The position numbers were made by a program, and so were the translations under genes. The notes below the pieces were generated by a model, which worked only from the letters and a program-made list of their open reading frames with translations, did not search any database and was not told where the DNA came from. From Blastococcus capsensis (GTDB lineage: Bacteria > Actinomycetota > Actinomycetes > Mycobacteriales > Geodermatophilaceae): a stretch of DNA of 64,000 bases. The stretch is from contig NZ_JASNNW010000010.1 of NCBI RefSeq assembly GCF_030165005.1, forward strand, positions 124,001 to 188,000, written 5' to 3'. Within the stretch, counting starts at the first letter, position 1. Every line of letters starts with the position of its first letter. This document shows, piece after piece, positions 1 through 64,000 of the stretch.

Positions 1-84
1 CCCGGCGTGCGGGGGCAGGTCGCGATCGGGTGACGTTGCCCGCTGACCGTGTAACCCGGCGCCGGACCGGGCAGGCATCCACCC

Positions 85-393
85 GTGATGTACCGCGCCG
101 CCGCCGCCGTCCCGTTCGACGACCCGGATCGGGTGACCGCGGGGCTCCGCGGGCAGCTGCGCGTGATGGCCGCCGCCGCAGGGGCCGACCCGGACTGGTC
201 GACGCTGCGGGTGCAGGGGCCGGTCCGACGGGGCGCGCACCGGGGCACGGGGTTGTCCGAGTGGACGGCGACCGTGGTGGTCACCGGGGCCTCCCCGGCG
301 CTGGACGACCGGTGGATCGATGCGCTCGGGCCGACCGTTCCGCGGCGGATGGCTGCGACCGCCGAGATGACCTCCCCGCTGGTCGACCGCTGA
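85..393 (+). CDS. Small hypothetical protein
   Basis: A 102-residue reading frame with GTG at 85 and ATG at 88 as alternative starts; no strong ribosome binding site is seen. The protein looks globular (conserved-looking WTATVVVTG and DDRWIDALGP stretches) with no signal peptide or membrane segment. I do not recognise the family. It precedes the patatin gene by about 100 bases but need not be co-transcribed. Composition is that of a real protein rather than of the arginine-rich shadow frames around it, which is the main support. Confidence 0.55.
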   Translation: MMYRAAAAVPFDDPDRVTAGLRGQLRVMAAAAGADPDWSTLRVQGPVRRGAHRGTGLSEWTATVVVTGASPALDDRWIDALGPTVPRRMAATAEMTSPLVDR

Positions 394-497
394 ACCGGCC
401 CCGCCTCACGGAGACCGGTGGCAGGACTGCGATCTGATCGCCGGGCCCCGGAGCCGGTGCCGCGGATGTCCTGCCGGGCCGCACGCGGGTTGGCAGG

Positions 498-1382
498 ATG
501 CCTCCCATGGCCGCGACAGGAATGCCGGGCGAGGGCGGCCGCACGGCGTTCGTCCTCGGCGGCGGCGGGGTGCTCGGCGCCGCCGAAGTCGGGATGCTCA
601 GTGCCCTGCTCGAGCGCGGGATCAGGCCGGACGTGATCGTGGGCACCTCGGTGGGCGCGATCAACGGTGCGCTCGTCGCGGCCGATCCGACCCCCTCCGG
701 GGTGGACCGGTTGCGTGCGGTGTGGGCGGAGCTGACCTCCGAGGGCGTCTTCGCCGGATCGGTGCTGACCCGCGCGCGGACGCTGGTGCGCACCCGCACC
801 CACCTGCATGCGCGCGAGCCGCTGCGGGAGCTGCTGACGGCGCACCTACCGGTGCGGACCTTCGCCGAGCTGACCGTGCCGTTCCAGTGCGTCGCGGCCA
901 GCATCGAGCGGGCCGCCGAGCACTGGTTCGACCACGGCGACCTGGTGGAGGCGGTGCTGGCGTCCTGCGCGGTCCCCGGGCTGCTGCCCCCGGTGGAGCT
1001 CGACGGCGAGCACTACCTGGACGGTGGGCTGGTGCACAGCATCCCGGTCGGCCGGGCGGTGGCGCTCGGTGCCGACACGATCTACGTGCTGCACGTCGGC
1101 CGGATCGACCGCCCGCTGCGTCCGCCGGCCCGGCCGTGGGAAGTCGCGACGGTCGCCTTCGAGATCGCTCGGCGGCACCGGTTCGCCGCCGACCTCGCCG
1201 CGTTGCCGGCCGGCGTCACGCTGCACGTCCTGCCGTCGGGGAACGCGGGCCCGGCCGGCGCCGGGGACCTGCGGGACCTGCGCTACCGCGACTTCTCCGC
1301 CGTGCCGGGGCGGATCGACCGGGCGCACGTGGCGGCCGGCGACTACCTCGACCGGTCCGGCGCGTCCGAGGGCGGGACCTGA
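498..1382 (+). CDS. Patatin-like phospholipase
   Basis: A 294-residue protein of the patatin/RssA-like serine hydrolase family, which cleaves acyl groups from phospholipids or other lipids in the cytoplasm or at the membrane. A glycine-rich oxyanion loop (GGGG, residues 21-24) is followed by the nucleophile elbow GTSVGA with Ser51, and the dyad aspartate lies in YLDGGLV at about Asp175. This is the complete Ser-Asp dyad, and the length is normal for small bacterial patatins. The stop is one base from the start of the PlsC-like acyltransferase, so the two probably form an operon for acyl-chain removal and re-addition. The true substrate is unknown. Confidence 0.9.
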   Translation: MPPMAATGMPGEGGRTAFVLGGGGVLGAAEVGMLSALLERGIRPDVIVGTSVGAINGALVAADPTPSGVDRLRAVWAELTSEGVFAGSVLTRARTLVRTRTHLHAREPLRELLTAHLPVRTFAELTVPFQCVAASIERAAEHWFDHGDLVEAVLASCAVPGLLPPVELDGEHYLDGGLVHSIPVGRAVALGADTIYVLHVGRIDRPLRPPARPWEVATVAFEIARRHRFAADLAALPAGVTLHVLPSGNAGPAGAGDLRDLRYRDFSAVPGRIDRAHVAAGDYLDRSGASEGGT

Positions 1383-1383
1383 G

Positions 1384-2430
1384 GTGCTCCCGCCCCGGCG
1401 GGTGCGCCGGCTCACCGGACCGCTGCTCATCGGTGCGCTGGCGGCCGCGGTGATCCTGCTGCCGGTGCTCGTGGTCGTGGCGGCGATCGTCTCGGCGTGG
1501 TTGCCGGGACGCTGGCGCGCACTGCGGCTGCTGTGCTTCGCGCTCGTGTACCTCGGGATCGAGCTGGCCGGGCTCGTGGCCGCGGGGGCTCTCTGGGTGC
1601 TCAGCGGCTTCGGTCGCCGGCTGGCCGCTCCGAGGTTCCGTGCGGCGCACTACACCGTGCTGCGGCTGCTGCTCGACGTGCTCATGCGGGCTGCGCAGCG
1701 ATTGTTCGTCCTGGAGCTGGTCACCGACGGGGAATCCTGGTCACCGCTGGACGACGGGCAGCCCGGCTCCACCGACGCCATGGTGGTGCTGTCCCGGCAC
1801 GCCGGTCCGGGTGACTCGTTCCTGCTCGTCCACACGCTCATGAACCGGGACCACCTGCGGCAGCCGCGGATCGTGCTCAAGGACGTGCTGCAGTTCGATC
1901 CGCTCATCGACGTCTACCTCAACCGGCTGCCCAACCACTTCGTCAGCCCCGGTGGGCCGGCCGGATCCAGCTCCGCGGAGGCGATCGCGGAGCTCGCCCG
2001 CGACCTGGGGGAGGAGGACGCCCTGCTGATCTTCCCGGAGGGCGCCAACTTCACCCCGGGGCGCCGGGTCAGGGCCATCCAGCGGTTGCGCGACCGCGGG
2101 CTGCTGCGCGCGGTGCGCCGGGCCGAGGTGATGCGGCACGTCCTGCCGCCGCGTCCGGCCGGGGTCACGGCGGCGCTGGGGGCGGCTCCGCACGCCGACG
2201 TCGTCTTCGTCGCGCACACCGGGCTGGAGCACCTGGACACGTTCCGGGACGTGTGGCGGAGCCTGCCGATGGACAAGACGCTGCACCTGCGCTGGTGGTT
2301 CGTCGCGTCGGCCGACGTGCCGCGTGACGCCAGCGAGCAGACCGAATGGCTCTACCGGTGGTGGCAGACCATCGACGAGTGGATCGAGGCCACGCGACGG
2401 CAGGAGTCGGCGGAGGGCGGCGGCGGGTGA
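1384..2430 (+). CDS. PlsC-like acyltransferase, membrane-anchored
   Basis: A 348-residue 1-acylglycerol-3-phosphate acyltransferase-like protein that would transfer acyl chains to a lysolipid acceptor. The GTG start at 1384 lies one base after the patatin stop. Residues 10-70 hold two or three hydrophobic segments. The catalytic H-x4-D motif appears as SRHAGPGDSF rather than the usual NHxSxxD, and the substrate-binding FPEG motif is present in LLIFPEGANF. The family is clear, but the altered first motif leaves the acceptor lipid uncertain. Coupling to the patatin gene suggests membrane lipid remodelling. Confidence 0.85.
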   Translation: MLPPRRVRRLTGPLLIGALAAAVILLPVLVVVAAIVSAWLPGRWRALRLLCFALVYLGIELAGLVAAGALWVLSGFGRRLAAPRFRAAHYTVLRLLLDVLMRAAQRLFVLELVTDGESWSPLDDGQPGSTDAMVVLSRHAGPGDSFLLVHTLMNRDHLRQPRIVLKDVLQFDPLIDVYLNRLPNHFVSPGGPAGSSSAEAIAELARDLGEEDALLIFPEGANFTPGRRVRAIQRLRDRGLLRAVRRAEVMRHVLPPRPAGVTAALGAAPHADVVFVAHTGLEHLDTFRDVWRSLPMDKTLHLRWWFVASADVPRDASEQTEWLYRWWQTIDEWIEATRRQESAEGGGG

Positions 2431-2606
2431 CGGGGCGGCCGGCGGCCGGCGGGCCGCACGGAAAGGGCCCGCGGTGGGCAGGACGGTGCCGAGGGTGGCG
2501 CGCACGAGGAGCGGCCCGACCGGGTCGATGACGGCCCCGTGCAGGCGGACGAAGGGGGGGGGAACCCCGCCGGGCAGGATCGCGTCGTCCTCCACCAGGG
2601 CAGCAG

Positions 2607-3281
2607 TCATCCCCGTCCGCGAGCCTCGCGCGCCAGTCGCCGCGCCTCCCGCAACGGCCAGGGTGTTCGTGCGCCCCGGGTACCGGCGAGGAGCAGTGCT
2701 GCCGCCACCTCCCCGGTCGTGCGCCAGGCGGCGTGGGCGACGACCGGCCGGACACCGGTGGCAGTCCGCACCCGGCGCGCGACCTCGACGCCGTCGAGGA
2801 CCAGCGCCGCCGTATCCCCGCGCACGGGCCCGGGCACGGGCCCCGTCGCGCTCAGCGGCCGGTCGGTGAGGCCGATGCTCGGGAGGCCGAGCACGGCCCC
2901 CAGGTGGAGTGCCAGGCCTGCGTGCCGCGGATGATCCCGCCCGGCGGCAGCGAGCAGGACGACGTCGGGGCGCCGGCCGAGCGCCTCCAGGGCGGTGACC
3001 AGCAGCGGCCCGTCACGGGCGGACCGCAGGGTGGGGAGGTAGGGCCCGTGCACCGCCCCGGCGACGGCCTGTGCGGCCAGCATGCGGCGACCGCGCACGA
3101 GGACCGCGCCGGCCCAGGCCCGGCCGCCCTCGTCCGGATCGTGGACGACGGCGGCGGCCGCCAGGTCGTGGGGCGACGTGCCCGGATGCCAGGGCGGCGG
3201 CCGGAGCAGCCCGAGCCGCCGCTGCAGGTCCTGCAGCTCCTCGGCATCCGCCGGCCACCACCCGCCGGCGGTGCGCGACAT
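2607..3281 (-). CDS. Endonuclease V homologue lacking the metal ligands
   Basis: A 224-residue protein that aligns along the endonuclease V (Nfi) fold, a deoxyinosine-repair nuclease family. PYLPTLRSARDGPLL matches the YIPGFLSFRE motif and RDHPRHAGLALHLG matches GHGISHPRRLGVASHFG. The three acidic metal ligands appear changed: the first aspartate (GADVGF in E. coli) is replaced within AAAVVHDPDEGG, the glutamate of FRE is Asp, and the DG before the HPR motif is AA. Start ATG at 3281 was chosen; GTG at 3299 is an alternative. The fold is likely retained, but deoxyinosine cleavage is doubtful. Confidence 0.8.
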   Translation of the reverse strand: MSRTAGGWWPADAEELQDLQRRLGLLRPPPWHPGTSPHDLAAAAVVHDPDEGGRAWAGAVLVRGRRMLAAQAVAGAVHGPYLPTLRSARDGPLLVTALEALGRRPDVVLLAAAGRDHPRHAGLALHLGAVLGLPSIGLTDRPLSATGPVPGPVRGDTAALVLDGVEVARRVRTATGVRPVVAHAAWRTTGEVAAALLLAGTRGARTPWPLREARRLAREARGRG

Positions 3282-3324
3282 CTCGCCATGATCGGCCACT
3301 GCCGGCGTGGCAGCATCCGGGGGC

Positions 3325-4080
3325 ATGGACGCTCCTGCGCCGCACCGCTTCACCGCCCACGTGATCGAGGAGGCCGACAACAAGATCCACGAAGACGGTG
3401 TCGCCCGGCGGTTCGGCTTCTCCGGCGCGCTGGTGCCCGGGGTCGAGCTGTTCGCCCGCACCACCACGCCGCTGGTGGCGACGTGGGGGGAGGAGTGGCT
3501 GTCCGGCGGACGGGTCGACCTGCGCTTCCGCCGGCCGGTGTACGACGGCGAGGAGCTGCTCGTCGACCTGACCGACGGCCGGCTGGCCGTCACCGGCCCG
3601 GACGGGGAGGTGCGCTGCCTGGGCTCGGCCGGTCGCACGGTGGACCGGCCTCTCCTCGCCGGCTTCGCGGAAGCGCCGGGCCCCGCCGAGCTGGTGGCGG
3701 ACCCGGTGGTCGGGCCGTTCGGCAGCGTCCACGAGACCGGCACCGTCGAGGAGAACGAGTGGTACCTCGACGCGATCGGCGAGCCCCTGCCGCTGTATCG
3801 GGAGAACGCGTGGGCACATCCCGGTCTGCTGCTGCGCCTGGTCAACACGTTGCTCATGCGCAACGTCGCCCTCGGGCCGTGGATCCACACCTCGAGCGAC
3901 TGCCGGTTCCTCGGTGTCGCCCGATTGCCCGCGCGGATGACGGTGCACGGGCGCGTCACCGACGTCGGCCGGCGGGGCCGGCACGAGGAAGTCCGCTACG
4001 ACGCACTGGTCCTGGCCGACGCCGAGCCGGTGTTGCACGTCCGGCACACCGCGCTCTACCGGCTCTCCGGTGCGGCCTGA
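3325..4080 (+). CDS. MaoC-like hot-dog fold protein
   Basis: A 251-residue protein resembling MaoC/enoyl-CoA hydratase-like hot-dog proteins. The N-terminal part has NKIHEDGVARRFGFSGALVP, the usual hydratase region with an Asp/His-like catalytic segment and a glycine-rich turn, followed by LRFRRPVYDGEEL, typical of the second hot-dog strand region. Some family members act on acyl-CoA thioesters; the substrate here is not evident. ATG at 3325 is preferred over GTG at 3307. The gene is divergent from the endonuclease V homologue, with about 40 bases between starts. Confidence 0.75.
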   Translation: MDAPAPHRFTAHVIEEADNKIHEDGVARRFGFSGALVPGVELFARTTTPLVATWGEEWLSGGRVDLRFRRPVYDGEELLVDLTDGRLAVTGPDGEVRCLGSAGRTVDRPLLAGFAEAPGPAELVADPVVGPFGSVHETGTVEENEWYLDAIGEPLPLYRENAWAHPGLLLRLVNTLLMRNVALGPWIHTSSDCRFLGVARLPARMTVHGRVTDVGRRGRHEEVRYDALVLADAEPVLHVRHTALYRLSGAA

Positions 4081-4457
4081 CCTCGGCCGGCCCTAAACTG
4101 CTCGGCACACCGGTGCCGGAGGCGCTCGACCAGCCGGCCGGCATCCGTGGGGGCGGAGTCGTCGACGAACGGCGGCACGGGCTTCTCCGCGACGGCGACC
4201 TTGCCCGTCGACGGACGCGCGACAGCGTGGCACCAGCCGTCCCTGTGCTGCCTCCTCGGCCGTGCAGTACACGCACGGTGCGCCGGCGGCCCTGATCCAC
4301 GGGTGGCTGGTGCACGTCATGGGCGCCGACGACGCCCTCCCCGAAGGCCGCCTGCATGGGCGGCCCCTGGCCGGCGCCTACGCCGACGAGGCCACCGTGG
4401 TGGCGAGGGAACCCCGGCGGCTTGATTCCGGGGGGGCGAAGGCGCAACCTCTGCGGC
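4081..4457. other. 377-base gap; possible broken short gene
   Basis: No intact gene is supported. On the minus strand a stretch reading HPWIRAAGAPCVYC, and in another frame HAVARPSTGKVAVAEKPVPP, could be halves of one frameshifted small protein, but neither half has a convincing start and the family is not recognised. Confidence 0.3.
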
Positions 4458-4718
4458 ATGACGCCAGGCGGCACGACGTTCGGAACCGTCGTCCGGTGGG
4501 ACGGGGAGCGCAGCGGTGCGGTGATCGAGGCTCCCGACCTGCCGGGTGGGTGCTGGGCCGACGCCGCCGCGATCGTGCGCAGCACCTCCGGATCCGGTGA
4601 GCTCCGGGCCGGTCAGATCGTCGAGCTGGACTGGGCAGAGCCGGGCGCGGAGGGGCTGCCGTTCCGCGCGCTGCGCGTGGCCCCGCGGGACGACCTGCAG
4701 CAGACCGTCGGCGGCTGA
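4458..4718 (+). CDS. Cold-shock-domain-like small protein
   Basis: An 86-residue protein starting at ATG 4458. GTVVRWDGERSGAVIEAPDL followed by CWADAAAIV and an ELRAGQIVELDWAEPG strand resembles the five-stranded cold-shock/OB fold with an aromatic-acidic core, in the divergent form common in actinobacteria. A nucleic-acid-binding role is inferred from the fold only. It is a monocistronic gene upstream of the methionine transporter. Confidence 0.7.
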   Translation: MTPGGTTFGTVVRWDGERSGAVIEAPDLPGGCWADAAAIVRSTSGSGELRAGQIVELDWAEPGAEGLPFRALRVAPRDDLQQTVGG

Positions 4719-4882
4719 GTCCGGCCGCGGGGGAGGGCGACCGTGGTGGGTCACCGGCGAGCCGATCGACCGGCGACGGGTCGATTCCCGCCCCCGGTGG
4801 TTGAGCGTTCTCTCACACTGACGCAGCGGAGCTGGCAGGCCGGCCGCCGGCGGGGGATGCTCGAGGGGTGCGGAGGAGTGTT

Positions 4883-4936
4883 GTGTTGACGCGTCGTCGC
4901 GCCGTCGACCTCCTGCGCACGGCCAGCCTGCTGTAG
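4883..4936 (+). CDS. Candidate leader peptide upstream of metNIQ
   Basis: A 17-codon frame (VLTRRRAVDLLRTASLL, then TAG) with a strong Shine-Dalgarno (CGGAGGAG, 4871-4878) five bases before the GTG start, 124 bases upstream of metN. The RRxVDLLRxAS pattern resembles short actinobacterial leader peptides found before sulfur-metabolism operons, which usually carry cysteines near the end; none is present here. A role in translation-coupled attenuation of metNIQ is inferred. Confidence 0.5.
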   Translation: MLTRRRAVDLLRTASLL

Positions 4937-5059
4937 CCCGGAGCCGTCGAGCCCGCGCGGACCACCCGCGCGACGCGCTGCCTGCGGCGCGTCGCCGGTC
5001 CTCCGACCGTGGCTCGTCGCCGCCCGTGCCACCCGCTGCCGAGCCACCCCGAGGTCCCC

Positions 5060-6151
5060 GTGATCGAGCTGTCCGACGTCCGCAAGGTCTTCCCCGCACG
5101 CCGCGGGGCGGCCGAGGTGGTCGCCGTCGACGGCGTGAGCCTGTCGGTCGCTGACGGCGAGTTCGCCGGTGTCGTCGGTCCCAGCGGATCGGGCAAGAGC
5201 ACGCTGGCCCGCCTGGTGAACCTGCTGGAGCGGCCGACGTCGGGCCGGGTGGCGGTCGACGGCCAGGTGCTCACCGACCTCGACGCCGACGGCGTGCGCC
5301 GCGCCCGCCGCACCGTCGGCATGGTCTTCCAGCACTTCAACCTGCTCGACTCGCGCACCGCCGCCGGCAACGTCGAGCACCCGCTGGAGCTGGCCGGCAT
5401 CGGCCGGGCCGAACGCCGTCGCCGGGTGGCCGAGCTGCTGGACCTGGTCGGACTGGGGGATCGGCACGCCTCCCGGCCGGCGCAGCTCTCCGGTGGTCAG
5501 AAGCAGCGCGTCGCCATCGCCCGCGCACTGGCCGCGCGGCCGAAGGTGCTGCTCTGCGACGAGGCCACCAGTGCGCTGGACCCCACGAGCACCGCCGGCG
5601 TGCTCGACCTGCTGCGGCAGCTGCGCACCGAGCTCGGCCTCACCGTCCTGCTCATCACGCACGAGATGGCCGTCGTCCGGGCGGTGTGCGACAGCGCGGT
5701 GCTGCTGGACCGCGGCCGTGTCGTCGACGGCGGCCCGCTGACCGAGGTGCTCACCCGTCCGCACTCTGCGCTGGCCGCCCAGCTGCTGCCGGCCCCGCCC
5801 GTCGCCGGGGCGACCGGGAACCTGGTGCGGGTCACCCTCACCGAGTCAGCGCCGGAGGGCCGGGTGCTGCGCACCCTCGCCGGCGACCTGGGGCTGGACG
5901 TCGAGGTCGCGGGTGGCTCGGTGGAGACCGTGGCCGGTCGGCGCTTCGGCCGCCTGCTGCTGTCGGTGACCGGCGACGACGGCCGGCTGGACGCCGCCCT
6001 GGAGCAGCTGCGGGCGGGCGGATCGCTGGTCGAACGCGCCACCCCCGGCGACGAGCCACCGCCCTGGCAGGAGCAGGAGGAGCCGGCTCCCGAGTCCGAC
6101 CGCGAGCCGGACGAGCCCCGGTTCCTCGATGCCCCCGACGTGCAGCGATGA
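5060..6151 (+). CDS. metN: Methionine ABC transporter ATP-binding protein
   Basis: A 363-residue ATPase that energises D/L-methionine import at the inner face of the membrane. It has Walker A GPSGSGKST, signature LSGGQKQRVAIARAL, Walker B VLLCDEATSALDP and switch histidine ITHEMAV. After residue ~250 comes a NIL-type regulatory domain (VRVTLTESAPEGRVLRTLAG), which in MetN homologues binds methionine and inhibits transport. The C-terminus is an acidic tail. GTG 5060 is taken as the start because homology begins there. The stop overlaps metI by four bases (ATGA). Confidence 0.93.
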   Translation: MIELSDVRKVFPARRGAAEVVAVDGVSLSVADGEFAGVVGPSGSGKSTLARLVNLLERPTSGRVAVDGQVLTDLDADGVRRARRTVGMVFQHFNLLDSRTAAGNVEHPLELAGIGRAERRRRVAELLDLVGLGDRHASRPAQLSGGQKQRVAIARALAARPKVLLCDEATSALDPTSTAGVLDLLRQLRTELGLTVLLITHEMAVVRAVCDSAVLLDRGRVVDGGPLTEVLTRPHSALAAQLLPAPPVAGATGNLVRVTLTESAPEGRVLRTLAGDLGLDVEVAGGSVETVAGRRFGRLLLSVTGDDGRLDAALEQLRAGGSLVERATPGDEPPPWQEQEEPAPESDREPDEPRFLDAPDVQR

Positions 6152-6804
6152 ACTGGGACCGCATCGGCCCGCAGCTGGCCGAGGCGACCTGGGAGACGCT
6201 CTACATGGTCGGCGTCAGCACGCTGCTGACCGTGCTGATCGGCGTCCCGCTCGGCGTGCTGCTCACGATCACCGCGCCCGGCGCGCTCTCCCCGAGCCCG
6301 GCGGTGCACCGAATCCTCGGACTGCTGGTCAACCTGGGCCGGTCGCTGCCGTTCATCATCCTGCTGGTGCTGGTCGCCCCGGTGACCCGCGGCATCGTGG
6401 GGACGACGATCGGCTCCACGGCGACGATCGTGCCGCTCACCATCGGCGCCGTCCCGTTCCTCGCCCGCCTGGTGGAGACGAGCCTGCGCGAGGTCGGGCA
6501 CGGCAAGGTCGAGGCGACGCTGGCCATGGGCGCCCGACGCCGCGACGTCGTCCGGACCGTGCTGCTGCCCGAGGCACTGCCGTCCCTCGTCGCCGGCGTC
6601 ACCGTCACCGTCGTCGCACTGGTCAGCTACTCGGCCATGGCCGGCGCCATCGGCGGCGGCGGCCTGGGCGACTTCGCCATCCGCTACGGCTACCAGCAGT
6701 TCCGCACCGACATCACCGTGGCCACCGTCGTCCTGCTGCTCGTCCTCGTCCAGCTGCTGCAGTGGGCCGGCGACCGCTGGGCGCGTCGGCTCGCGCACGC
6801 CTGA
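6148..6804 (+). CDS. metI: Methionine ABC transporter permease
   Basis: A 218-residue membrane permease of the MetI type with five or six hydrophobic segments and the EAA loop (EATLAMGARRRDVVRTVLLP) that contacts MetN. ATG 6148 overlaps the metN stop, so translation is probably coupled. With MetN and MetQ it forms a complete methionine importer. Length is typical for the family. Confidence 0.93.
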   Translation: MNWDRIGPQLAEATWETLYMVGVSTLLTVLIGVPLGVLLTITAPGALSPSPAVHRILGLLVNLGRSLPFIILLVLVAPVTRGIVGTTIGSTATIVPLTIGAVPFLARLVETSLREVGHGKVEATLAMGARRRDVVRTVLLPEALPSLVAGVTVTVVALVSYSAMAGAIGGGGLGDFAIRYGYQQFRTDITVATVVLLLVLVQLLQWAGDRWARRLAHA

Positions 6805-6846
6805 CCACCCGCACCACCGGAACCCACCGCAAGGAGAAACACGCGC

Positions 6847-7698
6847 ATGCTCCGCTCCACCCGTTCCACCCGTTCCACCCGTTCCACCCGTTCCACCCTG
6901 GCCGCCGTCGCCACCGCCACCCTGCTCGGCCTCACCGCCTGCGGGGGCGGCGAGGCCGAGCTGTCGGCCGCCGACGAGCCGCTGCGGGTCGGCGCCTCCC
7001 CGGTGCCGCACGCCGAGATCCTGCGGTTCGTCGACGAGGAGCTCGCTGACGAGGCGGGGCTGGACCTGGAGATCGTCGAGTTCACCGACTACGTGCAGCC
7101 GAACGTCGCCCTCGACGACGGCTCGCTGGACGCCAACTACTTCCAGACGGTGCCCTATCTCGAGGAACAGGAGGCCAGCGCGGGCTACGACTTCACCGCT
7201 CTCGAGCCGGTGCACATCGAGCCGCTGGGCCTCTACTCCGAGTCGCTCACCGACCTGGCCGACCTGCCCGACGGCGCCACGGTCGCGATCCCGAACGACC
7301 CGGCCAACGCCGCCCGGGCGCTGCGCCTGCTCGAGGCCAACGACCTGATCACCCTGGCCGACACCGGGGACGCCGCCCCGACCGCATTCGACATCGACAC
7401 CAACCCGAAGAACCTGGAGATCGAGCAGATCGAGGCCGCCCAGCTGCCCCGCTCGCTGGCCGACGTCGACGCCGCGGTGATCAACGGCAACTACGCCATC
7501 GACGCCGACCTCTCGCCGGCCGAGGACGCGCTCGCGCTCGAGGAGGCCGAGGGCAACCCGAACGCGAACCTGCTGGTGGTCCGCAGCGGGGACGAGGACG
7601 CCGAGCGGATCGTGCAGCTCGAGGAGCTGCTGCACTCCGACGAGGTCCGTCAGTTCATCGAGGAGAACTACTCCGGCGCCGTCCTGCCGGCGTTCTGA
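6847..7698 (+). CDS. metQ: Methionine-binding lipoprotein
   Basis: A 283-residue substrate-binding lipoprotein of the NlpA/MetQ family. The signal peptide ends in the lipobox LTAC, with Cys32 the likely lipidated residue. The mature part has typical family blocks (VGASPVPHAEILRFV, DYVQPNVAL, DANYFQTVPYLE, AIPNDPANAARALRLL). AAGGAG at 6831-6836 precedes ATG 6847 by ten bases. The n-region of the signal peptide is a run of RST triplets encoded by a 9-bp tandem repeat. It is the third gene of metNIQ. Confidence 0.93.
   Translation: MLRSTRSTRSTRSTRSTLAAVATATLLGLTACGGGEAELSAADEPLRVGASPVPHAEILRFVDEELADEAGLDLEIVEFTDYVQPNVALDDGSLDANYFQTVPYLEEQEASAGYDFTALEPVHIEPLGLYSESLTDLADLPDGATVAIPNDPANAARALRLLEANDLITLADTGDAAPTAFDIDTNPKNLEIEQIEAAQLPRSLADVDAAVINGNYAIDADLSPAEDALALEEAEGNPNANLLVVRSGDEDAERIVQLEELLHSDEVRQFIEENYSGAVLPAF
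6853..6897 (+). repeat. 9-bp tandem repeat in the metQ signal peptide
   Basis: Five in-frame 9-bp units (CGTTCCACC, the first with one change) encode Arg-Ser-Thr repeats in the positively charged n-region of the MetQ signal peptide. Unit gain or loss would change the length by three residues without a frameshift. Confidence 0.9.
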
Positions 7699-7919
7699 GC
7701 CGGCTTCCCAGCCACGGGCCCGGGCGAGTACGCGGCTGGGGCCCCTGGTGCGGCGCGTCCGGGGAGCCGGATGGGCGGGGCGAGCAGCAGGGCCTGACGG
7801 GTGCCGGGGACGACGGATCGGTCGCACAGCCGGCTCGTCGTGACCCCGAGTGCGACCCGGACATGAACGCCGAGGAATGCGGGTAGGGCCTCTCCCTTCG
7901 ATCCGAGGAGGAAATCGCC

Positions 7920-8000
7920 ATGGGACTCGTGTCCGGACTCATCAAGTTCAACCTGCTCAAGCGACTGTTCAGCCGTTTCAGCGGCCGCCGCCACATCTAG
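7920..8000 (+). CDS. 26-residue amphipathic basic peptide
   Basis: A short gene (MGLVSGLIKFNLLKRLFSRF followed by SGRRHI) with an excellent ribosome binding site (GAGGAGG at 7905-7911, eight bases before ATG). The peptide is amphipathic and basic, like a membrane-surface helix. It lies alone between metQ and the phospholipase D gene. No family is recognised; reality rests on the ribosome binding site and the coherent amphipathic pattern. Confidence 0.55.
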   Translation: MGLVSGLIKFNLLKRLFSRFSGRRHI

Positions 8001-8388
8001 GCGCTCACGGGGCCGGCCGGGTCCGGCCGGTTCCCTGAGCACCAGCAGACCGGGGTGGCGGCGCAGCCGTCGCCCGGTTCTGCGCCGGCCATGGCCCAGG
8101 GGCCCTACCGGCGCGGTCGGCGGGCTGGTCGAGGACTCCGAGCACCGGACGGCCGACAACGCCGGACCGTTGCGGGACGGGGTGGGCCGCGGCTCCAGGA
8201 GGTATCCGACGACGCGACCCGCAGCTACGTCCGGGACCGGGTCGCCGCGGTACCGGACCGGGAGGTCGGCTGGGGCGGGTGTGGACGAGGGCCACGGGGC
8301 GTCGTCACGGCACCGGACGCAGCCGAGCCCTGGTCCGGACACGTCGGTCGTTGGTTCCGTCGGCGACGACGGGCACACTGCCGGTGTG
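8001..8388. other. 388-base gap
   Basis: No gene is supported. The phospholipase frame is open upstream to about 8170, but the added residues have shadow-frame composition, so ATG 8389 is used for that gene. Confidence 0.5.
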
Positions 8389-9963
8389 ATGGACGGCGGC
8401 CACGCGGCGACGGAGCCCGACACCGAACCCGGTATCGCGCTCCCCGCACCGGGCGACACCTCCGAAGGCCGGCCGGAGGTGGGCGCGCCGCTGCTCGTTC
8501 CCGGCGAGACCTGCTGGCGGATCGAGCGGGCCACCCGCTTCGCGATCTTCGTCGACGCAGCCGGCTACTTCGCCACCCTCAAGCGCGCGGTGCTGCGCGC
8601 CGAGCGGCGGGTGCTGTTCATCGGCTGGGACTTCGATCCGCGGATCCGGCTCGACCCGCTCGACGGTGGCCGGCCGGAGGAGGACCGGCTCGGCGCCGTG
8701 CTCGAACACGCGGTGACGGCCAACCCGGAGCTGGAGATCGGTGTCCTCCAGTGGGACCTCGGCATGCTGCGTGCGCTCGGCCGCGGTCTGCAGCCGATCG
8801 TGCTGCTCGACCGGCGTACGCCCGACCGGCTCACCTTCGCGGTCGACACGCACCACCCGGTGGGCGGTGCGCACCACCAGAAGATCGTGGTCATCGACGA
8901 CTGCCTGACCTTCGCCGGCGGCATCGACGTCACCGCCGACCGCTGGGACACCTCCGACCACGCCGACGACAACCCGCACCGGCGTCGACCGGCGGCCCGA
9001 GGCGCCGAGGGCCGGCTGACCGGGCCGTGGCACGACGCGACCAGCATCATGGCCGGGCGCGCCGCCCGCGCGGTCGCCGAGCTCGCCCGCGAACGGTGGG
9101 AGAGCAGCACGGGGGAGCGGCTGGAGCCCGTCCACCGTGAGCAGGAGTGCTGGCCCGAGGAGGTCGAGCCCCTGCTCACCGACGTCGACGTCGCGATCTC
9201 CCGCACCCGACCGGAGCACGGCGGCACGTCCCTGGTGCACGAGGTGGAGCTGCTGTGGCTGGCTGCGGTCGCCGCGGCCCGGCGCTCGATCTACGTGGAG
9301 AGCCAGTACTTCGCCAGCCGCCGGATCGCCGAGGCGATCGCCGAGCGGTTGCGCGAGCCCGACGGCCCCGACGTCGTCGTCATCAACCCGGAGACCGCCG
9401 ACGGCTGGCTCTCGGAGAAGGCGATGGGCACCGCGCGGGCCCGGGTGCTGGAGATCGTCCGCGAGGCCGACGTGCACGACCGGTTCCGGCTCTACACGCC
9501 GGTGACGGAGCAGCGCGAGCACATCTACGTGCACGCCAAGGTGACCGTGGTCGACGACCGCCTGCTGCGCATCGGCTCCAGCAACGTGAACAACCGCTCG
9601 ATGGGCCTGGACACCGAGTGCGACCTGGCGATCGAGATGGTGGAGGGACGGCTGGGGGCCGACCGGCTCGCCGCGACCATCGTCGGTTTCCGCGACCGCC
9701 TGCTCGCCGAGCACCTCGGCTGCACGCCGGACGACGTCGCCACGGCGATCACCGACACCGGCTCGCTCGTGCAGGGAATCGAGCGGCTGCGCCGGCCGGC
9801 CGGTCGCTCGCTGGTGCCCTTCGAGCCGCCCGAGCTCGGTCCGGCCGACCGGGCGCTCGCCGAGTCCGAGGTCATGGACCCGGAGAAGACGCCGAACCGG
9901 TGGCGCCGGGTCGAGCGGTTCTTCGCCCGTCGCCGGCGACCGCGGAACCGGGTGCGCCCCTGA
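8389..9963 (+). CDS. Phospholipase D/cardiolipin synthase-like protein
   Basis: A 524-residue member of the phospholipase D superfamily with both HKD motifs: HHQKIVVID (His163, Lys165, Asp170) followed by TFAGGIDVTADRW, and HAKVTVVDD (about His382, Lys384, Asp389) followed by IGSSNVNNRSMG. These form the phosphatidyl-enzyme active site, so hydrolysis or transphosphatidylation of phospholipids is expected. There are no clear transmembrane helices and no fused membrane domain. ATG 8389 was chosen because conserved sequence begins about 40 residues later. Confidence 0.88.
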   Translation: MDGGHAATEPDTEPGIALPAPGDTSEGRPEVGAPLLVPGETCWRIERATRFAIFVDAAGYFATLKRAVLRAERRVLFIGWDFDPRIRLDPLDGGRPEEDRLGAVLEHAVTANPELEIGVLQWDLGMLRALGRGLQPIVLLDRRTPDRLTFAVDTHHPVGGAHHQKIVVIDDCLTFAGGIDVTADRWDTSDHADDNPHRRRPAARGAEGRLTGPWHDATSIMAGRAARAVAELARERWESSTGERLEPVHREQECWPEEVEPLLTDVDVAISRTRPEHGGTSLVHEVELLWLAAVAAARRSIYVESQYFASRRIAEAIAERLREPDGPDVVVINPETADGWLSEKAMGTARARVLEIVREADVHDRFRLYTPVTEQREHIYVHAKVTVVDDRLLRIGSSNVNNRSMGLDTECDLAIEMVEGRLGADRLAATIVGFRDRLLAEHLGCTPDDVATAITDTGSLVQGIERLRRPAGRSLVPFEPPELGPADRALAESEVMDPEKTPNRWRRVERFFARRRRPRNRVRP

Positions 9964-9998
9964 CGCGGGGGCCGGCGTCGTCGCACCCCGGTCGTCGA

Positions 9999-10020
9999 CA
10001 CGGGCGGCGTGGCGCCCGTG
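9999..10020 (+). terminator. Hairpin after the phospholipase D gene
   Basis: Perfect 8-bp stem (CACGGGCG/CGCCCGTG) with a 6-base loop, starting 36 bases after the stop codon. There is no U-run, which is usual for actinobacteria. Confidence 0.5.
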
Positions 10021-10581
10021 GACAGTGTCGGTGACCGACGCCTCGCGCCGCGTGGCGCTCGAGGTGACCGAGGTGACCTCGGACCCGCGGTCCACGGGCT
10101 GAGGGCGATCAGGTCACGGGTCACGCGGCTGGGGCAGACCTCGACGGGCGAACACCCGGAAGGGGCTGCCTTCGGGCATCAGATCATCGCCGGTAGGCCA
10201 CGCAGCCGATGCGGCCGCAGGTAGACCATGCTGCTGGCCGGGTCGATGTCCGCGAAGCTGGTGATCGGCCGATCCTCCGGGGGGTCTGCCCGGACTGGTG
10301 GAGCAGCTGCACATGGGTGCTGTCCCGCTGCCCAGCCGCACCGGGACCCGGCGCCCAGACGGTTCGGCGTACGGCACGTGCTCGGGTGGGTGGGGATCGA
10401 AGTCGGACTGCCCGGACGGCGCGGAGCCGAACGGCGCGCGGCCAATTGGCCAGAGCCATGTCGCCTCGCCATCCGTCCGGGTGGCGCTGAGCGCGGGCGC
10501 CGGCCAGCTCCGCGAGCTGGTCGCGCCGGTCCGTGCCCGGTGTCGGTTTCCCTCGCCGCGGACCGGGGGTAGCGGGAGAAG
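10021..10581. other. 561-base gap
   Basis: No gene is supported. A minus-strand stretch reading ITSFADIDPASSMVYLRPHR near 10180-10300 looks protein-like but has no start or recognisable family and may be a relic. Confidence 0.4.
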
Positions 10582-11043
10582 ATGAGCGTTGAACAGAACA
10601 CCTCGACCCAGGAGCAGGCCGCAGCTCTGCTGAACAGCGGCGACATCGACGGATTCGTGGACACGTTGTTCGCGGTGGATGCCGTCGACCACGACCCGGC
10701 GCCCGGCCAGGGAGCCGGCCGGGAGGGCTACCGCACCTTCTTCCGCACCCTCACCACCGCGTTCCCGGACGCGCACCTCGAGCCGCTCGTGAACGTGGCC
10801 GACGACGACAAGATCGCGTTCGCGTACACGCTGACCGGAACCCACCAGGGGGAGTTCCAGGGAGTCGCGCCGACCGGCAAGCGGATCGAGGTGCGGGGTC
10901 TGCAGATCGGCCGGTTCGAGAACGGCCAGATCGTCGAGCGGTGGGGGAGCACCGACGAGCTCGGCATCATGCAGCAGATCGGCGCGGCTCCCGGCGGGCA
11001 GGAGAGCGTGGTGGACAAGGTGAAGAACGCAATCACCAGCTGA
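10582..11043 (+). CDS. SnoaL-like ester cyclase/NTF2-fold protein
   Basis: A 153-residue protein of the SnoaL-like polyketide-cyclase/ester-cyclase group (NTF2 fold). Typical blocks are DHDPAPGQGAGREGYRTFF, AFPDAHLEPLV and GEFQGVAPTGKRIEVRGLQI. Family members range from cyclases to proteins of unknown activity, so the reaction cannot be named. ATG 10582 follows a purine-rich GGGAGAAG sequence. It stands alone before the cytochrome oxidase operon. Confidence 0.8.
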   Translation: MSVEQNTSTQEQAAALLNSGDIDGFVDTLFAVDAVDHDPAPGQGAGREGYRTFFRTLTTAFPDAHLEPLVNVADDDKIAFAYTLTGTHQGEFQGVAPTGKRIEVRGLQIGRFENGQIVERWGSTDELGIMQQIGAAPGGQESVVDKVKNAITS

Positions 11044-11339
11044 GTCCGCCCGGGGCAGCCACCCCCGTCCCGGGGCCCGGGGCGGGGCGGCTCCCCGGAA
11101 CGGTCCGTACCTCTCCACCCGCAGTGGCGCTCGAGCTGTGCGCTCGTGGCCCGCCGTCGCGATCTGTGTCCCGGTTCGGGTCGCTCCCGCAGCCCCGGGC
11201 TCGGTACGGTCAGGCGGCGATAGTCCTGGTGGAGGCGGCATGACCTGTTTTTCGTCGGTCGGTGTACCGAGCGGCTCGCACCTGTCCTCGGTCTGCACGG
11301 CGCGCGCCGGGTCGGTAATGAAGCCCCGGCGGGCCGGCG

Positions 11340-11966
11340 GTGAATAGCGCAAGCAGCGGCAGTCTCGATCCGAAGGGCCCGTCCGCGGAGGCGATCGCGG
11401 ACACGTGGTGGCTGATGCTCGGCCTCGGTGTGGCCGTGTTCGTCCTCTTCGCCGTGCTGCTCGCCGTGGGCCTGTTCCGTCGGCAGCGCTCCGACGAGGG
11501 GCAGCCGTCGGAGAAGCGTTGGATCGTGGGCGGTGGCGTGGTGCTGCCGCTGGTCGTCCTGGTCGTCGTGTTCGGCGCGACGGTCGCCGCGATGCGGGTG
11601 CTGTCGGAAGATGCTCCGCCCGAGGCGCTGGAGATCGAGGTCATCGGCCACCAGTGGTACTTCGAGGTCCGCTATCCGGAGGCCGGGGTCACCACCGTCG
11701 GCGAGCTGCACCTCCCGGTCGGGCAACCGGTCGAGTTCCACCTGACGTCGGCGGACGTGATCCACAGCTTCTGGGTGCCGGAACTGGGCGGCAAGACGGA
11801 CATGCTGCCCGACGGCGTGAACGTCCTGGTGCTGCAGGCCGACGAGCCGGGGGAGTGGGGGACGAGCTGCGCGGAGTTCTGCGGGCTCGAGCACGCGACC
11901 ATGCAGCTGGACGTCGTGGCCGAGAGCCCGGAGGACTTCATGGACTGGATCGAGCAGCAACGGTGA
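11340..11966 (+). CDS. ctaC: Cytochrome c oxidase subunit II
   Basis: A 208-residue subunit II carrying the CuA centre that receives electrons from cytochrome c. Two membrane helices (about residues 24-48 and 60-85) are followed by a periplasmic cupredoxin domain with HSFWVPELGGKTDMLP and the CuA ligands in CAEFCGLEHATM. There is no N-terminal lipobox and no fused cytochrome c domain, so the protein is compact. GTG 11340 is the start; its stop overlaps the GTG of the subunit I-III gene. Confidence 0.92.
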   Translation: MNSASSGSLDPKGPSAEAIADTWWLMLGLGVAVFVLFAVLLAVGLFRRQRSDEGQPSEKRWIVGGGVVLPLVVLVVVFGATVAAMRVLSEDAPPEALEIEVIGHQWYFEVRYPEAGVTTVGELHLPVGQPVEFHLTSADVIHSFWVPELGGKTDMLPDGVNVLVLQADEPGEWGTSCAEFCGLEHATMQLDVVAESPEDFMDWIEQQR

Positions 11967-14518
11967 GCACTGATCAGGGGACATCGGACCCCGGTAAGTA
12001 CACGCCGGAGGTCACCGACCCGGGGACGGCCGAGGAGCTCGACCGCATCTGGGACGACCCGCCGGGGCTGCGCGGCCAGCTGACCGGCGTCCAGAACGAC
12101 CTGGTCGGCAAGCGGCTGGTGCTCACCGGCTTCTTCTTCCTGCTCCTCGGCGGCAGCTTCGACTCACTCATCATGCGCCTGCAGCTGGCCTTCCCCGAGC
12201 AGGAGCTGGTCAGCCCGCAGTTCTACAACGAGCTGTTCACCAACCACGGCTCGGTGACGATGTTCCTCGTCATCCTGCCGATCTTCGAGGGCTTCGCGAT
12301 CCTCATCCTGCCCTCCATGCTGGGCAGCCGGGAGATGCCGTTCCCGCGTCTGGGGGCGTTCTCGTACTGGACCTTCCTGTTCGGTGGGCTGCTCTACTAC
12401 AGCAGCGCCCTGTTCCAGCTCGTGCCCGACGTCGGCTGGTTCGCCTACGTGCCGCTCAGCGGGCCGGAGTACTCGCCCGACCTGGCGGTCGACTTCTGGA
12501 TCCTCGGGCTGGGTGTCGCAGAGGTCGGCGCGATCGCCGCCGGCGTCGAGATCATCATCGGCATCCTGAAGATGCGCGCCCCCGGCATGACGCTCACCCG
12601 GATGCCGTTGTTCGCGTGGGCGTTCCTGGTGATGGCGTTCATGATCCTCTTCGCCTTCACGCCGCTGATCATCGGCAGTCTGCTGCTCGAGCTGGACCGC
12701 GGTTTCGGCACTCAGTTCTTCGACCCGGAGCAGGGGGGCAGCTCGCTGCTCTGGCAGCACCTGTTCTGGATCTTCGGCCACCCCGAGGTCTACATCCAGT
12801 TCATCCCTGCGGTCGGGGTCGTGGCGATGATCCTGCCGGTCTTCGTCCGCCACCGGCCGGTCGGCTACCTGTGGTTCGTCGCGTCCCTGGTCGCCATCGG
12901 GTTCCTGTCGTTCGCGCTGTGGGCGCACCACATGTTCGCCGTCGGGCTGCCGCCGCTGGTGCTCAGCTTCTTCGCCGCGGCGAGCATGGCGATCTCCATC
13001 CCGGCCGGCGTCCAGATCTTCTCCTGGCTCGCCACCATCTGGGCCGGGCGACCGGTGTGGAAGACCCCGTTCCTGTTCGTCGTCGGGTTCCTGATCATCT
13101 TCGTCATCGGCGGGATCACCGGCGTGATGGTCGCCTCCGTGCCCTTCGACCTGCAGGCGCACGACACCTACTTCGTGGTCGGGCACCTGCACTACGTGCT
13201 CATCGGCGGCGTGGCCTTCCCGATCTTCGCCGGCGTCTACTACTGGTTCCCCAAGTTCACCGGCAAGCTGCTGGACGAGCGGCTGGGGAAGTGGAACTTC
13301 TGGCTGCTGTTCATCGGCGTGAACGTCGCCTTCTTCCCGATGCACCAGGTCGGGCTGATGGGGATGCCGCGCCGCGTCTACACCTACGAGGCCGGCCAGG
13401 GCTGGGACATCTTCAACCTGATCTCCACGATCGGCGTGCTGATCATCGTGCCCGGCATCGGCGTGTTCGTGTGGAACGTGTTCCGCACCATCCGGCGAGG
13501 GGAGCAGGCCGACGCCAACCCATGGGGCGCGGACACCCTCGAGTGGGCGCTGCCGTCGCCGCCCAAGCAGCACAGCTGGACCGAGCCGCCGATCGTGCGC
13601 AGCCGGCACCCGCTCTGGGACCAGACCGAGCTCGACCGGGGCGACCCGCACCTGGAGCGCTTCGTGCGCGGGCTCGGGCAGTGGCCGCTGAAGTGGCGGG
13701 CGGCGGTCGTCGTCGGCACTGCGGACGGGCGACCCGTGGAGGTCTTCCGCGTCTCGAACCCCTCGATCTGGCCGCTGATCACCGCGGGCGGCGTGGTGCT
13801 GATCTTCCTCAGCGAGCTGGTCAAACTGCGCTGGGGTGCGGGGGTCGGTGTCCTGATCATCATCGCCGCCGTCATCGCCTGGAACTGGCCGCAGCCCGCG
13901 CCGATGACCGCGGACGAGGAGGACGACTTCGAGCGCGAGTACGGCGTTCCGGTCAACGCCCACGGCAGCGTGATCGTCGCCCGGTCCGGCACCCTGCTCG
14001 CCATCCTGTTCGTCGCGGTCGCCTTCTCCGCCCTGCTGCTCAGCTACTTCTACCTGCGGCTGGAGAACCCGCAGTGGCCGGCGGCGGGCGTCAGCAACCC
14101 GCCGCTGGGCCAGGCGACCGTCGCTGCGGCACTCGTCGCGATCAGTGCGGTGGGCGTGCCGTTCGCGCATCGGGCGATCGCCCGGGGTGACATGCGCGGC
14201 TTCCGGGGCGGGCTGTACGCCGCCCTCCTCCTGGCCGCCGGTGGGGTGGCGGTGCAGGTCGTGGACCTGGTGCAGCTCGACGTCGGATGGACCGCGCACG
14301 CCTACGGCTCGATCTTCTACACCTTGGCCGGCTTCGTCCTCGTCGTCGCATCTGCCGCGCTGATCATGCTGGTCATGGTCATCTACTGGGCGTCCCGGAG
14401 GACGTACACGTACCGCCGGCACGCCCCGCTCGCGAACGTGGCCCGCTTCTGGGTGGCGATGGCGGTCATCTGGGTCGTGGGTTTCGCGACGCTCTACCTC
14501 GGGCCGGCACTGACATGA
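11963..14518 (+). CDS. ctaD: Cytochrome c oxidase subunit I-III fusion
   Basis: An 851-residue fusion. Residues ~1-560 are subunit I: FTNHGSVTMF carries the low-spin heme ligand, HPEVY the CuB histidine-tyrosine pair, WAHHMFAVG further CuB histidines and HDTYFVVGHLHYVL the heme a3 and a ligands. After a soluble linker (~570-640) the rest is a subunit III-like bundle (VAFSALLLSYFYLRLENPQW). Subunit I-III fusions are known, for example in Thermus caa3 oxidase. It reduces oxygen to water and pumps protons. GTG 11963 overlaps the ctaC stop, and the stop overlaps the next gene. Confidence 0.92.
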   Translation: MSTDQGTSDPGKYTPEVTDPGTAEELDRIWDDPPGLRGQLTGVQNDLVGKRLVLTGFFFLLLGGSFDSLIMRLQLAFPEQELVSPQFYNELFTNHGSVTMFLVILPIFEGFAILILPSMLGSREMPFPRLGAFSYWTFLFGGLLYYSSALFQLVPDVGWFAYVPLSGPEYSPDLAVDFWILGLGVAEVGAIAAGVEIIIGILKMRAPGMTLTRMPLFAWAFLVMAFMILFAFTPLIIGSLLLELDRGFGTQFFDPEQGGSSLLWQHLFWIFGHPEVYIQFIPAVGVVAMILPVFVRHRPVGYLWFVASLVAIGFLSFALWAHHMFAVGLPPLVLSFFAAASMAISIPAGVQIFSWLATIWAGRPVWKTPFLFVVGFLIIFVIGGITGVMVASVPFDLQAHDTYFVVGHLHYVLIGGVAFPIFAGVYYWFPKFTGKLLDERLGKWNFWLLFIGVNVAFFPMHQVGLMGMPRRVYTYEAGQGWDIFNLISTIGVLIIVPGIGVFVWNVFRTIRRGEQADANPWGADTLEWALPSPPKQHSWTEPPIVRSRHPLWDQTELDRGDPHLERFVRGLGQWPLKWRAAVVVGTADGRPVEVFRVSNPSIWPLITAGGVVLIFLSELVKLRWGAGVGVLIIIAAVIAWNWPQPAPMTADEEDDFEREYGVPVNAHGSVIVARSGTLLAILFVAVAFSALLLSYFYLRLENPQWPAAGVSNPPLGQATVAAALVAISAVGVPFAHRAIARGDMRGFRGGLYAALLLAAGGVAVQVVDLVQLDVGWTAHAYGSIFYTLAGFVLVVASAALIMLVMVIYWASRRTYTYRRHAPLANVARFWVAMAVIWVVGFATLYLGPALT

Positions 14519-14985
14519 GCGCCCCGGATCCCTTGGAGCACCGTCCCGCTCGACCGGACGAGACGGCTACGGCGAGCAGGGGCACGCCGGCTCCGGTCGA
14601 CGTGTCGGTCGACACCCGGGCGGTGACGGCGGTCGTCGTCTTCCTCGCCGGTCCGGTGATCAGCTCCGTCCACTTCATGCTGGTCTACCTGGTCGCGGAG
14701 GCCGGCTGCACCGGGGACGGTCCCGGGTTGAACGCGTTCGACCCACCGGTACCGACCGTCGTCACGCTCGTCGCCACCGCGGTCGCCGTGATCGCCTGCG
14801 CGGCGACCGCGTGGTGGGGCTTCGCGCGGTGGCGGGCGCTCCACCGGGCCCGCCCGGAGGCGCGCACCGAGGAGCTCGTCGACCGGCAGCCGCTCGCCTT
14901 CGGTGGGTTCCTGCTGTCGCTGCTCGGTCTGACCACCGTGCTGTTCGTCGGCCTGCCCGCGCTGGTCCTGGGGGCGTGCGCGTGA
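14515..14985 (+). CDS. Small membrane protein of the oxidase operon
   Basis: A 156-residue protein with a disordered proline-rich N-terminus and three hydrophobic helices (about residues 38-62, 78-103 and 124-152). Overlaps on both sides (ATGA, GTGA) place it inside the oxidase operon, so a role as an accessory or assembly subunit is likely but only inferred. I recognise no specific family; subunit IV-like proteins are similarly small. Confidence 0.7.
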   Translation: MSAPDPLEHRPARPDETATASRGTPAPVDVSVDTRAVTAVVVFLAGPVISSVHFMLVYLVAEAGCTGDGPGLNAFDPPVPTVVTLVATAVAVIACAATAWWGFARWRALHRARPEARTEELVDRQPLAFGGFLLSLLGLTTVLFVGLPALVLGACA

Positions 14986-15914
14986 TCCTCGCCCATGTCG
15001 GTGAATCCCTGGCACCGCACGATCTGTGGTCCGCCTGGCACGCCGACCCGCTGACCCTCGGCGGTCTCCTCCTGGCAGCGGTGGTGTACCAGCGCGGCCG
15101 GTCCAGGAACAGGGCCGCCGAGGGCCGGCGGCCGTGGTACTTCGGCGCGGGGCTCGTCGCGCTCGCCGTCGCGCTGCTGTCACCGGTGGACGCGCTGGGA
15201 GGCGTGCTGGCGTCGGGGCACATGGTCCAGCACCTGCTGCTCACCCTGGTGGCCGCACCGCTGCTCGCCCTGAGCGCTCCGGGAGGCACGCTGCTGCGCG
15301 GCAGTCCACCCGCCGTCCGTCGCGCGCTCCCGCGGTGGCGCCGACGATCGCGGCTGACCGCCTGGGGGCACGTGCTCCGGCATCCGGGTCCGGCCTGGCT
15401 GCTGCACGTCGGGGCCCTGTGGGCCTGGCACGCCGGCGCGCTCTACGACGCGGCGCTGCAGAACCCGGTGATCCATGCGCTCGAGCACGCGTCGTTCCTG
15501 GCCACGGGCGTGCTGTTCTGGCGGACCGTGGTCGGGGTGCGCGCGGCCCGGGTCCCGGCCGGCCTCGGCGTCCTGCTCCTTTTCGGGATGGCGATGTCGA
15601 GCGCGCTGCTCTCACTCCTGCTCACGTTCGCCAAAGACCCGTGGTACTCCGGCTACGCGACGACGACCCAGGCGTGGGGACTCGATCCGCTGGCCGACCA
15701 GCACCTGGCCGGCGCCATCATGTGGATCCCCGCCGGCATGATCCACGTCATCGCCGCCCTCGCCCTGCTCATCGCCTGGATCCGCGGAACCGAGGACGGC
15801 GAGGCGCCCGCTGCACCCGTGGTCACGGGGCTGGTCGTCGACGCCGGCGGGTCCCGAACCAGGGGCGCTAGCGCGTCACCAGCTGCTGCTCAGCACCAGC
15901 GCACGGTCCGCTGA
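14982..15914 (+). CDS. CtaG-like cytochrome oxidase assembly protein
   Basis: A 310-residue polytopic membrane protein of the Caa3-type CtaG family, thought to help assemble the CuB/heme centre. Histidines sit where expected: ASGHMVQHLLLTLVAAPLLA, LWAWHAGALYDAAL, IHALEHASFLATGVLFWRTV and DQHLAGAIMWIPAGMIHVIA. About seven helices are present. GTG 14982 was chosen (GTG 14976 is possible). It is the last gene of the oxidase operon. Confidence 0.85.
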   Translation: MILAHVGESLAPHDLWSAWHADPLTLGGLLLAAVVYQRGRSRNRAAEGRRPWYFGAGLVALAVALLSPVDALGGVLASGHMVQHLLLTLVAAPLLALSAPGGTLLRGSPPAVRRALPRWRRRSRLTAWGHVLRHPGPAWLLHVGALWAWHAGALYDAALQNPVIHALEHASFLATGVLFWRTVVGVRAARVPAGLGVLLLFGMAMSSALLSLLLTFAKDPWYSGYATTTQAWGLDPLADQHLAGAIMWIPAGMIHVIAALALLIAWIRGTEDGEAPAAPVVTGLVVDAGGSRTRGASASPAAAQHQRTVR

Positions 15915-16219
15915 ACCCGGGGCGGTTCAAGACCGATGTGCCGCTGTACCGGTGGAGCACCACCGAGTCGGCTGCCGAGGCGGTTCCCCAGGCCTGGTGG
16001 CCACCGTCCGAGCGTCCACGGCCGGGCGCTGGCCGCGCGCCGACGTGATGGGGCAGGAACGGTGAGCCCCGGCCCGGGCGCGGACGCCGGAGCGGCCGTT
16101 GTCATCGAATCGACATGGGCGACAGCGGAACGGCGCACATGCCCCGGGTAGTGACCGGTGCAGGACGCCGGCGCCCCTTCGGGGCCTGGCAGGGACATCG
16201 ACCTGGGAGGAACGACGCG
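15915..16219. other. 305-base gap
   Basis: Nothing coding is supported. A weak hairpin (TGAACC/GGTTCA) overlaps the preceding stop codon, and GGGAGG at 16205-16210 is the ribosome binding site of the next gene. Confidence 0.5.
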
Positions 16220-17404
16220 GTGAAGGCGCTCACATGGCAGGGAACAGGGAAAGTATCGGTCGAGACGGTGCCCGACCCGGTGATCCAGGAGCCGACCGAT
16301 GCAGTCGTGCGGATGACCTCGACGGCCATCTGCGGCTCGGACCTGCACCTGTACGACGTCCTGGGGATGTACCTGGAGAAGGGCGACATCATCGGCCACG
16401 AACCGATGGGGATCGTCGAGGAGGTCGGGGCCGAGGTCACCCACGTCAAGCCCGGTGACCGGGTCGTCATCCCGTTCAACATCTCGTGCGGGCACTGCTG
16501 GATGTGCACCCACGGTTTCATGGCGCAGTGCGAGACGACGCAGGTGCGCGAGCAGGACAAGGGCGCGGCCCTGTTCGGCTACACGAAGCTCTACGGCCAG
16601 GTCCCGGGCGGGCAGGCCGAGTACCTGCGCGTGCCGCAGGCCCAGTTCGGCCCGATCAAGGTGCCGCAGGAGCACGCGGACGAGCGCTGGCTGTTCCTGT
16701 CGGACATCCTCCCCACCGCGTGGCAGTCGGTGCGGTACGCCGACGTCGGCGCGGGCAGCACCTGCGCGGTGATCGGGCTGGGGCCGGTCGGCCAGCTCGC
16801 CACGAGGGTGGCCAAGTACCTGGGGGCCGAGCAGGTCATCGGCGTCGACAACGTGCCGGAGCGGCTCGAGATGGCCCGCCGGCACGGCATCACGGTGCTC
16901 GACGGCAACGAGGTCGACGACGTGCCGGGGGCGATCATCGATCTCACCGGCGGGCGAGGGGTCGACGGGGTGGTCGACGCCGTCGGCATGGAGGCCCACG
17001 GGACGCCGTTCCAGGAGGTCGCCCAGAAGGCCGCCGGTCTGCTGCCCGGCCCGGTCGCCCGCAAGGCCGTCGAGACCTTCGGCGTCGACCGGATGGCCGC
17101 CATGCGGACGGCGTTCGGGTCGGTCCGCCGCGCCGGCACGGTGTCGCTGATCGGCGTGTACGGCGGCGAGGCCGACCCGATGCCGATGATGGAACTGTTC
17201 GACAAGGGCGTCACCATGCGCATGGGCCAGGCGCACGTCAAGCGCTGGATCGACGACATCATGCCGGCGCTGCACGACGACGCCGACCCGCTCGGCACCG
17301 AGGACCTCACGACCCACAAGCTGTCGCTCGACGAGGCCCCGCACGGGTACGAGATCTTCAAGAAGAAGGAAGACGGCTGCATCAAGGTCGTCCTCAAGCC
17401 GTGA
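16220..17404 (+). CDS. Zinc-dependent alcohol/formaldehyde dehydrogenase
   Basis: A 394-residue medium-chain dehydrogenase close to glutathione-independent formaldehyde dehydrogenase-like enzymes. Catalytic zinc ligands are Cys38 (AICGSDLH) and His60-Glu61 (IIGHEPMG). The structural zinc site is complete: Cys90, Cys93, Cys96 and Cys104. The nucleotide fold follows (CAVIGLGPVGQLATRVAKYL, then VIGVDNVPERLEMA). It probably oxidises an aldehyde or alcohol with NAD(P). GTG 16220 follows GGGAGG at 16205-16210. The stop overlaps the start of the SDR gene. Confidence 0.88.
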   Translation: MKALTWQGTGKVSVETVPDPVIQEPTDAVVRMTSTAICGSDLHLYDVLGMYLEKGDIIGHEPMGIVEEVGAEVTHVKPGDRVVIPFNISCGHCWMCTHGFMAQCETTQVREQDKGAALFGYTKLYGQVPGGQAEYLRVPQAQFGPIKVPQEHADERWLFLSDILPTAWQSVRYADVGAGSTCAVIGLGPVGQLATRVAKYLGAEQVIGVDNVPERLEMARRHGITVLDGNEVDDVPGAIIDLTGGRGVDGVVDAVGMEAHGTPFQEVAQKAAGLLPGPVARKAVETFGVDRMAAMRTAFGSVRRAGTVSLIGVYGGEADPMPMMELFDKGVTMRMGQAHVKRWIDDIMPALHDDADPLGTEDLTTHKLSLDEAPHGYEIFKKKEDGCIKVVLKP

Positions 17405-18384
17405 GCCGGGGCGTCGACCTCCGAGGCGCCACGGTCGTCCTGACCGGGGCCTCCAGCGGCATCGGCCGGGCCGCCGCGCAGCGGTTCGCCGAGCGGGGGG
17501 CGAACGTCGTCCTGGCTGCGCGCGGCGGCTCCTCGCTCGACGAGGTGGCGGCCGAGTGCCGCGCGGCCGGGGTGCGTGCCGTGGCCGTGCCCACCGACGT
17601 CGCCGACAGCGACGCGGTGGAGGCGCTCGCGCGGCGGGCGGTCGAGGAGTGCGACCGCATCGACGTCTGGGTGAACGCCGCGGCCGTCATGGCGTACGGC
17701 TCGATCGGGGACGTGCCGGTCGACGTGCAGCGCCGCATCATCGAGGTCAACCTCCTCGGGACGATGTACGGCACGCGGGCTGCCCTCCCCGTGTTGAAAC
17801 GGCAGAAGAGGGGCGTGATCATCAACCTCGCGTCGCTCTACGCGAAGATGACCTCGCCGTACGTCAGCGCCTACGCGACCAGCAAGTTCGGCATCCTGGG
17901 GTTCTCCGAGGTCGTGCGCCAGGAACTGAAGCAGGAGCGCGGCATCCGCGTCTGCACCGTCCTGCCCGGCTCGATCGACACGCCGATCTTCCGGCACGCC
18001 GCGAACTACACCGGCCGGGAGATCAAGCCGGTGCCACCGGTCTCATCGCCCGGGCGCGCCGCGCGGGCCGTCGTCCGGTGCGCCGAGCACCCGCGCCGGG
18101 AGGTGACTGTCGGGCAGTTGCACCACGTGGCGTCCTGGGGGCATGCGCTGCTGCCGCGCACGTACAGCGAGCTGGCGCCGCTGGCGATGCGCCTGGTGGC
18201 CCTGGGGAAGGAACCGGCTCCCCGGGACGCCGGCAACGTCTTCTCGCCGCAGCCCGACCTCGACGGGGTGCGCGGCGGGTGGCGGAACCGGGCCGCCCGC
18301 GTAGCCGTGGGTGCCGGCGCGGTGGTTGCCGCGACGGGCGGGGCCACGGGAGTCCGGCGCTGGGTCGGCGACCGAACACCGTGA
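17401..18384 (+). CDS. Short-chain dehydrogenase/reductase
   Basis: A 327-residue SDR that starts at a GTG overlapping the previous stop codon. The cofactor motif is TGASSGIG. NAAAVMAYG and an INLASLYAKM serine region lead to the catalytic Tyr-x3-Lys in VSAYATSKFGI. The C-terminal ~70 residues are an extension beyond the core fold, ending in a hydrophobic/basic tail. Translational coupling to the zinc dehydrogenase suggests a shared substrate pathway, not identified here. Confidence 0.87.
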   Translation: MSRGVDLRGATVVLTGASSGIGRAAAQRFAERGANVVLAARGGSSLDEVAAECRAAGVRAVAVPTDVADSDAVEALARRAVEECDRIDVWVNAAAVMAYGSIGDVPVDVQRRIIEVNLLGTMYGTRAALPVLKRQKRGVIINLASLYAKMTSPYVSAYATSKFGILGFSEVVRQELKQERGIRVCTVLPGSIDTPIFRHAANYTGREIKPVPPVSSPGRAARAVVRCAEHPRREVTVGQLHHVASWGHALLPRTYSELAPLAMRLVALGKEPAPRDAGNVFSPQPDLDGVRGGWRNRAARVAVGAGAVVAATGGATGVRRWVGDRTP

Positions 18385-18446
18385 TCCCGGTGTTCCATCG
18401 CCCTGCTCGGCGGCGGGATGACACGGTCGGCACCGAGGGCCGACGA

Positions 18447-18653
18447 TCAGGGGAAGGCCTGGTGCTCCCGCTCGTCGTCGGTGAGCCGGAGTAAGAGAAC
18501 GACACCGTCGGGCAGAGCGGGGGACGTGCACCAGCAGATCCGGCGTGACGATGGCGACCGGGCTCCCGTCGTCCTGCAGCAGATCGTCGATGACCCGGTC
18601 GGGAAGCCCGACCAGCGTGGCTCGTCGAGGGTGCTGCCGAGCCGCTCGATCAC
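18447..18653 (-). pseudogene. Frameshifted remnant of an unidentified gene
   Basis: Protein-like sequence switches frame twice. It begins VIERLGSTLDEP, continues in another frame as LVGLPDRVIDDLLQDDGSP and AIVTPDLLVHVPR, then returns to the first frame as LPDGVVLLLRLTDDEREH before a stop. Each piece looks like real protein and joins well to the next, so two small indels in a short gene is the simplest reading. The family is unknown. Confidence 0.45.
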
Positions 18654-18667
18654 CAGCCGGTCGACGT

Positions 18668-18820
18668 CTCTCGTTCGTCGCCGCAGGGTTCGGCATCTCG
18701 CTGTTACCGGCCTCGGTCGAGCATCTCCGGATCACCGGTGCGACGTACCTCCCTCGAGGCACCGAGTCGGGCCTCGGACTGCCGGACGTCGTACGAGAGC
18801 GGGCACTGGGACCGCATGAG
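18668..18820 (+). pseudogene. C-terminal remnant of a LysR-type regulator
   Basis: The stretch LSFVAAGFGISLLPASVEHL followed by TYLPRG matches the end of the LysR substrate-binding domain (VAAGxGxxLLPASV). There is no helix-turn-helix domain upstream and no start, so only a fragment remains. Confidence 0.55.
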
Positions 18821-18839
18821 GTCGGGCCCCGGCCGGGGC

Positions 18840-20183
18840 TCAGCCACTCACGACGGACAGGTCCTCCGCGCTGCGGAGGCCGGCCAGGGCGTCCCCGACT
18901 GCCAGCGGCGACCACGGCAGCCCGCCGTCGGGTAGCGACCGGAGCGCGGAGGTGTAGCGCGCGAAGACGGCGAAGTCGGCCGGGAACGCCCGCGGGGCTA
19001 CGCCGAGCAGCCGGCCCCGGCGGCGCGCCCGCCCGGCGATGCTCTGCCAGGTCTGCGCGTCGGCGAGGCCCCGTGACTCGACCCCGTGGCTGAACAGCAT
19101 GACGTCGACGTCGTCGTACGGCGTCGACGCCAGGTAGTCGGACAGGTCGTGGGCCGCCGACCGGACCGGGAAGAAGGTCCAGAACGGCACGGACCCCGTC
19201 TCGATCGTCCGCCACGGGTCGTGGACGACGAACGAGCTCACCAGCAGCCGCTGCGCCGCGCCGCCGCGGCGTCGCGTCCACGACCGGAGCACGTCGGCGA
19301 CGGCGGCGGCGGGATCCTGCGGATGGCCGAACCGCAGCTCGACGACCGGGTGGCCAGTGCGGCGCGCGGCCTCGCGCAGCCCGTCCAGCAGTGGCTCGGC
19401 GAACCCCCACTCGGCCTCGGCGGCGGCTTCGTCGGGGACCGGGACGCCGGGTGCGTCGAGGTACTCCTCGGGGGTCATCCCGCCCTGCGCGCCGACCTGG
19501 AAGACGTGCCGGTCGCCGACGCGGGTGACCGGCCAGGTCGACGTGTCCCGCACGACGATGACCGGCGCCCCCGGCTCGAGCCGCTCGTCGAGGAAGCGCT
19601 GGTACGCCGGCGGCGGGTTGGTCCACTTCACGCGGAAGTACGCCATCTGCGAGCCGCTGAGCGCGTCCTGGTTGGCGTCCTGCATCTGGTGCAGCTCGAC
19701 CCGTGGGTTGTGCGCCAGCAGGGCGGGGCCGTGGCGCGCGCCGAACTCGAGCGCCGCCGGCATGTCCGCCGGGTCGGCCCCGCGGCGGCGCACCGGCACG
19801 AGCAGCGTCTGCGGCAGCCACGCGACGCCGCATGCGGCCGCCAGGTGGGTCAGCGCGCCGTTCGACGAGCCGACCAGCACTGCGGGGTAGCGCCGGTCCG
19901 GATAGGTCTGCGCCACCCAGTCGGCGACGTCGTCGAGGTCGATGTCGCCGAGCCGGTCGACTGCGACCCCCTCGCTCCCGCTCGCGACCGCGTACGCCCG
20001 GCAGCGCAGCGGCCGCGGCAGCAGCGCGCTGGCCCGCACCGGCAGGGCTTTCCACCGCGACTGCCCCAGGTAGGGGAAGTCCCGGCCGTCGAGCGCACGG
20101 GCCAGCGCCAGGAAGAAGGCGCTGGCCGAGTCGAAGGATGCGATCGCCTCCTCGGGCGGCACGGAGCGGCTCCGGCGGACCAT
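18840..20183 (-). CDS. Alpha/beta-hydrolase-like protein of unknown role
   Basis: A 447-residue protein. YPAVLVGSSNGALTHLAAAC contains a GxSxG nucleophile elbow (GSSNG) after a strand, as in alpha/beta hydrolases. The rest (WPVTRVGDRHVFQVGAQGG, HDPWRTIETGSVPFWTFFPV) belongs to no family I know. Start ATG 20183 has one base between it and the stop of the upstream hydrolase, so the two are probably co-transcribed. The substrate is unknown; the hydrolase fold is inferred from one motif. Confidence 0.7.
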   Translation of the reverse strand: MVRRSRSVPPEEAIASFDSASAFFLALARALDGRDFPYLGQSRWKALPVRASALLPRPLRCRAYAVASGSEGVAVDRLGDIDLDDVADWVAQTYPDRRYPAVLVGSSNGALTHLAAACGVAWLPQTLLVPVRRRGADPADMPAALEFGARHGPALLAHNPRVELHQMQDANQDALSGSQMAYFRVKWTNPPPAYQRFLDERLEPGAPVIVVRDTSTWPVTRVGDRHVFQVGAQGGMTPEEYLDAPGVPVPDEAAAEAEWGFAEPLLDGLREAARRTGHPVVELRFGHPQDPAAAVADVLRSWTRRRGGAAQRLLVSSFVVHDPWRTIETGSVPFWTFFPVRSAAHDLSDYLASTPYDDVDVMLFSHGVESRGLADAQTWQSIAGRARRRGRLLGVAPRAFPADFAVFARYTSALRSLPDGGLPWSPLAVGDALAGLRSAEDLSVVSG

Positions 20184-20184
20184 C

Positions 20185-20952
20185 TCAGCGCGCCTTGGCC
20201 GACAGCTCGCGCAACGGCTCCGACCAGGCCCCGGGATCCAGCCACAGGAACGCGTGGGCACCGGGAACGGTCACGAGGTTCCCGCCGGCCGAGGCGGCGA
20301 GCCCGCGCACCCAGTGGTCGGTGGTCAGCCGGTCGTCCTCGGCACGGATGACCAGTACGGGCATCCGGAGGCGGGCGACCTGCTCCTCGATCCGATCGGC
20401 GAGATGGGCCCGGACCAGATGGGCCGCCCCGGCGATGCCGGCGCGCCTCCACTCCGGCACGTGGTTCTCCTCCAGGCCGGGGGAGGGCGAGCGGGCGTCC
20501 AGGCGCCAGCGGTAGAGCAGCTTCGGCAGCGGCCGGGCGATCGGGTCGATCGTCGGGCTGGCCAGGCCCACCGCCGCCACGCGGTCCGGCGCGAGCACCC
20601 CCGCCCACGCGGCCACCTGCGTGCCGCTGGAGTGGCCGACCACCACGGCCCGGTCCAGGCCGGCAGCCTCGAGCCAGTGCGCCACCGCTTCCCCGTAGCC
20701 CCGGACGTCGAGCCGCCGCGTCGGCCGGCCGCTGCCGCCGAAGCCGGGGACGTCGAACAGGTGCACCTCGGTCCAGGAACCGAGCGCTGCGCACGCGGGC
20801 AGCAGGTAGTCGGAGACCGCCATCCCCTGGACCACGACGACCGGGAGGGCGTCCGGCTGCCGCCGGCCCAGCACGCGGGTGCGGATGCGCCCCTCCGGTA
20901 CGTCCGTGTAGCGGAGGAGCATCTCTTCGGGCAGGCGCGGCGGCTCCGGCAT
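20185..20952 (-). CDS. Alpha/beta hydrolase
   Basis: A 255-residue alpha/beta hydrolase. The nucleophile elbow is VVVGHSSGTQVA, the acid lies near RAEDDRLT and the catalytic histidine in VPGAHAFLW. The oxyanion region is VVVQGMAVSDYLLPACAALG and the cap is small. It leads a two-gene minus-strand operon with the larger hydrolase-like protein. An esterase or similar role is likely, but the substrate cannot be told. Confidence 0.85.
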   Translation of the reverse strand: MPEPPRLPEEMLLRYTDVPEGRIRTRVLGRRQPDALPVVVVQGMAVSDYLLPACAALGSWTEVHLFDVPGFGGSGRPTRRLDVRGYGEAVAHWLEAAGLDRAVVVGHSSGTQVAAWAGVLAPDRVAAVGLASPTIDPIARPLPKLLYRWRLDARSPSPGLEENHVPEWRRAGIAGAAHLVRAHLADRIEEQVARLRMPVLVIRAEDDRLTTDHWVRGLAASAGGNLVTVPGAHAFLWLDPGAWSEPLRELSAKAR

Positions 20953-20988
20953 GGGTCAGCCCTACCCTGCGGCGGCGGCGCTATCCGG

Positions 20989-21165
20989 CCCGGCCGCGAG
21001 ACCGACGAGGCGGGACGTCTGGTCATCCCCAAGGAGCTGCGCGACCGCATCGGGTTGATCCCTGGCGAGGTCGACATCCGGGTCGAGGGCGTGGCGTTGC
21101 GGGTGGGACCTCTGGCCGGCGATCGGCTGACCGAGCGCAACGATCGGCTCACGGTGGTGGCCTGA
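20989..21165 (+). pseudogene. AbrB/MazE-type antitoxin missing its start
   Basis: DEAGRLVIPKELRDRIGLIP followed by GEVDIRVEG is the swapped-hairpin AbrB DNA-binding domain of VapB/MazE-like antitoxins. No start codon lies in frame close to the domain, and no toxin gene follows the stop at 21165, so this is probably a 5'-truncated orphan. Confidence 0.6.
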
Positions 21166-21522
21166 TCCGCAGGCCGGCGCCGGTCTTCCGGCTGTGAAGC
21201 GCCCGCTCGAGACGCCGCCTGAGCGGGTCGAGCCGGACCATCGGACGTGGAGCCGGGCCACGACGCGGCTCCACGGACGGTGGACCGGCCTGACCTCTCG
21301 CCAGGGCGGGCCGGCAACGAGCAACCGGGCCGCTATCCCGGTCGGGCGGGCAGTCCGTGGGCGGTGGGTTGTTCCCCCTGCGTCCGCCTCCCATCAGACC
21401 TGTCGAACGGCACCGTCACGCGGGCTGCTCCTCCGGGTCGTCGGTCGGCGGAGGCCGTGGTCACGCCGGGATCTCGCCGGCGGGTCCGATCACCGGCTAC
21501 GGGCACATCGCCCGTCGATGGG
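21166..21522. other. 357-base gap
   Basis: Nothing coding is supported between the antitoxin remnant and the end of oleD. Confidence 0.5.
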
Positions 21523-22521
21523 CTATGGCACCGTCGAGCTGGTCCCGGGGGCGGATGCCGCGGCGTACCACGCGGCGACGCGGGTGAACCCCTCGTCCAG
21601 ACCCACCTGCGGCGCCCACCCGAGCGCGGCCCGCGTACGGCTCTGGTCGAACCAGTGCGCGGTCGCCAACTGCTCGGCGAGGAAGCGGGTCAGTGGTGGT
21701 GTCGAGCGGCGGCCGGACACCGTCCACGCCCCCTCGACGACGGCCCCGGCCAGCCAGGCCATCCCGAACGGAACCCGCCGTCGTGGGGCCGGTACGCGCG
21801 CTGCCCGGCACAGTCGGGCGATGACCTCACCGACCGGTCGCGGCTCGCCGTTCGACACGACCAGCGCCTCGCCGTGCACCGGCCCGCACGCGTCCACCGC
21901 GGCGACGAGGGCGGCCGCGGCGTTGTCGACGTAGGTGGTGTCGATCAGGGCCGCACCGGATCCGATCAACGGAAGTCGCCGGGCCCGGGCGCGCTCGATG
22001 ATCCGCCCGACCAGCTGGGTGTCACCCGGCCCCCAGACCAGGTGCGGACGGATGACGAGCACGGCCAGGGACGGGGAGTCGGCGCCCAGCGCATCGAGTT
22101 CGGCGACGCCCTTGGTCCGGGAGTAGTGCCCGCGGGCACCCGCCGGATCGGCCGGTTCGGCGCCGACCCCGGTCAGCGCGGCCCCCGCGTGGGCGACGGA
22201 CGGCGACGAGACGTGCACCAGCCTGCCGATGCCCTCGGCGCGGCAGGCGTCGACGACGGTGCGGGTCCCCTGGACGTTCGCCCGCTCGTACTCGGCCCGA
22301 GGGCCGGTGACGTCGACCTTGGCGGCCAGGTGGACGACGGCGTCCTGGCCGCGGACGGCCCTCGCCACGGCGGCCGGGTCGGCGACGTCCCCCAGCACCT
22401 CGGCGCAGGGCAGACCCGAGGGGCGGCGTTGCAGCACGGTCACGTCGTCCCCGCGGGCCAGCAGTCCTTCGGCCGTGGCGCGCCCGAGCATCCCGCTGGC
22501 CCCGGTGACCAGGACCCTCAT
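21523..22521 (-). CDS. oleD: OleD-type 2-alkyl-3-ketoalkanoate reductase
   Basis: A 332-residue extended SDR. The NAD(P) motif is VTGASGMLGRA and the catalytic pair is in HYSRTKGVAE, with further family blocks LVHVSSPSV and VIRPHLVWGPGD. In olefin biosynthesis OleD reduces the beta-keto acid made by OleA to a beta-hydroxy acid. Its position directly after oleA and oleBC, with an ATGA overlap, makes this assignment much stronger than the fold alone. Length is typical. Confidence 0.87.
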   Translation of the reverse strand: MRVLVTGASGMLGRATAEGLLARGDDVTVLQRRPSGLPCAEVLGDVADPAAVARAVRGQDAVVHLAAKVDVTGPRAEYERANVQGTRTVVDACRAEGIGRLVHVSSPSVAHAGAALTGVGAEPADPAGARGHYSRTKGVAELDALGADSPSLAVLVIRPHLVWGPGDTQLVGRIIERARARRLPLIGSGAALIDTTYVDNAAAALVAAVDACGPVHGEALVVSNGEPRPVGEVIARLCRAARVPAPRRRVPFGMAWLAGAVVEGAWTVSGRRSTPPLTRFLAEQLATAHWFDQSRTRAALGWAPQVGLDEGFTRVAAWYAAASAPGTSSTVP

Positions 22522-25148
22522 GGCCGGCGCTCGTCGGTCCGCCGCCGTGTGCCGGCGAGCAGTCGGCCGGCCTGCTGGGCGACGCGGCGGCGGTCCACCT
22601 TCGACTGGTGGCGGATGTCGACGGGGAGCCGGGCGGCGACCAGCACCGCCGCGACGTCGACGCGGGCAGCGGTCCGGACGGCGTCCGCCAGGTCGGGCGG
22701 GGCCACGGCCATCCCGAACCGGCCGTACGCCGGAGCGCGATGCCGCCAGGACGCGCGCGCGTCAGACCCGTCGGGGACGACCACCACCACGACGACCTGC
22801 CCGCCGCTCGGGCCGACGCCGACGGCAGCGGCGGCCGCCACGCCGCGGACCCGCTCGGCCCGTTGCTCGATGCCGACCGGTGTGACAGGACCCCGGGCGG
22901 TGGTGATCACGTGCGGCAGCCGGCCCTCGATCCAGAGCCGTCCCTCGACGTCCAGGTGCCCGACGTCCCCGGTCCGGTGCCAGCCCGCCGGCCGGGAGGC
23001 CGCCCGCTCGGTCGCCCAGAGGGCGTCGTAGCGGTCCTTGACGTGGGCGGCGCGGACGCAGACCTCGCCGGGAACACCGGGGGTGTCGGTCAACGCGCCG
23101 TCGGCGGAACCTCCCGGACCCAACGGGCTGAGCCGCACCTCCACACCGGGCAGCGGCCGCCCCACGCACACGCCCTCGCCGCCGGCGGCCTCGTCCACCT
23201 CGGCCGAGGAGATGTCGGTGACCGGCAGCACCTCGGTCATGCCGTAGGGCGTGTGGGCCTCGGCCGACGGCAGGACCTCGCGCAGGGAGCGCAGCAGGGC
23301 GGCCGGGACGGGTGCGCCGGCCGACATGAGCAGCCGGATCCCGCCGAGCGCGGACCGCTGGTCGGCGGTGAGGGCGGAGGCGGTGGACACGACCCGGCGC
23401 AGGGCGGCCGGTGACGCGAACACGACCGTGCCGCCGACGGCGGACACCGCCTCTGCCAGGGCCGCCGCCGTGAGCGAGCCGGGGGCGGTGACGTCGATGT
23501 CGGGAACCGCCGAGCCGATCCCCAGCGCGGGGCCGAGGATCGCGAAGGGCGCGAAGGCGGCGACCAGGCGGTCCTCGCCGGTCAACCGGTAGGTGGACCG
23601 CACCAGGTCCAGTTGAGCCGACGCCTGGCGCCGCGTGTAGATCACCCCCTTGGCCGGGCCGGTGGCCCCCGAGGTGAAGACGACCGCGCAGTCGGCGTCC
23701 TCGGGTGGGACCGCCGGCGCGGTGGCGTCGCGGCCCACGTCCTCGATCTCCCGCAGCGTGTGGACCGCGCCGACGGCGCGCAGGGCGGCCGGGCGTCCCG
23801 GGCCGGCGGCGAGGCGCGAGCCGGGGAGGCCCATCAGGCGCGCGGCGGCGAGCCCCCGGACGCTGCCGATGACGTGGTCGACGGCGGCGCTGCGCAGGGC
23901 GCGACGCATGCCCCGGAGGCCCAGTCCCTTGTCCGCGACGACGATGACCGCGCCCGCGCGCCAGACCGCGTAGACGGCCGCGGTGAGGTCCGCGGACGGT
24001 TCCACGAGCAGCGCGACGCGCTGCCCCGGCCGGACGCCGGTCGCCGCCAGCCCGGCTGCGAGGTGCTCGACCCGCCGGTTCAGCTCCGCCCAGCTCACGG
24101 TCGCCCCGCCCACCTCGACGACGGCGGGGGAGTCGTCGGCGGCGCGCTCGGTCAGGGCCGCCCACAGCGGGCGCGGGCCGTCCTCCGCCGGGGTGGGGGC
24201 TGGAGCCGGAGCCGGCGGACGGCTCGAGGACCCCCCGTCGGGCAGCTCCGTCACCCACTGCGCGACGGCGGCGGCGTACTGCGGCGCGTCCTCGGGGAGC
24301 AGGTGCGAGGCGCCCTCGTACCGGTGCAGGGAGGCGTGCGGCAGTCGGCTGCGCAGGTCGTCCAGATAGCGCTCCCCGAAGACGGGGTCACGTGGACCCC
24401 ACAGGAGCAGTGCCGGGACGTCCAGCGTGCGGATGCCCTCGGCGATGGCCTCCTGCACCGGTCGTGAGCGGTGCGCCCCGGAGAAGGGGATGTCGGCGAC
24501 GAAGTCGCCGACCGAGCGGCGGCGCTCCGCGGAGACGTAGGGCGCGGCGAAGGCCCGGCGTACGTCTGCCGGCAGCGGCGGGCGGGACAGCGCCGTCGTC
24601 GCCCGGACGAACACCGGGGTCCCGACGGTGACGGCGGTCCGCACGCCGGGAGCGTGCGCCAGGCGGATGAGCGCCGGCCCGAGGTCGCCGGGCGGCATCG
24701 CCACCGCGGTGTTGGCCAGGACGACGCCCCGCAGGTCCCGTCGGTGCTCGAGCGCCCAGCCCAGGGAGATGACACCGCCCCAGTCGTGTCCCACCGTGAC
24801 CACCGGGCCGTCGACCCCGAGTGCGTCGGTGAGATCGCCCAGATCGGCGACCCGCTGTCTCAGCGACCGGGGCCCGGGCAGCCGCTGCGACCAGCCCATG
24901 CCGAGCTGGTCGGGAGCGATCACCCGCCAGCCCGCCGGCGCACCAGCCAGTAGCCGCCGCCACAGGTAGGACCACGTGGGGTTGCCGTGCACGCACAGCA
25001 GCGTGCCGACGGGGTCGGGGACGCCGTTGTCGAGGACGTGCCAGTCGTGCTCGACGCCGGTCGAGTCGACGACGGTCAGGTAGCGGGACCACGCCGGATC
25101 CAGGCCCGGGAGCGTCGGCGGCGCGGGCGTCGCGTCGCGCGCCGTCAC
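22518..25148 (-). CDS. oleBC: OleB-OleC fusion: beta-lactone decarboxylase and synthetase
   Basis: An 876-residue two-domain protein. Residues 1-~300 are a haloalkane-dehalogenase-like hydrolase with Asp122 in VGHDWGGVISL (OleB, beta-lactone decarboxylase). A Pro/Ala-rich linker (~305-330) leads to an acyl-CoA synthetase-like domain with FTSGATGPAKGVIYTRR and WHRTGDVGHLD (OleC, beta-lactone synthetase). OleC closes the beta-hydroxy acid to a beta-lactone and OleB removes CO2 to give the alkene. Fused OleBC is known in some actinobacteria. GTG 25148 overlaps the oleA stop, and the stop overlaps oleD. Confidence 0.9.
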   Translation of the reverse strand: MTARDATPAPPTLPGLDPAWSRYLTVVDSTGVEHDWHVLDNGVPDPVGTLLCVHGNPTWSYLWRRLLAGAPAGWRVIAPDQLGMGWSQRLPGPRSLRQRVADLGDLTDALGVDGPVVTVGHDWGGVISLGWALEHRRDLRGVVLANTAVAMPPGDLGPALIRLAHAPGVRTAVTVGTPVFVRATTALSRPPLPADVRRAFAAPYVSAERRRSVGDFVADIPFSGAHRSRPVQEAIAEGIRTLDVPALLLWGPRDPVFGERYLDDLRSRLPHASLHRYEGASHLLPEDAPQYAAAVAQWVTELPDGGSSSRPPAPAPAPTPAEDGPRPLWAALTERAADDSPAVVEVGGATVSWAELNRRVEHLAAGLAATGVRPGQRVALLVEPSADLTAAVYAVWRAGAVIVVADKGLGLRGMRRALRSAAVDHVIGSVRGLAAARLMGLPGSRLAAGPGRPAALRAVGAVHTLREIEDVGRDATAPAVPPEDADCAVVFTSGATGPAKGVIYTRRQASAQLDLVRSTYRLTGEDRLVAAFAPFAILGPALGIGSAVPDIDVTAPGSLTAAALAEAVSAVGGTVVFASPAALRRVVSTASALTADQRSALGGIRLLMSAGAPVPAALLRSLREVLPSAEAHTPYGMTEVLPVTDISSAEVDEAAGGEGVCVGRPLPGVEVRLSPLGPGGSADGALTDTPGVPGEVCVRAAHVKDRYDALWATERAASRPAGWHRTGDVGHLDVEGRLWIEGRLPHVITTARGPVTPVGIEQRAERVRGVAAAAAVGVGPSGGQVVVVVVVPDGSDARASWRHRAPAYGRFGMAVAPPDLADAVRTAARVDVAAVLVAARLPVDIRHQSKVDRRRVAQQAGRLLAGTRRRTDERRP

Positions 25149-26170
25149 CAGACGATCTCGAGGCACGAGGCGTTGAGTCCCGAGCCGATGCCCATGAGCA
25201 GCACCCGGTCGCCGTCGGCGAGCGTGTCCTGCTGACCGGCCAGGGTGAACGGAACGGACGCCGGCCCCAGGTTGCCCCTGGTGGGGAAGGTCGTCGGCAC
25301 GAGCGCGGGATCGATCGAGAACCGGTCGCACATGGCCTTGGTGTGGACCTTGGAGACCTGGTGGACGATGTAACGGTCCATGCCGGCCGCCCAGTCGAAG
25401 TCCCCGGCGGCGTCCGCCCAGAGGTCCTCGGACAGGCGGAGCCCTGCGTCGAGCAGACCCTTGAGGTCGGTGCGCATCATGTCGTTGTCCCCGACGCACA
25501 GGTCGTGGTGCTCGGTCCCCGCCCGGCTCACCGACCCGACGAGGCGGTGCCCCTCCGGGTGCCGGTCGGCGCGACCCAGGACCATCGCCGCGGCGCCCGA
25601 GCCCAGCGTGAGGGTCGCGAACTGCGCGAGCACGTCCCGCGACACGGTGCCCGGTCGGTTCAACTGGTCGATGGTGCGCTCCTGGACGATCCGGGAGTCC
25701 TCGCCGTTGACGATGAGGGCGTAGTCGGCCATGCCCGAGTCGATCATGGCGGCTGCCAGTTCCATGCCGTTGACGAAGCCGAGACAGGCGTTGGTCACGT
25801 CGAAGCTCTGGCAGGACCGGGGCAGGCCGAGCGCGTGGTGCACCGCCACCGCGGTCGAGGGTTCGAGGTACTTGCGGCTCACCGAGGTGTTGATCATGAC
25901 GCCGATGCGCGCCGGGTCGACACCGCTCTCGCTGATGGCCTTCGCCCCGGCCATGGCGGCGCCGTCGACGAACGTCGTCCCGTCGGACCACCAGCGGCGC
26001 TCGCGGATGCCGGCGAGCCGCTCGAGGAGGCCGGTGCGCAGTCCCACCCGCTGGTAGGTATCCCGCAGGCGCTCGTCGATGTCCGCGGACGTGACCACCT
26101 GGGAGGCGTCCGCCGTCTGCACCGTCAGGACAGTCGTGTTGGCGAAGCGATGGATCGCGTTGCCCGTCAT
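25145..26170 (-). CDS. oleA: OleA thiolase-like condensing enzyme
   Basis: A 341-residue ketosynthase III/thiolase-fold enzyme that joins two acyl-CoAs head to head, the first step of long-chain olefin synthesis. The nucleophile is about Cys129 in SFDVTNACLGFVNGMELAAA. The catalytic histidine lies in YIVHQVSKVH and the asparagine in TRGNLGPASVPFTL. It is the first gene of a tightly overlapping oleA-oleBC-oleD operon. No regulator gene is adjacent. Confidence 0.9.
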   Translation of the reverse strand: MTGNAIHRFANTTVLTVQTADASQVVTSADIDERLRDTYQRVGLRTGLLERLAGIRERRWWSDGTTFVDGAAMAGAKAISESGVDPARIGVMINTSVSRKYLEPSTAVAVHHALGLPRSCQSFDVTNACLGFVNGMELAAAMIDSGMADYALIVNGEDSRIVQERTIDQLNRPGTVSRDVLAQFATLTLGSGAAAMVLGRADRHPEGHRLVGSVSRAGTEHHDLCVGDNDMMRTDLKGLLDAGLRLSEDLWADAAGDFDWAAGMDRYIVHQVSKVHTKAMCDRFSIDPALVPTTFPTRGNLGPASVPFTLAGQQDTLADGDRVLLMGIGSGLNASCLEIVW

Positions 26171-26456
26171 GTGCAGAAGCCCAGCTCTGAGTGGGGCCGG
26201 CCCTCCGCTGGCCGCCCGGCTCCGGGCGACCCTACCCCCGACTCGCGCCGCTCTACCCCCGCACGGGTCGACAGGCCCGTGGCCGGCACGCTCCCACGCC
26301 TGATCCAGTTCTTGCTCCGACCTTCGTGCACGGCGGGTGCTCCTGCGGGTGGGGGATCGGGCGCCTGCCGAAGTCCGGACTCCTGCGACCCGGGGCCGAC
26401 GTCGCCGGACGGCTGTGAACGGTGCCCCGGGCGCGGCACGCAGTGCCCCCCGGGGC

Positions 26457-27029
26457 TCAACTCGTCTGCAGCACCGTGTGCTCCTCGAGGAGACCGGTCA
26501 TGAGGCCCACCAGGTCCTCGGGGCGCTCGATGTGCAGTCCGTGGCTCGACCCCGGCCCGGTCAGCAGCTCGAAGCGCGCGCCCGGGATGGCGTCGGCGAC
26601 GGCTCTCGCCTGCCAGGGCCGGGTGAGCAGATCCTGCTCGCCCACGATCACCAGGGTGGGTGTGGCGATGTCGCCGAGCCGGTCCCGGGTGTCGTGCGCC
26701 AGATTCGCGTCCCGCTGCTCGACCGTGACCTGCATCTGGTCCTCGGTCTGCGGGAACGCCGGCAGCATCGGCTCCAGCATCTTCTCGAAGTCCGGGTGGT
26801 CGAGCAGCTGCGGCGAGAAGGCGATGCCCGCTGCGGCCAGCGCCGTCTCCATGTCCCTCGTGACGTAGGGGTGCCGCAACGCGGCGAGGACGGAGCGCTG
26901 GAAACCGTCGCAGCGTGCCCAGGTGGCGTACAGGACCGCGGTGGCGACCTGCTCCGGGTGCGCGAGAGCCAGCTCCTGCAGGATGGCGGAGCCGAGCGAC
27001 CAGCCTGCTTGCCGGCTTCCCGTCGTCAC
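26457..27029 (-). pseudogene. 5'-truncated alpha/beta hydrolase
   Basis: The readable 190 residues begin just before the nucleophile elbow (GWSLGSAILQELA) and continue through the acid loop (LVIVGEQDLLTRP) to the catalytic histidine (SSHGLHIERPEDL). About 90 residues that should precede the elbow, including the oxyanion strand, are missing; the upstream sequence has stops in this frame. A fold without its first strands is unlikely to be active. Confidence 0.65.
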
Positions 27030-27161
27030 CGCTCGATCACGGCGCGTCGCCGACGACGCGCCGCACTCCCCTTCCGTTGCCTGCCCGCGCTAACTACCTT
27101 CCCCGGGCATCGGTCCGGACGGACCCGACCGGGTCCTGAGACCGATCCGAGAGGAGCATGC

Positions 27162-28703
27162 GTGAGGTCAACGAGGACACGACGGCGTTCCGTCGCCGTC
27201 GGGCTGGCGGCAGCCGGCGGCATGACGATGAGCCTGCTGGTCGCGGCGCCCGCGGTCGCCCACCCCGACCACTGCCAGAGCAAGGCAGGGGAGGAGGTCG
27301 ACGAGTCGGAGTGCTTCACCGACTCGCAGATCGCCGAGTTCGACGACTCAGGGGCACCGCTGGAGACGCCCGGCACCGTCGCCAGCTCGGCCAACCTGAC
27401 GTTGCTCAGCAACACCCCGAAGACCGGCATCGCGGCGGGGGAGACCGCCTACAACAGCGACCTGGCCTTCGTCGACGGCTACGCGATCCAGGGCAACTAC
27501 AACGGCTTCTCCATCTGGGACGTGCGGAACAAGGACGTCCCGCCGGCACTGGTGGGCCAGGCCGCCTGCCTCGGTGCGCAGAACGACGTGTCCGCCTACG
27601 GCAACATCGTCATCACCTCCACCGACTCCCGGCGGGCCAGTGCGGCGTGCGACGCCCCGGCGACGAGCGACCTGGACGACTACTGGGAGGGCATCCGCGT
27701 CTGGGACATCAGCGACAAGGCCGCCCCCAGGCTGCTGACCAGCGTGGCCACCGACTGCGGCTCGCACACCAACAGCCTCGTCCCTGACCCGGCCAACGAC
27801 CGGATGCTGGTCTACGTCTCCTCCTACAGTCCGGACAACCGCCTGGCCAACTGCAAGACGCCGCACGACAAGATCAGCATCGTGTCGGTGCCCGACGCCG
27901 CACCGGCCTCCGCCGAGGTCGTCGCGGAGCCGATCCTGTTCGCCGACGGCGGCTTCCCCGGTGCCAGGACGGAGCCCGACGATGCCTTCCCGAAGGGCCG
28001 GGCCCAGAGCGCGACCAGCGGGTGCCACGACATCACCGCATACCCCGAGAAGGGCATCGCCGCCGGCGCCTGCATGGGCCAGGGGGTGCTGATGGACATC
28101 AGCGACCCGGTGAAGCCGGTGGTCACCTCCTCGGTCACCGACCCGAACTTCACGTTCTGGCACTCGGCGACCTTCGACAACGACGCCAGCAAGGTGGTCT
28201 TCACCGACGAGCTCGGCGGCGGCGGTGCGCCGACCTGCAACCCGACCGTCGGTCCTGAGCTGGGTGCCAACGCGGTGTACGACATCGTCGACGGGCAGCT
28301 GCAGAAGCGGTCGTACTTCAAGATCCCGCGCACGCAGACCAACGAGGAGAACTGTGTCGCCCACAACGGCTCACTGATCCCCAACACCCAGGGCCGGGAC
28401 CTGATGGTGCAGGCCTGGTACCAGGGGGGCATCACGGTGTGGGACTTCACCGACTCGGCCAACCCGCGTGAGATCGCCTGGTTCGACCGTGGCCCGCTCA
28501 GCAGCGAGAAGTTGGTGCTCGGCGGTTCCTGGTCGGCGTACTTCTACGACGGCCTGATCTACAGCAGCGACATCCAGCAGGGCTTCGACGTCCTGAAGCT
28601 CAACGACCGGGCGATAGCCGGGTCGGGGTCGGACAAGACGCGCACGCTCAACCCGCAGTCGCAGACGGCTTACACCGTCGGCAGCAGCGGCCGCTCGCGC
28701 TGA
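27162..28703 (+). CDS. Secreted LVIVD-repeat protein
   Basis: A 513-residue exported protein. The signal peptide (RTRRRSVAVGLAAAGG start, probable AVA cleavage near residue 33) leads to a beta-propeller-like domain of LVIVD-type repeats: GFSIWDVRNKDVPP, GIRVWDISDKAAP, GVLMDISDPVKP and GITVWDFTDSANP. Paired cysteines fit an extracytoplasmic location. Family function is poorly known. GTG 27162 has a GAGAGGAG ribosome binding site seven bases upstream. A strong hairpin terminator follows. Confidence 0.85.
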   Translation: MRSTRTRRRSVAVGLAAAGGMTMSLLVAAPAVAHPDHCQSKAGEEVDESECFTDSQIAEFDDSGAPLETPGTVASSANLTLLSNTPKTGIAAGETAYNSDLAFVDGYAIQGNYNGFSIWDVRNKDVPPALVGQAACLGAQNDVSAYGNIVITSTDSRRASAACDAPATSDLDDYWEGIRVWDISDKAAPRLLTSVATDCGSHTNSLVPDPANDRMLVYVSSYSPDNRLANCKTPHDKISIVSVPDAAPASAEVVAEPILFADGGFPGARTEPDDAFPKGRAQSATSGCHDITAYPEKGIAAGACMGQGVLMDISDPVKPVVTSSVTDPNFTFWHSATFDNDASKVVFTDELGGGGAPTCNPTVGPELGANAVYDIVDGQLQKRSYFKIPRTQTNEENCVAHNGSLIPNTQGRDLMVQAWYQGGITVWDFTDSANPREIAWFDRGPLSSEKLVLGGSWSAYFYDGLIYSSDIQQGFDVLKLNDRAIAGSGSDKTRTLNPQSQTAYTVGSSGRSR

Positions 28704-28710
28704 CGTCGAC

Positions 28711-28747
28711 CGTCGGGCCCGTCTCCTCGCCGGAGACGGGCCCGACG
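28711..28747 (+). terminator. Strong hairpin after the LVIVD gene
   Basis: Perfect 15-bp stem (CGTCGGGCCCGTCTC at 28711-28725 and its complement at 28733-28747) with a 7-base loop, eight bases after the stop. No U-run follows. Confidence 0.8.
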
Positions 28748-29218
28748 CACGTCCGGGGCCGGCCGGCCGGCGCGGCCGGCGCGGCCGGCGCGGGCGGCCA
28801 TCCCGGGCGGATCACTCCACGGCCTCGAGCACCTCGACGTCTTCGGCCATGGTGAACGCGCTGGCGGCGAGCACCTCGGTGACCTCCGCGGAGGACTCGA
28901 CCTCCTCCAGGTACCGCCGGTCCCGCTGCAGGCGCTCAGTTCCAGCGCCGAGATCGCGGCCACCGCCGCTCGGCCGGGGCTTTTCCTCGAGCGTGGAGTA
29001 GCGCACCGCCACGCTGCTGCCACCTGCTGCGGCATCCGACGGCGTGCCGCGTGACGGCCGCGCGACGAGCGCCGGGCGGGATCACAACGACTGTCTCCCC
29101 CTGCTACCACCCGGTTCCTGCCTTGCCGTAGGACGTGCCGCCCTGATGGGCCGGCAAGGTGCCGACGCAGCCGGCCGGATGTCGAGGGCGGCGAGGTGGA
29201 CGACGGCTGGTGAGTCCT
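28748..29218. other. 471-base gap with a short GC-rich repeat
   Basis: A GGCGCGGCC-type simple repeat lies at about 28765-28800. A minus-strand 66-residue frame at 28812-29012 lacks a ribosome binding site and is not called. Confidence 0.4.
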
Positions 29219-30682
29219 TCACGCCGCGCCGAGGAGGAGCAGCGTCGCGACCAGGACCGCGCCACTGACGAGCAACGTGACGGCGGTGTAGCCCATGATG
29301 TGCCGGACCGTGAGGCCGGCGATGGCGAGCAGCGGCAGCGTCCAGAAGGGCTGGATCATGTTCGTCCACTGGTCGCCGTAAGCGATCCCCATGATGACGA
29401 TGCTGGGATCGACGCCGAGCTCGAGCGCGGCGTCCATGAAGATGGGTGCCTGGACCGCGAACTGTCCCCCGCCGGAGGGGATGAACATGTTGATCAGGCC
29501 ACCGGACAGCATCGCCCACACGCCGAGGGTTCCGGGGGTGGCGATCTGGACGAAGAAGTCGCTGAACACCCCGACGAGACCGGTGGTGGTCATCATCCCC
29601 AGGATCCCGGCATAGAGCGGGTATTGCAGCAGCACCTCGCCCACGGCCCGCCCGCCGTCCACCACGAGCCGGCCCAGTTCCCGTGCCGAGGGGACGATCA
29701 GCAGGATCGCAGTGAGGAACGACCAGTTGACGATGTCGAGCGTGAGGGCGAACCCCTCCTGCGCGAAGTACACGACCAGGTAGGCCAACAGCGCGACGCC
29801 GAGCGCGAGCGTCACCAGACGAGCGGTGTCGATCCGCTCTGCCGGCGTCCGCCGGACCTCCTCGGCCACCCGGGACGGGGATTCGGCTCGCGCGCTCGAC
29901 GTGTCCGGGCCGTCCTCCCGGGCTGCGGGGGCGACGGATGCGGCTCCCGTTCCGGCTTCGTCGGTCGCGGCCGGCGCCGGTTCCTGGCGCACCGGGCCGT
30001 GATCCGGGCCCTCGTCCTCGTCCAGCTCGTGGACGGGTTCGTCATGACGGGGGGCGAGGAGCACCATCGCGAGCGTCACCGCGGCCAGCGTGACGACCGC
30101 GGCAGCCATGTTCCACGGTGCGAAGATCGTCTCGCTGACGGGCACGAGCTCGTAGCGCTCGTCGAAGAAACTGTCAGGAGTGGCCGCGGCGAGCGGTCCG
30201 GACCCTGAGTACCCCATGTGCCAGATGACGTAGCCGGAGTAGGCCGAGGCGACGAGCAGTGGGTAGTGCAGACGAATGCCGCGCTCCCGGGCCGAACGTG
30301 CCACCTCCAAGGCGATGATTCCCCCGACTACGAGGCCGAGCGCCCAGGAGATCAACGAGGCGAGTCCCGCGACGACGGTGACGAAGGCGTAAGCGCCTCT
30401 GGGGCCGCGCGGAATCGCAGCGATCCGCCTCAGCAGCCGCTGCACCGGCGCAGTGTGCGCCAGCACATATCCGAGCAACAGCACGATCGAGATCTGCGCG
30501 ATGAAGGCCAGTAGGGCGGACAGCCCGTCACCCCAGGCCCGTAGCACCTCTACGGGGCCGCTCTCCGTGAGCGTCAGCGCAAGGATGGCGACGAGAAAAC
30601 TGAGGATGACCGCGAAGACGAGTGAGCTGGGCAGCCACTTCTCGACCAGCCGGACGAGGGGCCGGGACACCGCACGCAGCAT
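29219..30682 (-). CDS. Short-chain fatty-acid transporter (AtoE/TIGR00366-like)
   Basis: A 487-residue polytopic membrane protein of the short-chain fatty-acid transporter family. LVEKWLPSSLVFAVILSFLV opens the first helix; SWALGLVVGGIIALEVAR, SGYVIWHMGYSGS and FIPSGGGQFAVQAPIFMDAA are typical family blocks. About ten to twelve helices are present, with a long charged cytoplasmic loop near residues 215-280. It probably imports acetoacetate or short fatty acids. The gene is monocistronic. Confidence 0.85.
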   Translation of the reverse strand: MLRAVSRPLVRLVEKWLPSSLVFAVILSFLVAILALTLTESGPVEVLRAWGDGLSALLAFIAQISIVLLLGYVLAHTAPVQRLLRRIAAIPRGPRGAYAFVTVVAGLASLISWALGLVVGGIIALEVARSARERGIRLHYPLLVASAYSGYVIWHMGYSGSGPLAAATPDSFFDERYELVPVSETIFAPWNMAAAVVTLAAVTLAMVLLAPRHDEPVHELDEDEGPDHGPVRQEPAPAATDEAGTGAASVAPAAREDGPDTSSARAESPSRVAEEVRRTPAERIDTARLVTLALGVALLAYLVVYFAQEGFALTLDIVNWSFLTAILLIVPSARELGRLVVDGGRAVGEVLLQYPLYAGILGMMTTTGLVGVFSDFFVQIATPGTLGVWAMLSGGLINMFIPSGGGQFAVQAPIFMDAALELGVDPSIVIMGIAYGDQWTNMIQPFWTLPLLAIAGLTVRHIMGYTAVTLLVSGAVLVATLLLLGAA

Positions 30683-30996
30683 CTGTCCTCCGAGGTTCGT
30701 GACTCAGACGCGGCAGGTTGCCGCGAGTGTAAGGAGCTCCCGCTGCGTCTGCAGGATGACCGTGCTGGTCGACGAGGCCGCTGGCGGCCTCGCCCTCGGC
30801 GCAGTCGAGACCGCGACGGCGCCGCGTGCGGAGGTCACCGGGAGGGCAGTTCCCCGTCGATCAGAAGCACCTCGGGCCGCGGACCCGTGACGACGCGCGA
30901 CACCCCGGGCGAAGGGCGCCCGGGGTGCCGAGGGCCCGGTGCGGGCGCTGCGGACGTACCGCAGAGCCGACCGGATCTGCTCGTCCTGGAGCCCGG
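30683..30996. other. 314-base gap
   Basis: No gene is supported. It holds the upstream region of the transporter and the 3' side of the subtilisin gene. Confidence 0.5.
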
Positions 30997-32469
30997 CTAC
31001 GGCTGCACGGCTGCCGCGGCATCGAGCCTGGGACCGGTGACGCCGGCCGGCGCCGTCGGGATGCCTGCACCCCGTGCGGTGTCGATGATCCGATGCCGGG
31101 CGTCGAGACCACCGACGCCGAGGTCCGCGAGCATCGCCCCCACGCCGGCGGCGTGCGGGGTGGCCATCGACGTGCCCGCTTTGACGCCGTACCCCGGTGT
31201 GCCGGTGCAGGAGTCGACCTCCGCCAGGTCCAGCGGCACGGTGGACCAGATCCCGCCGTCGCAGGAGAGCAGGCCGCCGCCCGGCGCCGACACGTCGAGC
31301 TCGTGGCCCCAGTCGGAGTACACCGCGGGGTCGCTTCCGGTGCCGTACGCACCGACGCACAGGGCCGCGTCCTGCCAGAACTCGCCCTGGCCGCAGTAGG
31401 GGGCGCCGTCGTTGCCGGCCGCGAGCGTGACCAGGATGCCGGCGTCCGCCGCCTCCTGGACCGCCTCGGCCCACCCGCCATCCAGCGGTGCCACCGGGTT
31501 GGAGATCACCGGGCCGCTGCCGACGATGAAGCCGATGCTGACCGTGATGACGTCGGCACCCTGCTCGGTGGCGTAGCGCGTGGCCGCCGCGAGGTCACCG
31601 ACGATCGAGCCCTCGTCGTCACCCACGCGCACCGGCATGATCGTGGCGTCCGGGGCGACGCCGGTGACACCCTTGCCGTCGTCGGCTGCGGCGACCGTCC
31701 CGGCCACGTGCGTGCCGTGGCCGTGTCCGTCGTCGACGTTCTCGTAGCCCCCGCAGGGGACGGGCGCGCCGTCCGGGCACACCCACGACATGGGGGCGGT
31801 GAAACGCCCCTCGAACTCCGGGTGGTGGACGTCGACGCCGGTGTCGATCACCGCCACGACCGCGTCCTCACCGGTCGAGATCTCGTTGGCCAGCCGGGCC
31901 CCGATCTCGTCCAGACCCCACAACTTGTCGGAGAAGTCGGGGGCGTCGTACTTCTTCGGACGCGGGGGGCGGTCGCTGCCGCCGGCCCGGCCGCCGGGCT
32001 CCGGTGCACCGACCGTCGCGCTGCCGGTGTAAGACGAGGGCTCGGTGACCAGCCACGGCTGCACCCGCACCTCGTAGGTCCCCGAGGCCGCGGGGACGGT
32101 CACGCTCTCGTCGCTCGCGGCGTTGGCCGAGGACCCGACCAGCGCGCCGTGGGCGTCGTGGACGTAGAGGTCGAAGTCGGCGGACTCCACCGGGCTCTGG
32201 ATGGAGACGACGAGCGGGTCGGTGCCGTCGCCGCCGACGGTGACCGTGACGTGGTCGCAGACCAGGTCGTCAGGGTCCTGGGCCGCCGAGGGGCAGGGCA
32301 ACGCGGTGGTGGCCGCGGCGTCGTAGGTGGCGCCGTGCCAGGCGAAGTCGGTGCGCTGGTCGACGGTGCCGGCGCCAGGCTCTGCCGCCAGCGCCGGAGA
32401 GGTGAGCAGCGGGCTCACCGTCAGGAGGAGGACGCCGACGGGCGGCGTCAGTACCCGGGAGATGTGCAT
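30997..32469 (-). CDS. Secreted subtilisin-like serine protease
   Basis: A 490-residue S8 protease. A signal peptide (cleavage near ALA, residue ~28) is followed by a pre-peptidase-like beta domain (~40-155, with DFDLYVHDAHG and YEVRVQPW) that here lies N-terminal to the catalytic domain. The triad is complete: Asp209 (AVIDTGVD), His251 (HGHGTHVAGT) and Ser in KAGTSMATPHAAG, with the oxyanion Asn in LAAGNDGAP. Several cysteines fit an extracellular enzyme. The product is probably a general secreted protease. Confidence 0.88.
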   Translation of the reverse strand: MHISRVLTPPVGVLLLTVSPLLTSPALAAEPGAGTVDQRTDFAWHGATYDAAATTALPCPSAAQDPDDLVCDHVTVTVGGDGTDPLVVSIQSPVESADFDLYVHDAHGALVGSSANAASDESVTVPAASGTYEVRVQPWLVTEPSSYTGSATVGAPEPGGRAGGSDRPPRPKKYDAPDFSDKLWGLDEIGARLANEISTGEDAVVAVIDTGVDVHHPEFEGRFTAPMSWVCPDGAPVPCGGYENVDDGHGHGTHVAGTVAAADDGKGVTGVAPDATIMPVRVGDDEGSIVGDLAAATRYATEQGADVITVSIGFIVGSGPVISNPVAPLDGGWAEAVQEAADAGILVTLAAGNDGAPYCGQGEFWQDAALCVGAYGTGSDPAVYSDWGHELDVSAPGGGLLSCDGGIWSTVPLDLAEVDSCTGTPGYGVKAGTSMATPHAAGVGAMLADLGVGGLDARHRIIDTARGAGIPTAPAGVTGPRLDAAAAVQP

Positions 32470-33092
32470 GGGTCGTTCCCTTTCGCGGGGGGACTCACGC
32501 TCAACGAGCCGGGCCCGCCGGAGTTACGTCTCCTCGCGGCCCTGAGACCCGTGGACCACCGGCCGGCCCTCCACAGCTCATCGGGTCGGCGAAGAGCCGA
32601 CGACGAGCGGCAGTCGTGCAGACCCGCCCTCGAGGGTGCTGAGGCGGTCCAGCGACTGCTGCAGGTGCATGACGTCTGGGCCGGACCGGCAAGGGGACTC
32701 GCGGGCGGTGGGGCGCGCTGGGACCGGCTCTCAAGGCATCAGCGGATGTGCCGACACCGGAATGAGCGGAATCCCCACCTGCTCAGAAGCTGTGGAAGTT
32801 CGACTCGGTGTCCGAGGGGCGACTTGCCACATACGTACACGGCTCTGACCGTCGTGCCCGGTGGGTGTCCCCGGGGGGAGGGGACTGGGCGCCCACGCAG
32901 AGCGGGGGTGGTCGGTGGGGGCCCGGCGTGGCTCTCCACCGAAGAACTCGGCCGTGGCCGCCCAGGTCGCGCGAGGCCTGTGGGGAGGGCGGGTCCTCGA
33001 CCGGCGGCCCGGGACGTGCCGGACGCCGAGCGCCGGCATCTGGTCCCGCGGCGTCCCGGCGGTCGTGTGGAGGTCTCGTAGCCTCTTCCGGC
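32470..33092. other. 623-base gap carrying a dispersed repeat
   Basis: No intact gene is supported. The dispersed repeat copy at 32804-32842 lies here. Confidence 0.5.
32804..32842 (+). repeat. Dispersed repeat R1, copy 1
   Basis: Begins CTCGGTGTCCGAGGGGCGAC and ends with a TACGTACACGG block. Similarity to copy 3 (39,756) extends about 40 bases further upstream (GTTCRACTCGG and before), so the original element may be ~90 bp. Confidence 0.7.
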
Positions 33093-34259
33093 ATGTGGTC
33101 CTCGGCGTCGGTCGACTCGATCCGTGGCTGGGTGATGGTCGCGGCCGCGTTCGCCGCGATGTTCGTCTCGTTCGGGATCGCCTATTCCTTCGGCGCGTTC
33201 CTCGAGCCGATGGCGGAGGAGTTCGGATCCGGCCGTGGCACCACGTCGGTCTTCTTCGCCCTGACCTCGCTCACGTACTTCGGCCTCGGCGCGCTCAGTG
33301 GCGTCGCGGTGGACCGCTACGGCCCCCGGCGCGTGCTGCTCGTCGGTGCTCTCGCCCTCGGTGCCGGACTGGCCGCGACATCGCAGGCCGGGGAGCTGTG
33401 GATCGGACTGGTCACCTACGGCCTGGGGGTCGGCATCGGAGTGGCCTGTGCCTATGTCCCGATGGTGGCTGTCGTCAGCGGGTGGTTCGAGCGACGGCGC
33501 ACCCTCGCCATCGGGGTGGCGGTGACCGGGATCGGTCTGGGCACGCTGACCGTCGCACCGCTGGCCGCCGCCCTGATCGGCGAGGTCGGGTGGCGCAACA
33601 CCCACCTCGTGCTGGGCCTGGCCGGGGCGGTGGTCCTCGTGGCCTGCGCCTTGGTCGTCACCCGCCCGCCGGTGCAGGCCAGCCCGGCGGCGCTGACGCT
33701 GCGCGAGGCGGTGCGGAACCGCGACTACCGCCGGTTGTATCTGGCGTCGGGCCTCATGGCCGTCGCGCTGTTCGTACCCTTCGTGCACCTGCCCGGATAC
33801 GCCGAGGAGGCCGGAGTCGACCCGGTCGCGGCGGCGGCGCTGGTCGGAGTGATCGGCGCCGCGAGCACCGCCGGCCGACTGTTGCTCGGCGTGATCGCGG
33901 CGAGAACCGGTACGTTGCGCGCCTTCCAAGGGTGCTTCCTGACCATGGGCGCGAGCTTCGCGCTGTGGAGCGTCGGTGGCGGTTACGGCGTGCTGCTCAC
34001 CTTCGCCGTCGTGCTGGGTGTCGGCTACGGAGGTTTCGTCGCGATCGGTCCCGCAGTCGTCGCCGAGCGCTTCGGCACCACCCGCCTGGGTGGACTGCTG
34101 GGGGTGCTCTACACCAGCGCCGGGATCGGGTCCGCGGTGGGCGCTCCGCTCGCCGGTGCGGCCGTCGATGCCTTCGGTTCCTACGCCCCGGCCATCGCCG
34201 GATGCCTGGCCCTCGGGCTGGCCGCCTACCTGACCGTGCTCGGCGTCGGTCGCACATGA
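33093..34259 (+). CDS. MFS transporter
   Basis: A 388-residue major facilitator protein with twelve hydrophobic segments. GVAVDRYGPRRVLLVGALAL is the MFS loop 2-3 motif, and the fold resembles monocarboxylate/oxalate-formate-type carriers (AFGASFGSFLEPMAEEFG-like first helix, RNRDYRRLYLASGLMAVAL before helix 7). Substrate is unknown. ATG 33093 was chosen because the first helix starts about ten residues later. Confidence 0.85.
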   Translation: MWSSASVDSIRGWVMVAAAFAAMFVSFGIAYSFGAFLEPMAEEFGSGRGTTSVFFALTSLTYFGLGALSGVAVDRYGPRRVLLVGALALGAGLAATSQAGELWIGLVTYGLGVGIGVACAYVPMVAVVSGWFERRRTLAIGVAVTGIGLGTLTVAPLAAALIGEVGWRNTHLVLGLAGAVVLVACALVVTRPPVQASPAALTLREAVRNRDYRRLYLASGLMAVALFVPFVHLPGYAEEAGVDPVAAAALVGVIGAASTAGRLLLGVIAARTGTLRAFQGCFLTMGASFALWSVGGGYGVLLTFAVVLGVGYGGFVAIGPAVVAERFGTTRLGGLLGVLYTSAGIGSAVGAPLAGAAVDAFGSYAPAIAGCLALGLAAYLTVLGVGRT

Positions 34260-34556
34260 GAACCGCGGCGCGCCGTGCTCGGCCCTGGGCCGGGCGTCGT
34301 GCCGAGGCGCGGTCGGCGGGGTGAGGCGCGGGCGCTGGAGCAGTTGCCTGCTGGTGGCCTGGGCGGCTGCCCGTGCCGGAAGTGGGCAGGGTCGACAACG
34401 CTCGGAACGGTCGTCGCGTCGCACTTCTGAAGAACTGTGGAGGTCATCCAGGAGATCACGCGGCGCAGCCGCCTCCGCCTGCTGGTCGCCGGGGCCGTCG
34501 CACACCAGCTTGGTGGACGCCACTTCGCATGGTTCCTGCCGGCGCGAGCACGGGAG
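34260..34556. other. 297-base gap
   Basis: Nothing is clearly coding. A plus-strand stretch reading TRRSRLRLLVAGAVAHQLGG near 34,460-34,520 is protein-like but has no recognised family. Confidence 0.35.
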
Positions 34557-35453
34557 CTACGTCCGCACACGGCTCCGCTCGCTCGGGTGCCGGCGGACGA
34601 CAGGAGCCACCGTGAAGATCCGGTCATCAGGACCGGACCGAGCCGGCCGATGAGCTGGCGCGTCGGAGGTGGTGCCGGGTCTGCGCAGGATGCCCCGCTG
34701 CTGGGCGTCGAGCACCGCGGTGAGGCGGTCGCTGACACGCAGCTTCCGATAGATGTTCTCGGTGTGCTTGCTGACTGTTCGGGTCGAACATCCGAGCCGG
34801 TGGGCGGCGGCCGCGGCGGTCAGCCCCTCGGAGAGGCAGAGCAAGACGCTCAATTCCCGGCCTGTCAGACCCGCTGCGCGGGCGTTGGCCTCCGCAGCGT
34901 CCTCCACAGGCCCCTCTTCCCGTCTCCATCGGCCCATCAGGCGGACGTGCCGGTCGAGCGCTGTCAGGAACGGTTGTACTGCGGTCACCAGCGCCAGGTC
35001 CCGCGCGTCGAAGTCGCGACCGGATCGGGAGAAGGCGAAGGCGACGACCTGGGTGGGGCCTCCCTGGAGGGGGAGGCTGATCATCTGGTCCCAACCGCGG
35101 AGGTCGGCGAGGAAGCCGCGGACGGGGGAGCGGTTCCAGGCGAGCCAGCCTCCGGCGGCTGCCTGGGCCGTTGCAGGGGCCAGGTCCCCCGCTGCGGTGG
35201 CCACCATGAGGGGGTGCATGTCGCGCATCCGATGGGTCGCCGCGATCATCGCTCGGATGTCCGGTGGGTCGAACCCGTGACCGCGGATGTCCGACTCGCC
35301 GGTGCGCCACGCCGCGCGCTGCAGAACGGCACCGGGCGCGTCGAGCCGTGGGCAGAGGATGGAGAACACGGTGTCGGTGGGGAAGCAGGGGCCGTCCATG
35401 CCGTCGAGCACGGCGACCGTGAAGTCGGTGATCTCCTGGATCGCTGAGCTCAT
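34557..35453 (-). CDS. LuxR-family transcriptional regulator
   Basis: A 298-residue regulator with a C-terminal LuxR helix-turn-helix (LTGRELSVLLCLSEGLTAAA, then STRTVSKHTENIYRKLRV; residues ~195-255). The N-terminal ~180 residues are a sensor-like domain without a phosphoacceptor or autoinducer signature I can identify. After the DNA-binding domain is an unusual basic tail of ~40 residues. It is divergent from the ABM-like/aldehyde dehydrogenase genes and may control them. ATG 35453 was chosen. Confidence 0.8.
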   Translation of the reverse strand: MSSAIQEITDFTVAVLDGMDGPCFPTDTVFSILCPRLDAPGAVLQRAAWRTGESDIRGHGFDPPDIRAMIAATHRMRDMHPLMVATAAGDLAPATAQAAAGGWLAWNRSPVRGFLADLRGWDQMISLPLQGGPTQVVAFAFSRSGRDFDARDLALVTAVQPFLTALDRHVRLMGRWRREEGPVEDAAEANARAAGLTGRELSVLLCLSEGLTAAAAAHRLGCSTRTVSKHTENIYRKLRVSDRLTAVLDAQQRGILRRPGTTSDAPAHRPARSGPDDRIFTVAPVVRRHPSERSRVRT

Positions 35454-35707
35454 GCGGATCCTCCGCTGGCACCGCGCGGTGACGTGGGGTCCGTGGGTCG
35501 AGGGCCCCGTGTCGGGTCCGCGCCTCATCTTCCGCCCGGACAGAGCAGACGATCCTCGCGCGGCACCGCGTGGTCAACGGTCGTCGTCCCCCCGGGCGAG
35601 TCGCTCGTGCGGCGGGGGGTTCTGGTACGCAGTTGTGCGTAGAGACGCCGAGACCGTCTGTTCCTAGCGTCTGTCTTCCAGAGAACTGCATCGCTGTGGG
35701 GGAAGAC

Positions 35708-36109
35708 GTGTCACTCATCGTTGTGCACCTGCGTTGGAACGACGTCGATTCGGGACAGTACGAGCAGATCTGCAGAGCACTCCCTGACGGCGAGCCCCGC
35801 CCGACCGGCTGTCTGCACCGTCGGCGACAGAGGCAGGGCAGCGTGGTCCTGATGACCGAGGTCTGGGGCGACGAGCAGGCGGCCGGCCGGTTCCTCGCCG
35901 AGTTGCCGGACGTACTGGGGCATGTCGCGGCCGGTCAGCCGCAGACGGCCATCTTCTCGGTGCCGGCGATCTACGGTGTGGCCTACGGTCTCCTGCCCGC
36001 GCGGATCCGTTCGCCGCAGGCGGATACGGGCGAGGCGCCGGTCATCCCCGTCCCGCGAGCCCCGGTGACCGCGCCGTCGTTCTCAGGATCGGAACGGCGC
36101 GAGCGCTAG
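35708..36109 (+). CDS. Small alpha/beta-barrel (ABM-like) protein
   Basis: A 133-residue protein with a ferredoxin-like alpha/beta pattern: LIVVHLRWNDVDSGQYEQIC, GCLHRRRQRQGSVVLMTEVW and AAGRFLAELPDVL. This resembles dimeric alpha-beta barrel (ABM-type) proteins. Start GTG 35708 follows a GGGGGAAG sequence; GTG 35696 is possible. The C-terminal ~35 residues are proline-rich and disordered. It lies between the divergent LuxR gene and the aldehyde dehydrogenase. Confidence 0.6.
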   Translation: MSLIVVHLRWNDVDSGQYEQICRALPDGEPRPTGCLHRRRQRQGSVVLMTEVWGDEQAAGRFLAELPDVLGHVAAGQPQTAIFSVPAIYGVAYGLLPARIRSPQADTGEAPVIPVPRAPVTAPSFSGSERRER

Positions 36110-36281
36110 GCACGTGCACCGCACCGGCCTGTTCCACCGAGGGCTGCAGGTGCAGCCCCTCGACTTCTGACTCATCTCTCCGGCGCGGCCGAGGCGCTGT
36201 CCAGCTGTGCTGCGCTGCCCTTTCGGCGCGCCGGGGCACGGTCCCAGCCTCGTGACAGGACGCGATCCGAAGGAGTTCTCG

Positions 36282-37736
36282 ATGATGCCTGCAGTCCAGG
36301 ACGACGTGGACGTCGTCCTGCACAGAGCCCAGCAAGCGCAGCAGGCCTTCCGCCGGACGTCGGAGCGGGAGGTGGACCTGCTCTTGGAGGCGCTGGCGGA
36401 GGTGGTCGTCCGTCATGCCAGCGACCTGGCGGACCAGACCGTCACCGAGAGCGGGATGGGGTGCGCCGCCGACAAGCGGCAGAAGAACCTGTTCGCCGCC
36501 CAGGACGTGCTCCGCAGCCTCCGCGGACGCACTGGCTGCGGTCTCCTCGAGTCCAGGGGCGTCCCCGGTGTCATCGAGATCGCCCGGCCGGTGGGAGTGG
36601 TGCTCGGCCTCATGCCGCTGACCAACCCTGTCGCGACCCTTGCGTTCCTCACCTTGATCGCCCTGAAGTCCCGCAATGCGCTGGTCGTGCGGGCCCACCC
36701 GCGAGCTGCTCGGGTCACCGAACGAGCGGCGGCGCTGCTGCGCGAGGCGCTGCTCGACCACGGTGCTGCGCAGGATCTGCTGAACGCGATTCCTCCGGTC
36801 GACCGCGAACAGGTCCGGGCCCTGGTCCGCCATCCCTGCGTGGATCTCGTGGTGGCCACCGGCAGCACCGGACTCGTCGCCGCGGCCGGGGCGTCCGGCA
36901 AGCCGACCCTGGGTGCCGGCGCCGGGAACGCCCCGGCGTGGATCTGCGAGGACGCCTCGGTGGAGCGAGCGACGCGGATGGTCGTGGACAGCAAGTCCTT
37001 CGACCACGGGATCATCTGCGGATCGGAGCAACACCTTCTCGTCGACTCGTCGATCCTCCGCGCGGTGACGGCCGGCCTTCGGGGGGCAGGAGCCGCCGTC
37101 CTCAGCGCGGCCGAGGTCGATCGGTTGGAGGCCGCCCTCTTCGTCGACGGGAGGATGCGGATCGAACTGGCCGGCAAGTCGCCGACCCTGCTGGCCCAGC
37201 GGGCAGGCATCGCGGTCGGGCCGCAGGTGCGGCTCCTCGTCGTCCCGCTGTCCCGCGACAGGGCTGCCGGCCCATGGGGACTGGAGCGCCTGGCACCAGT
37301 GTTGACGATTCACGAGGTGCCAGGGGAGAAGGCGGCGTTGGCTCTCTGTGCCTGGTTGCTCGGACGCGGCGGCGCCGGCCACACCGCAGCCATCCACACC
37401 CGATCGAGGGCGCGAGCCGTCCGGTTCGCCGAGGCCGTGCCGGTGAGCCGGGTGATCCTCAACGGTCCGGCCTCCCAAGGCTGCATCGGACTCGGCAACG
37501 GGCTCACACCGTCACTGGCGCTGGGCTGCGGCGTCGCGGGAGGCGCCGTGACGACGGACAACCTCACGTACCGCCACCTGTTCCAGGTCACCCGTATCGC
37601 CACCCCGGTGTCTCCGCCGTCGCCCCGACCCCGCCCGGACTTCGGGGCGCAGCACGGTGCGGACGCGGATGGCCGTCCGTCGGCGTGGAGCGGTGAACGT
37701 GATGCCCTGCGGGATCCGGTGCCGGCCGGTGGATGA
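36282..37736 (+). CDS. Acylating aldehyde dehydrogenase
   Basis: A 484-residue CoA-acylating aldehyde dehydrogenase of the EutE/AdhE-N/SauS group. The nucleophile is about Cys246 in SFDHGIICGSEQHLL. The nucleotide-binding blocks IARPVGVVLGLMPLTNPVAT and VATGSTGLVAAAGASGKPTL are typical, as is VILNGPASQG near the end. It converts an aldehyde plus CoA and NAD to acyl-CoA; the aldehyde (acetaldehyde, sulfoacetaldehyde or other) is unknown. AAGGAG at 36270-36275 supports ATG 36282. No microcompartment genes are nearby. Confidence 0.85.
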   Translation: MMPAVQDDVDVVLHRAQQAQQAFRRTSEREVDLLLEALAEVVVRHASDLADQTVTESGMGCAADKRQKNLFAAQDVLRSLRGRTGCGLLESRGVPGVIEIARPVGVVLGLMPLTNPVATLAFLTLIALKSRNALVVRAHPRAARVTERAAALLREALLDHGAAQDLLNAIPPVDREQVRALVRHPCVDLVVATGSTGLVAAAGASGKPTLGAGAGNAPAWICEDASVERATRMVVDSKSFDHGIICGSEQHLLVDSSILRAVTAGLRGAGAAVLSAAEVDRLEAALFVDGRMRIELAGKSPTLLAQRAGIAVGPQVRLLVVPLSRDRAAGPWGLERLAPVLTIHEVPGEKAALALCAWLLGRGGAGHTAAIHTRSRARAVRFAEAVPVSRVILNGPASQGCIGLGNGLTPSLALGCGVAGGAVTTDNLTYRHLFQVTRIATPVSPPSPRPRPDFGAQHGADADGRPSAWSGERDALRDPVPAGG

Positions 37737-37766
37737 GGCATGTAGTCGATCGGAGCGGGACGGGCA

Positions 37767-37865
37767 CCGACCGGCGGCGAAGTGCAGGGTGTCGTCCTCG
37801 AACTGGTAGACGTCGAGAATGCCGGCACGGGAAGGGTGCCACCGTTCGTTGGCCGTCGATGTCAC
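37767..37865 (-). pseudogene. N-terminal remnant of a TIGR02680-family gene
   Basis: From GTG 37865 the readable part holds ERWHPSRAGILDVYQFEDDT followed by LHFAAGR. This matches the start of TIGR02680-type SMC-like ATPases (RWxxxRAGxVxVWxYxDxxFxxxxGRxxLRGxNGSGKS). Sequence similarity stops just before the Walker A motif, and unrelated sequence follows. Only about 33 codons remain. Confidence 0.45.
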
Positions 37866-38165
37866 GATCCCTTCTTCGCGTTCGGTGCACATCGCCCGAA
37901 GTTGACGACAGTTCCGGCGCGGCCGGCTTCACCGGCCGTTGACGCAGGAGCGCCACGGGCAGTCCCGGTACGTGGATGGCCATGCTCGTCGACGTCTCGT
38001 CGCGCAGCTTGAGGTCTTTCCAGGCCGCGTCGACGCGCTCCACGGCCTTCCCGAGTCGTATGCGGACGGCAGTCAGCTGACACCAGGTCACCGGGGGACG
38101 GCCCTTCCGCCGTTCAACGCCCGTGGGTCTCTGGCTGCGGGGCAGATTTCCGACACGCCACTGCC

Positions 38166-38193
38166 TATACTGCGGTCCTTATCCGTATATACG
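38166..38193 (+). promoter_or_regulatory. Likely vapBC promoter and operator
   Basis: TATACT at 38166-38171 is a good -10 box. A perfect 10-bp palindrome CGTATATACG lies at 38184-38193, 22 bases before the vapB start, where an autoregulating VapBC complex would bind. Confidence 0.5.
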
Positions 38194-38214
38194 CACTGAG
38201 AACGGATCTCGCCG

Positions 38215-38421
38215 GTGACGAAGCGCTTGATCGACCTCGACGACGACCTGCTGGCTTCAGCGCAACGCGAGCTCAACACCACCGGGGTGTCGGACACAGT
38301 CCGGGCCGCGCTGCGGCAGGCGGCGAGCGCGGCCGCCCGCGCGCGGCAGGTGACGTGGCTGCGCGAGGGTGGGCTCGAGACCATGGCGGATTCCGCCCGG
38401 CGAGCTGACGTGTGGCGGTGA
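38215..38421 (+). CDS. vapB: VapB-type antitoxin
   Basis: A 68-residue antitoxin. MTKRLIDLDDDLLASAQREL is a ribbon-helix-helix-like start, followed by NTTGVSDTVRAALRQAASAA. The C-terminus (VTWLREGGLETMADSARRAD) is the toxin-binding tail. GTG 38215 follows a palindrome-containing promoter. The gene overlaps vapC by ten bases, typical of a coupled pair. Confidence 0.85.
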   Translation: MTKRLIDLDDDLLASAQRELNTTGVSDTVRAALRQAASAAARARQVTWLREGGLETMADSARRADVWR

Positions 38422-38834
38422 TCGCCCGGTTCCTCATCGACACCAGCGCGGCGGCTCGGATGCGGCTGGCCGCCGTTGCCGACCGGTTGGAGCCACTCAT
38501 CTCCGGGGGACTGGTGGCCACCTGCGCCACCCTGGATGCCGAGGCGCTCTGCAGCGCCCGCAGCCCTGCGGAGTACGAGCAGGTGCGCGCCGACCGCCGC
38601 GAGGCGTACGAGTACCTGCCCACCGACGACGGTCAGTGGCAAGGTGCGTTCGACGCACAGCGCGTCCTGGCTCGCAGTGGGCGGCACCGAGCGGTAGGAA
38701 TCGCCGATTTGTTGACCGCCGTGCTGGCAGCTGAGCACGGGATGACGGTCCTGCACTACGACAGCGACTTCGAGATCGCTGCCGAGGTACTCGAGTTCGA
38801 GCACCGATGGGTGTTGCCACGAGGAACCGCCTAG
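38412..38834 (+). CDS. vapC: VapC-type PIN ribonuclease toxin
   Basis: A 140-residue PIN-domain toxin. Metal-binding acids appear in FLIDTSAAARM (first Asp), DAEALCSAR (Glu), VGIADLLTAVLA (Asp) and LHYDSDFEIAAEV (Asp). All four expected acidic positions are present, so it should be active and cleave tRNA or other RNA unless bound by VapB. Repeat R1 copy 2 begins 26 bases after its stop. Confidence 0.88.
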   Translation: MAVIARFLIDTSAAARMRLAAVADRLEPLISGGLVATCATLDAEALCSARSPAEYEQVRADRREAYEYLPTDDGQWQGAFDAQRVLARSGRHRAVGIADLLTAVLAAEHGMTVLHYDSDFEIAAEVLEFEHRWVLPRGTA

Positions 38835-38860
38835 TGGCGTCTACCAAGAGGTGTGCATGA

Positions 38861-38898
38861 GCGGTGTCCGAGGGGCGGCACGGCATATACGCACACGG
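38861..38898 (+). repeat. Dispersed repeat R1, copy 2
   Basis: GCGGTGTCCGAGGGGCGGCA followed by a CATATACGCACACGG block. It lies 26 bases after vapC. Confidence 0.7.
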
Positions 38899-38946
38899 CC
38901 TCAGCTACCGATGCCTGACCGGCACCCGCAAGGCCCCAGACGTCGA

Positions 38947-39567
38947 TCAGTCCCTCGCCTCAGGCCTCGGAGAGGCGTTCCTGAGGGCGTAGCCAATCCA
39001 TGCCAGGCCCAGCCCGAACAACGGGACGCCGATGTAGAAGCCCCATTCCGTGGTGCTCGAGTCGTCCTCGAAGAAGGCACCGGTGGCCATGTCGATCGCT
39101 ACCGCGGCGACGAGACCGAGCAGCATGAGCAACGGGGCGCCCGGAGGGAACCTTTTCGCGATGGCGCTGCCGACGGCGAAGAGCACGATGCCGACGAGGA
39201 ATGCGAGGAAGCCGATCATCCAGAGCACGTTGGCCCACGCAGGCTCCCCGGGATCGCCGACCGCTTCCAGGACGAGGAAGACGACGCCCAAGGCGACGAC
39301 CAGCCCCGCGCCTGCAGCCACCAGCAGGCTGCCCGCCCTGCCGGCCCAGCCGTCGGCCGGCGACTGGACACGGTGCAGTTGCGGGACGACGTAGGTCAGC
39401 AGGCCGAATCCGATGAGGATGGCGAGCCAGGCCCAGTCGACGGCAATGCTGACCAGGGCGCCGAGAGCGAACAGGGCTCCGGCCACCATTGTCAACGTCC
39501 CCACCGTCTGCGCCCGGTCCTGTACCGCCCCTGTCTCGGCGAATGTCGTGCTCGAGGTCTGCTTCAT
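38947..39567 (-). CDS. Six-helix membrane protein of unknown function
   Basis: A 206-residue protein with about six hydrophobic segments (for example MVAGALFALGALVSIAVDWA, AWLAILIGFGLLTYVVPQL and LWMIGFLAFLVGIVLFAVGS). ATG 39567 is chosen (MKQTSSTTF). No family is recognised and there are no obvious charged pores or enzymatic motifs. It lies between repeat R1 copies 2 and 3. Confidence 0.7.
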   Translation of the reverse strand: MKQTSSTTFAETGAVQDRAQTVGTLTMVAGALFALGALVSIAVDWAWLAILIGFGLLTYVVPQLHRVQSPADGWAGRAGSLLVAAGAGLVVALGVVFLVLEAVGDPGEPAWANVLWMIGFLAFLVGIVLFAVGSAIAKRFPPGAPLLMLLGLVAAVAIDMATGAFFEDDSSTTEWGFYIGVPLFGLGLAWIGYALRNASPRPEARD

Positions 39568-39755
39568 GGCTGTCTCCGGGTGGGACGTGGTTCGTCGGAC
39601 CCCCGCACCGAGATGGTGCTCCGGCCTCCCGGCGTCTGACAACGCCCTGCTGCGCGGGGCCAGCCGGCCGGCCGATGTGGTCCCTCATGCGTCGGGCGGA
39701 CGTGCCGACGTCAGGAACAGGAGAACCCCCCGGCCCAGGAGCCGTGAGCGTTCAA

Positions 39756-39793
39756 CTCGGTATCCGAGCGGCGACGCGGCACATTCGCGCACG
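39756..39793 (+). repeat. Dispersed repeat R1, copy 3 (diverged)
   Basis: CTCGGTATCCGAGCGGCGAC followed by a CACATTCGCGCACG block. Similarity to copy 1 continues ~40 bases upstream. Confidence 0.55.
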
Positions 39794-39839
39794 TCTGCAG
39801 GTGGACTGACCGGCCCGCCGGGCGTGGCGGTTGACGCGG

Positions 39840-40505
39840 TCAGCCGTGGGCGATCTGCCAGAAATCGCCCACCAACCCCACGCTGTCGAGGATGGCTTGG
39901 TTCTGCTGTCGAGAGTGCGGTTTCCACTGCGGGGCCAGCCGGTCCCCCCACCAGGCGTGGGCGAGGGCGCTCAGGGTCGTCGCGGGCATCGTCGCCCCGG
40001 GGGACCGGGCCCCGAGCCAGCGGTAAATGTGCTCCTCCGACCGGAAGAGATTCATCGTGCTCTAGGTGAAGACGATGTCGTCCCACCAACGGTGCGCGGG
40101 CACCAGGCAGTGGAAGAGCAGGGAGGGCTCGTCCGGGTGCTCGTCCTCGACGGCGACCTTCACCGGCTCGCCGCAGTCGGCGCAGGACGTCTCGATCCGT
40201 CCGTCGCTTCTCAGAGCGGCACAGATTCCGAAGGCGTCCCAGGCGCAGTTGGCGTACCACCAGCGGTCCGTTGCCCACACCCGGTAGGCGCTGGGGACGG
40301 CAGAGAAGGGGTTCGCCATGCGGATCTCGGTCCCCCCAGCGTTGAGGACCAGGGCGTGGTCCTCGTGCAGACGTCGCCACCCCGCACGCACCTCGGCGGC
40401 CGTCATCCTCATCACGACGGCGACCTCTTCGGCCGACGGGGACCGACCGAGCGCCACGAATGCCTGGTAGGTCTCGTTGCGCAGCGCGATGTCGGCAGGG
40501 CTCAC
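39840..40505 (-). CDS. MerB-like organomercurial lyase family, UAG-encoded selenocysteine
   Basis: One 221-codon gene interrupted by an in-frame TAG at codon 148 (40062-40064). The first part has a winged-helix start (TYQAFVALGRSPSAEEVAVV) and MANPFSAVPSAYRVW, then ANCAWD with Cys87 and Asp90 in the places of MerB Cys96 and Asp99. After LVPAHRWWDDIVFT comes TAG, then STMNLFRSEEHIYRWL, which joins perfectly to the family. The TAG sits where MerB has catalytic Cys159. A SECIS-like hairpin follows 12 bases later. In Geodermatophilaceae UAG can encode selenocysteine, so a Cys-to-Sec selenoprotein is likely. A nonsense mutation is the alternative. Substrate need not be organomercury. Confidence 0.75.
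40032..40049 (-). promoter_or_regulatory. SECIS-like hairpin
   Basis: On the coding strand, CTCTTCC-GGTC-GGAGGAG forms a 7-bp stem (one G-U pair) with a 4-base loop containing GU. Its 5' end is 12 bases after the UAG. E. coli fdhF SECIS has a similar apical hairpin with GU in the loop, recognised by SelB. Confidence 0.6.
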
Positions 40506-40982
40506 AGGGGCAGTGTGGCCCTACCGAGCCGCTTCGGGAGCGGTCGGCGGAGCGGCCGGCCGGCTGCTCGCGCGACGTGCGCAGCGGGAGCGGACGCGCC
40601 CTCCTCCGGCGCTCCGGAAGACCGGACCACGGTGGTCGGAAACCGTCGTTCTCCTGTCGGTGTCCGGCGGGCGACACGGTGTGCACGCGAACGTCTGGCC
40701 GTCGCCCTCGACCCGGGGGCGGGCGGACCGGAGGTGATCGACATCCGGACGAATCGGCGCGGGCCAAGGCCCGGCCCCGAGTACGGCGGCCTCTCGTCAC
40801 CGATCACGGAACCGGCTGCTGTCTCCCGGTGACCTGGACGAAGACCTGGGCAAGGCGCAGCCCCACGGCGGTGGGGGGACAGACAGCTCCGGCGCAGCAC
40901 GGAGCAGTTGGTCTCTGTTCGCGGGGGGACGGTCGGGCCAACCTCTTGGAGAGTCTTGCTGGGACCACGGAAGGGGATCGGG
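40506..40982. other. 477-base gap with a degenerate repeat
   Basis: No gene is supported. GGTGTCCGGCGGGCGACACG at about 40659-40678 may be a further diverged copy of repeat R1. Confidence 0.35.
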
Positions 40983-41807
40983 ATGACGGTCACAGTCAGC
41001 GACGCAGAACTGAAGGCCCGTCATCGCAAGATGTGGGCCTCCGGGGATTACGCCCAGATGGTCGAGACATTCCTGCTGCCGCTCGGTCCACGGCTCGTGG
41101 AGGCCTGCGACGTGCGCGCCGGACAGCGCGTCCTCGACGTCGCGGCCGGCACCGGCAACGCCGCGCTTCCCGCCGCTGAGCGGGGTGCGCGGGTGATCGC
41201 GAGCGATCTCACACCCGAACTGCTGGAGATGGGCCGGCGTCGCGCGGAGGCCCAAGGGCTGGAGCTGGAATGGACGGAGGCCGACGCGGAGAATCTGCCG
41301 TTCGAGGACGGATCCTTCGACGTCGTCATGTCCACGATCGGGGTCATGTTCGCGCCGCACCACCAAGACGCCGCCGACCAGCTCCTGCGCGTATGCCGGC
41401 CCGGCGGGACGGTCGGTCTGCTGTGCTGGACGCCGGACGGCATGCTCGGCGCGCTGTTCGCCACGATGAAGCCGTTCGCGCCACCACCTCCACCCGGCGC
41501 GCAGCCGCCGCCGCTGTGGGGCAGCCAAGACCACGTGCAGGCGCTGTTCGGTGATGAGGTGGAGTGGCGGACGTTGACCCGCGACGTCCTCGAGATCACT
41601 GCCTTCCCCGACCCGCACGACTACGCCCGGCACTTCACGACGTATTACGGGCCGACGATCGCGGCCCGGGCCAACGCCGTCCGCGAAGGCCGCGAGGCCG
41701 AGTTCGACGACGCGCTGGACCGCTTCAGCGTCGAGTGGAACCGCGGTACACCGGATCGAGCGCGGTTCGAGAAGGAGTACCTGCTCGCCGTCGGCACCCG
41801 GCGCTGA
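40983..41807 (+). CDS. SAM-dependent methyltransferase
   Basis: A 274-residue class I methyltransferase. Motif I is VLDVAAGTGNAALPAAERG, the acidic loop is VIASDLTPELLEMGRRRAE, then ADAENLPFEDGSFDVVMSTI (motifs II-III) and LRVCRPGGTVGLLCWTPDG. It resembles UbiE-type enzymes acting on small molecules. The C-terminal ~90 residues include a proline-rich loop. ATG 40983 was chosen over upstream in-frame codons with shadow-frame composition. Confidence 0.85.
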   Translation: MTVTVSDAELKARHRKMWASGDYAQMVETFLLPLGPRLVEACDVRAGQRVLDVAAGTGNAALPAAERGARVIASDLTPELLEMGRRRAEAQGLELEWTEADAENLPFEDGSFDVVMSTIGVMFAPHHQDAADQLLRVCRPGGTVGLLCWTPDGMLGALFATMKPFAPPPPPGAQPPPLWGSQDHVQALFGDEVEWRTLTRDVLEITAFPDPHDYARHFTTYYGPTIAARANAVREGREAEFDDALDRFSVEWNRGTPDRARFEKEYLLAVGTRR

Positions 41808-42092
41808 CCAGAAGGGCGGGCTCCCCCGGGAGCTGCTCCACGTCGCCGAGCTCACCGGTGCGCTTTCAGCGCCACCGCCCGACGCAGGTATGGCGTGGGG
41901 TGCGGAGCGCGGCGGCCGCCGCGCGGGACGCATCGTGGCGCGCGCGGTGGACGGGGGCGGCGAGTGCGTGGCACAACGGCGGGGTGGCGCGGAAAGCGGC
42001 CTTCACCATGGGGCTGCCGAGAGGCCACCTGCGGGGGGTGACGGCGGGAAGTGGTTCGGTGCTGGGCGGCCTGAATGGCGCGGAAGCGTGAC

Positions 42093-42839
42093 TCAGCGGG
42101 GCCCCGGTCCCAGTGGGTCGACGCCGGCGATGGTGCCGGAGGACGACCGAACGGCGAAGCGGGCGAACAGTTCCTCCGCGTACCAGCCCTCCTGGCGGGT
42201 TCGCTCGATGACGGCTGTGTGCGGTGCCCGTCCGTAGGCGAAGGCGTTCAGCGACGACGACGAGTCCCAGATGCTGAAGGTCCCCTGCATGCCCAGCGGC
42301 GCCTCACCGATGCCCAGTGCCATCCGCAGGCCGGGGGCCTCGTGCAGGTCCGCGGAGACCGGGGGAACGGCGGTCCAGAAGCGTGCCGCCCGCCGTAGCA
42401 CCAGGCGAGCGCGGGTGACGGCGGCGACGGGGCCGTCGAAGACCCGGGGACGCGGTTTGCCGAACGGCTCCTGCCCAGACCACAGCCCGCGCGCGGAGAG
42501 GGGCTCGAAGTGGGCCACCCACTCCTCGTCCGCGAAGCGGCGCCAGCGCGCAGGCAGCCCGGAGTCCTGGAACGCCATGGGCGCGATCGGGTCGTCCCAG
42601 ACCGCGAGCAGTCCCCACTGGCGTGGATTCGCGTCTCGGGCGGTGAAGGTCCGCCCACTGCCGGTGCCGAGCAGTTTGGCGAACCGCAGGCCAGGCGTCC
42701 GCCGCAGCGGTCGGCGGTCGGCGACCATGTGGACGAGCGCGCGCGGAATCGCGTGCGTCGAGACCTGCCACAGATGCAGGGTCACGACAGCCGGCAGGGT
42801 CACCAGGAGGATGCTGCCGCACGTTGTGCGAACAGGCAT
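42093..42839 (-). CDS. CrtA-like (spheroidene monooxygenase family) protein
   Basis: A 248-residue protein with blocks seen in CrtA-like proteins: LHLWQVSTHAIPRALVHMVA, LRFAKLLGTGSGRTFTARD, WGLLAVWDDP and GMQGTFSIWDSSSSLNAFAY. CrtA oxygenates carotenoids, but actinobacterial homologues lie outside carotenoid clusters and no carotenoid genes are seen here, so the substrate is open. ATG 42839 is chosen. Confidence 0.75.
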   Translation of the reverse strand: MPVRTTCGSILLVTLPAVVTLHLWQVSTHAIPRALVHMVADRRPLRRTPGLRFAKLLGTGSGRTFTARDANPRQWGLLAVWDDPIAPMAFQDSGLPARWRRFADEEWVAHFEPLSARGLWSGQEPFGKPRPRVFDGPVAAVTRARLVLRRAARFWTAVPPVSADLHEAPGLRMALGIGEAPLGMQGTFSIWDSSSSLNAFAYGRAPHTAVIERTRQEGWYAEELFARFAVRSSSGTIAGVDPLGPGPR

Positions 42840-43098
42840 GGTGCATGGCCGGTATCCCCATCTCGCGCCAGACGCCGAGCCGATTCCCAGTCCGGTCGAC
42901 AGCGCGGTTCTCGCCCTCGAGACAACGGTGACAGGGACCTCGTCGTCGTGGACAGAGCAGGAGCTCCTCGAGGACGCCTTCGGCATGGGGGTGGGGACGC
43001 TGCTCGCGGGACGCCGGCCGTCGGATCGGGAGGCGCCCCGACGCTGCGACGTGCCGCGCGGGGGGCGCCGTCGTGCGGTCGCTGGCAGTGTGGACGGC

Positions 43099-44007
43099 AT
43101 GGTCGATGCCTCTCCCGTCGTCGTGGTGACCGGTGCGAACGGACTGGTGGGCACGGCGGTGTGCCGGGCGCTCGTCGAGCGGTCGGCGCAGGTGCGCGCC
43201 GTCGTCCGCCGCGCCGGCAGCGCGCCTGCGCTCGACGGGGTCACCGAGCACGTCGGCGACTTCGCCGACGAGGGCCTCGCCCGCGCGGTGACCCAGGGCG
43301 CCGACGCGGTCGTCACGACAGTCCACCCGATGGGCTCGTCCCGAGAGGTGCAGCACCGGGTGGGGGTCGAGGGCACGCCGGTCCTCGCTCGGGCTGCCCG
43401 GGACGCCGGCGTCGCCCGGCTCGTGCACGTGTCCACGGCCGGGGTCTACGACCGCTCGGCCGGCGTCGGCGACGTGGCCGAGAACGGTGCCCTCCTGCCC
43501 GAGGGGAGCGGCGACTACGCCGACACCAAGAACGCCACCGATTCCGCGCTCGCGCAGGTCGGCGGGCTCACGACCGTGCTGGTCCGCCCGCCGGCGATCA
43601 TGGGCGCCGGCGACACGTCGGTCTGGAACACGCTGCGACCGCAGGAGGTCCGCCGCGGTGAGCGCCGGGCGAACCCGGCGAAGACCTGGGCCTGGGTGCA
43701 TGTCGACGACCTGGCGGCCCTGATCGCGGACGTCGCCACGGGCGCCGTCGCGACCGCCGACGACGCGGAGCGAGGCCCGGTGGCCGGCGGCACGACCCCG
43801 GTCATCGTCGCGGGCGAGCCGGCGACGTTGCGGGACTACTTCGGCACGGTGACCGACACGGTGGGCGTCGCGCCCGAGTGGACCGACGAGCCGGTCTGGA
43901 CCGGGCAGCTGCTCACCGACCGCGCGCGGGGGTGGGGCTGGGCGCCGCACGTGAGCCTCGCGCGAGCCATGGAGGAGCTGCGGCAGGGCCTGACGACGCG
44001 TTCGTGA
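43099..44007 (+). CDS. NAD(P)-dependent epimerase/reductase
   Basis: A 302-residue extended SDR/NmrA-like protein. VVVVTGANGLVGTAVCRALV is the cofactor-binding start, RLVHVSTAGVYD and GDYADTKNATDSAL hold the serine and Tyr-x3-Lys region, and VLVRPPAIMGAGDTSVW follows. It also resembles complex I assembly/epimerase-like proteins; no pathway is implied by the neighbours. ATG 43099 starts the protein. Confidence 0.82.
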   Translation: MVDASPVVVVTGANGLVGTAVCRALVERSAQVRAVVRRAGSAPALDGVTEHVGDFADEGLARAVTQGADAVVTTVHPMGSSREVQHRVGVEGTPVLARAARDAGVARLVHVSTAGVYDRSAGVGDVAENGALLPEGSGDYADTKNATDSALAQVGGLTTVLVRPPAIMGAGDTSVWNTLRPQEVRRGERRANPAKTWAWVHVDDLAALIADVATGAVATADDAERGPVAGGTTPVIVAGEPATLRDYFGTVTDTVGVAPEWTDEPVWTGQLLTDRARGWGWAPHVSLARAMEELRQGLTTRS

Positions 44008-44210
44008 CAGCGACCGGGTCGCCCGACGGGAACCGGCGCGCCCTGCTGCTCAGCACGATCCACACCACTCCAGGGGACTCACCCAGCCTTCACGCTTGGC
44101 CTCTCCCTGCTGGCGCCGTGACCCGGCGGTCCCGTCCGACCGGTCGTCGGACGCGGGTGCCCTCCTGGGCGTAGGGCCCACCAGGGGTTGTCGACGGCCC
44201 GTCGGGTCGT

Positions 44211-45131
44211 TCAGCCGGAGGCCGTGAAGGCCGCCCGCAGCGGGTCGTGGTCGGAGACGCTCGAGCTCGTGGCGTCGCCGGCGTAGTCGGTGGCCACCCG
44301 CTGGCCGGGGGCGAAGACCAGGTCGATCTTCACCGAGCCCAGGGTGTCCTCGTCGTAGACGCCGTCCCCGCCGGAGCGGTAGCGGTCGGCCTCGTGCATG
44401 CCCCCGGAGCCGGAGTAGCAGCGGGTCTTACCGGCACCGAACCGGCCGGTGTACCAGCCCTTCAGACCCGTGGAGACGTTGCTGTTGCGGCACCGGCGCA
44501 CGTCGAGGTTGAAGTCACCACCGACGACCACCAGCATCCCGGCGGCGGTCCACTCGTCGACCAGGCCGTCGGCCGTGACGGCCTGCGATGCGGCCTCGCT
44601 CTGCGACGACGACGTCAGGTGCGTCGTGCACAGCCGCATCCCGATGCCCACCGTGACGTCGGCGCACAGCAGGGTCCGTTCCTCCCCGCTCGTCTCCACC
44701 CCGAGCGTGTGGTGCACCGGACCGGTGAGGACATCGCTGCGGGCGAAGACGGCGATGCCCCAGGCGGGATCGGTGGACTGGCAGCGGGTGTCGGTGGTCG
44801 TGTAGGTGGAGTGGAAGGCGCCGACCCACCCGGGCGGGAGGTCCGCGAGGACCATGTCGAAGGTTGAGCGGCACATCTCCTGGAGGGTCGCGGCGTTCGG
44901 CGTCCAGGACGTCGAGCCGAGGCTCGCCGCGATGGCGTCGGCGCGCTGCTCGGGGGTCACCTGGCAGTCGGGGAAGTTGCGCCCGTACTGGTCGCAGGCG
45001 TTGAAGTCCCACACCTGCAGGCGCACCGTCGCGGCCGTGGCCGGCACGGGAGCCAGCAGGGTGAGCCCCAGGGCCAGGGCCAGGGCGAGCGCCAGGGCGC
45101 GTCCGGATGACCTGCCTGCCCGGGTGGACAT
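44211..45131 (-). CDS. Secreted endonuclease/exonuclease/phosphatase-fold protein
   Basis: A 306-residue exported enzyme of the DNase I-like superfamily. The signal peptide contains ALALALALALGLTLLAPVPA. Motifs include NAATLQEMCRS (metal-binding Glu), LCTTHLTSSS (His), VVVGGDFNLDVRRC (Asp-x-Asn) and SSSVSDHDPLRAAF (final Asp-His). Multiple cysteines suit an extracellular enzyme. DNA, RNA or a phosphoester could be the substrate. Confidence 0.85.
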   Translation of the reverse strand: MSTRAGRSSGRALALALALALGLTLLAPVPATAATVRLQVWDFNACDQYGRNFPDCQVTPEQRADAIAASLGSTSWTPNAATLQEMCRSTFDMVLADLPPGWVGAFHSTYTTTDTRCQSTDPAWGIAVFARSDVLTGPVHHTLGVETSGEERTLLCADVTVGIGMRLCTTHLTSSSQSEAASQAVTADGLVDEWTAAGMLVVVGGDFNLDVRRCRNSNVSTGLKGWYTGRFGAGKTRCYSGSGGMHEADRYRSGGDGVYDEDTLGSVKIDLVFAPGQRVATDYAGDATSSSVSDHDPLRAAFTASG

Positions 45132-45166
45132 GGGGCCCGTCCTCCTCCGCTCCGATCCGGAGCTCC

Positions 45167-46270
45167 TCATCGGTAGCTGCACGTCGCGACGGAGACGCCC
45201 TGGGCCCCTCGGCCGATGGTCAGCGGACGGCCCGGGCCACCGCCCCGGTCCCACGCGACCAGCGCGCGGGATGGATGGCCCTGCCCGGCGGCGGAGACCA
45301 CGCCGAGCAGCCGGCCGGCGTCCGGAGCCACCGGCGTGACGTCCTGCGCGTAGCTCTCCCAGACCGTCGTCGCACCGCTGGCCACGTCGTGGCGCACCGT
45401 CCGGAACCGGGGCGGTGACTCCACGGTGTCGCCCACGGCCTGGTGCCGCACGGCCGCGACGACCGTGCTCCCGTCGGCCGACCACTCCACGTCGGCGTGG
45501 AAGTCGGTCCCGTCCGCCGTGTGGACGACGACGTCCGCGTTCGTCGCCACGTCGCGGATGCGCAGCGTGTGCGCGACCGAGCCGCGCGCGATCTCGATCA
45601 CCTGCGCATAGGCCAGGCGGGCGCCGTCGGGACTCAGCGCGACGGCGGTGACCGCGCTGAACAGGCCGGTGTCGGCGTCGGGGGCGCGGGGGAACGTCCG
45701 GGTGGCGCCCGGCGAGGCGAGGTCGACGACGGTGATGCTGTTGACGTCGTCCCCGGTGCCCGGGCGCTCCTCCACGGTGTGCGCCGCGGCCAGCCACCGG
45801 CCGTCGGCGGAGACGCCCAGGTCGACGATCCCGCCGAGCTCGACGAGCCGGGTGACCCGCCCGGTGGTGAGGTCGTGGGTCTCCACCAGGCCGGCGGACT
45901 CGAGCGACTCGCCGAGGACGCGGCCGCTGCTGCGCAGCTGGTAGACGGTGCGGGCGTCGGGCGCGATCACCGCGCCGGTGTGGACGCCGTCGTCCGTGAG
46001 GCGCCGCACGTCACCACTCACCGACAGCGCCCACGCGTCGACGCCCTGCACGGTCGGGCCGTCGCCCGCATCGGCGGTGGGTTCGGTGCCGACGAATACC
46101 CCGATGACCGACCCGGCCCCCGGGCAGGCGCGCAGGCTGTCCAGCGGAGCGCCCGGGTCGTCGACGGGGCGCGCGCAGCCGGCGGTGACCGTCAGCAACA
46201 GGCCGCACCCGGCCAGCGCCCGGCGCGGTCGTCCCCGTCCGTCGCAGCGAAGCACGGTTGCCCCCTCCAC
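45167..46270 (-). CDS. PD40/TolB-like beta-propeller lipoprotein
   Basis: A 367-residue lipoprotein (lipobox around LTVTAGCA). PD40-type strand motifs recur: HTGAVIAPDARTVYQL, VDLGVSADGRWLAA, VAVALSPDGARLAYAQ and ADVEWSADGSTVVA, giving a propeller-like fold facing outward. Start GTG 46270 or an internal GTG is possible. The gene lies just upstream of the secreted nuclease-fold gene on the same strand, 35 bases apart, so they may be co-transcribed. Confidence 0.75.
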   Translation of the reverse strand: MEGATVLRCDGRGRPRRALAGCGLLLTVTAGCARPVDDPGAPLDSLRACPGAGSVIGVFVGTEPTADAGDGPTVQGVDAWALSVSGDVRRLTDDGVHTGAVIAPDARTVYQLRSSGRVLGESLESAGLVETHDLTTGRVTRLVELGGIVDLGVSADGRWLAAAHTVEERPGTGDDVNSITVVDLASPGATRTFPRAPDADTGLFSAVTAVALSPDGARLAYAQVIEIARGSVAHTLRIRDVATNADVVVHTADGTDFHADVEWSADGSTVVAAVRHQAVGDTVESPPRFRTVRHDVASGATTVWESYAQDVTPVAPDAGRLLGVVSAAGQGHPSRALVAWDRGGGPGRPLTIGRGAQGVSVATCSYR

Positions 46271-46311
46271 CGTGGTGCAGTACCGGGACGGCGGCCCCGG
46301 GGGGAGATCTC

Positions 46312-46350
46312 CGCGTCCGCCCCGCGTCCGCCCCGCGTCCGCCCCGCGCC
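46312..46350 (+). repeat. 11-bp tandem repeat
   Basis: Three copies of CGCGTCCGCCC plus part of a fourth, between the lipoprotein gene and the broken vapB. Confidence 0.85.
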
Positions 46351-46473
46351 CGGTCGGCGTCCCGGCGAGGGACCACTGTGTCCCTCGCGCCGTCGGCGGG
46401 CCAGGGTCGATGGTCCTTCCGGCGGACCGGGTGGTCCGCCGGCTGTCGTTACTGCGTTCGAGGGAGCAGCAGA

Positions 46474-46685
46474 GTGGCCAAGACGCTGGTGGACATGCCC
46501 GCGGACAAGCTTACCCGAGCGCAGGCGCGACTCGGCACGGCTTCCAAGCGGGAGACTGTCGAGCGGCGTTGGATCTGGTGCTGCAGCAGGCCGAGCAGCG
46601 TGACCTCATCGTGGCCGTGGCCGCAGGACAGGTCTCACCGCACTTCACTCCGGAGGTCTTGGCCGAGGTCAGGCCTGGTGCCTGA
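46474..46685 (+). pseudogene. VapB-type antitoxin with a frameshift
   Basis: GTG 46474 begins MAKTLVDMPADKLTRAQARL and reads in one frame to ERR near 46,565. The rest of the antitoxin is in the next frame: ALDLVLQQAEQRDLIVAVAA, then GQVSPHFTPEVLAEV to the stop at 46685. One lost base explains the change. Confidence 0.75.
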
Positions 46686-47107
46686 GGCGATCCTCGACAA
46701 CTCCGCGTATGCCCGCATCGCCCGCCACACATCGGTCCGCGAGGCAGTGTTGGACTACCTCGACGGCCCGCTCAACACCCTCCGCTCCGTGTTGGTGCAG
46801 CGGTTGGAGATCTGCATCTCGGTTCGCGACGTGTCAGAGTTCGACGCCGAAATGCAGGCGTTGGCGGCGATGCCCCTGCTGGGCGACACGCTCCCCGCGG
46901 TGGATGTTGCAGCGCGGTCGTTGCAGAGGGCGCTCGTGCAGCGAGGCACGCATCGCGCGCCCAAGGTGGTGGACCTGCTCATTGCCGCCACCGCGCTGGT
47001 GCAACGACGCGGAGATTCTTCACTACGACGGCGACTACGACGTTCTTGCTGCTGCCGAGCCGAGGCTGCGGGTCCGGTGGATCGTGCCCCGGGGAAGCGT
47101 GGCGTAA
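46678..47107 (+). pseudogene. VapC-type PIN toxin with a frameshift
   Basis: GTG 46678 overlaps the vapB stop. AILDNSAYARIARHTSVREA and SVRDVSEFDAEMQALAAMPL lead to VVDLLIAATALVQ, then the frame shifts near 47,003. The correct end is in another frame: AEILHYDGDYDVLAAAEPRL to PRGSVA and stop at 47107. The last metal-binding Asp (HYDGDYD) lies after the frameshift, so the product would be inactive. Confidence 0.75.
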
Positions 47108-47413
47108 CTCGGTGCGGCCGCCAGCGAGGTCGACTGTGCTCGACGGCGCCTGCCTCGGCCACAACGGCGCCAGCCTCGGCCACAAATGTGCGTCGCCATA
47201 ACGGTAACCGCGGGCACCGGTGTGCTTATCGCTGTGTCCGAGGGGCGACACGCTACATACGCACACGGTTGCGGCGGTGATCGATTCAGTGCTTCATGCC
47301 CGGGCCTGCCGGATACCCCGGCCTTCCGGTCAGTGACACACGGGTTGTCGGCGGTGCCCTTGGAACTGATGGTCGATCTCTTCAAAGCCCGGTAGCCCGG
47401 AGGATGGGTCGCG
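47108..47413. other. 306-base gap with two repeats
   Basis: A 21-bp unit (GGCGCCTGCCTCGGCCACAA and one more base) is tandemly duplicated at 47145-47186, followed by repeat R1 copy 4. No gene is seen. Confidence 0.6.
47217..47268 (+). repeat. Dispersed repeat R1, copy 4
   Basis: About 50 bp with a single substitution relative to copy 5 over the shared core; includes GCTGTGTCCGAGGGGCGACA followed by CGCTACATACGCACACG. It lies downstream of the broken vapBC. Confidence 0.85.
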
Positions 47414-48568
47414 ATGAGCGAGTACCAGTATTACGAGTTCGCGGCCATCGACCGACCGCTGTCCGTCGACGAGCAGGCCGACCTGCGCGCCATCTCGACA
47501 CGGGCCCAGATCACGCCGACCAGTTTCGTGAACGACTACGAGTGGGGCGACCTGAAGGCTGATCCGCGCCGGCTGGTCGAGCGCTCTTTCGACGCCTTCC
47601 TGTACCTGGCCAACTGGGGGACGCACCGGCTGATGTTCCGGCTGCCCATCGAGCTGTTCGGCACCCCGGCCACGGCCGGGGTGGGGCAGTACCTGGTCGG
47701 CGACTGTTCGACCGCGTGGACGACCGACGGGTTCGTCGTCATCGACCTGGTCGCCGAGGACGAGGACGGTGAGTACGAGGAGTGGCTGGACGGCTCCGGC
47801 TTGCTGGCCTCGATCGTCCCCGTCCGGGCTGAACTCATGGCTGGGGATCTCCGGCTGCTCTACCTGGCCTGGCTGCTCGCCGTCCAGAATCACGAGGTCG
47901 ACGAGGACTCGCTCGAACCGCCCGTTCCGCCGGGCCTCGGGCAGTTGAGCGCCGCCCTCCGTGCGGTGGCCGAGTTCCTGCGCATCGACCCCGACCTGGT
48001 CGCCGTCGCAGCGGAGAGCAGCGCGCCGCTGAGCGCTGACGACACGCTTGCCGAGCTGCCCGGCTGGCTGGCGCAGCTACCGGCGGAGAACAAGGACCTT
48101 CTTCTTCTGCGGGTGGCCCAGGGGGACGGGGTGAGGGTGCGTGCCGAGCTGTTGGCCGGCTGCCGGCGAGCGGCTGCGCCGGTCGAGACCGGGGACGGCT
48201 CCGGCCGGTCCGCGGCGGACTTGCTCACGGAGTCCCGACGGCGCCGTGAGTACCGGCAGCGTGCGGCCGGTGAGCGCGCCCAGCGACAGGCAGAGGAGCG
48301 CCGCCGCGCCGCTGAACTCGCCCGCGAGAACCATCTGAGCGCACTCGCGGGGCGGCAGGATCAGGCGTGGCGTGAGGTCGTGGAGCTCGTAGAGCGACGC
48401 ACGGCGGCCGACTACGACGCGGCGGCGGGTCTGCTCTACGAACTGGCTGAAGTCTGCCGCCGCGAGGGGACGAGCAAGGCGTTCGCGGATCGGGTCCAGC
48501 AGCTTCGCCGGGAGCAGCGCCGCAAGATCGCGTTCATCCAGCGGCTCGACCGGCTCGGCATGGTCTGA
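47414..48568 (+). CDS. Conserved hypothetical protein with long C-terminal coiled region
   Basis: A 384-residue protein beginning MSEYQYYEFAAIDRPLSVDE, then ITPTSFVNDYEWGDLKADP and FLYLANWGTHRLMFRLP. The first ~240 residues are a globular domain known to me only as a conserved hypothetical of actinobacteria and others. Residues ~270-384 are charged and helical (RRREYRQRAAGERAQRQAEE), probably a coiled coil. A GGAGG sequence precedes ATG 47414. It is convergent with the primase-helicase gene, 16 bases apart. Confidence 0.8.
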   Translation: MSEYQYYEFAAIDRPLSVDEQADLRAISTRAQITPTSFVNDYEWGDLKADPRRLVERSFDAFLYLANWGTHRLMFRLPIELFGTPATAGVGQYLVGDCSTAWTTDGFVVIDLVAEDEDGEYEEWLDGSGLLASIVPVRAELMAGDLRLLYLAWLLAVQNHEVDEDSLEPPVPPGLGQLSAALRAVAEFLRIDPDLVAVAAESSAPLSADDTLAELPGWLAQLPAENKDLLLLRVAQGDGVRVRAELLAGCRRAAAPVETGDGSGRSAADLLTESRRRREYRQRAAGERAQRQAEERRRAAELARENHLSALAGRQDQAWREVVELVERRTAADYDAAAGLLYELAEVCRREGTSKAFADRVQQLRREQRRKIAFIQRLDRLGMV

Positions 48569-48584
48569 CCCGACGTAGGACTGA

Positions 48585-50999
48585 CTACCGGACGAGGCGG
48601 CGCGGGTCCGGAAAGCCGAGGCTGGTGTAGCCGGGGGCGCGCTTGCTCAGCGATGAGGCGAGGACGCCGGTCGCGACGTCGTGGTAGTCGTGCACCTCGG
48701 CGGTGGACTTGCCGGGGAACGGGCGGAGGATGCGGCCGGCGTACTGCACGAGTCGGCCCTTGAAGGCGATCGGTGCGGCGAGGAAGAGCGTGTCGAGCGC
48801 CGGGCAGTCGAAGCCCTCGCCCACGTACGGGCCGGTGGCGACGACCAGCAGTGGCGGTCCGTCGGTCTGCGGCACGAGCCGGGCGAGCGCTGCGGCCCGG
48901 GACTTCGCGCCCATGCCGCCACGCAGGACGACGGGCTCGTGGCCCCGCTGGCTGAGTTCGGCGACGAGCCGGTCCAGGTGTGCGGTCCACTGGGTGAGCA
49001 CGAGGCAGTGCCTGCCGCGGGCGAGCGCGGCGACGACGTCGTCGGTGATCTGGCCGGTGCGGGCGTCGTCCGCGACCAGGTCGCGGTAGATCGCCGCGAT
49101 GCCGCCGGGGGAGGAAGGCTCGGCGTCCCCGGCGTAGCGGTAGCCCGTGGAGTGGACGTGCAGGACCGGTTCGGGTGTCTGCGAGTCCGGGGACCGGTTG
49201 CCCAGGGTGCCGGTGGGCGGTGGAACGAGGGTGTGGCGGATTGGCCCCAACTGCAGGGCGATGAGGTCGTCGAGCTGGTCGCGCCGGTAGGGGGTGGCGG
49301 TGAGCCCGAGCCAGCGGCGGGCCGGGATCTGCCGCACGGCGTGCTCGAAGGCGGCGGCGGGCACGTGGTGGCACTCGTCGACCACCACCAGGCCGTAGTC
49401 GCTGGTCCAGCCGGCGATGTCATCGCTACGGGCGAGGGTCTGCAGGGTGGCGACGTCGATGATGCCGGTGGTCTTGCCGCGGCCGCCGCCGCGCTGCCCG
49501 GCCTTCACGCCGAGCAGTTCGCCGATGCGGGCGCGCCACTGGTCGGCCAGGGCTTTGCGGTCGACGAGCACGAGGGTGGGGACGGCGTGGTGAGCGATCA
49601 GCGCGCAGGCCATGACCGTCTTGCCGGCCCCGGGCGGGGCGACCAGCACGCCGGCTTCTTGGTCGGCGAGGGCCTTGAAGGCTTGCTGTTGCTCGGGATC
49701 GAGTTCTGCGGCGAACTCGAAGGTCTGCGTTTCGCCGGCGGTCCGTTCGTCGGTGAGCTGGAGGCGGCTACCGGTCTGTTCCACAAGGGCTGCGAGCCGG
49801 TCCTGCAATCCGCGCGGCAGGAGCAGGTCGCCGGTGAGTGTCTCGTCGTAGTTGCGCAGGAAGCGTGGGGTGTCCCAGGTGGAGGCACGGCGCCGTTGCC
49901 GCTCGTAGAAGACCGGGTTGGGCATCGACGCCGCGTGCTTGAGTGTGGCGAGCAGCGCTGGGGGCAGCGCTGCTGTTTCGACCGTGATCCTGGCACCGAG
50001 TCGGGCGTGGACAACAGCTGGCGGCTGCACCGCGATTTTCGTGGAGGTGGGGGAGCGGAGCCGGTTCACCTCGGCCCCGACGGCGACCTGGCCGAGTCGC
50101 TGCGCCAGCCGGTCGACCTCCTTGGGTGTGAGTCGGCCGAGGCTGGACAGGTAGGACCACTGGTCCTCGTGCGGCTCCATGGTGGCCAGATCGAGGAACA
50201 CGGTGGCTCCGCGGCGGCGGGCGCGGCCCTGCAGGGGCGCCGCGATGAGATTGCCGAGACCGCCGACTGCGAGGACGTCCTGGGAGGGGAAGAGCCGGTC
50301 GTAGCTGGCCAGGTCCATCCGCCCGCGCACGGCGATCGCCTCGCGCAGGAGTCCGGTGCCCACCTGGCGGGCAGTGGCCGCGGGGACGGACGCGGTGAAG
50401 AACAGCCAGACATGTGCGCCGAGACCTGAGCGGGACACCTCCAGCGCCGCCGATGCGCCGACCGTGCGGGCGGCCTTGAGGTAGGCGAGTGCATCCAGCA
50501 TGGCGGCGGGGCCGTCGAAGTCGGCGGCCAGCCAGGGGCAGCGGTCGCCGTCCAGCAGCGGATACAGGCCCAGCTCCAGCTCGCCAGACAGATGGGCAGT
50601 GATGACCTCGTCTGTCAATGGCAGGTACTCCCGGTCCGCGGCCGGCACGCCCTTGCGCCAGCCGCCGCGCACCGCGGGCACCCAGCCTCCGCGGCCGGTT
50701 CGGGCGTTCTCCCACCGCAGCGCGTACACGTCGGTCCGGGCGGCGAACAGGCTGGCGAAGAACGCGACCTTCGCCGCCGGCGTGGAACCGGCGTGCGCCG
50801 GTCCCGGCTGGCCGTCGAAGACGCCGGTCTGCACGGGGCCGGGTGGGCGCGCCTGCCGCGGCGTCAGTTCCAGCAGTCGGAGGAGTCGGGCGTTCTCCGC
50901 TCGCAGCCGGGCGACGTCCTCGCGCAGCGACGACAGCTCGTCGTCCAGGCCGATCAACGGTAGCGTGCCCTGATCAGCGGACCCGGACGGAATCGGCAC
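48585..50999 (-). CDS. TOTE-like primase-helicase
   Basis: An 804-residue protein. A short coiled coil (residues ~18-45) precedes an archaeo-eukaryotic primase-like domain: LAADFDG (Asp160, Asp162) and [13 protein letters not shown] (His196). Then a DEAD/DEAH helicase follows: Walker A APPGAGKT (454-461), DECHH (541-), [11 protein letters not shown]-type motif III and [15 protein letters not shown] with QYAGRILRP (motifs V-VI). Primase plus SF2 helicase is the core of TOTE conflict systems; a separate nuclease is not seen adjacent. GTG 50999 is the likely start. Confidence 0.83.
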
Positions 51000-51139
51000 G
51001 ACTCCATACTGTCCCGGGAGCGCGACCTCGCGGTAGGGCCCGCAGCTGCCACATGCCGCGGAGGGGTCGGTGCGCGGCCGTGAGCAGGTTCTCCCTGTCG
51101 ATAGAGGCACGCCGTAAATCGTTGTCTTACACTGTCGCC

Positions 51140-51457
51140 GTGGGGCTGCACTGGGCGGACGAAGACGCCGCCTACATCCAGTCCCGCTCGAGTCGGTACG
51201 CGGGTGCGTTCGACATCGAGCAGGCCTGGACGGTGGAGGTGATGGCCGATGCGCGGCTCGTCGAACTCTCGCCGTACCCGACGTCTCGGGTTGGCGCCAC
51301 CGGCTTCATCGGATACTCGCCGTCCGCCGGCAAGGTCCTCGTTGTCATCGCCTACCGCGATCTCGACGGCGATCTCCACGGCATGGACGCCTGGCCGGCC
51401 AGCGGCCGCGATCTCGCGATGTACCTACAGGAGGTTGGCGATGGCGAAGAAGCTTGA
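51140..51457 (+). CDS. Toxin-like small protein of a putative TA pair
   Basis: A 105-residue protein from GTG 51140. [40 protein letters not shown] and [18 protein letters not shown] recall small toxin-like proteins paired with CopG-type antitoxins; resemblance to BrnT is only in layout. Its end overlaps the next gene by 17 bases. Toxicity is inferred from the pairing. Confidence 0.6.
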
Positions 51458-51707
51458 TCCTCGCGAGGCTAGCGCCGCACGCGAGGACGCCCGGCGACTG
51501 GAAGAGGGGGCCGACACTGGCGAGCCGTACCCGGACGGCACGGTCATCAGCCGCCCGAACCAGGCGAGTCGGATGTTCAATGTCCGCCTCTCGGAGGAAC
51601 AGTTCGCAGCAATCCAAGAGATCGCCGAGAGCCAGCACCTGCCGATGTCCACGATGGCCCGAGCGTGGCTCCTGGACCGACTCGACAAGGAACGCCGCGC
51701 GCCCTGA
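51441..51707 (+). CDS. CopG-like antitoxin candidate
   Basis: An 88-residue protein with AGGAGG upstream of ATG 51441. A charged N-terminus leads to a ribbon-helix-helix-like segment MFNVRLSEEQFAAIQEIAES followed by MSTMARAWLLDRLDKERR, typical of DNA-binding antitoxins that also repress their operon. It is paired with and overlaps the preceding toxin-like gene. Repeat R1 copy 5 begins 29 bases downstream. Confidence 0.65.
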   Translation: MAKKLDPREASAAREDARRLEEGADTGEPYPDGTVISRPNQASRMFNVRLSEEQFAAIQEIAESQHLPMSTMARAWLLDRLDKERRAP

Positions 51708-51735
51708 CGAGCGGCACTGGCCACTTGGGAAGACG

Positions 51736-51786
51736 CCGGTGTGCCTATCGCTGTGTCCGAGGGGCGACACGCTACATACGCACACG
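51736..51786 (+). repeat. Dispersed repeat R1, copy 5
   Basis: CCGGTGTGCCTATCGCTGTG followed by TCCGAGGGGCGACACGCTAC and ATACGCACACG, differing from copy 4 at one base in the core. Confidence 0.85.
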
Positions 51787-51843
51787 CCTCTACCCCGCTC
51801 CGCGATGAAGTCGGGCCGAGCGTGACCGGCGCGCACGGATCCC

Positions 51844-52161
51844 TCAGTGCAGAGCGATGCTCTCGTCGTCGAACTCCGCCACGACACGTAGCCTGCCGCC
51901 GAGCGCTTCGACGTAGGACTCGAGTGTTCCCACTTCGGTGTGGGTGAGCGTGCCGTGCTCGATCTTGCTGACCCGCGCTTGGCTGACCTTCATTCGCTTC
52001 GCCAGCGTCTCCTGATTGAGCGCCTGCGCCTTGCGGATGTCGGCCAATCGCTGAGCCTGCACCGCATCGGCGAGGGCCCTCGTCGCATGCGTGACGCGCT
52101 CCTCGTCCACCAGGCCACCGCTGACGGCGTCCGCTCGAACGTCCTTCCAGTTCCTGGCCAT
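51844..52161 (-). CDS. XRE-type helix-turn-helix antitoxin
   Basis: A 105-residue antitoxin. The helix-turn-helix is ALNQETLAKRMKVSQARVSK followed by IEHGTLTHTEVGTLESYVEA. It follows the toxin gene with a one-base gap, the HigBA order (toxin first). It likely represses its own promoter and neutralises the toxin. Confidence 0.85.
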   Translation of the reverse strand: MARNWKDVRADAVSGGLVDEERVTHATRALADAVQAQRLADIRKAQALNQETLAKRMKVSQARVSKIEHGTLTHTEVGTLESYVEALGGRLRVVAEFDDESIALH

Positions 52162-52162
52162 G

Positions 52163-52522
52163 TCAGACCTCCTCTGCTCGGTCGCCGGCCAGCCACTGCT
52201 CGTAGCGCGCCTCGGCGACCGGGATGTTGGTGCGGTACCAGTCCTTCCAGCGGCCCGACTTGTCCCCGGCGACCAGCAGAACTGCCTTCCGCTCGGGATC
52301 GAAGACGAACAAGATCCTCACCTCGCTGCGACCACTGGACCCCGGCCGCAACTCCTTCATGTTGTGCTGGGAGCTGCCCTTGACCCTGTCGACCACCGGT
52401 CGCCCGAGCGTCGGCCCCTGCGCTGCGAGCAAGTCGATGGCTGCGGTGACGAGTTCGGCGGTCGTGCCGTCGAGACCCAGAAACCACTCGCCGACCTCGT
52501 CGAGCAGCACCACCTCCCACAC
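52163..52522 (-). CDS. HigB/RelE-like toxin
   Basis: A 119-residue protein with blocks of the RelE/HigB (Gp49-like) mRNA interferase fold: MWEVVLLDEVGEWFLGLDGT, LGRPVVDRVKGSSQHNMKEL and EVRILFVFDPERKAVLLVAG, then DKSGRWKDWYRTNIPVAEAR. It probably cleaves mRNA on the ribosome until bound by the downstream antitoxin. Confidence 0.85.
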   Translation of the reverse strand: MWEVVLLDEVGEWFLGLDGTTAELVTAAIDLLAAQGPTLGRPVVDRVKGSSQHNMKELRPGSSGRSEVRILFVFDPERKAVLLVAGDKSGRWKDWYRTNIPVAEARYEQWLAGDRAEEV

Positions 52523-52672
52523 ACGCGAACCCTATATAACGTCCGAGTTGTAGGCCGCGTTCCGCGACACTCGATCGGAGGAGGCCGCGCACTTCATCGG
52601 CGGCTGGTACGCCGAGTGCAGAGCTCCGCTTAAGCGATGACGTCACCGCTCCGATGACTCCATCCATGACGA

Positions 52673-52702
52673 AACCCCCACGGCTTGAGGGCCGTCGGGG
52701 TT
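52673..52702. terminator. Hairpin before repeat A
   Basis: AACCCCCACGGC/GCCGTCGGGGTT, a 12-bp stem with one mismatch and a 6-base loop. It lies next to repeat A and could terminate either way. Confidence 0.55.
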
Positions 52703-52705
52703 CAT

Positions 52706-52730
52706 CTCGGTGTCCGAGGGGGGACTTGGA
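52706..52730 (+). repeat. Dispersed repeat R1, partial copy 6
   Basis: CTCGGTGTCCGAGGGGGGAC and a few more bases, then it runs into repeat A. The right half of R1 is missing. Confidence 0.55.
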
Positions 52731-52820
52731 CACCGGGAAGTGGGAGCTGTCCCACCGGCGGCCTGCCCGGTGGGGGAGGGGCGCGGTGTACGCGGCTTCG
52801 TGGACATGATCGGAACGTAT
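52719..52820 (+). repeat. 105-bp repeat, left copy (A)
   Basis: Shares TTGGACACC, GAAGTGGGAGC, GTCCCACCGGC and CGCGGCTTCGTGGACATG blocks, in order and spacing, with copy B at 57862-57967. The two copies bracket the NACHT gene in direct orientation. Confidence 0.8.
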
Positions 52821-53195
52821 CGCGCGCCAAGGGCAGCGCGGACTGGGATCTGGGCGGAGATGACAATGCTCAGACAGACCTCACCTGCATACCAACACAT
52901 AACGACCTGCGGGACCTACCGGTGGCACACACGGATGCGTTCCCCATGCGCGCGGCTTGGCTCCGTGCCTTCTGCGGGACAGCTCGCGGGTTGGGCTCGA
53001 CCGCGTCCTGAAATCTGACGAGGCCACCCGAGGCCCACGCGCCCTCGTCCGACCGCCAGAGCCCTGGGATGCCTCCAGACTCCAGCTTCCTTTGGTGCTT
53101 CGTGCTGCACTCGCGGAGGTCAAACCCCACCTCGCAATCGGCCCTGACTGGTCGCGTCCAGGGCACAATCTGTGCTGTGAACCACGGAGCTCCCA

Positions 53196-57626
<4,431 letters not shown>

Positions 57627-57861
57627 GGTCACGGCTTGTGCGCCCTTTGCAGTCACACGGGTTGAGACCTTGACGAATCAGCAAGTGAGGGAAGCTGACG
57701 GGCGCCCGCACGCGCGGCCGTGCGCCTCCTTCGTGCCGCGCGTTGCAGGCACGGGTGAGCATCGCGTCGCGGCCAGCCGAGCACGGTGACCATCGGCTAG
57801 ATGTCGCAACCGGGGACGCGGGGGCGAGAGCTGGTGTGTCGCTAGACCCTAGGAGCGTCGC

Positions 57862-57967
57862 CGGGGGGAGTTGGACACCTAGAAGTGGGAGCCGTCCCAC
57901 CGGCTGCCTCCTGAGCGGAGGAGGGACGCGGTGTGCGCGGCTTCGTGGACATGGTCGGAACGTAGCC
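57862..57967 (+). repeat. 105-bp repeat, right copy (B)
   Basis: Direct repeat of copy A (52719-52820). It lies 235 bases after the NACHT stop and about 85 bases before the IS3 orfA. Confidence 0.8.
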
Positions 57968-58050
57968 CGCCGGCCTTGTGCGTCAGGCTGACGTGAGACA
58001 CCTTCGGTAGCAGTTCCTCCCTCTGCACGGGGCGAGACAGGTTGATCACG

Positions 58051-58479
58051 ATGACGATGACGACGGCGGACCTGCCGGCTGTGCCGGTGACCGACGATGG
58101 ACAGGTGAGTCCTCGAGCCGAACGCCCACGGCGGCGGTCCTTCACCGCCGAGTACAAGTTGCAGATCCTGGCCGAATACGAGGCCGCACAGCCTGGCGAG
58201 CGGGGTGCGCTGCTGCGCCGGGAGGGCCTGTACTCCTCCCACCTGGTCGAGTGGCGCCGCGCCCGCGACGCCGGCGCACTGGCCGGGCTCGCCGCCCAGC
58301 CGCCGGCCGGCCGGCGCACGCCCGAGCAGGTGGAGCTGGAGAAGTTGCGGGCCCGCGCCGAGCGCGCCGAGGCCGAACTGAAGCGCACCAAGGCCGCCCT
58401 GGACGTTGTGGGAAAAGCACACGCGCTCTTGGAACTGCTCTACGAGAGCGCGGATGCCGAGACGCGGTCGAAGAAGTGA
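58051..58479 (+). CDS. IS3-type orfA
   Basis: A ~142-residue protein with the transposase helix-turn-helix [20 protein letters not shown] followed by [20 protein letters not shown] and a coiled-coil leucine-zipper region ([20 protein letters not shown]). These are typical of IS3-family OrfA. ATG 58051 is preferred; TTG 58042 and ATG 58057 are alternatives. Its intended partner orfB is disrupted. Confidence 0.82.
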
Positions 58480-58489
58480 GGCCCCAGCC

Positions 58490-59475
58490 GTGGCCGAGCT
58501 CGCGGTGCACACCTCCACCGCACGGGCCTGCGCGCTGCTGGGCTGGTCTCGGGCCACTACCGCGCCCAAAAGCCACGAACCGACCGCCGGGCGCGACCGC
58601 GGCCGGCCCCACCGAACGCGCTGACCGACGCCGAACGCGAGGCTGTGCTGGCCAGGCTGAACAGCTCCCGGTTCGCCGACAAGTCCGTGGCCCAGACCTG
58701 GGCCACCCCTGCTCGACGAGGGCGAGTACCTGTGCTCGATGTCGACCATGCACCGGCTGCTGCGCGCGGCCGGGCAGGCCGGGGAGCGCCGCCGGCAGGC
58801 CCCACTCACCCGCCGCGGACCAAGCCTGAGCTGATGGCCACCGCACCCGGGCAGGTTTGGAGCTGGGACATCACCAAGCTGCGCGGTCCGCAGCGCGGCG
58901 TCTACTACGACCTCTACGTCGTGCTCGATATCTTCTCCCGCTACGTCGTCGGCTTCACCGTCGCCGCCCGCGAGGACGCCAAGATCGCCAGGGCGCTGAT
59001 CGCCGACGCGGTGACCGTGCACGGCGCACCGAACAGCGTGCACGCCGACCGCGGCACCTCCATGACCTCCAAGCCGGTCGCCCAGCTGCTGGTCGACCTC
59101 GGCGTGGCTCGCAGCCATTCGCGGCCGCACGTCTCCAATGACAACCCGTTCAGCGAGGCGCAGTTCAAGACGTTGAAGTACGCCCCGGCCTTCCCCGACC
59201 AGTTCGGCTGCCTGGCCGACGCCCGCGCGTTCTGCGAGACGTTCTTCGCCTACTACAACCACGAGCACAGGCACAGCGGCCTGGGTCTGCAAACCCCGGC
59301 CTCGGTGCATCACGGCACCGCCGGCGAGATCCGCGCCCAGCGGGCCGCCACCCTGGGGGCCGCCTACGCGGCCAACCCGGCCCGCTTAGGCCGCCGGCGC
59401 CCGACCCCACCTCAGCTACCGACCGCGGCCTGGATCAACCAGCCCAGCAGGGAGGCCCTCATCCAGAGCAACTAA
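58490..59475 (+). pseudogene. IS3-type orfB transposase with several frameshifts
   Basis: GTG 58490 starts a frame that stops at 58624. The next part (ALTDAEREAVLARLNSSRFA) is in another frame. A third segment, LLDEGEYLCSMSTMHRLLRA, follows near 58,700 and the frame changes again near 58,800. From there the DDE catalytic core is intact: WSWDITKL, HADRGTSM and NDNPFSEAQFKTLKYAPAFP. So all three acidic residues exist but the N-terminus is broken; the enzyme is probably inactive. Confidence 0.75.
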
Positions 59476-59493
59476 CGCGATCTTGTCTCAACC

Positions 59494-59889
59494 GGCTTGA
59501 CACCTTCCGCGGTCGGACAAGATCGAGATCGTTGGCTGTTGCCGCCTCTGCACGTGCTGCTTCCATAGGTGCCTGCTGCGACGAGCACAGGCGTCAACGA
59601 AGCAGTGACGCCCGACGCTGACCAAACTGTCACCAACACATGGGGGCGCCCCCACCCGCGACCAGGAGCCGGCCCGTCGCCTGCCTTCCGGTGGGCCGCG
59701 GCTAAGCACCCCGCCCCGTCGGCGCAGGGCCGTCCTCGCCCGGGCGACGTGGCCAGGGCGGCGGACCAGCTTCGGCGTCATGTTGCCGCGGCCCTCGGTC
59801 GTCCGCGACGGGACGGTCCACGTCCTTGTATCGCTGTGAGACGTGACAGGTAAGGATCGGGCCAGCACGACGCTGTGGGAAGGGCCCGG
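59494..59889. other. 396-base gap
   Basis: Apart from the small inverted repeat at the right IS end, nothing is supported. Confidence 0.5.
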
Positions 59890-60336
59890 GTGTTGCACAT
59901 CGATCTACCGGCTGACCTGAACTTCGTGGACGACGATGGACTGAACCTGGCTCGAGTCCCTGACACGGGCGCGCCCACCGCTGGCGCTGTCGTCGTCGCC
60001 GGGACCGCAACGGCGTGGTCCTGGGCTGTGGTCGTAGACGTCGAGGGCGGGTGGGTGCGTTTCCGGCCTACCGCTGCTCCCGGCCGCGAGGTGAACACGG
60101 TGACGGACCGCCCGACTCGCGTGGCGGCGGACCAGATGGATGCGGCCGCGGCCGAAGGGGAGCGGCAGTCCGGTGAGCGGGTGAACGCCGAGCTGGATGC
60201 GTCCATCTCTGAGGCGGTCCGCACCATCCGCTTCGGCGAGGTCCTTGCTGCCCGCGGCGTGACCGCGGTCGCCCTCGACGAGCACGGCCGGCTGACGCGC
60301 TACCACCCGGACGGCGCCACCAGTCCGCTCGAGTAG
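59890..60336 (+). CDS. Hypothetical protein
   Basis: A 148-residue protein. GGAAGGG at 59878-59884, five bases upstream, favours GTG 59890 over GTG 59875. VLHIDLPADLNFVDDDGLNL and TAWSWAVVVDVEGGWVRFRP suggest an N-terminal beta-rich domain, and the C-terminal half (AEGERQSGERVNAELDASIS) is helical. No family is recognised. It is flanked by the IS remnant and the DUF932 gene. Confidence 0.55.
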   Translation: MLHIDLPADLNFVDDDGLNLARVPDTGAPTAGAVVVAGTATAWSWAVVVDVEGGWVRFRPTAAPGREVNTVTDRPTRVAADQMDAAAAEGERQSGERVNAELDASISEAVRTIRFGEVLAARGVTAVALDEHGRLTRYHPDGATSPLE

Positions 60337-60540
60337 CGCACCCGGGTGCCTTCCGACCTCGAGGACGGCCCGAGCAAGGGCGCGCCCTGTGGATCTGCCC
60401 CCAGGGCAGCTCTGGCGGCCCGGCGGCGCCCCGCCGCGTGAGCGTGCGCGGCGCCTACGCCGTCACCCGCCACGCCGATACAAGGTCCACGTCTGTGAAC
60501 AGCGCGTCACTCACTGCCCAGGCGGCCGTTCAGCCGATGA

Positions 60541-61608
60541 TTGACGCATGCTGCGCGCTGCCTCCCCGAGCGGGACGTCCCGGTGGTGAGCTTCCGGGAT
60601 GCCGGAGGCGGGTTCTTCCTCGACCTGCGGCGCGCAAGTCGCCTGCCCGAGGAAGGACTGCCACTGCTGCGCTTCATCGGCGTTCAGCGAGGCGTGGCTC
60701 TGCCGGACCTCTTGTGGTCCGACCAGATGACGGACTCGGACGTGGTTCTCGCAGGAGCCGGCCTTCGGTGGGCAGTGAGCCGCCGGATGGTGCTGGTGCC
60801 GGACGCTGACGGCGAGCCAGGCGCCGCACGGGGATACCGCGCCCTGGTGCGGCCCGACACCGACAAGGTGATGTCCGTGGTGACGTCGGCCTACCGGGTG
60901 GCCGACAACTTCTGGGTCGCAAGGGCCGCTGTCATGCTCGCCTCGCAGTTGGAGCGGTCCGCCGCTCTTGTCGGCGCCTGCTCGTTCGGCAGGAACGACG
61001 AGCGAACCGTCTTCGTCGTCCGGGCGCGCGCGTCGAACGACAGGGCGCTGCTGGTCCTCGTGTACAACTCGCACGGAGGCGAGGGCGCGGTGCGTTTCTT
61101 CGTGGCCGAGGCGGACCGCACCGCCGGGACGCTCCTGACGCCGGACGTGCCGCACGCTGCGGTGTCGGTGCCGCACGTCGGCGACATGGAGGAGCGGCTG
61201 GACCTGCTGCGCTATCGCGAGCTCGTGCCGAACTACGTGGCGGAGTCCGAGACGGCGTGGGCCCGCATGCAGGACCAGCTCTGGTCTCCCCGGCACACCA
61301 AGGCACTAATCAAGGATCTGTGGGGGAGCCCCCGGCCCGCTGCTGTCATCGAGGGACGGGAGGTCCAGCCCGGCGAGAGCTGGTCCCGGCACCCGCGTGA
61401 GCACCTCCTACGGTCATTGGACGACTTCGACAACGCGGCCGACGCCTACCGCTGGCTCTGCTTCTACGTCGACCACCAGTCGGAGGCGCGGGAGCGCGGC
61501 GACCTGACGGAGGACCGCGACGAGCGGCTGGCCCTCGGTGCCGGCTGGCGGCTCAAGCAGCGGATCTGGCGATGGATCATGGACACCGTGATTGCCGACG
61601 GCGCCTGA
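60541..61608 (+). CDS. DUF932-family protein
   Basis: A ~355-residue protein resembling DUF932/phage-plasmid-like (TIGR03299-type) proteins: RALVRPDTDKVMSVVTSAYR, VGACSFGRNDERTVFVVRAR and VLVYNSHGGEGAVRFFVAEA. Such proteins are frequent on phages and mobile elements, with no settled function. The start is uncertain: TTG 60541 or GTG 60583/60586. It is convergent with the helicase-nuclease gene. Confidence 0.65.
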   Translation: MTHAARCLPERDVPVVSFRDAGGGFFLDLRRASRLPEEGLPLLRFIGVQRGVALPDLLWSDQMTDSDVVLAGAGLRWAVSRRMVLVPDADGEPGAARGYRALVRPDTDKVMSVVTSAYRVADNFWVARAAVMLASQLERSAALVGACSFGRNDERTVFVVRARASNDRALLVLVYNSHGGEGAVRFFVAEADRTAGTLLTPDVPHAAVSVPHVGDMEERLDLLRYRELVPNYVAESETAWARMQDQLWSPRHTKALIKDLWGSPRPAAVIEGREVQPGESWSRHPREHLLRSLDDFDNAADAYRWLCFYVDHQSEARERGDLTEDRDERLALGAGWRLKQRIWRWIMDTVIADGA

Positions 61609-61661
61609 CCTGACCTTTCCCGTCAGGTGAAGAGCTGGTCCTGGACGACCGCACTGGTGCG

Positions 61662-64000
61662 TCAGAACAGGGAGTCAGCTGCGTGCTCTTCGTCGAGGGA
61701 TTTCGCAAGGGGTACCACGGCAGAAAGGACTTGTGCTGCCGGTCCGGTGAGCCGACCCCGTCCGAGGCGATGCAGCACATCGCGGAACAGCGATTCCACG
61801 CTGTCCCAGCCCGACACGGCCGCAGCCTCACGCAGCAGGCATGCCAGCTCCATCGGCGGTACCTGATCGAGGGTTCGCGGCCCGAGCTGCCGGACGGTGA
61901 CCGCGTTCTGGCCGGGCAAGCGGTAGGTGCGGAGTTTCACGCCCGCCTGCCCGAGCGGGTTGTCGGCGATCAGGATGCCCTTTCGGACGGCGTAGGAGAT
62001 GGCGGCGTTGAGCGCATGCGCGATCTGCCTGTCCACGCGGTGCCCACCGGACGCGAGGACGTACGCGCTGTGCATGCGGGACCCCAGGACGGGACCCTCT
62101 ATAGCGACGATGTCCCGCAGGGCGTCGACCAGCTCTGCGCGGGTGGCGGTCAGGGCCGGAACCAGGCCACCTTCGAAGGCTGGATAGGCCGGCAGCACAG
62201 GTAGTGCAGGCCTACGTTCTGGTTCCAGCGACGGCCTCGCGCTAGATGAGGATCCCGGGTCATCCAGGTCGGCCTGCATGTGCGCGGCCACGCTCGGCAG
62301 CTCCGGGGTGTAGGAGGCCTCCGGAGGGCCTGCCTCGGCCTCCTGCATCTCCTCCTGGACGGCTTCTGGCACCGCCGCGCCGGCGGTGTCTGGCCCGCCC
62401 ACGGTGAAGAGGGCGAGGTCAGAGGCATCGACGCCTTCGGGGGCCGCAGTGCCCGGCTCCGGCTCCTCGTCGTCCTCCTCATCCACGAGGACCTCGGCCA
62501 GCCACCCGGAGGGTCGGATGTCCAGCTCGTCGAGCGTGGCCCACAGCCGCGCCAGAACGGCGTGCTGGTCGACGTAGAACGCCGATTCGCGGATGCGGAA
62601 GAACTGCCAGCCGCACCGCTCCAGGTCCCGCTGGCGGGCCAGGTCGCGTTCGTAGGCCTCGGGACCGTGCCACGTGTCGCCGTCGCACTCGATGGCGAGC
62701 TTTCCCTTGGAGCCGACGACGACAAGGTCGAGGTTGTATCCGTTGCTCGGGAACTGCGGGATGACGGTGAAGCCCCGGTCGACCAGCCGGTTGTACACGC
62801 GCTGCTCGAACAGCGAGTCGAACGGCTCCACCCGGATGTCTTCCGGCACGGGCGAGCTGGCTGCGTCCCCCTCCTCGGCACGGGTTCGGCCGATGACCCC
62901 GTAGCAGTAGTCGAGCAGGTGGTGGCGCATGTCGTCGGGGTTGGGCAGCTGGTCCAGCCTGACGGAGTGGAACACCCAGAGCTGGTCCTTGGCGCGGGAA
63001 GCGGCCACGTTGTAGCGCTGCGTGTACATCTCGGCCGTGAGAGCGCCGAGACGCTGCCCCGGCTCGGGAGCGGAAACCATGGACAGGAAGACCACGTCGC
63101 GTTCGGATCCCTGGAAGTCGGCGGCGTCTCCGCAGCGCAGATCCCGCGCGGTCCACTCTTCGGCTGGAATGCGCTCCAGGAGGGCGGCTTCGATGCGCCG
63201 TGCTTGGGTCTTGCCCATGAGTGACACGACTCCGAAGGTCAGACCGTCGTAGCGAGGATCCGCCAGGCACTTCTCGAGCTGGGCCACGATGGCGTCCACT
63301 TCGGCCGGGTTGACCTTGTTGCCGGAAGGGCCCTGCTCGTATCCGTCGACGACATGGACCGCCTTGATGGGCTCGAGCCGATCCGCACCGTACTGGCGCA
63401 CCGGGACGAGCCGGATGTTGTCCGGCTCGTAGGCGATGCGGTTGGAGAAGCCGATGATCTCGGGCACGCAGCGACGGTGTTCGACCAGGGTCAGCTTGGA
63501 CCCAAAGCGCATGTTCGCCTCGTCGAACAGCGACCGCTTCGGGTCCTGCCAGGACGCCTTGTACCGGTCGTCGTGGAGGTAGATGTTCGCGAGGTCGCGC
63601 AGCTGCTGCTGGTCGACTCCGACGGCGGTGGGGGAGACCTGCTTGTCGTCGCCGATCACGACGATTTTCGGCGCCAGGTACTGGAGGAACGTGGCCTCCA
63701 GGCCTGCCTGGGAGGCCTCGTCGACGATGACCACGTCGAACATGTTCTGGCTGATCCGCAGCTGCTCGGCGATGCGGTAGATCGGCATGATCCACACCGG
63801 GACCGCTGGTCGGCAACGGTCCATCGCGACGCGAATCTCGCCGCGTCGCGCGATGGCGTACTTGCCGGTGCCCCGGCCGAGCCTGCGGACCAGCTGGGCG
63901 TACTGAGTCAGATCTGCCCGGGACTGCCCGGTCAGTCGAGAGGGGGACAGGGCGTGGTCCCAGGCCCGGGTTGCGGCCAGGACCTCGATGTCGCGCCGCA
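61662..64000 (-). CDS. Superfamily 1 helicase with restriction-endonuclease-like domain (5' end outside window)
   Basis: At least 778 residues are visible; the N-terminus lies beyond the window. FDVVIVDEASQAGLEATFLQ is the Walker B/motif II and VIGDDKQVSPT motif III; VEHRRCVPEIIGFSN, DAADFQGSERDVVFLSMVSA and QRYNVAASRAKDQLWVFHSV are motifs IV-VI of UPF1-like helicases. Next is a Vsr/REase-like domain: AIECDGDTWHGPEAYERDLA followed by RDLERCGWQFFRIRESAF. The last ~250 residues form a separate domain with winged-helix-like character. Such fusions are found in defence islands; cleavage is inferred. Confidence 0.8.
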   Translation of the reverse strand, partial: RRDIEVLAATRAWDHALSPSRLTGQSRADLTQYAQLVRRLGRGTGKYAIARRGEIRVAMDRCRPAVPVWIMPIYRIAEQLRISQNMFDVVIVDEASQAGLEATFLQYLAPKIVVIGDDKQVSPTAVGVDQQQLRDLANIYLHDDRYKASWQDPKRSLFDEANMRFGSKLTLVEHRRCVPEIIGFSNRIAYEPDNIRLVPVRQYGADRLEPIKAVHVVDGYEQGPSGNKVNPAEVDAIVAQLEKCLADPRYDGLTFGVVSLMGKTQARRIEAALLERIPAEEWTARDLRCGDAADFQGSERDVVFLSMVSAPEPGQRLGALTAEMYTQRYNVAASRAKDQLWVFHSVRLDQLPNPDDMRHHLLDYCYGVIGRTRAEEGDAASSPVPEDIRVEPFDSLFEQRVYNRLVDRGFTVIPQFPSNGYNLDLVVVGSKGKLAIECDGDTWHGPEAYERDLARQRDLERCGWQFFRIRESAFYVDQHAVLARLWATLDELDIRPSGWLAEVLVDEEDDEEPEPGTAAPEGVDASDLALFTVGGPDTAGAAVPEAVQEEMQEAEAGPPEASYTPELPSVAAHMQADLDDPGSSSSARPSLEPERRPALPVLPAYPAFEGGLVPALTATRAELVDALRDIVAIEGPVLGSRMHSAYVLASGGHRVDRQIAHALNAAISYAVRKGILIADNPLGQAGVKLRTYRLPGQNAVTVRQLGPRTLDQVPPMELACLLREAAAVSGWDSVESLFRDVLHRLGRGRLTGPAAQVLSAVVPLAKSLDEEHAADSLF

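Follow-up and report, generated by a model that had tools for sequence, protein, structure and literature searches.

Predicted UAG-Encoded Selenocysteine at the Catalytic Cysteine Position of a MerB-Like Protein in Blastococcus capsensis

The MerB-Like Gene and Its Interrupted Frame

The window analyzed here, a stretch of 64,000 nucleotides from Blastococcus capsensis, carries a MerB-like gene that a list of open reading frames (ORFs) drawn up with the standard code shows as two separate ORFs. A sequence-only reading of this DNA had claimed that nothing but an in-frame TAG at codon 148 separates the halves of a MerB-family protein. Indeed, the two ORFs form one frame with this TAG as its sole interruption, and the read-through product matches the Pfam family MerB (PF03243) on both sides of it, scoring 87.9 bits against a cut-off of 27 across residues 67-186. 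The gene and its features are collected in Table 1.

Table 1. Features of the MerB-like locus (positions in the window)
Feature	Position	Strand	Remarks
MerB-like selenoprotein gene (predicted)	40505..39840	minus	starts with GTG and stops with TGA; 221 aa, residue 148 being Sec
TAG codon 148	40064..40062	minus	predicted Sec codon at the MerB Cys159 position
Cys87 codon	40245..40247	minus	aligns with MerB Cys96; invariant in the 68-sequence alignment
Asp90 codon	40236..40238	minus	aligns with MerB Asp99; invariant in the 68-sequence alignment
Cys108 codon	40182..40184	minus	aligns with MerB Cys117; kept in at least 90% of the 68 sequences
Predicted bacterial SECIS hairpin	40032..40049	minus	CTCTTCC-GGTC-GGAGGAG; 7-bp stem, GGUC loop, starts 12 nt past the TAG
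GCCACACT	40512..40519	minus	6 nt upstream of the start codon of the MerB-like gene

The element GCCACACT is identical in six UAG orthologues (see below), 6-8 nt upstream of the start codon, and may serve as a -10 element for a leaderless mRNA. Its equivalent is GCCATACT in Nocardioides and GCCAGACT in a Sporichthyaceae metagenome-assembled genome (MAG).

Homology to MerB

Cys96, Asp99, and Cys159 are described as essential in MerB (PMC8261052), where Cys96 and Cys159 bind Hg and Asp99 carries protons (PMC4525700). Alignments by phmmer to the PDB entries 5c17 (MerB2; E 0.00014) and 3f2g (MerB; weak, E 0.063) both place residue 148 on Cys159, with MerB residues numbered from the 3f2g chain coordinates. 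The TAG thus falls exactly at the catalytic cysteine, as had been claimed, and the Cys96 and Asp99 equivalents that had been noticed as well are Cys87 and Asp90. A third phmmer match in the PDB, to an immunoglobulin chain (E 0.0051), was taken as chance.

Conservation was read from an alignment of 68 sequences, namely the window protein and 67 of the best 80 (of 234) relatives' loci described below. It omits L105 and L107, which are second copies (L076/L105 and L077/L107 are paired loci, each pair from one genome), and 11 loci that are short or have a further stop within the aligned part. Position 148 is Sec in 54 of these sequences and Cys in 14; a partial relative outside the alignment, L109, has Ala at the Cys87 position. 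Sec at the third essential position of MerB is a functional analogue, not a defining residue.

The predicted structure has the MerB fold, with 17-20% identity in structural alignments to MerB. The Foldseek and VIA-align rows ranked below MerB mostly cover residues 1-64 alone (DNA-binding regulators), and no function was read from them. Two equivalog models of NCBI for MerB, NF009710 and NF033555, stay below their cut-offs (27.1 of 193 and 25.8 of 200 bits, respectively). As these scores are so low, the models do not imply a mercury function.

Gene Neighborhood

ORFs of at least 80 aa around the relatives were clustered, and ten cluster representatives were scanned together with six ORFs of the window. 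No mer genes or mercury-related functions were found among these sixteen, nor was a conserved gene neighborhood, the widest cluster outside the gene itself spanning 7 loci. The representatives comprise an ABC ATPase, an amidohydrolase, an aldehyde dehydrogenase, a luciferase-like protein, a short-chain dehydrogenase, an acetyl-CoA synthetase-like protein, a metallo-beta-lactamase fold, an FAD/NAD-binding protein, and two without a Pfam match. MerA scores over its cut-off in two of the six genomes with the UAG gene, that of B. capsensis among them. At 38215-38834 of the window, a 68-aa ORF with no match in Pfam precedes the gene of a PIN-domain protein (PF01850 at 34.5 bits), and the pair is possibly a toxin-antitoxin system of the VapBC type.

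UAG Decoding Machinery in the Genome

That UAG is decoded as Sec in Geodermatophilus and Blastococcus had been taken as established, and this agrees with the account of Mukai et al. (2016) given in PMC5330540. The sequence-only reading had proposed a search for selA, selB, selD, and a tRNA-Sec with a CUA anticodon, and all four are found in the B. capsensis genome (4.39 Mb, 51 contigs): the tRNA-Sec(CUA) scores 65.3 bits in Rfam, selD lies directly before it and selA and selB directly after it, and all three genes score over their cut-offs. The genome also supplies an internal control, in that two of its four genes of the molybdopterin oxidoreductase family carry a TAG inside the match. In both of these formate dehydrogenase (FDH) genes the TAG stands where FDH has its Sec, flanked as in NQARI-stop-HS. 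One of the two has further in-frame TAGs upstream, outside the match, which we take to precede its start.

The selB gene (contig C48, L009 12879-12881) apparently ends with TAG, eight codons before the next stop, so that UAG would be both a Sec codon and a terminator in this genome.

Across the family, tRNA-Sec was found in 108 of 112 genomes, and the anticodons of 51 tRNA-Sec genes were read (43 CUA, 8 UCA). UCA occurs in the seven genomes read from three genera, g5, g6, and g7 (G066, G068, G069, G070, G072, G073, and G074), against CUA as the main tRNA-Sec in the other genomes read, and the anticodon change is thereby bracketed. Genome G058 has a second tRNA-Sec, with UCA (L023, G058:C17:1173-1263), on a contig separate from that of its CUA copy and near an ORF that by eye resembles a transposase; a mobile element or contamination would account for it.

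UAG Orthologues within Geodermatophilaceae

A search of the 112 family genomes with PF03243 gave a match in 12, six of which, from four genera, have one TAG inside. The MerB-like UAG gene is therefore sparse (6/112), and tRNA-Sec(CUA) is present in all six of its hosts. The window protein shares 68-82% identity with the other five orthologues, and the TAG falls at codon 148 in every one of the six. Blastococcus saxobsidens DSM 44509 and Geodermatophilus saharensis DSM 45423 are among the strains with the gene. Decay elsewhere in TAG-bearing relatives, which the sequence-only reading had named as evidence against its proposal, was not seen: all six genes have an open frame before and after the TAG, and dN is lower than dS in both parts in 15/15 pairs, with purifying selection of similar strength past the TAG.

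The MerB-like gene of G067, the sole g5 genome to have such a relative, has Cys at codon 148, and no tRNA-Sec was found in this genome, which is 82% complete. More distant MerB-family genes in G043 (L016/L022) and G104 (L020/L021) are split over two frames, a pattern as would be given by a frameshift or an assembly error.

Codon Choice and Phylogeny of Relatives

One genome per species was scanned for two conserved peptides, which exclude codon 148 although one of them ends at the residue just before it. This yielded 234 relatives, the best 80 of which were analyzed. Codon 148 is TGA in 61, TAG in four, and Cys in 15 of these 80, so that the non-stop relatives are Cys without exception (15/15). 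The comparison of homologues that had been suggested for this codon thus speaks for the proposal. With the TAG at codon 148 in 6/6 orthologues and TGA, TAG, or Cys in 80/80 of these best relatives, chance is excluded, where the counts take related sequences as independent. Of 394 genomes sampled across the class, 39 match the first alignment. The 29 loci read there beside the window's own comprise 26 with Cys, one with TGA, and two unaligned at the codon, and the Sec form is by these numbers a minority in the class; the single TGA gene is apparently that of the Sporichthyaceae MAG again, to judge from its identical context.

The search for tRNA-Sec covered 42 of the 80 loci, with the best hit per genome read (two identical in one). 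The 28 TGA genomes gave a UCA tRNA-Sec in 23 and none in five, one further hit being a tRNA-Leu; the 14 Cys genomes gave UCA in five and none in nine.

In a tree from which codon 148 and the 11 columns after it were left out, a single branch (100/98) divides the Cys from the Sec sequences, and the UAG genes lie within the UGA genes. Two UGA genes, from the Sporichthyaceae MAG and Nocardioides sp. zg-1230 (L190, L192), fall inside the six UAG genes in the best tree (98/93 for the set of eight), and the hosts of both have a UCA tRNA-Sec. Since an AU test does not reject the UAG genes as one clade (p 0.282), we put no figure on the codon switches.

A Conserved Hairpin Downstream of the Stop Codon

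The sequence-only reading had also described a 7-bp hairpin with a GU-containing loop 12 bases past the TAG, and had suggested looking for such hairpins in relatives. Both the hairpin, with its GGUC loop, and its conservation were borne out. From 6 TAG and 61 TGA loci, 64 distinct Sec genes (6 TAG, 58 TGA) were retained after removal of duplicates and of stretches below 60 nt; here too, related sequences are counted as independent. The spacing from stop codon to hairpin is constant in all 64, and the inner five pairs form in 64/64 and all seven in 49/64. A GGTC loop is found in 63 genes and a GATC loop in the remaining one. By contrast, the 26 Cys homologues (loci scoring at least 200) form only one to five of the seven pairs, with a loop that is never GGTC or GATC, and the hairpin is present in 0/26.

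Three further observations bear on this element. First, sliding the 3′ arm lowers the pairing from 96% to 50-67%, and none of 2000 shuffles matches it. Second, the pairs vary on both sides at three positions. Third, in 37 genes (those scoring 480 or more and those with TAG, minus L105 and L107; relatedness ignored), the codons under the loop are fixed despite free synonyms (CTC 36/36, CGG 36/37, TCG 37/37), while a Glu codon in which the third base is paired with a U occurs both as GAG and as GAA. By folding energy alone the window hairpin is unremarkable (z -1.57, matched by 14 of 200 shuffles), and it is the comparative evidence for which it is taken as real. The only Rfam matches at the locus are two that stay far below the gathering score. 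The two FDH genes of the same genome have a GGTCT loop.

Proposed Decoding and Function

On the sequence evidence above, Sec is almost certainly inserted at UAG codon 148 of the MerB-like gene. In the proposed pathway, SelD would make selenophosphate and SelA would turn the Ser carried by tRNA-Sec(CUA) into Sec. Anchored at the GGUC-loop hairpin that follows after 12 nt, SelB would bring the Sec-tRNA to UAG 148 instead of termination. Sec148 and Cys87 would then form a metal-binding selenolate/thiolate pair, with Asp90 as the proton donor of a MerB-type cleavage of a carbon-metal bond. A selenolate binds Hg more tightly than a thiolate and is deprotonated at neutral pH; at a metal ligand it could help the attack and hinder product release.

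The protein is somewhat more likely than not to be a carbon-metal lyase. The likeliest substrate is an organometal, with mercury as the first candidate. Organomercury as the natural substrate is a tentative suggestion on the doubtful side, and it is kept as a candidate without a claim because mer neighbors are absent among the genes scanned, MerA is over its cut-off in only 2/6 genomes, and the NCBI MerB models are not reached. The same three observations favor the view that the product is a Sec protein but no organomercurial lyase, being instead an enzyme or metal carrier of the MerB fold for another organometal or a metalloid, possibly SaoL-like; SaoL, a MerB-like selenoprotein, has been tied to a Sec-assisted organometallic system (PMC13188914). 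Against it stand the three catalytic positions of MerB, all kept and one of them as Sec, and the predicted fold, which is that of MerB. This view, which is compatible with Sec insertion, seems to us evenly poised between true and false. An extension of it, speculative and as a whole unlikely, concerns a Sec branch of the MerB fold, unnamed so far, with members in genomes that are assigned to Actinomycetota, Acidobacteriota, Verrucomicrobiota, Chloroflexota, and Planctomycetota. This branch would break some carbon-metal(loid) bond, but not the one in organomercury, and its Sec codon would have been rewritten from UGA to UAG, and perhaps back, as the gene moved between hosts with different tRNA-Sec anticodons.

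Readings without Sec insertion fare far worse, and three were rejected on the evidence of codons, selection, the hairpin, and PylS. Formally, TAG is a stop codon, and the frame is listed as two ORFs, as a pseudogene or a truncated protein of 147 residues would have it; such a premature stop is very improbable, however, given its place at the same codon in six orthologues of four genera without other decay, the similarly strong purifying selection past it, and the restriction of codon 148 to TGA, TAG, or Cys in the best 80 of 234 relatives. Termination at UAG might alternatively be followed by a restart at the in-frame ATG that stands 6 nt past the stop codon in 58/64 distinct Sec genes, the window gene included, with the two polypeptides assembling into a split protein. 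This is hardly credible either: the ATG is missing in 6/64, the Cys homologues are single proteins, the type of stop codon fits the host tRNA-Sec anticodon wherever one was found, and a hairpin with a GGTC or GATC loop accompanies every stop-codon form and no Cys form in the two sets. Least credible of all is UAG read as another amino acid such as pyrrolysine, for which the ARAGORN label tRNA-Pyl on the CUA tRNA might speak, but ARAGORN names tRNAs by anticodon, Rfam scores this tRNA as tRNA-Sec with selA and selB adjoining, the PylS C-terminal family reaches only 22.7 bits in the genome (cut-off 178.15), and the non-stop relatives among the best 80 have Cys, not another residue.

Relation to Known Selenoproteins

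UAG-encoded Sec has been reported in Geodermatophilaceae for FDH and for proteins with a UGSC motif (Mukai et al., 2016, as given in PMC5330540), to which AhpC was added (PMC5330540). They share the recoding by tRNA-Sec(CUA) with the MerB-like protein but differ in protein family and active site, and MerB is not named among the UAG-Sec proteins in section 17 of PMC5330540. MerB itself (PF03243; PDB 3f0o, 5c17) has the catalytic Cys159 where the window protein has Sec.

Another close counterpart is SaoL (NF040728), likewise a MerB-like selenoprotein, which has the motif CU and belongs to the Sec-assisted organometallic (SAO) system (PMC13188914). Compared by profile and published motif, the window protein is a partial match to SaoL (47.1 bits, below the cut-off of 140) and has TU instead of CU; Thr precedes the Sec codon in 65/65 stop-codon relatives among the best 80 of 234. 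Unlike SaoL, the MerB-like gene has no SAO-like operon noticed around it. The SaoL model matches 60 of the 68 clade members at E ≤0.001, its cut-off having been compared for the window protein alone, and the only NCBIfam families among the 68 are the two MerB models and SaoL. SaoL over its cut-off was found in none of 396 genomes of the phylum.

For a MerB-like selenoprotein, a 2022 review cites Zhang and Gladyshev (2008) and Peng (2016); the word MerB is absent from the main texts of both. No mention of the present clade was found in the literature searched, and Mukai et al. (2016), Haft and Gwadz (2023), and Haft and Tolstoy (2025) could hold one.

Implications

A MerB-like protein is hereby added, as a prediction, to the UAG-encoded selenoproteins, within a clade that is large and mostly uses UGA. 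Since the chemistry of the MerB residues is worked out and Sec would stand at one of them, a comparison of Sec with Cys within a single fold would directly test what selenium gains in carbon-metal cleavage. Gene finding with the standard code halves such genes, and surveys of merB may therefore miss them. Across hosts, the codon keeps a record against the anticodon, with UAG and CUA together in 6/6 and UGA and UCA together in 23/28 genomes, those in which a tRNA-Sec was found. The family thus offers a natural experiment on how a recoded codon can change while the genes that depend on it are retained.
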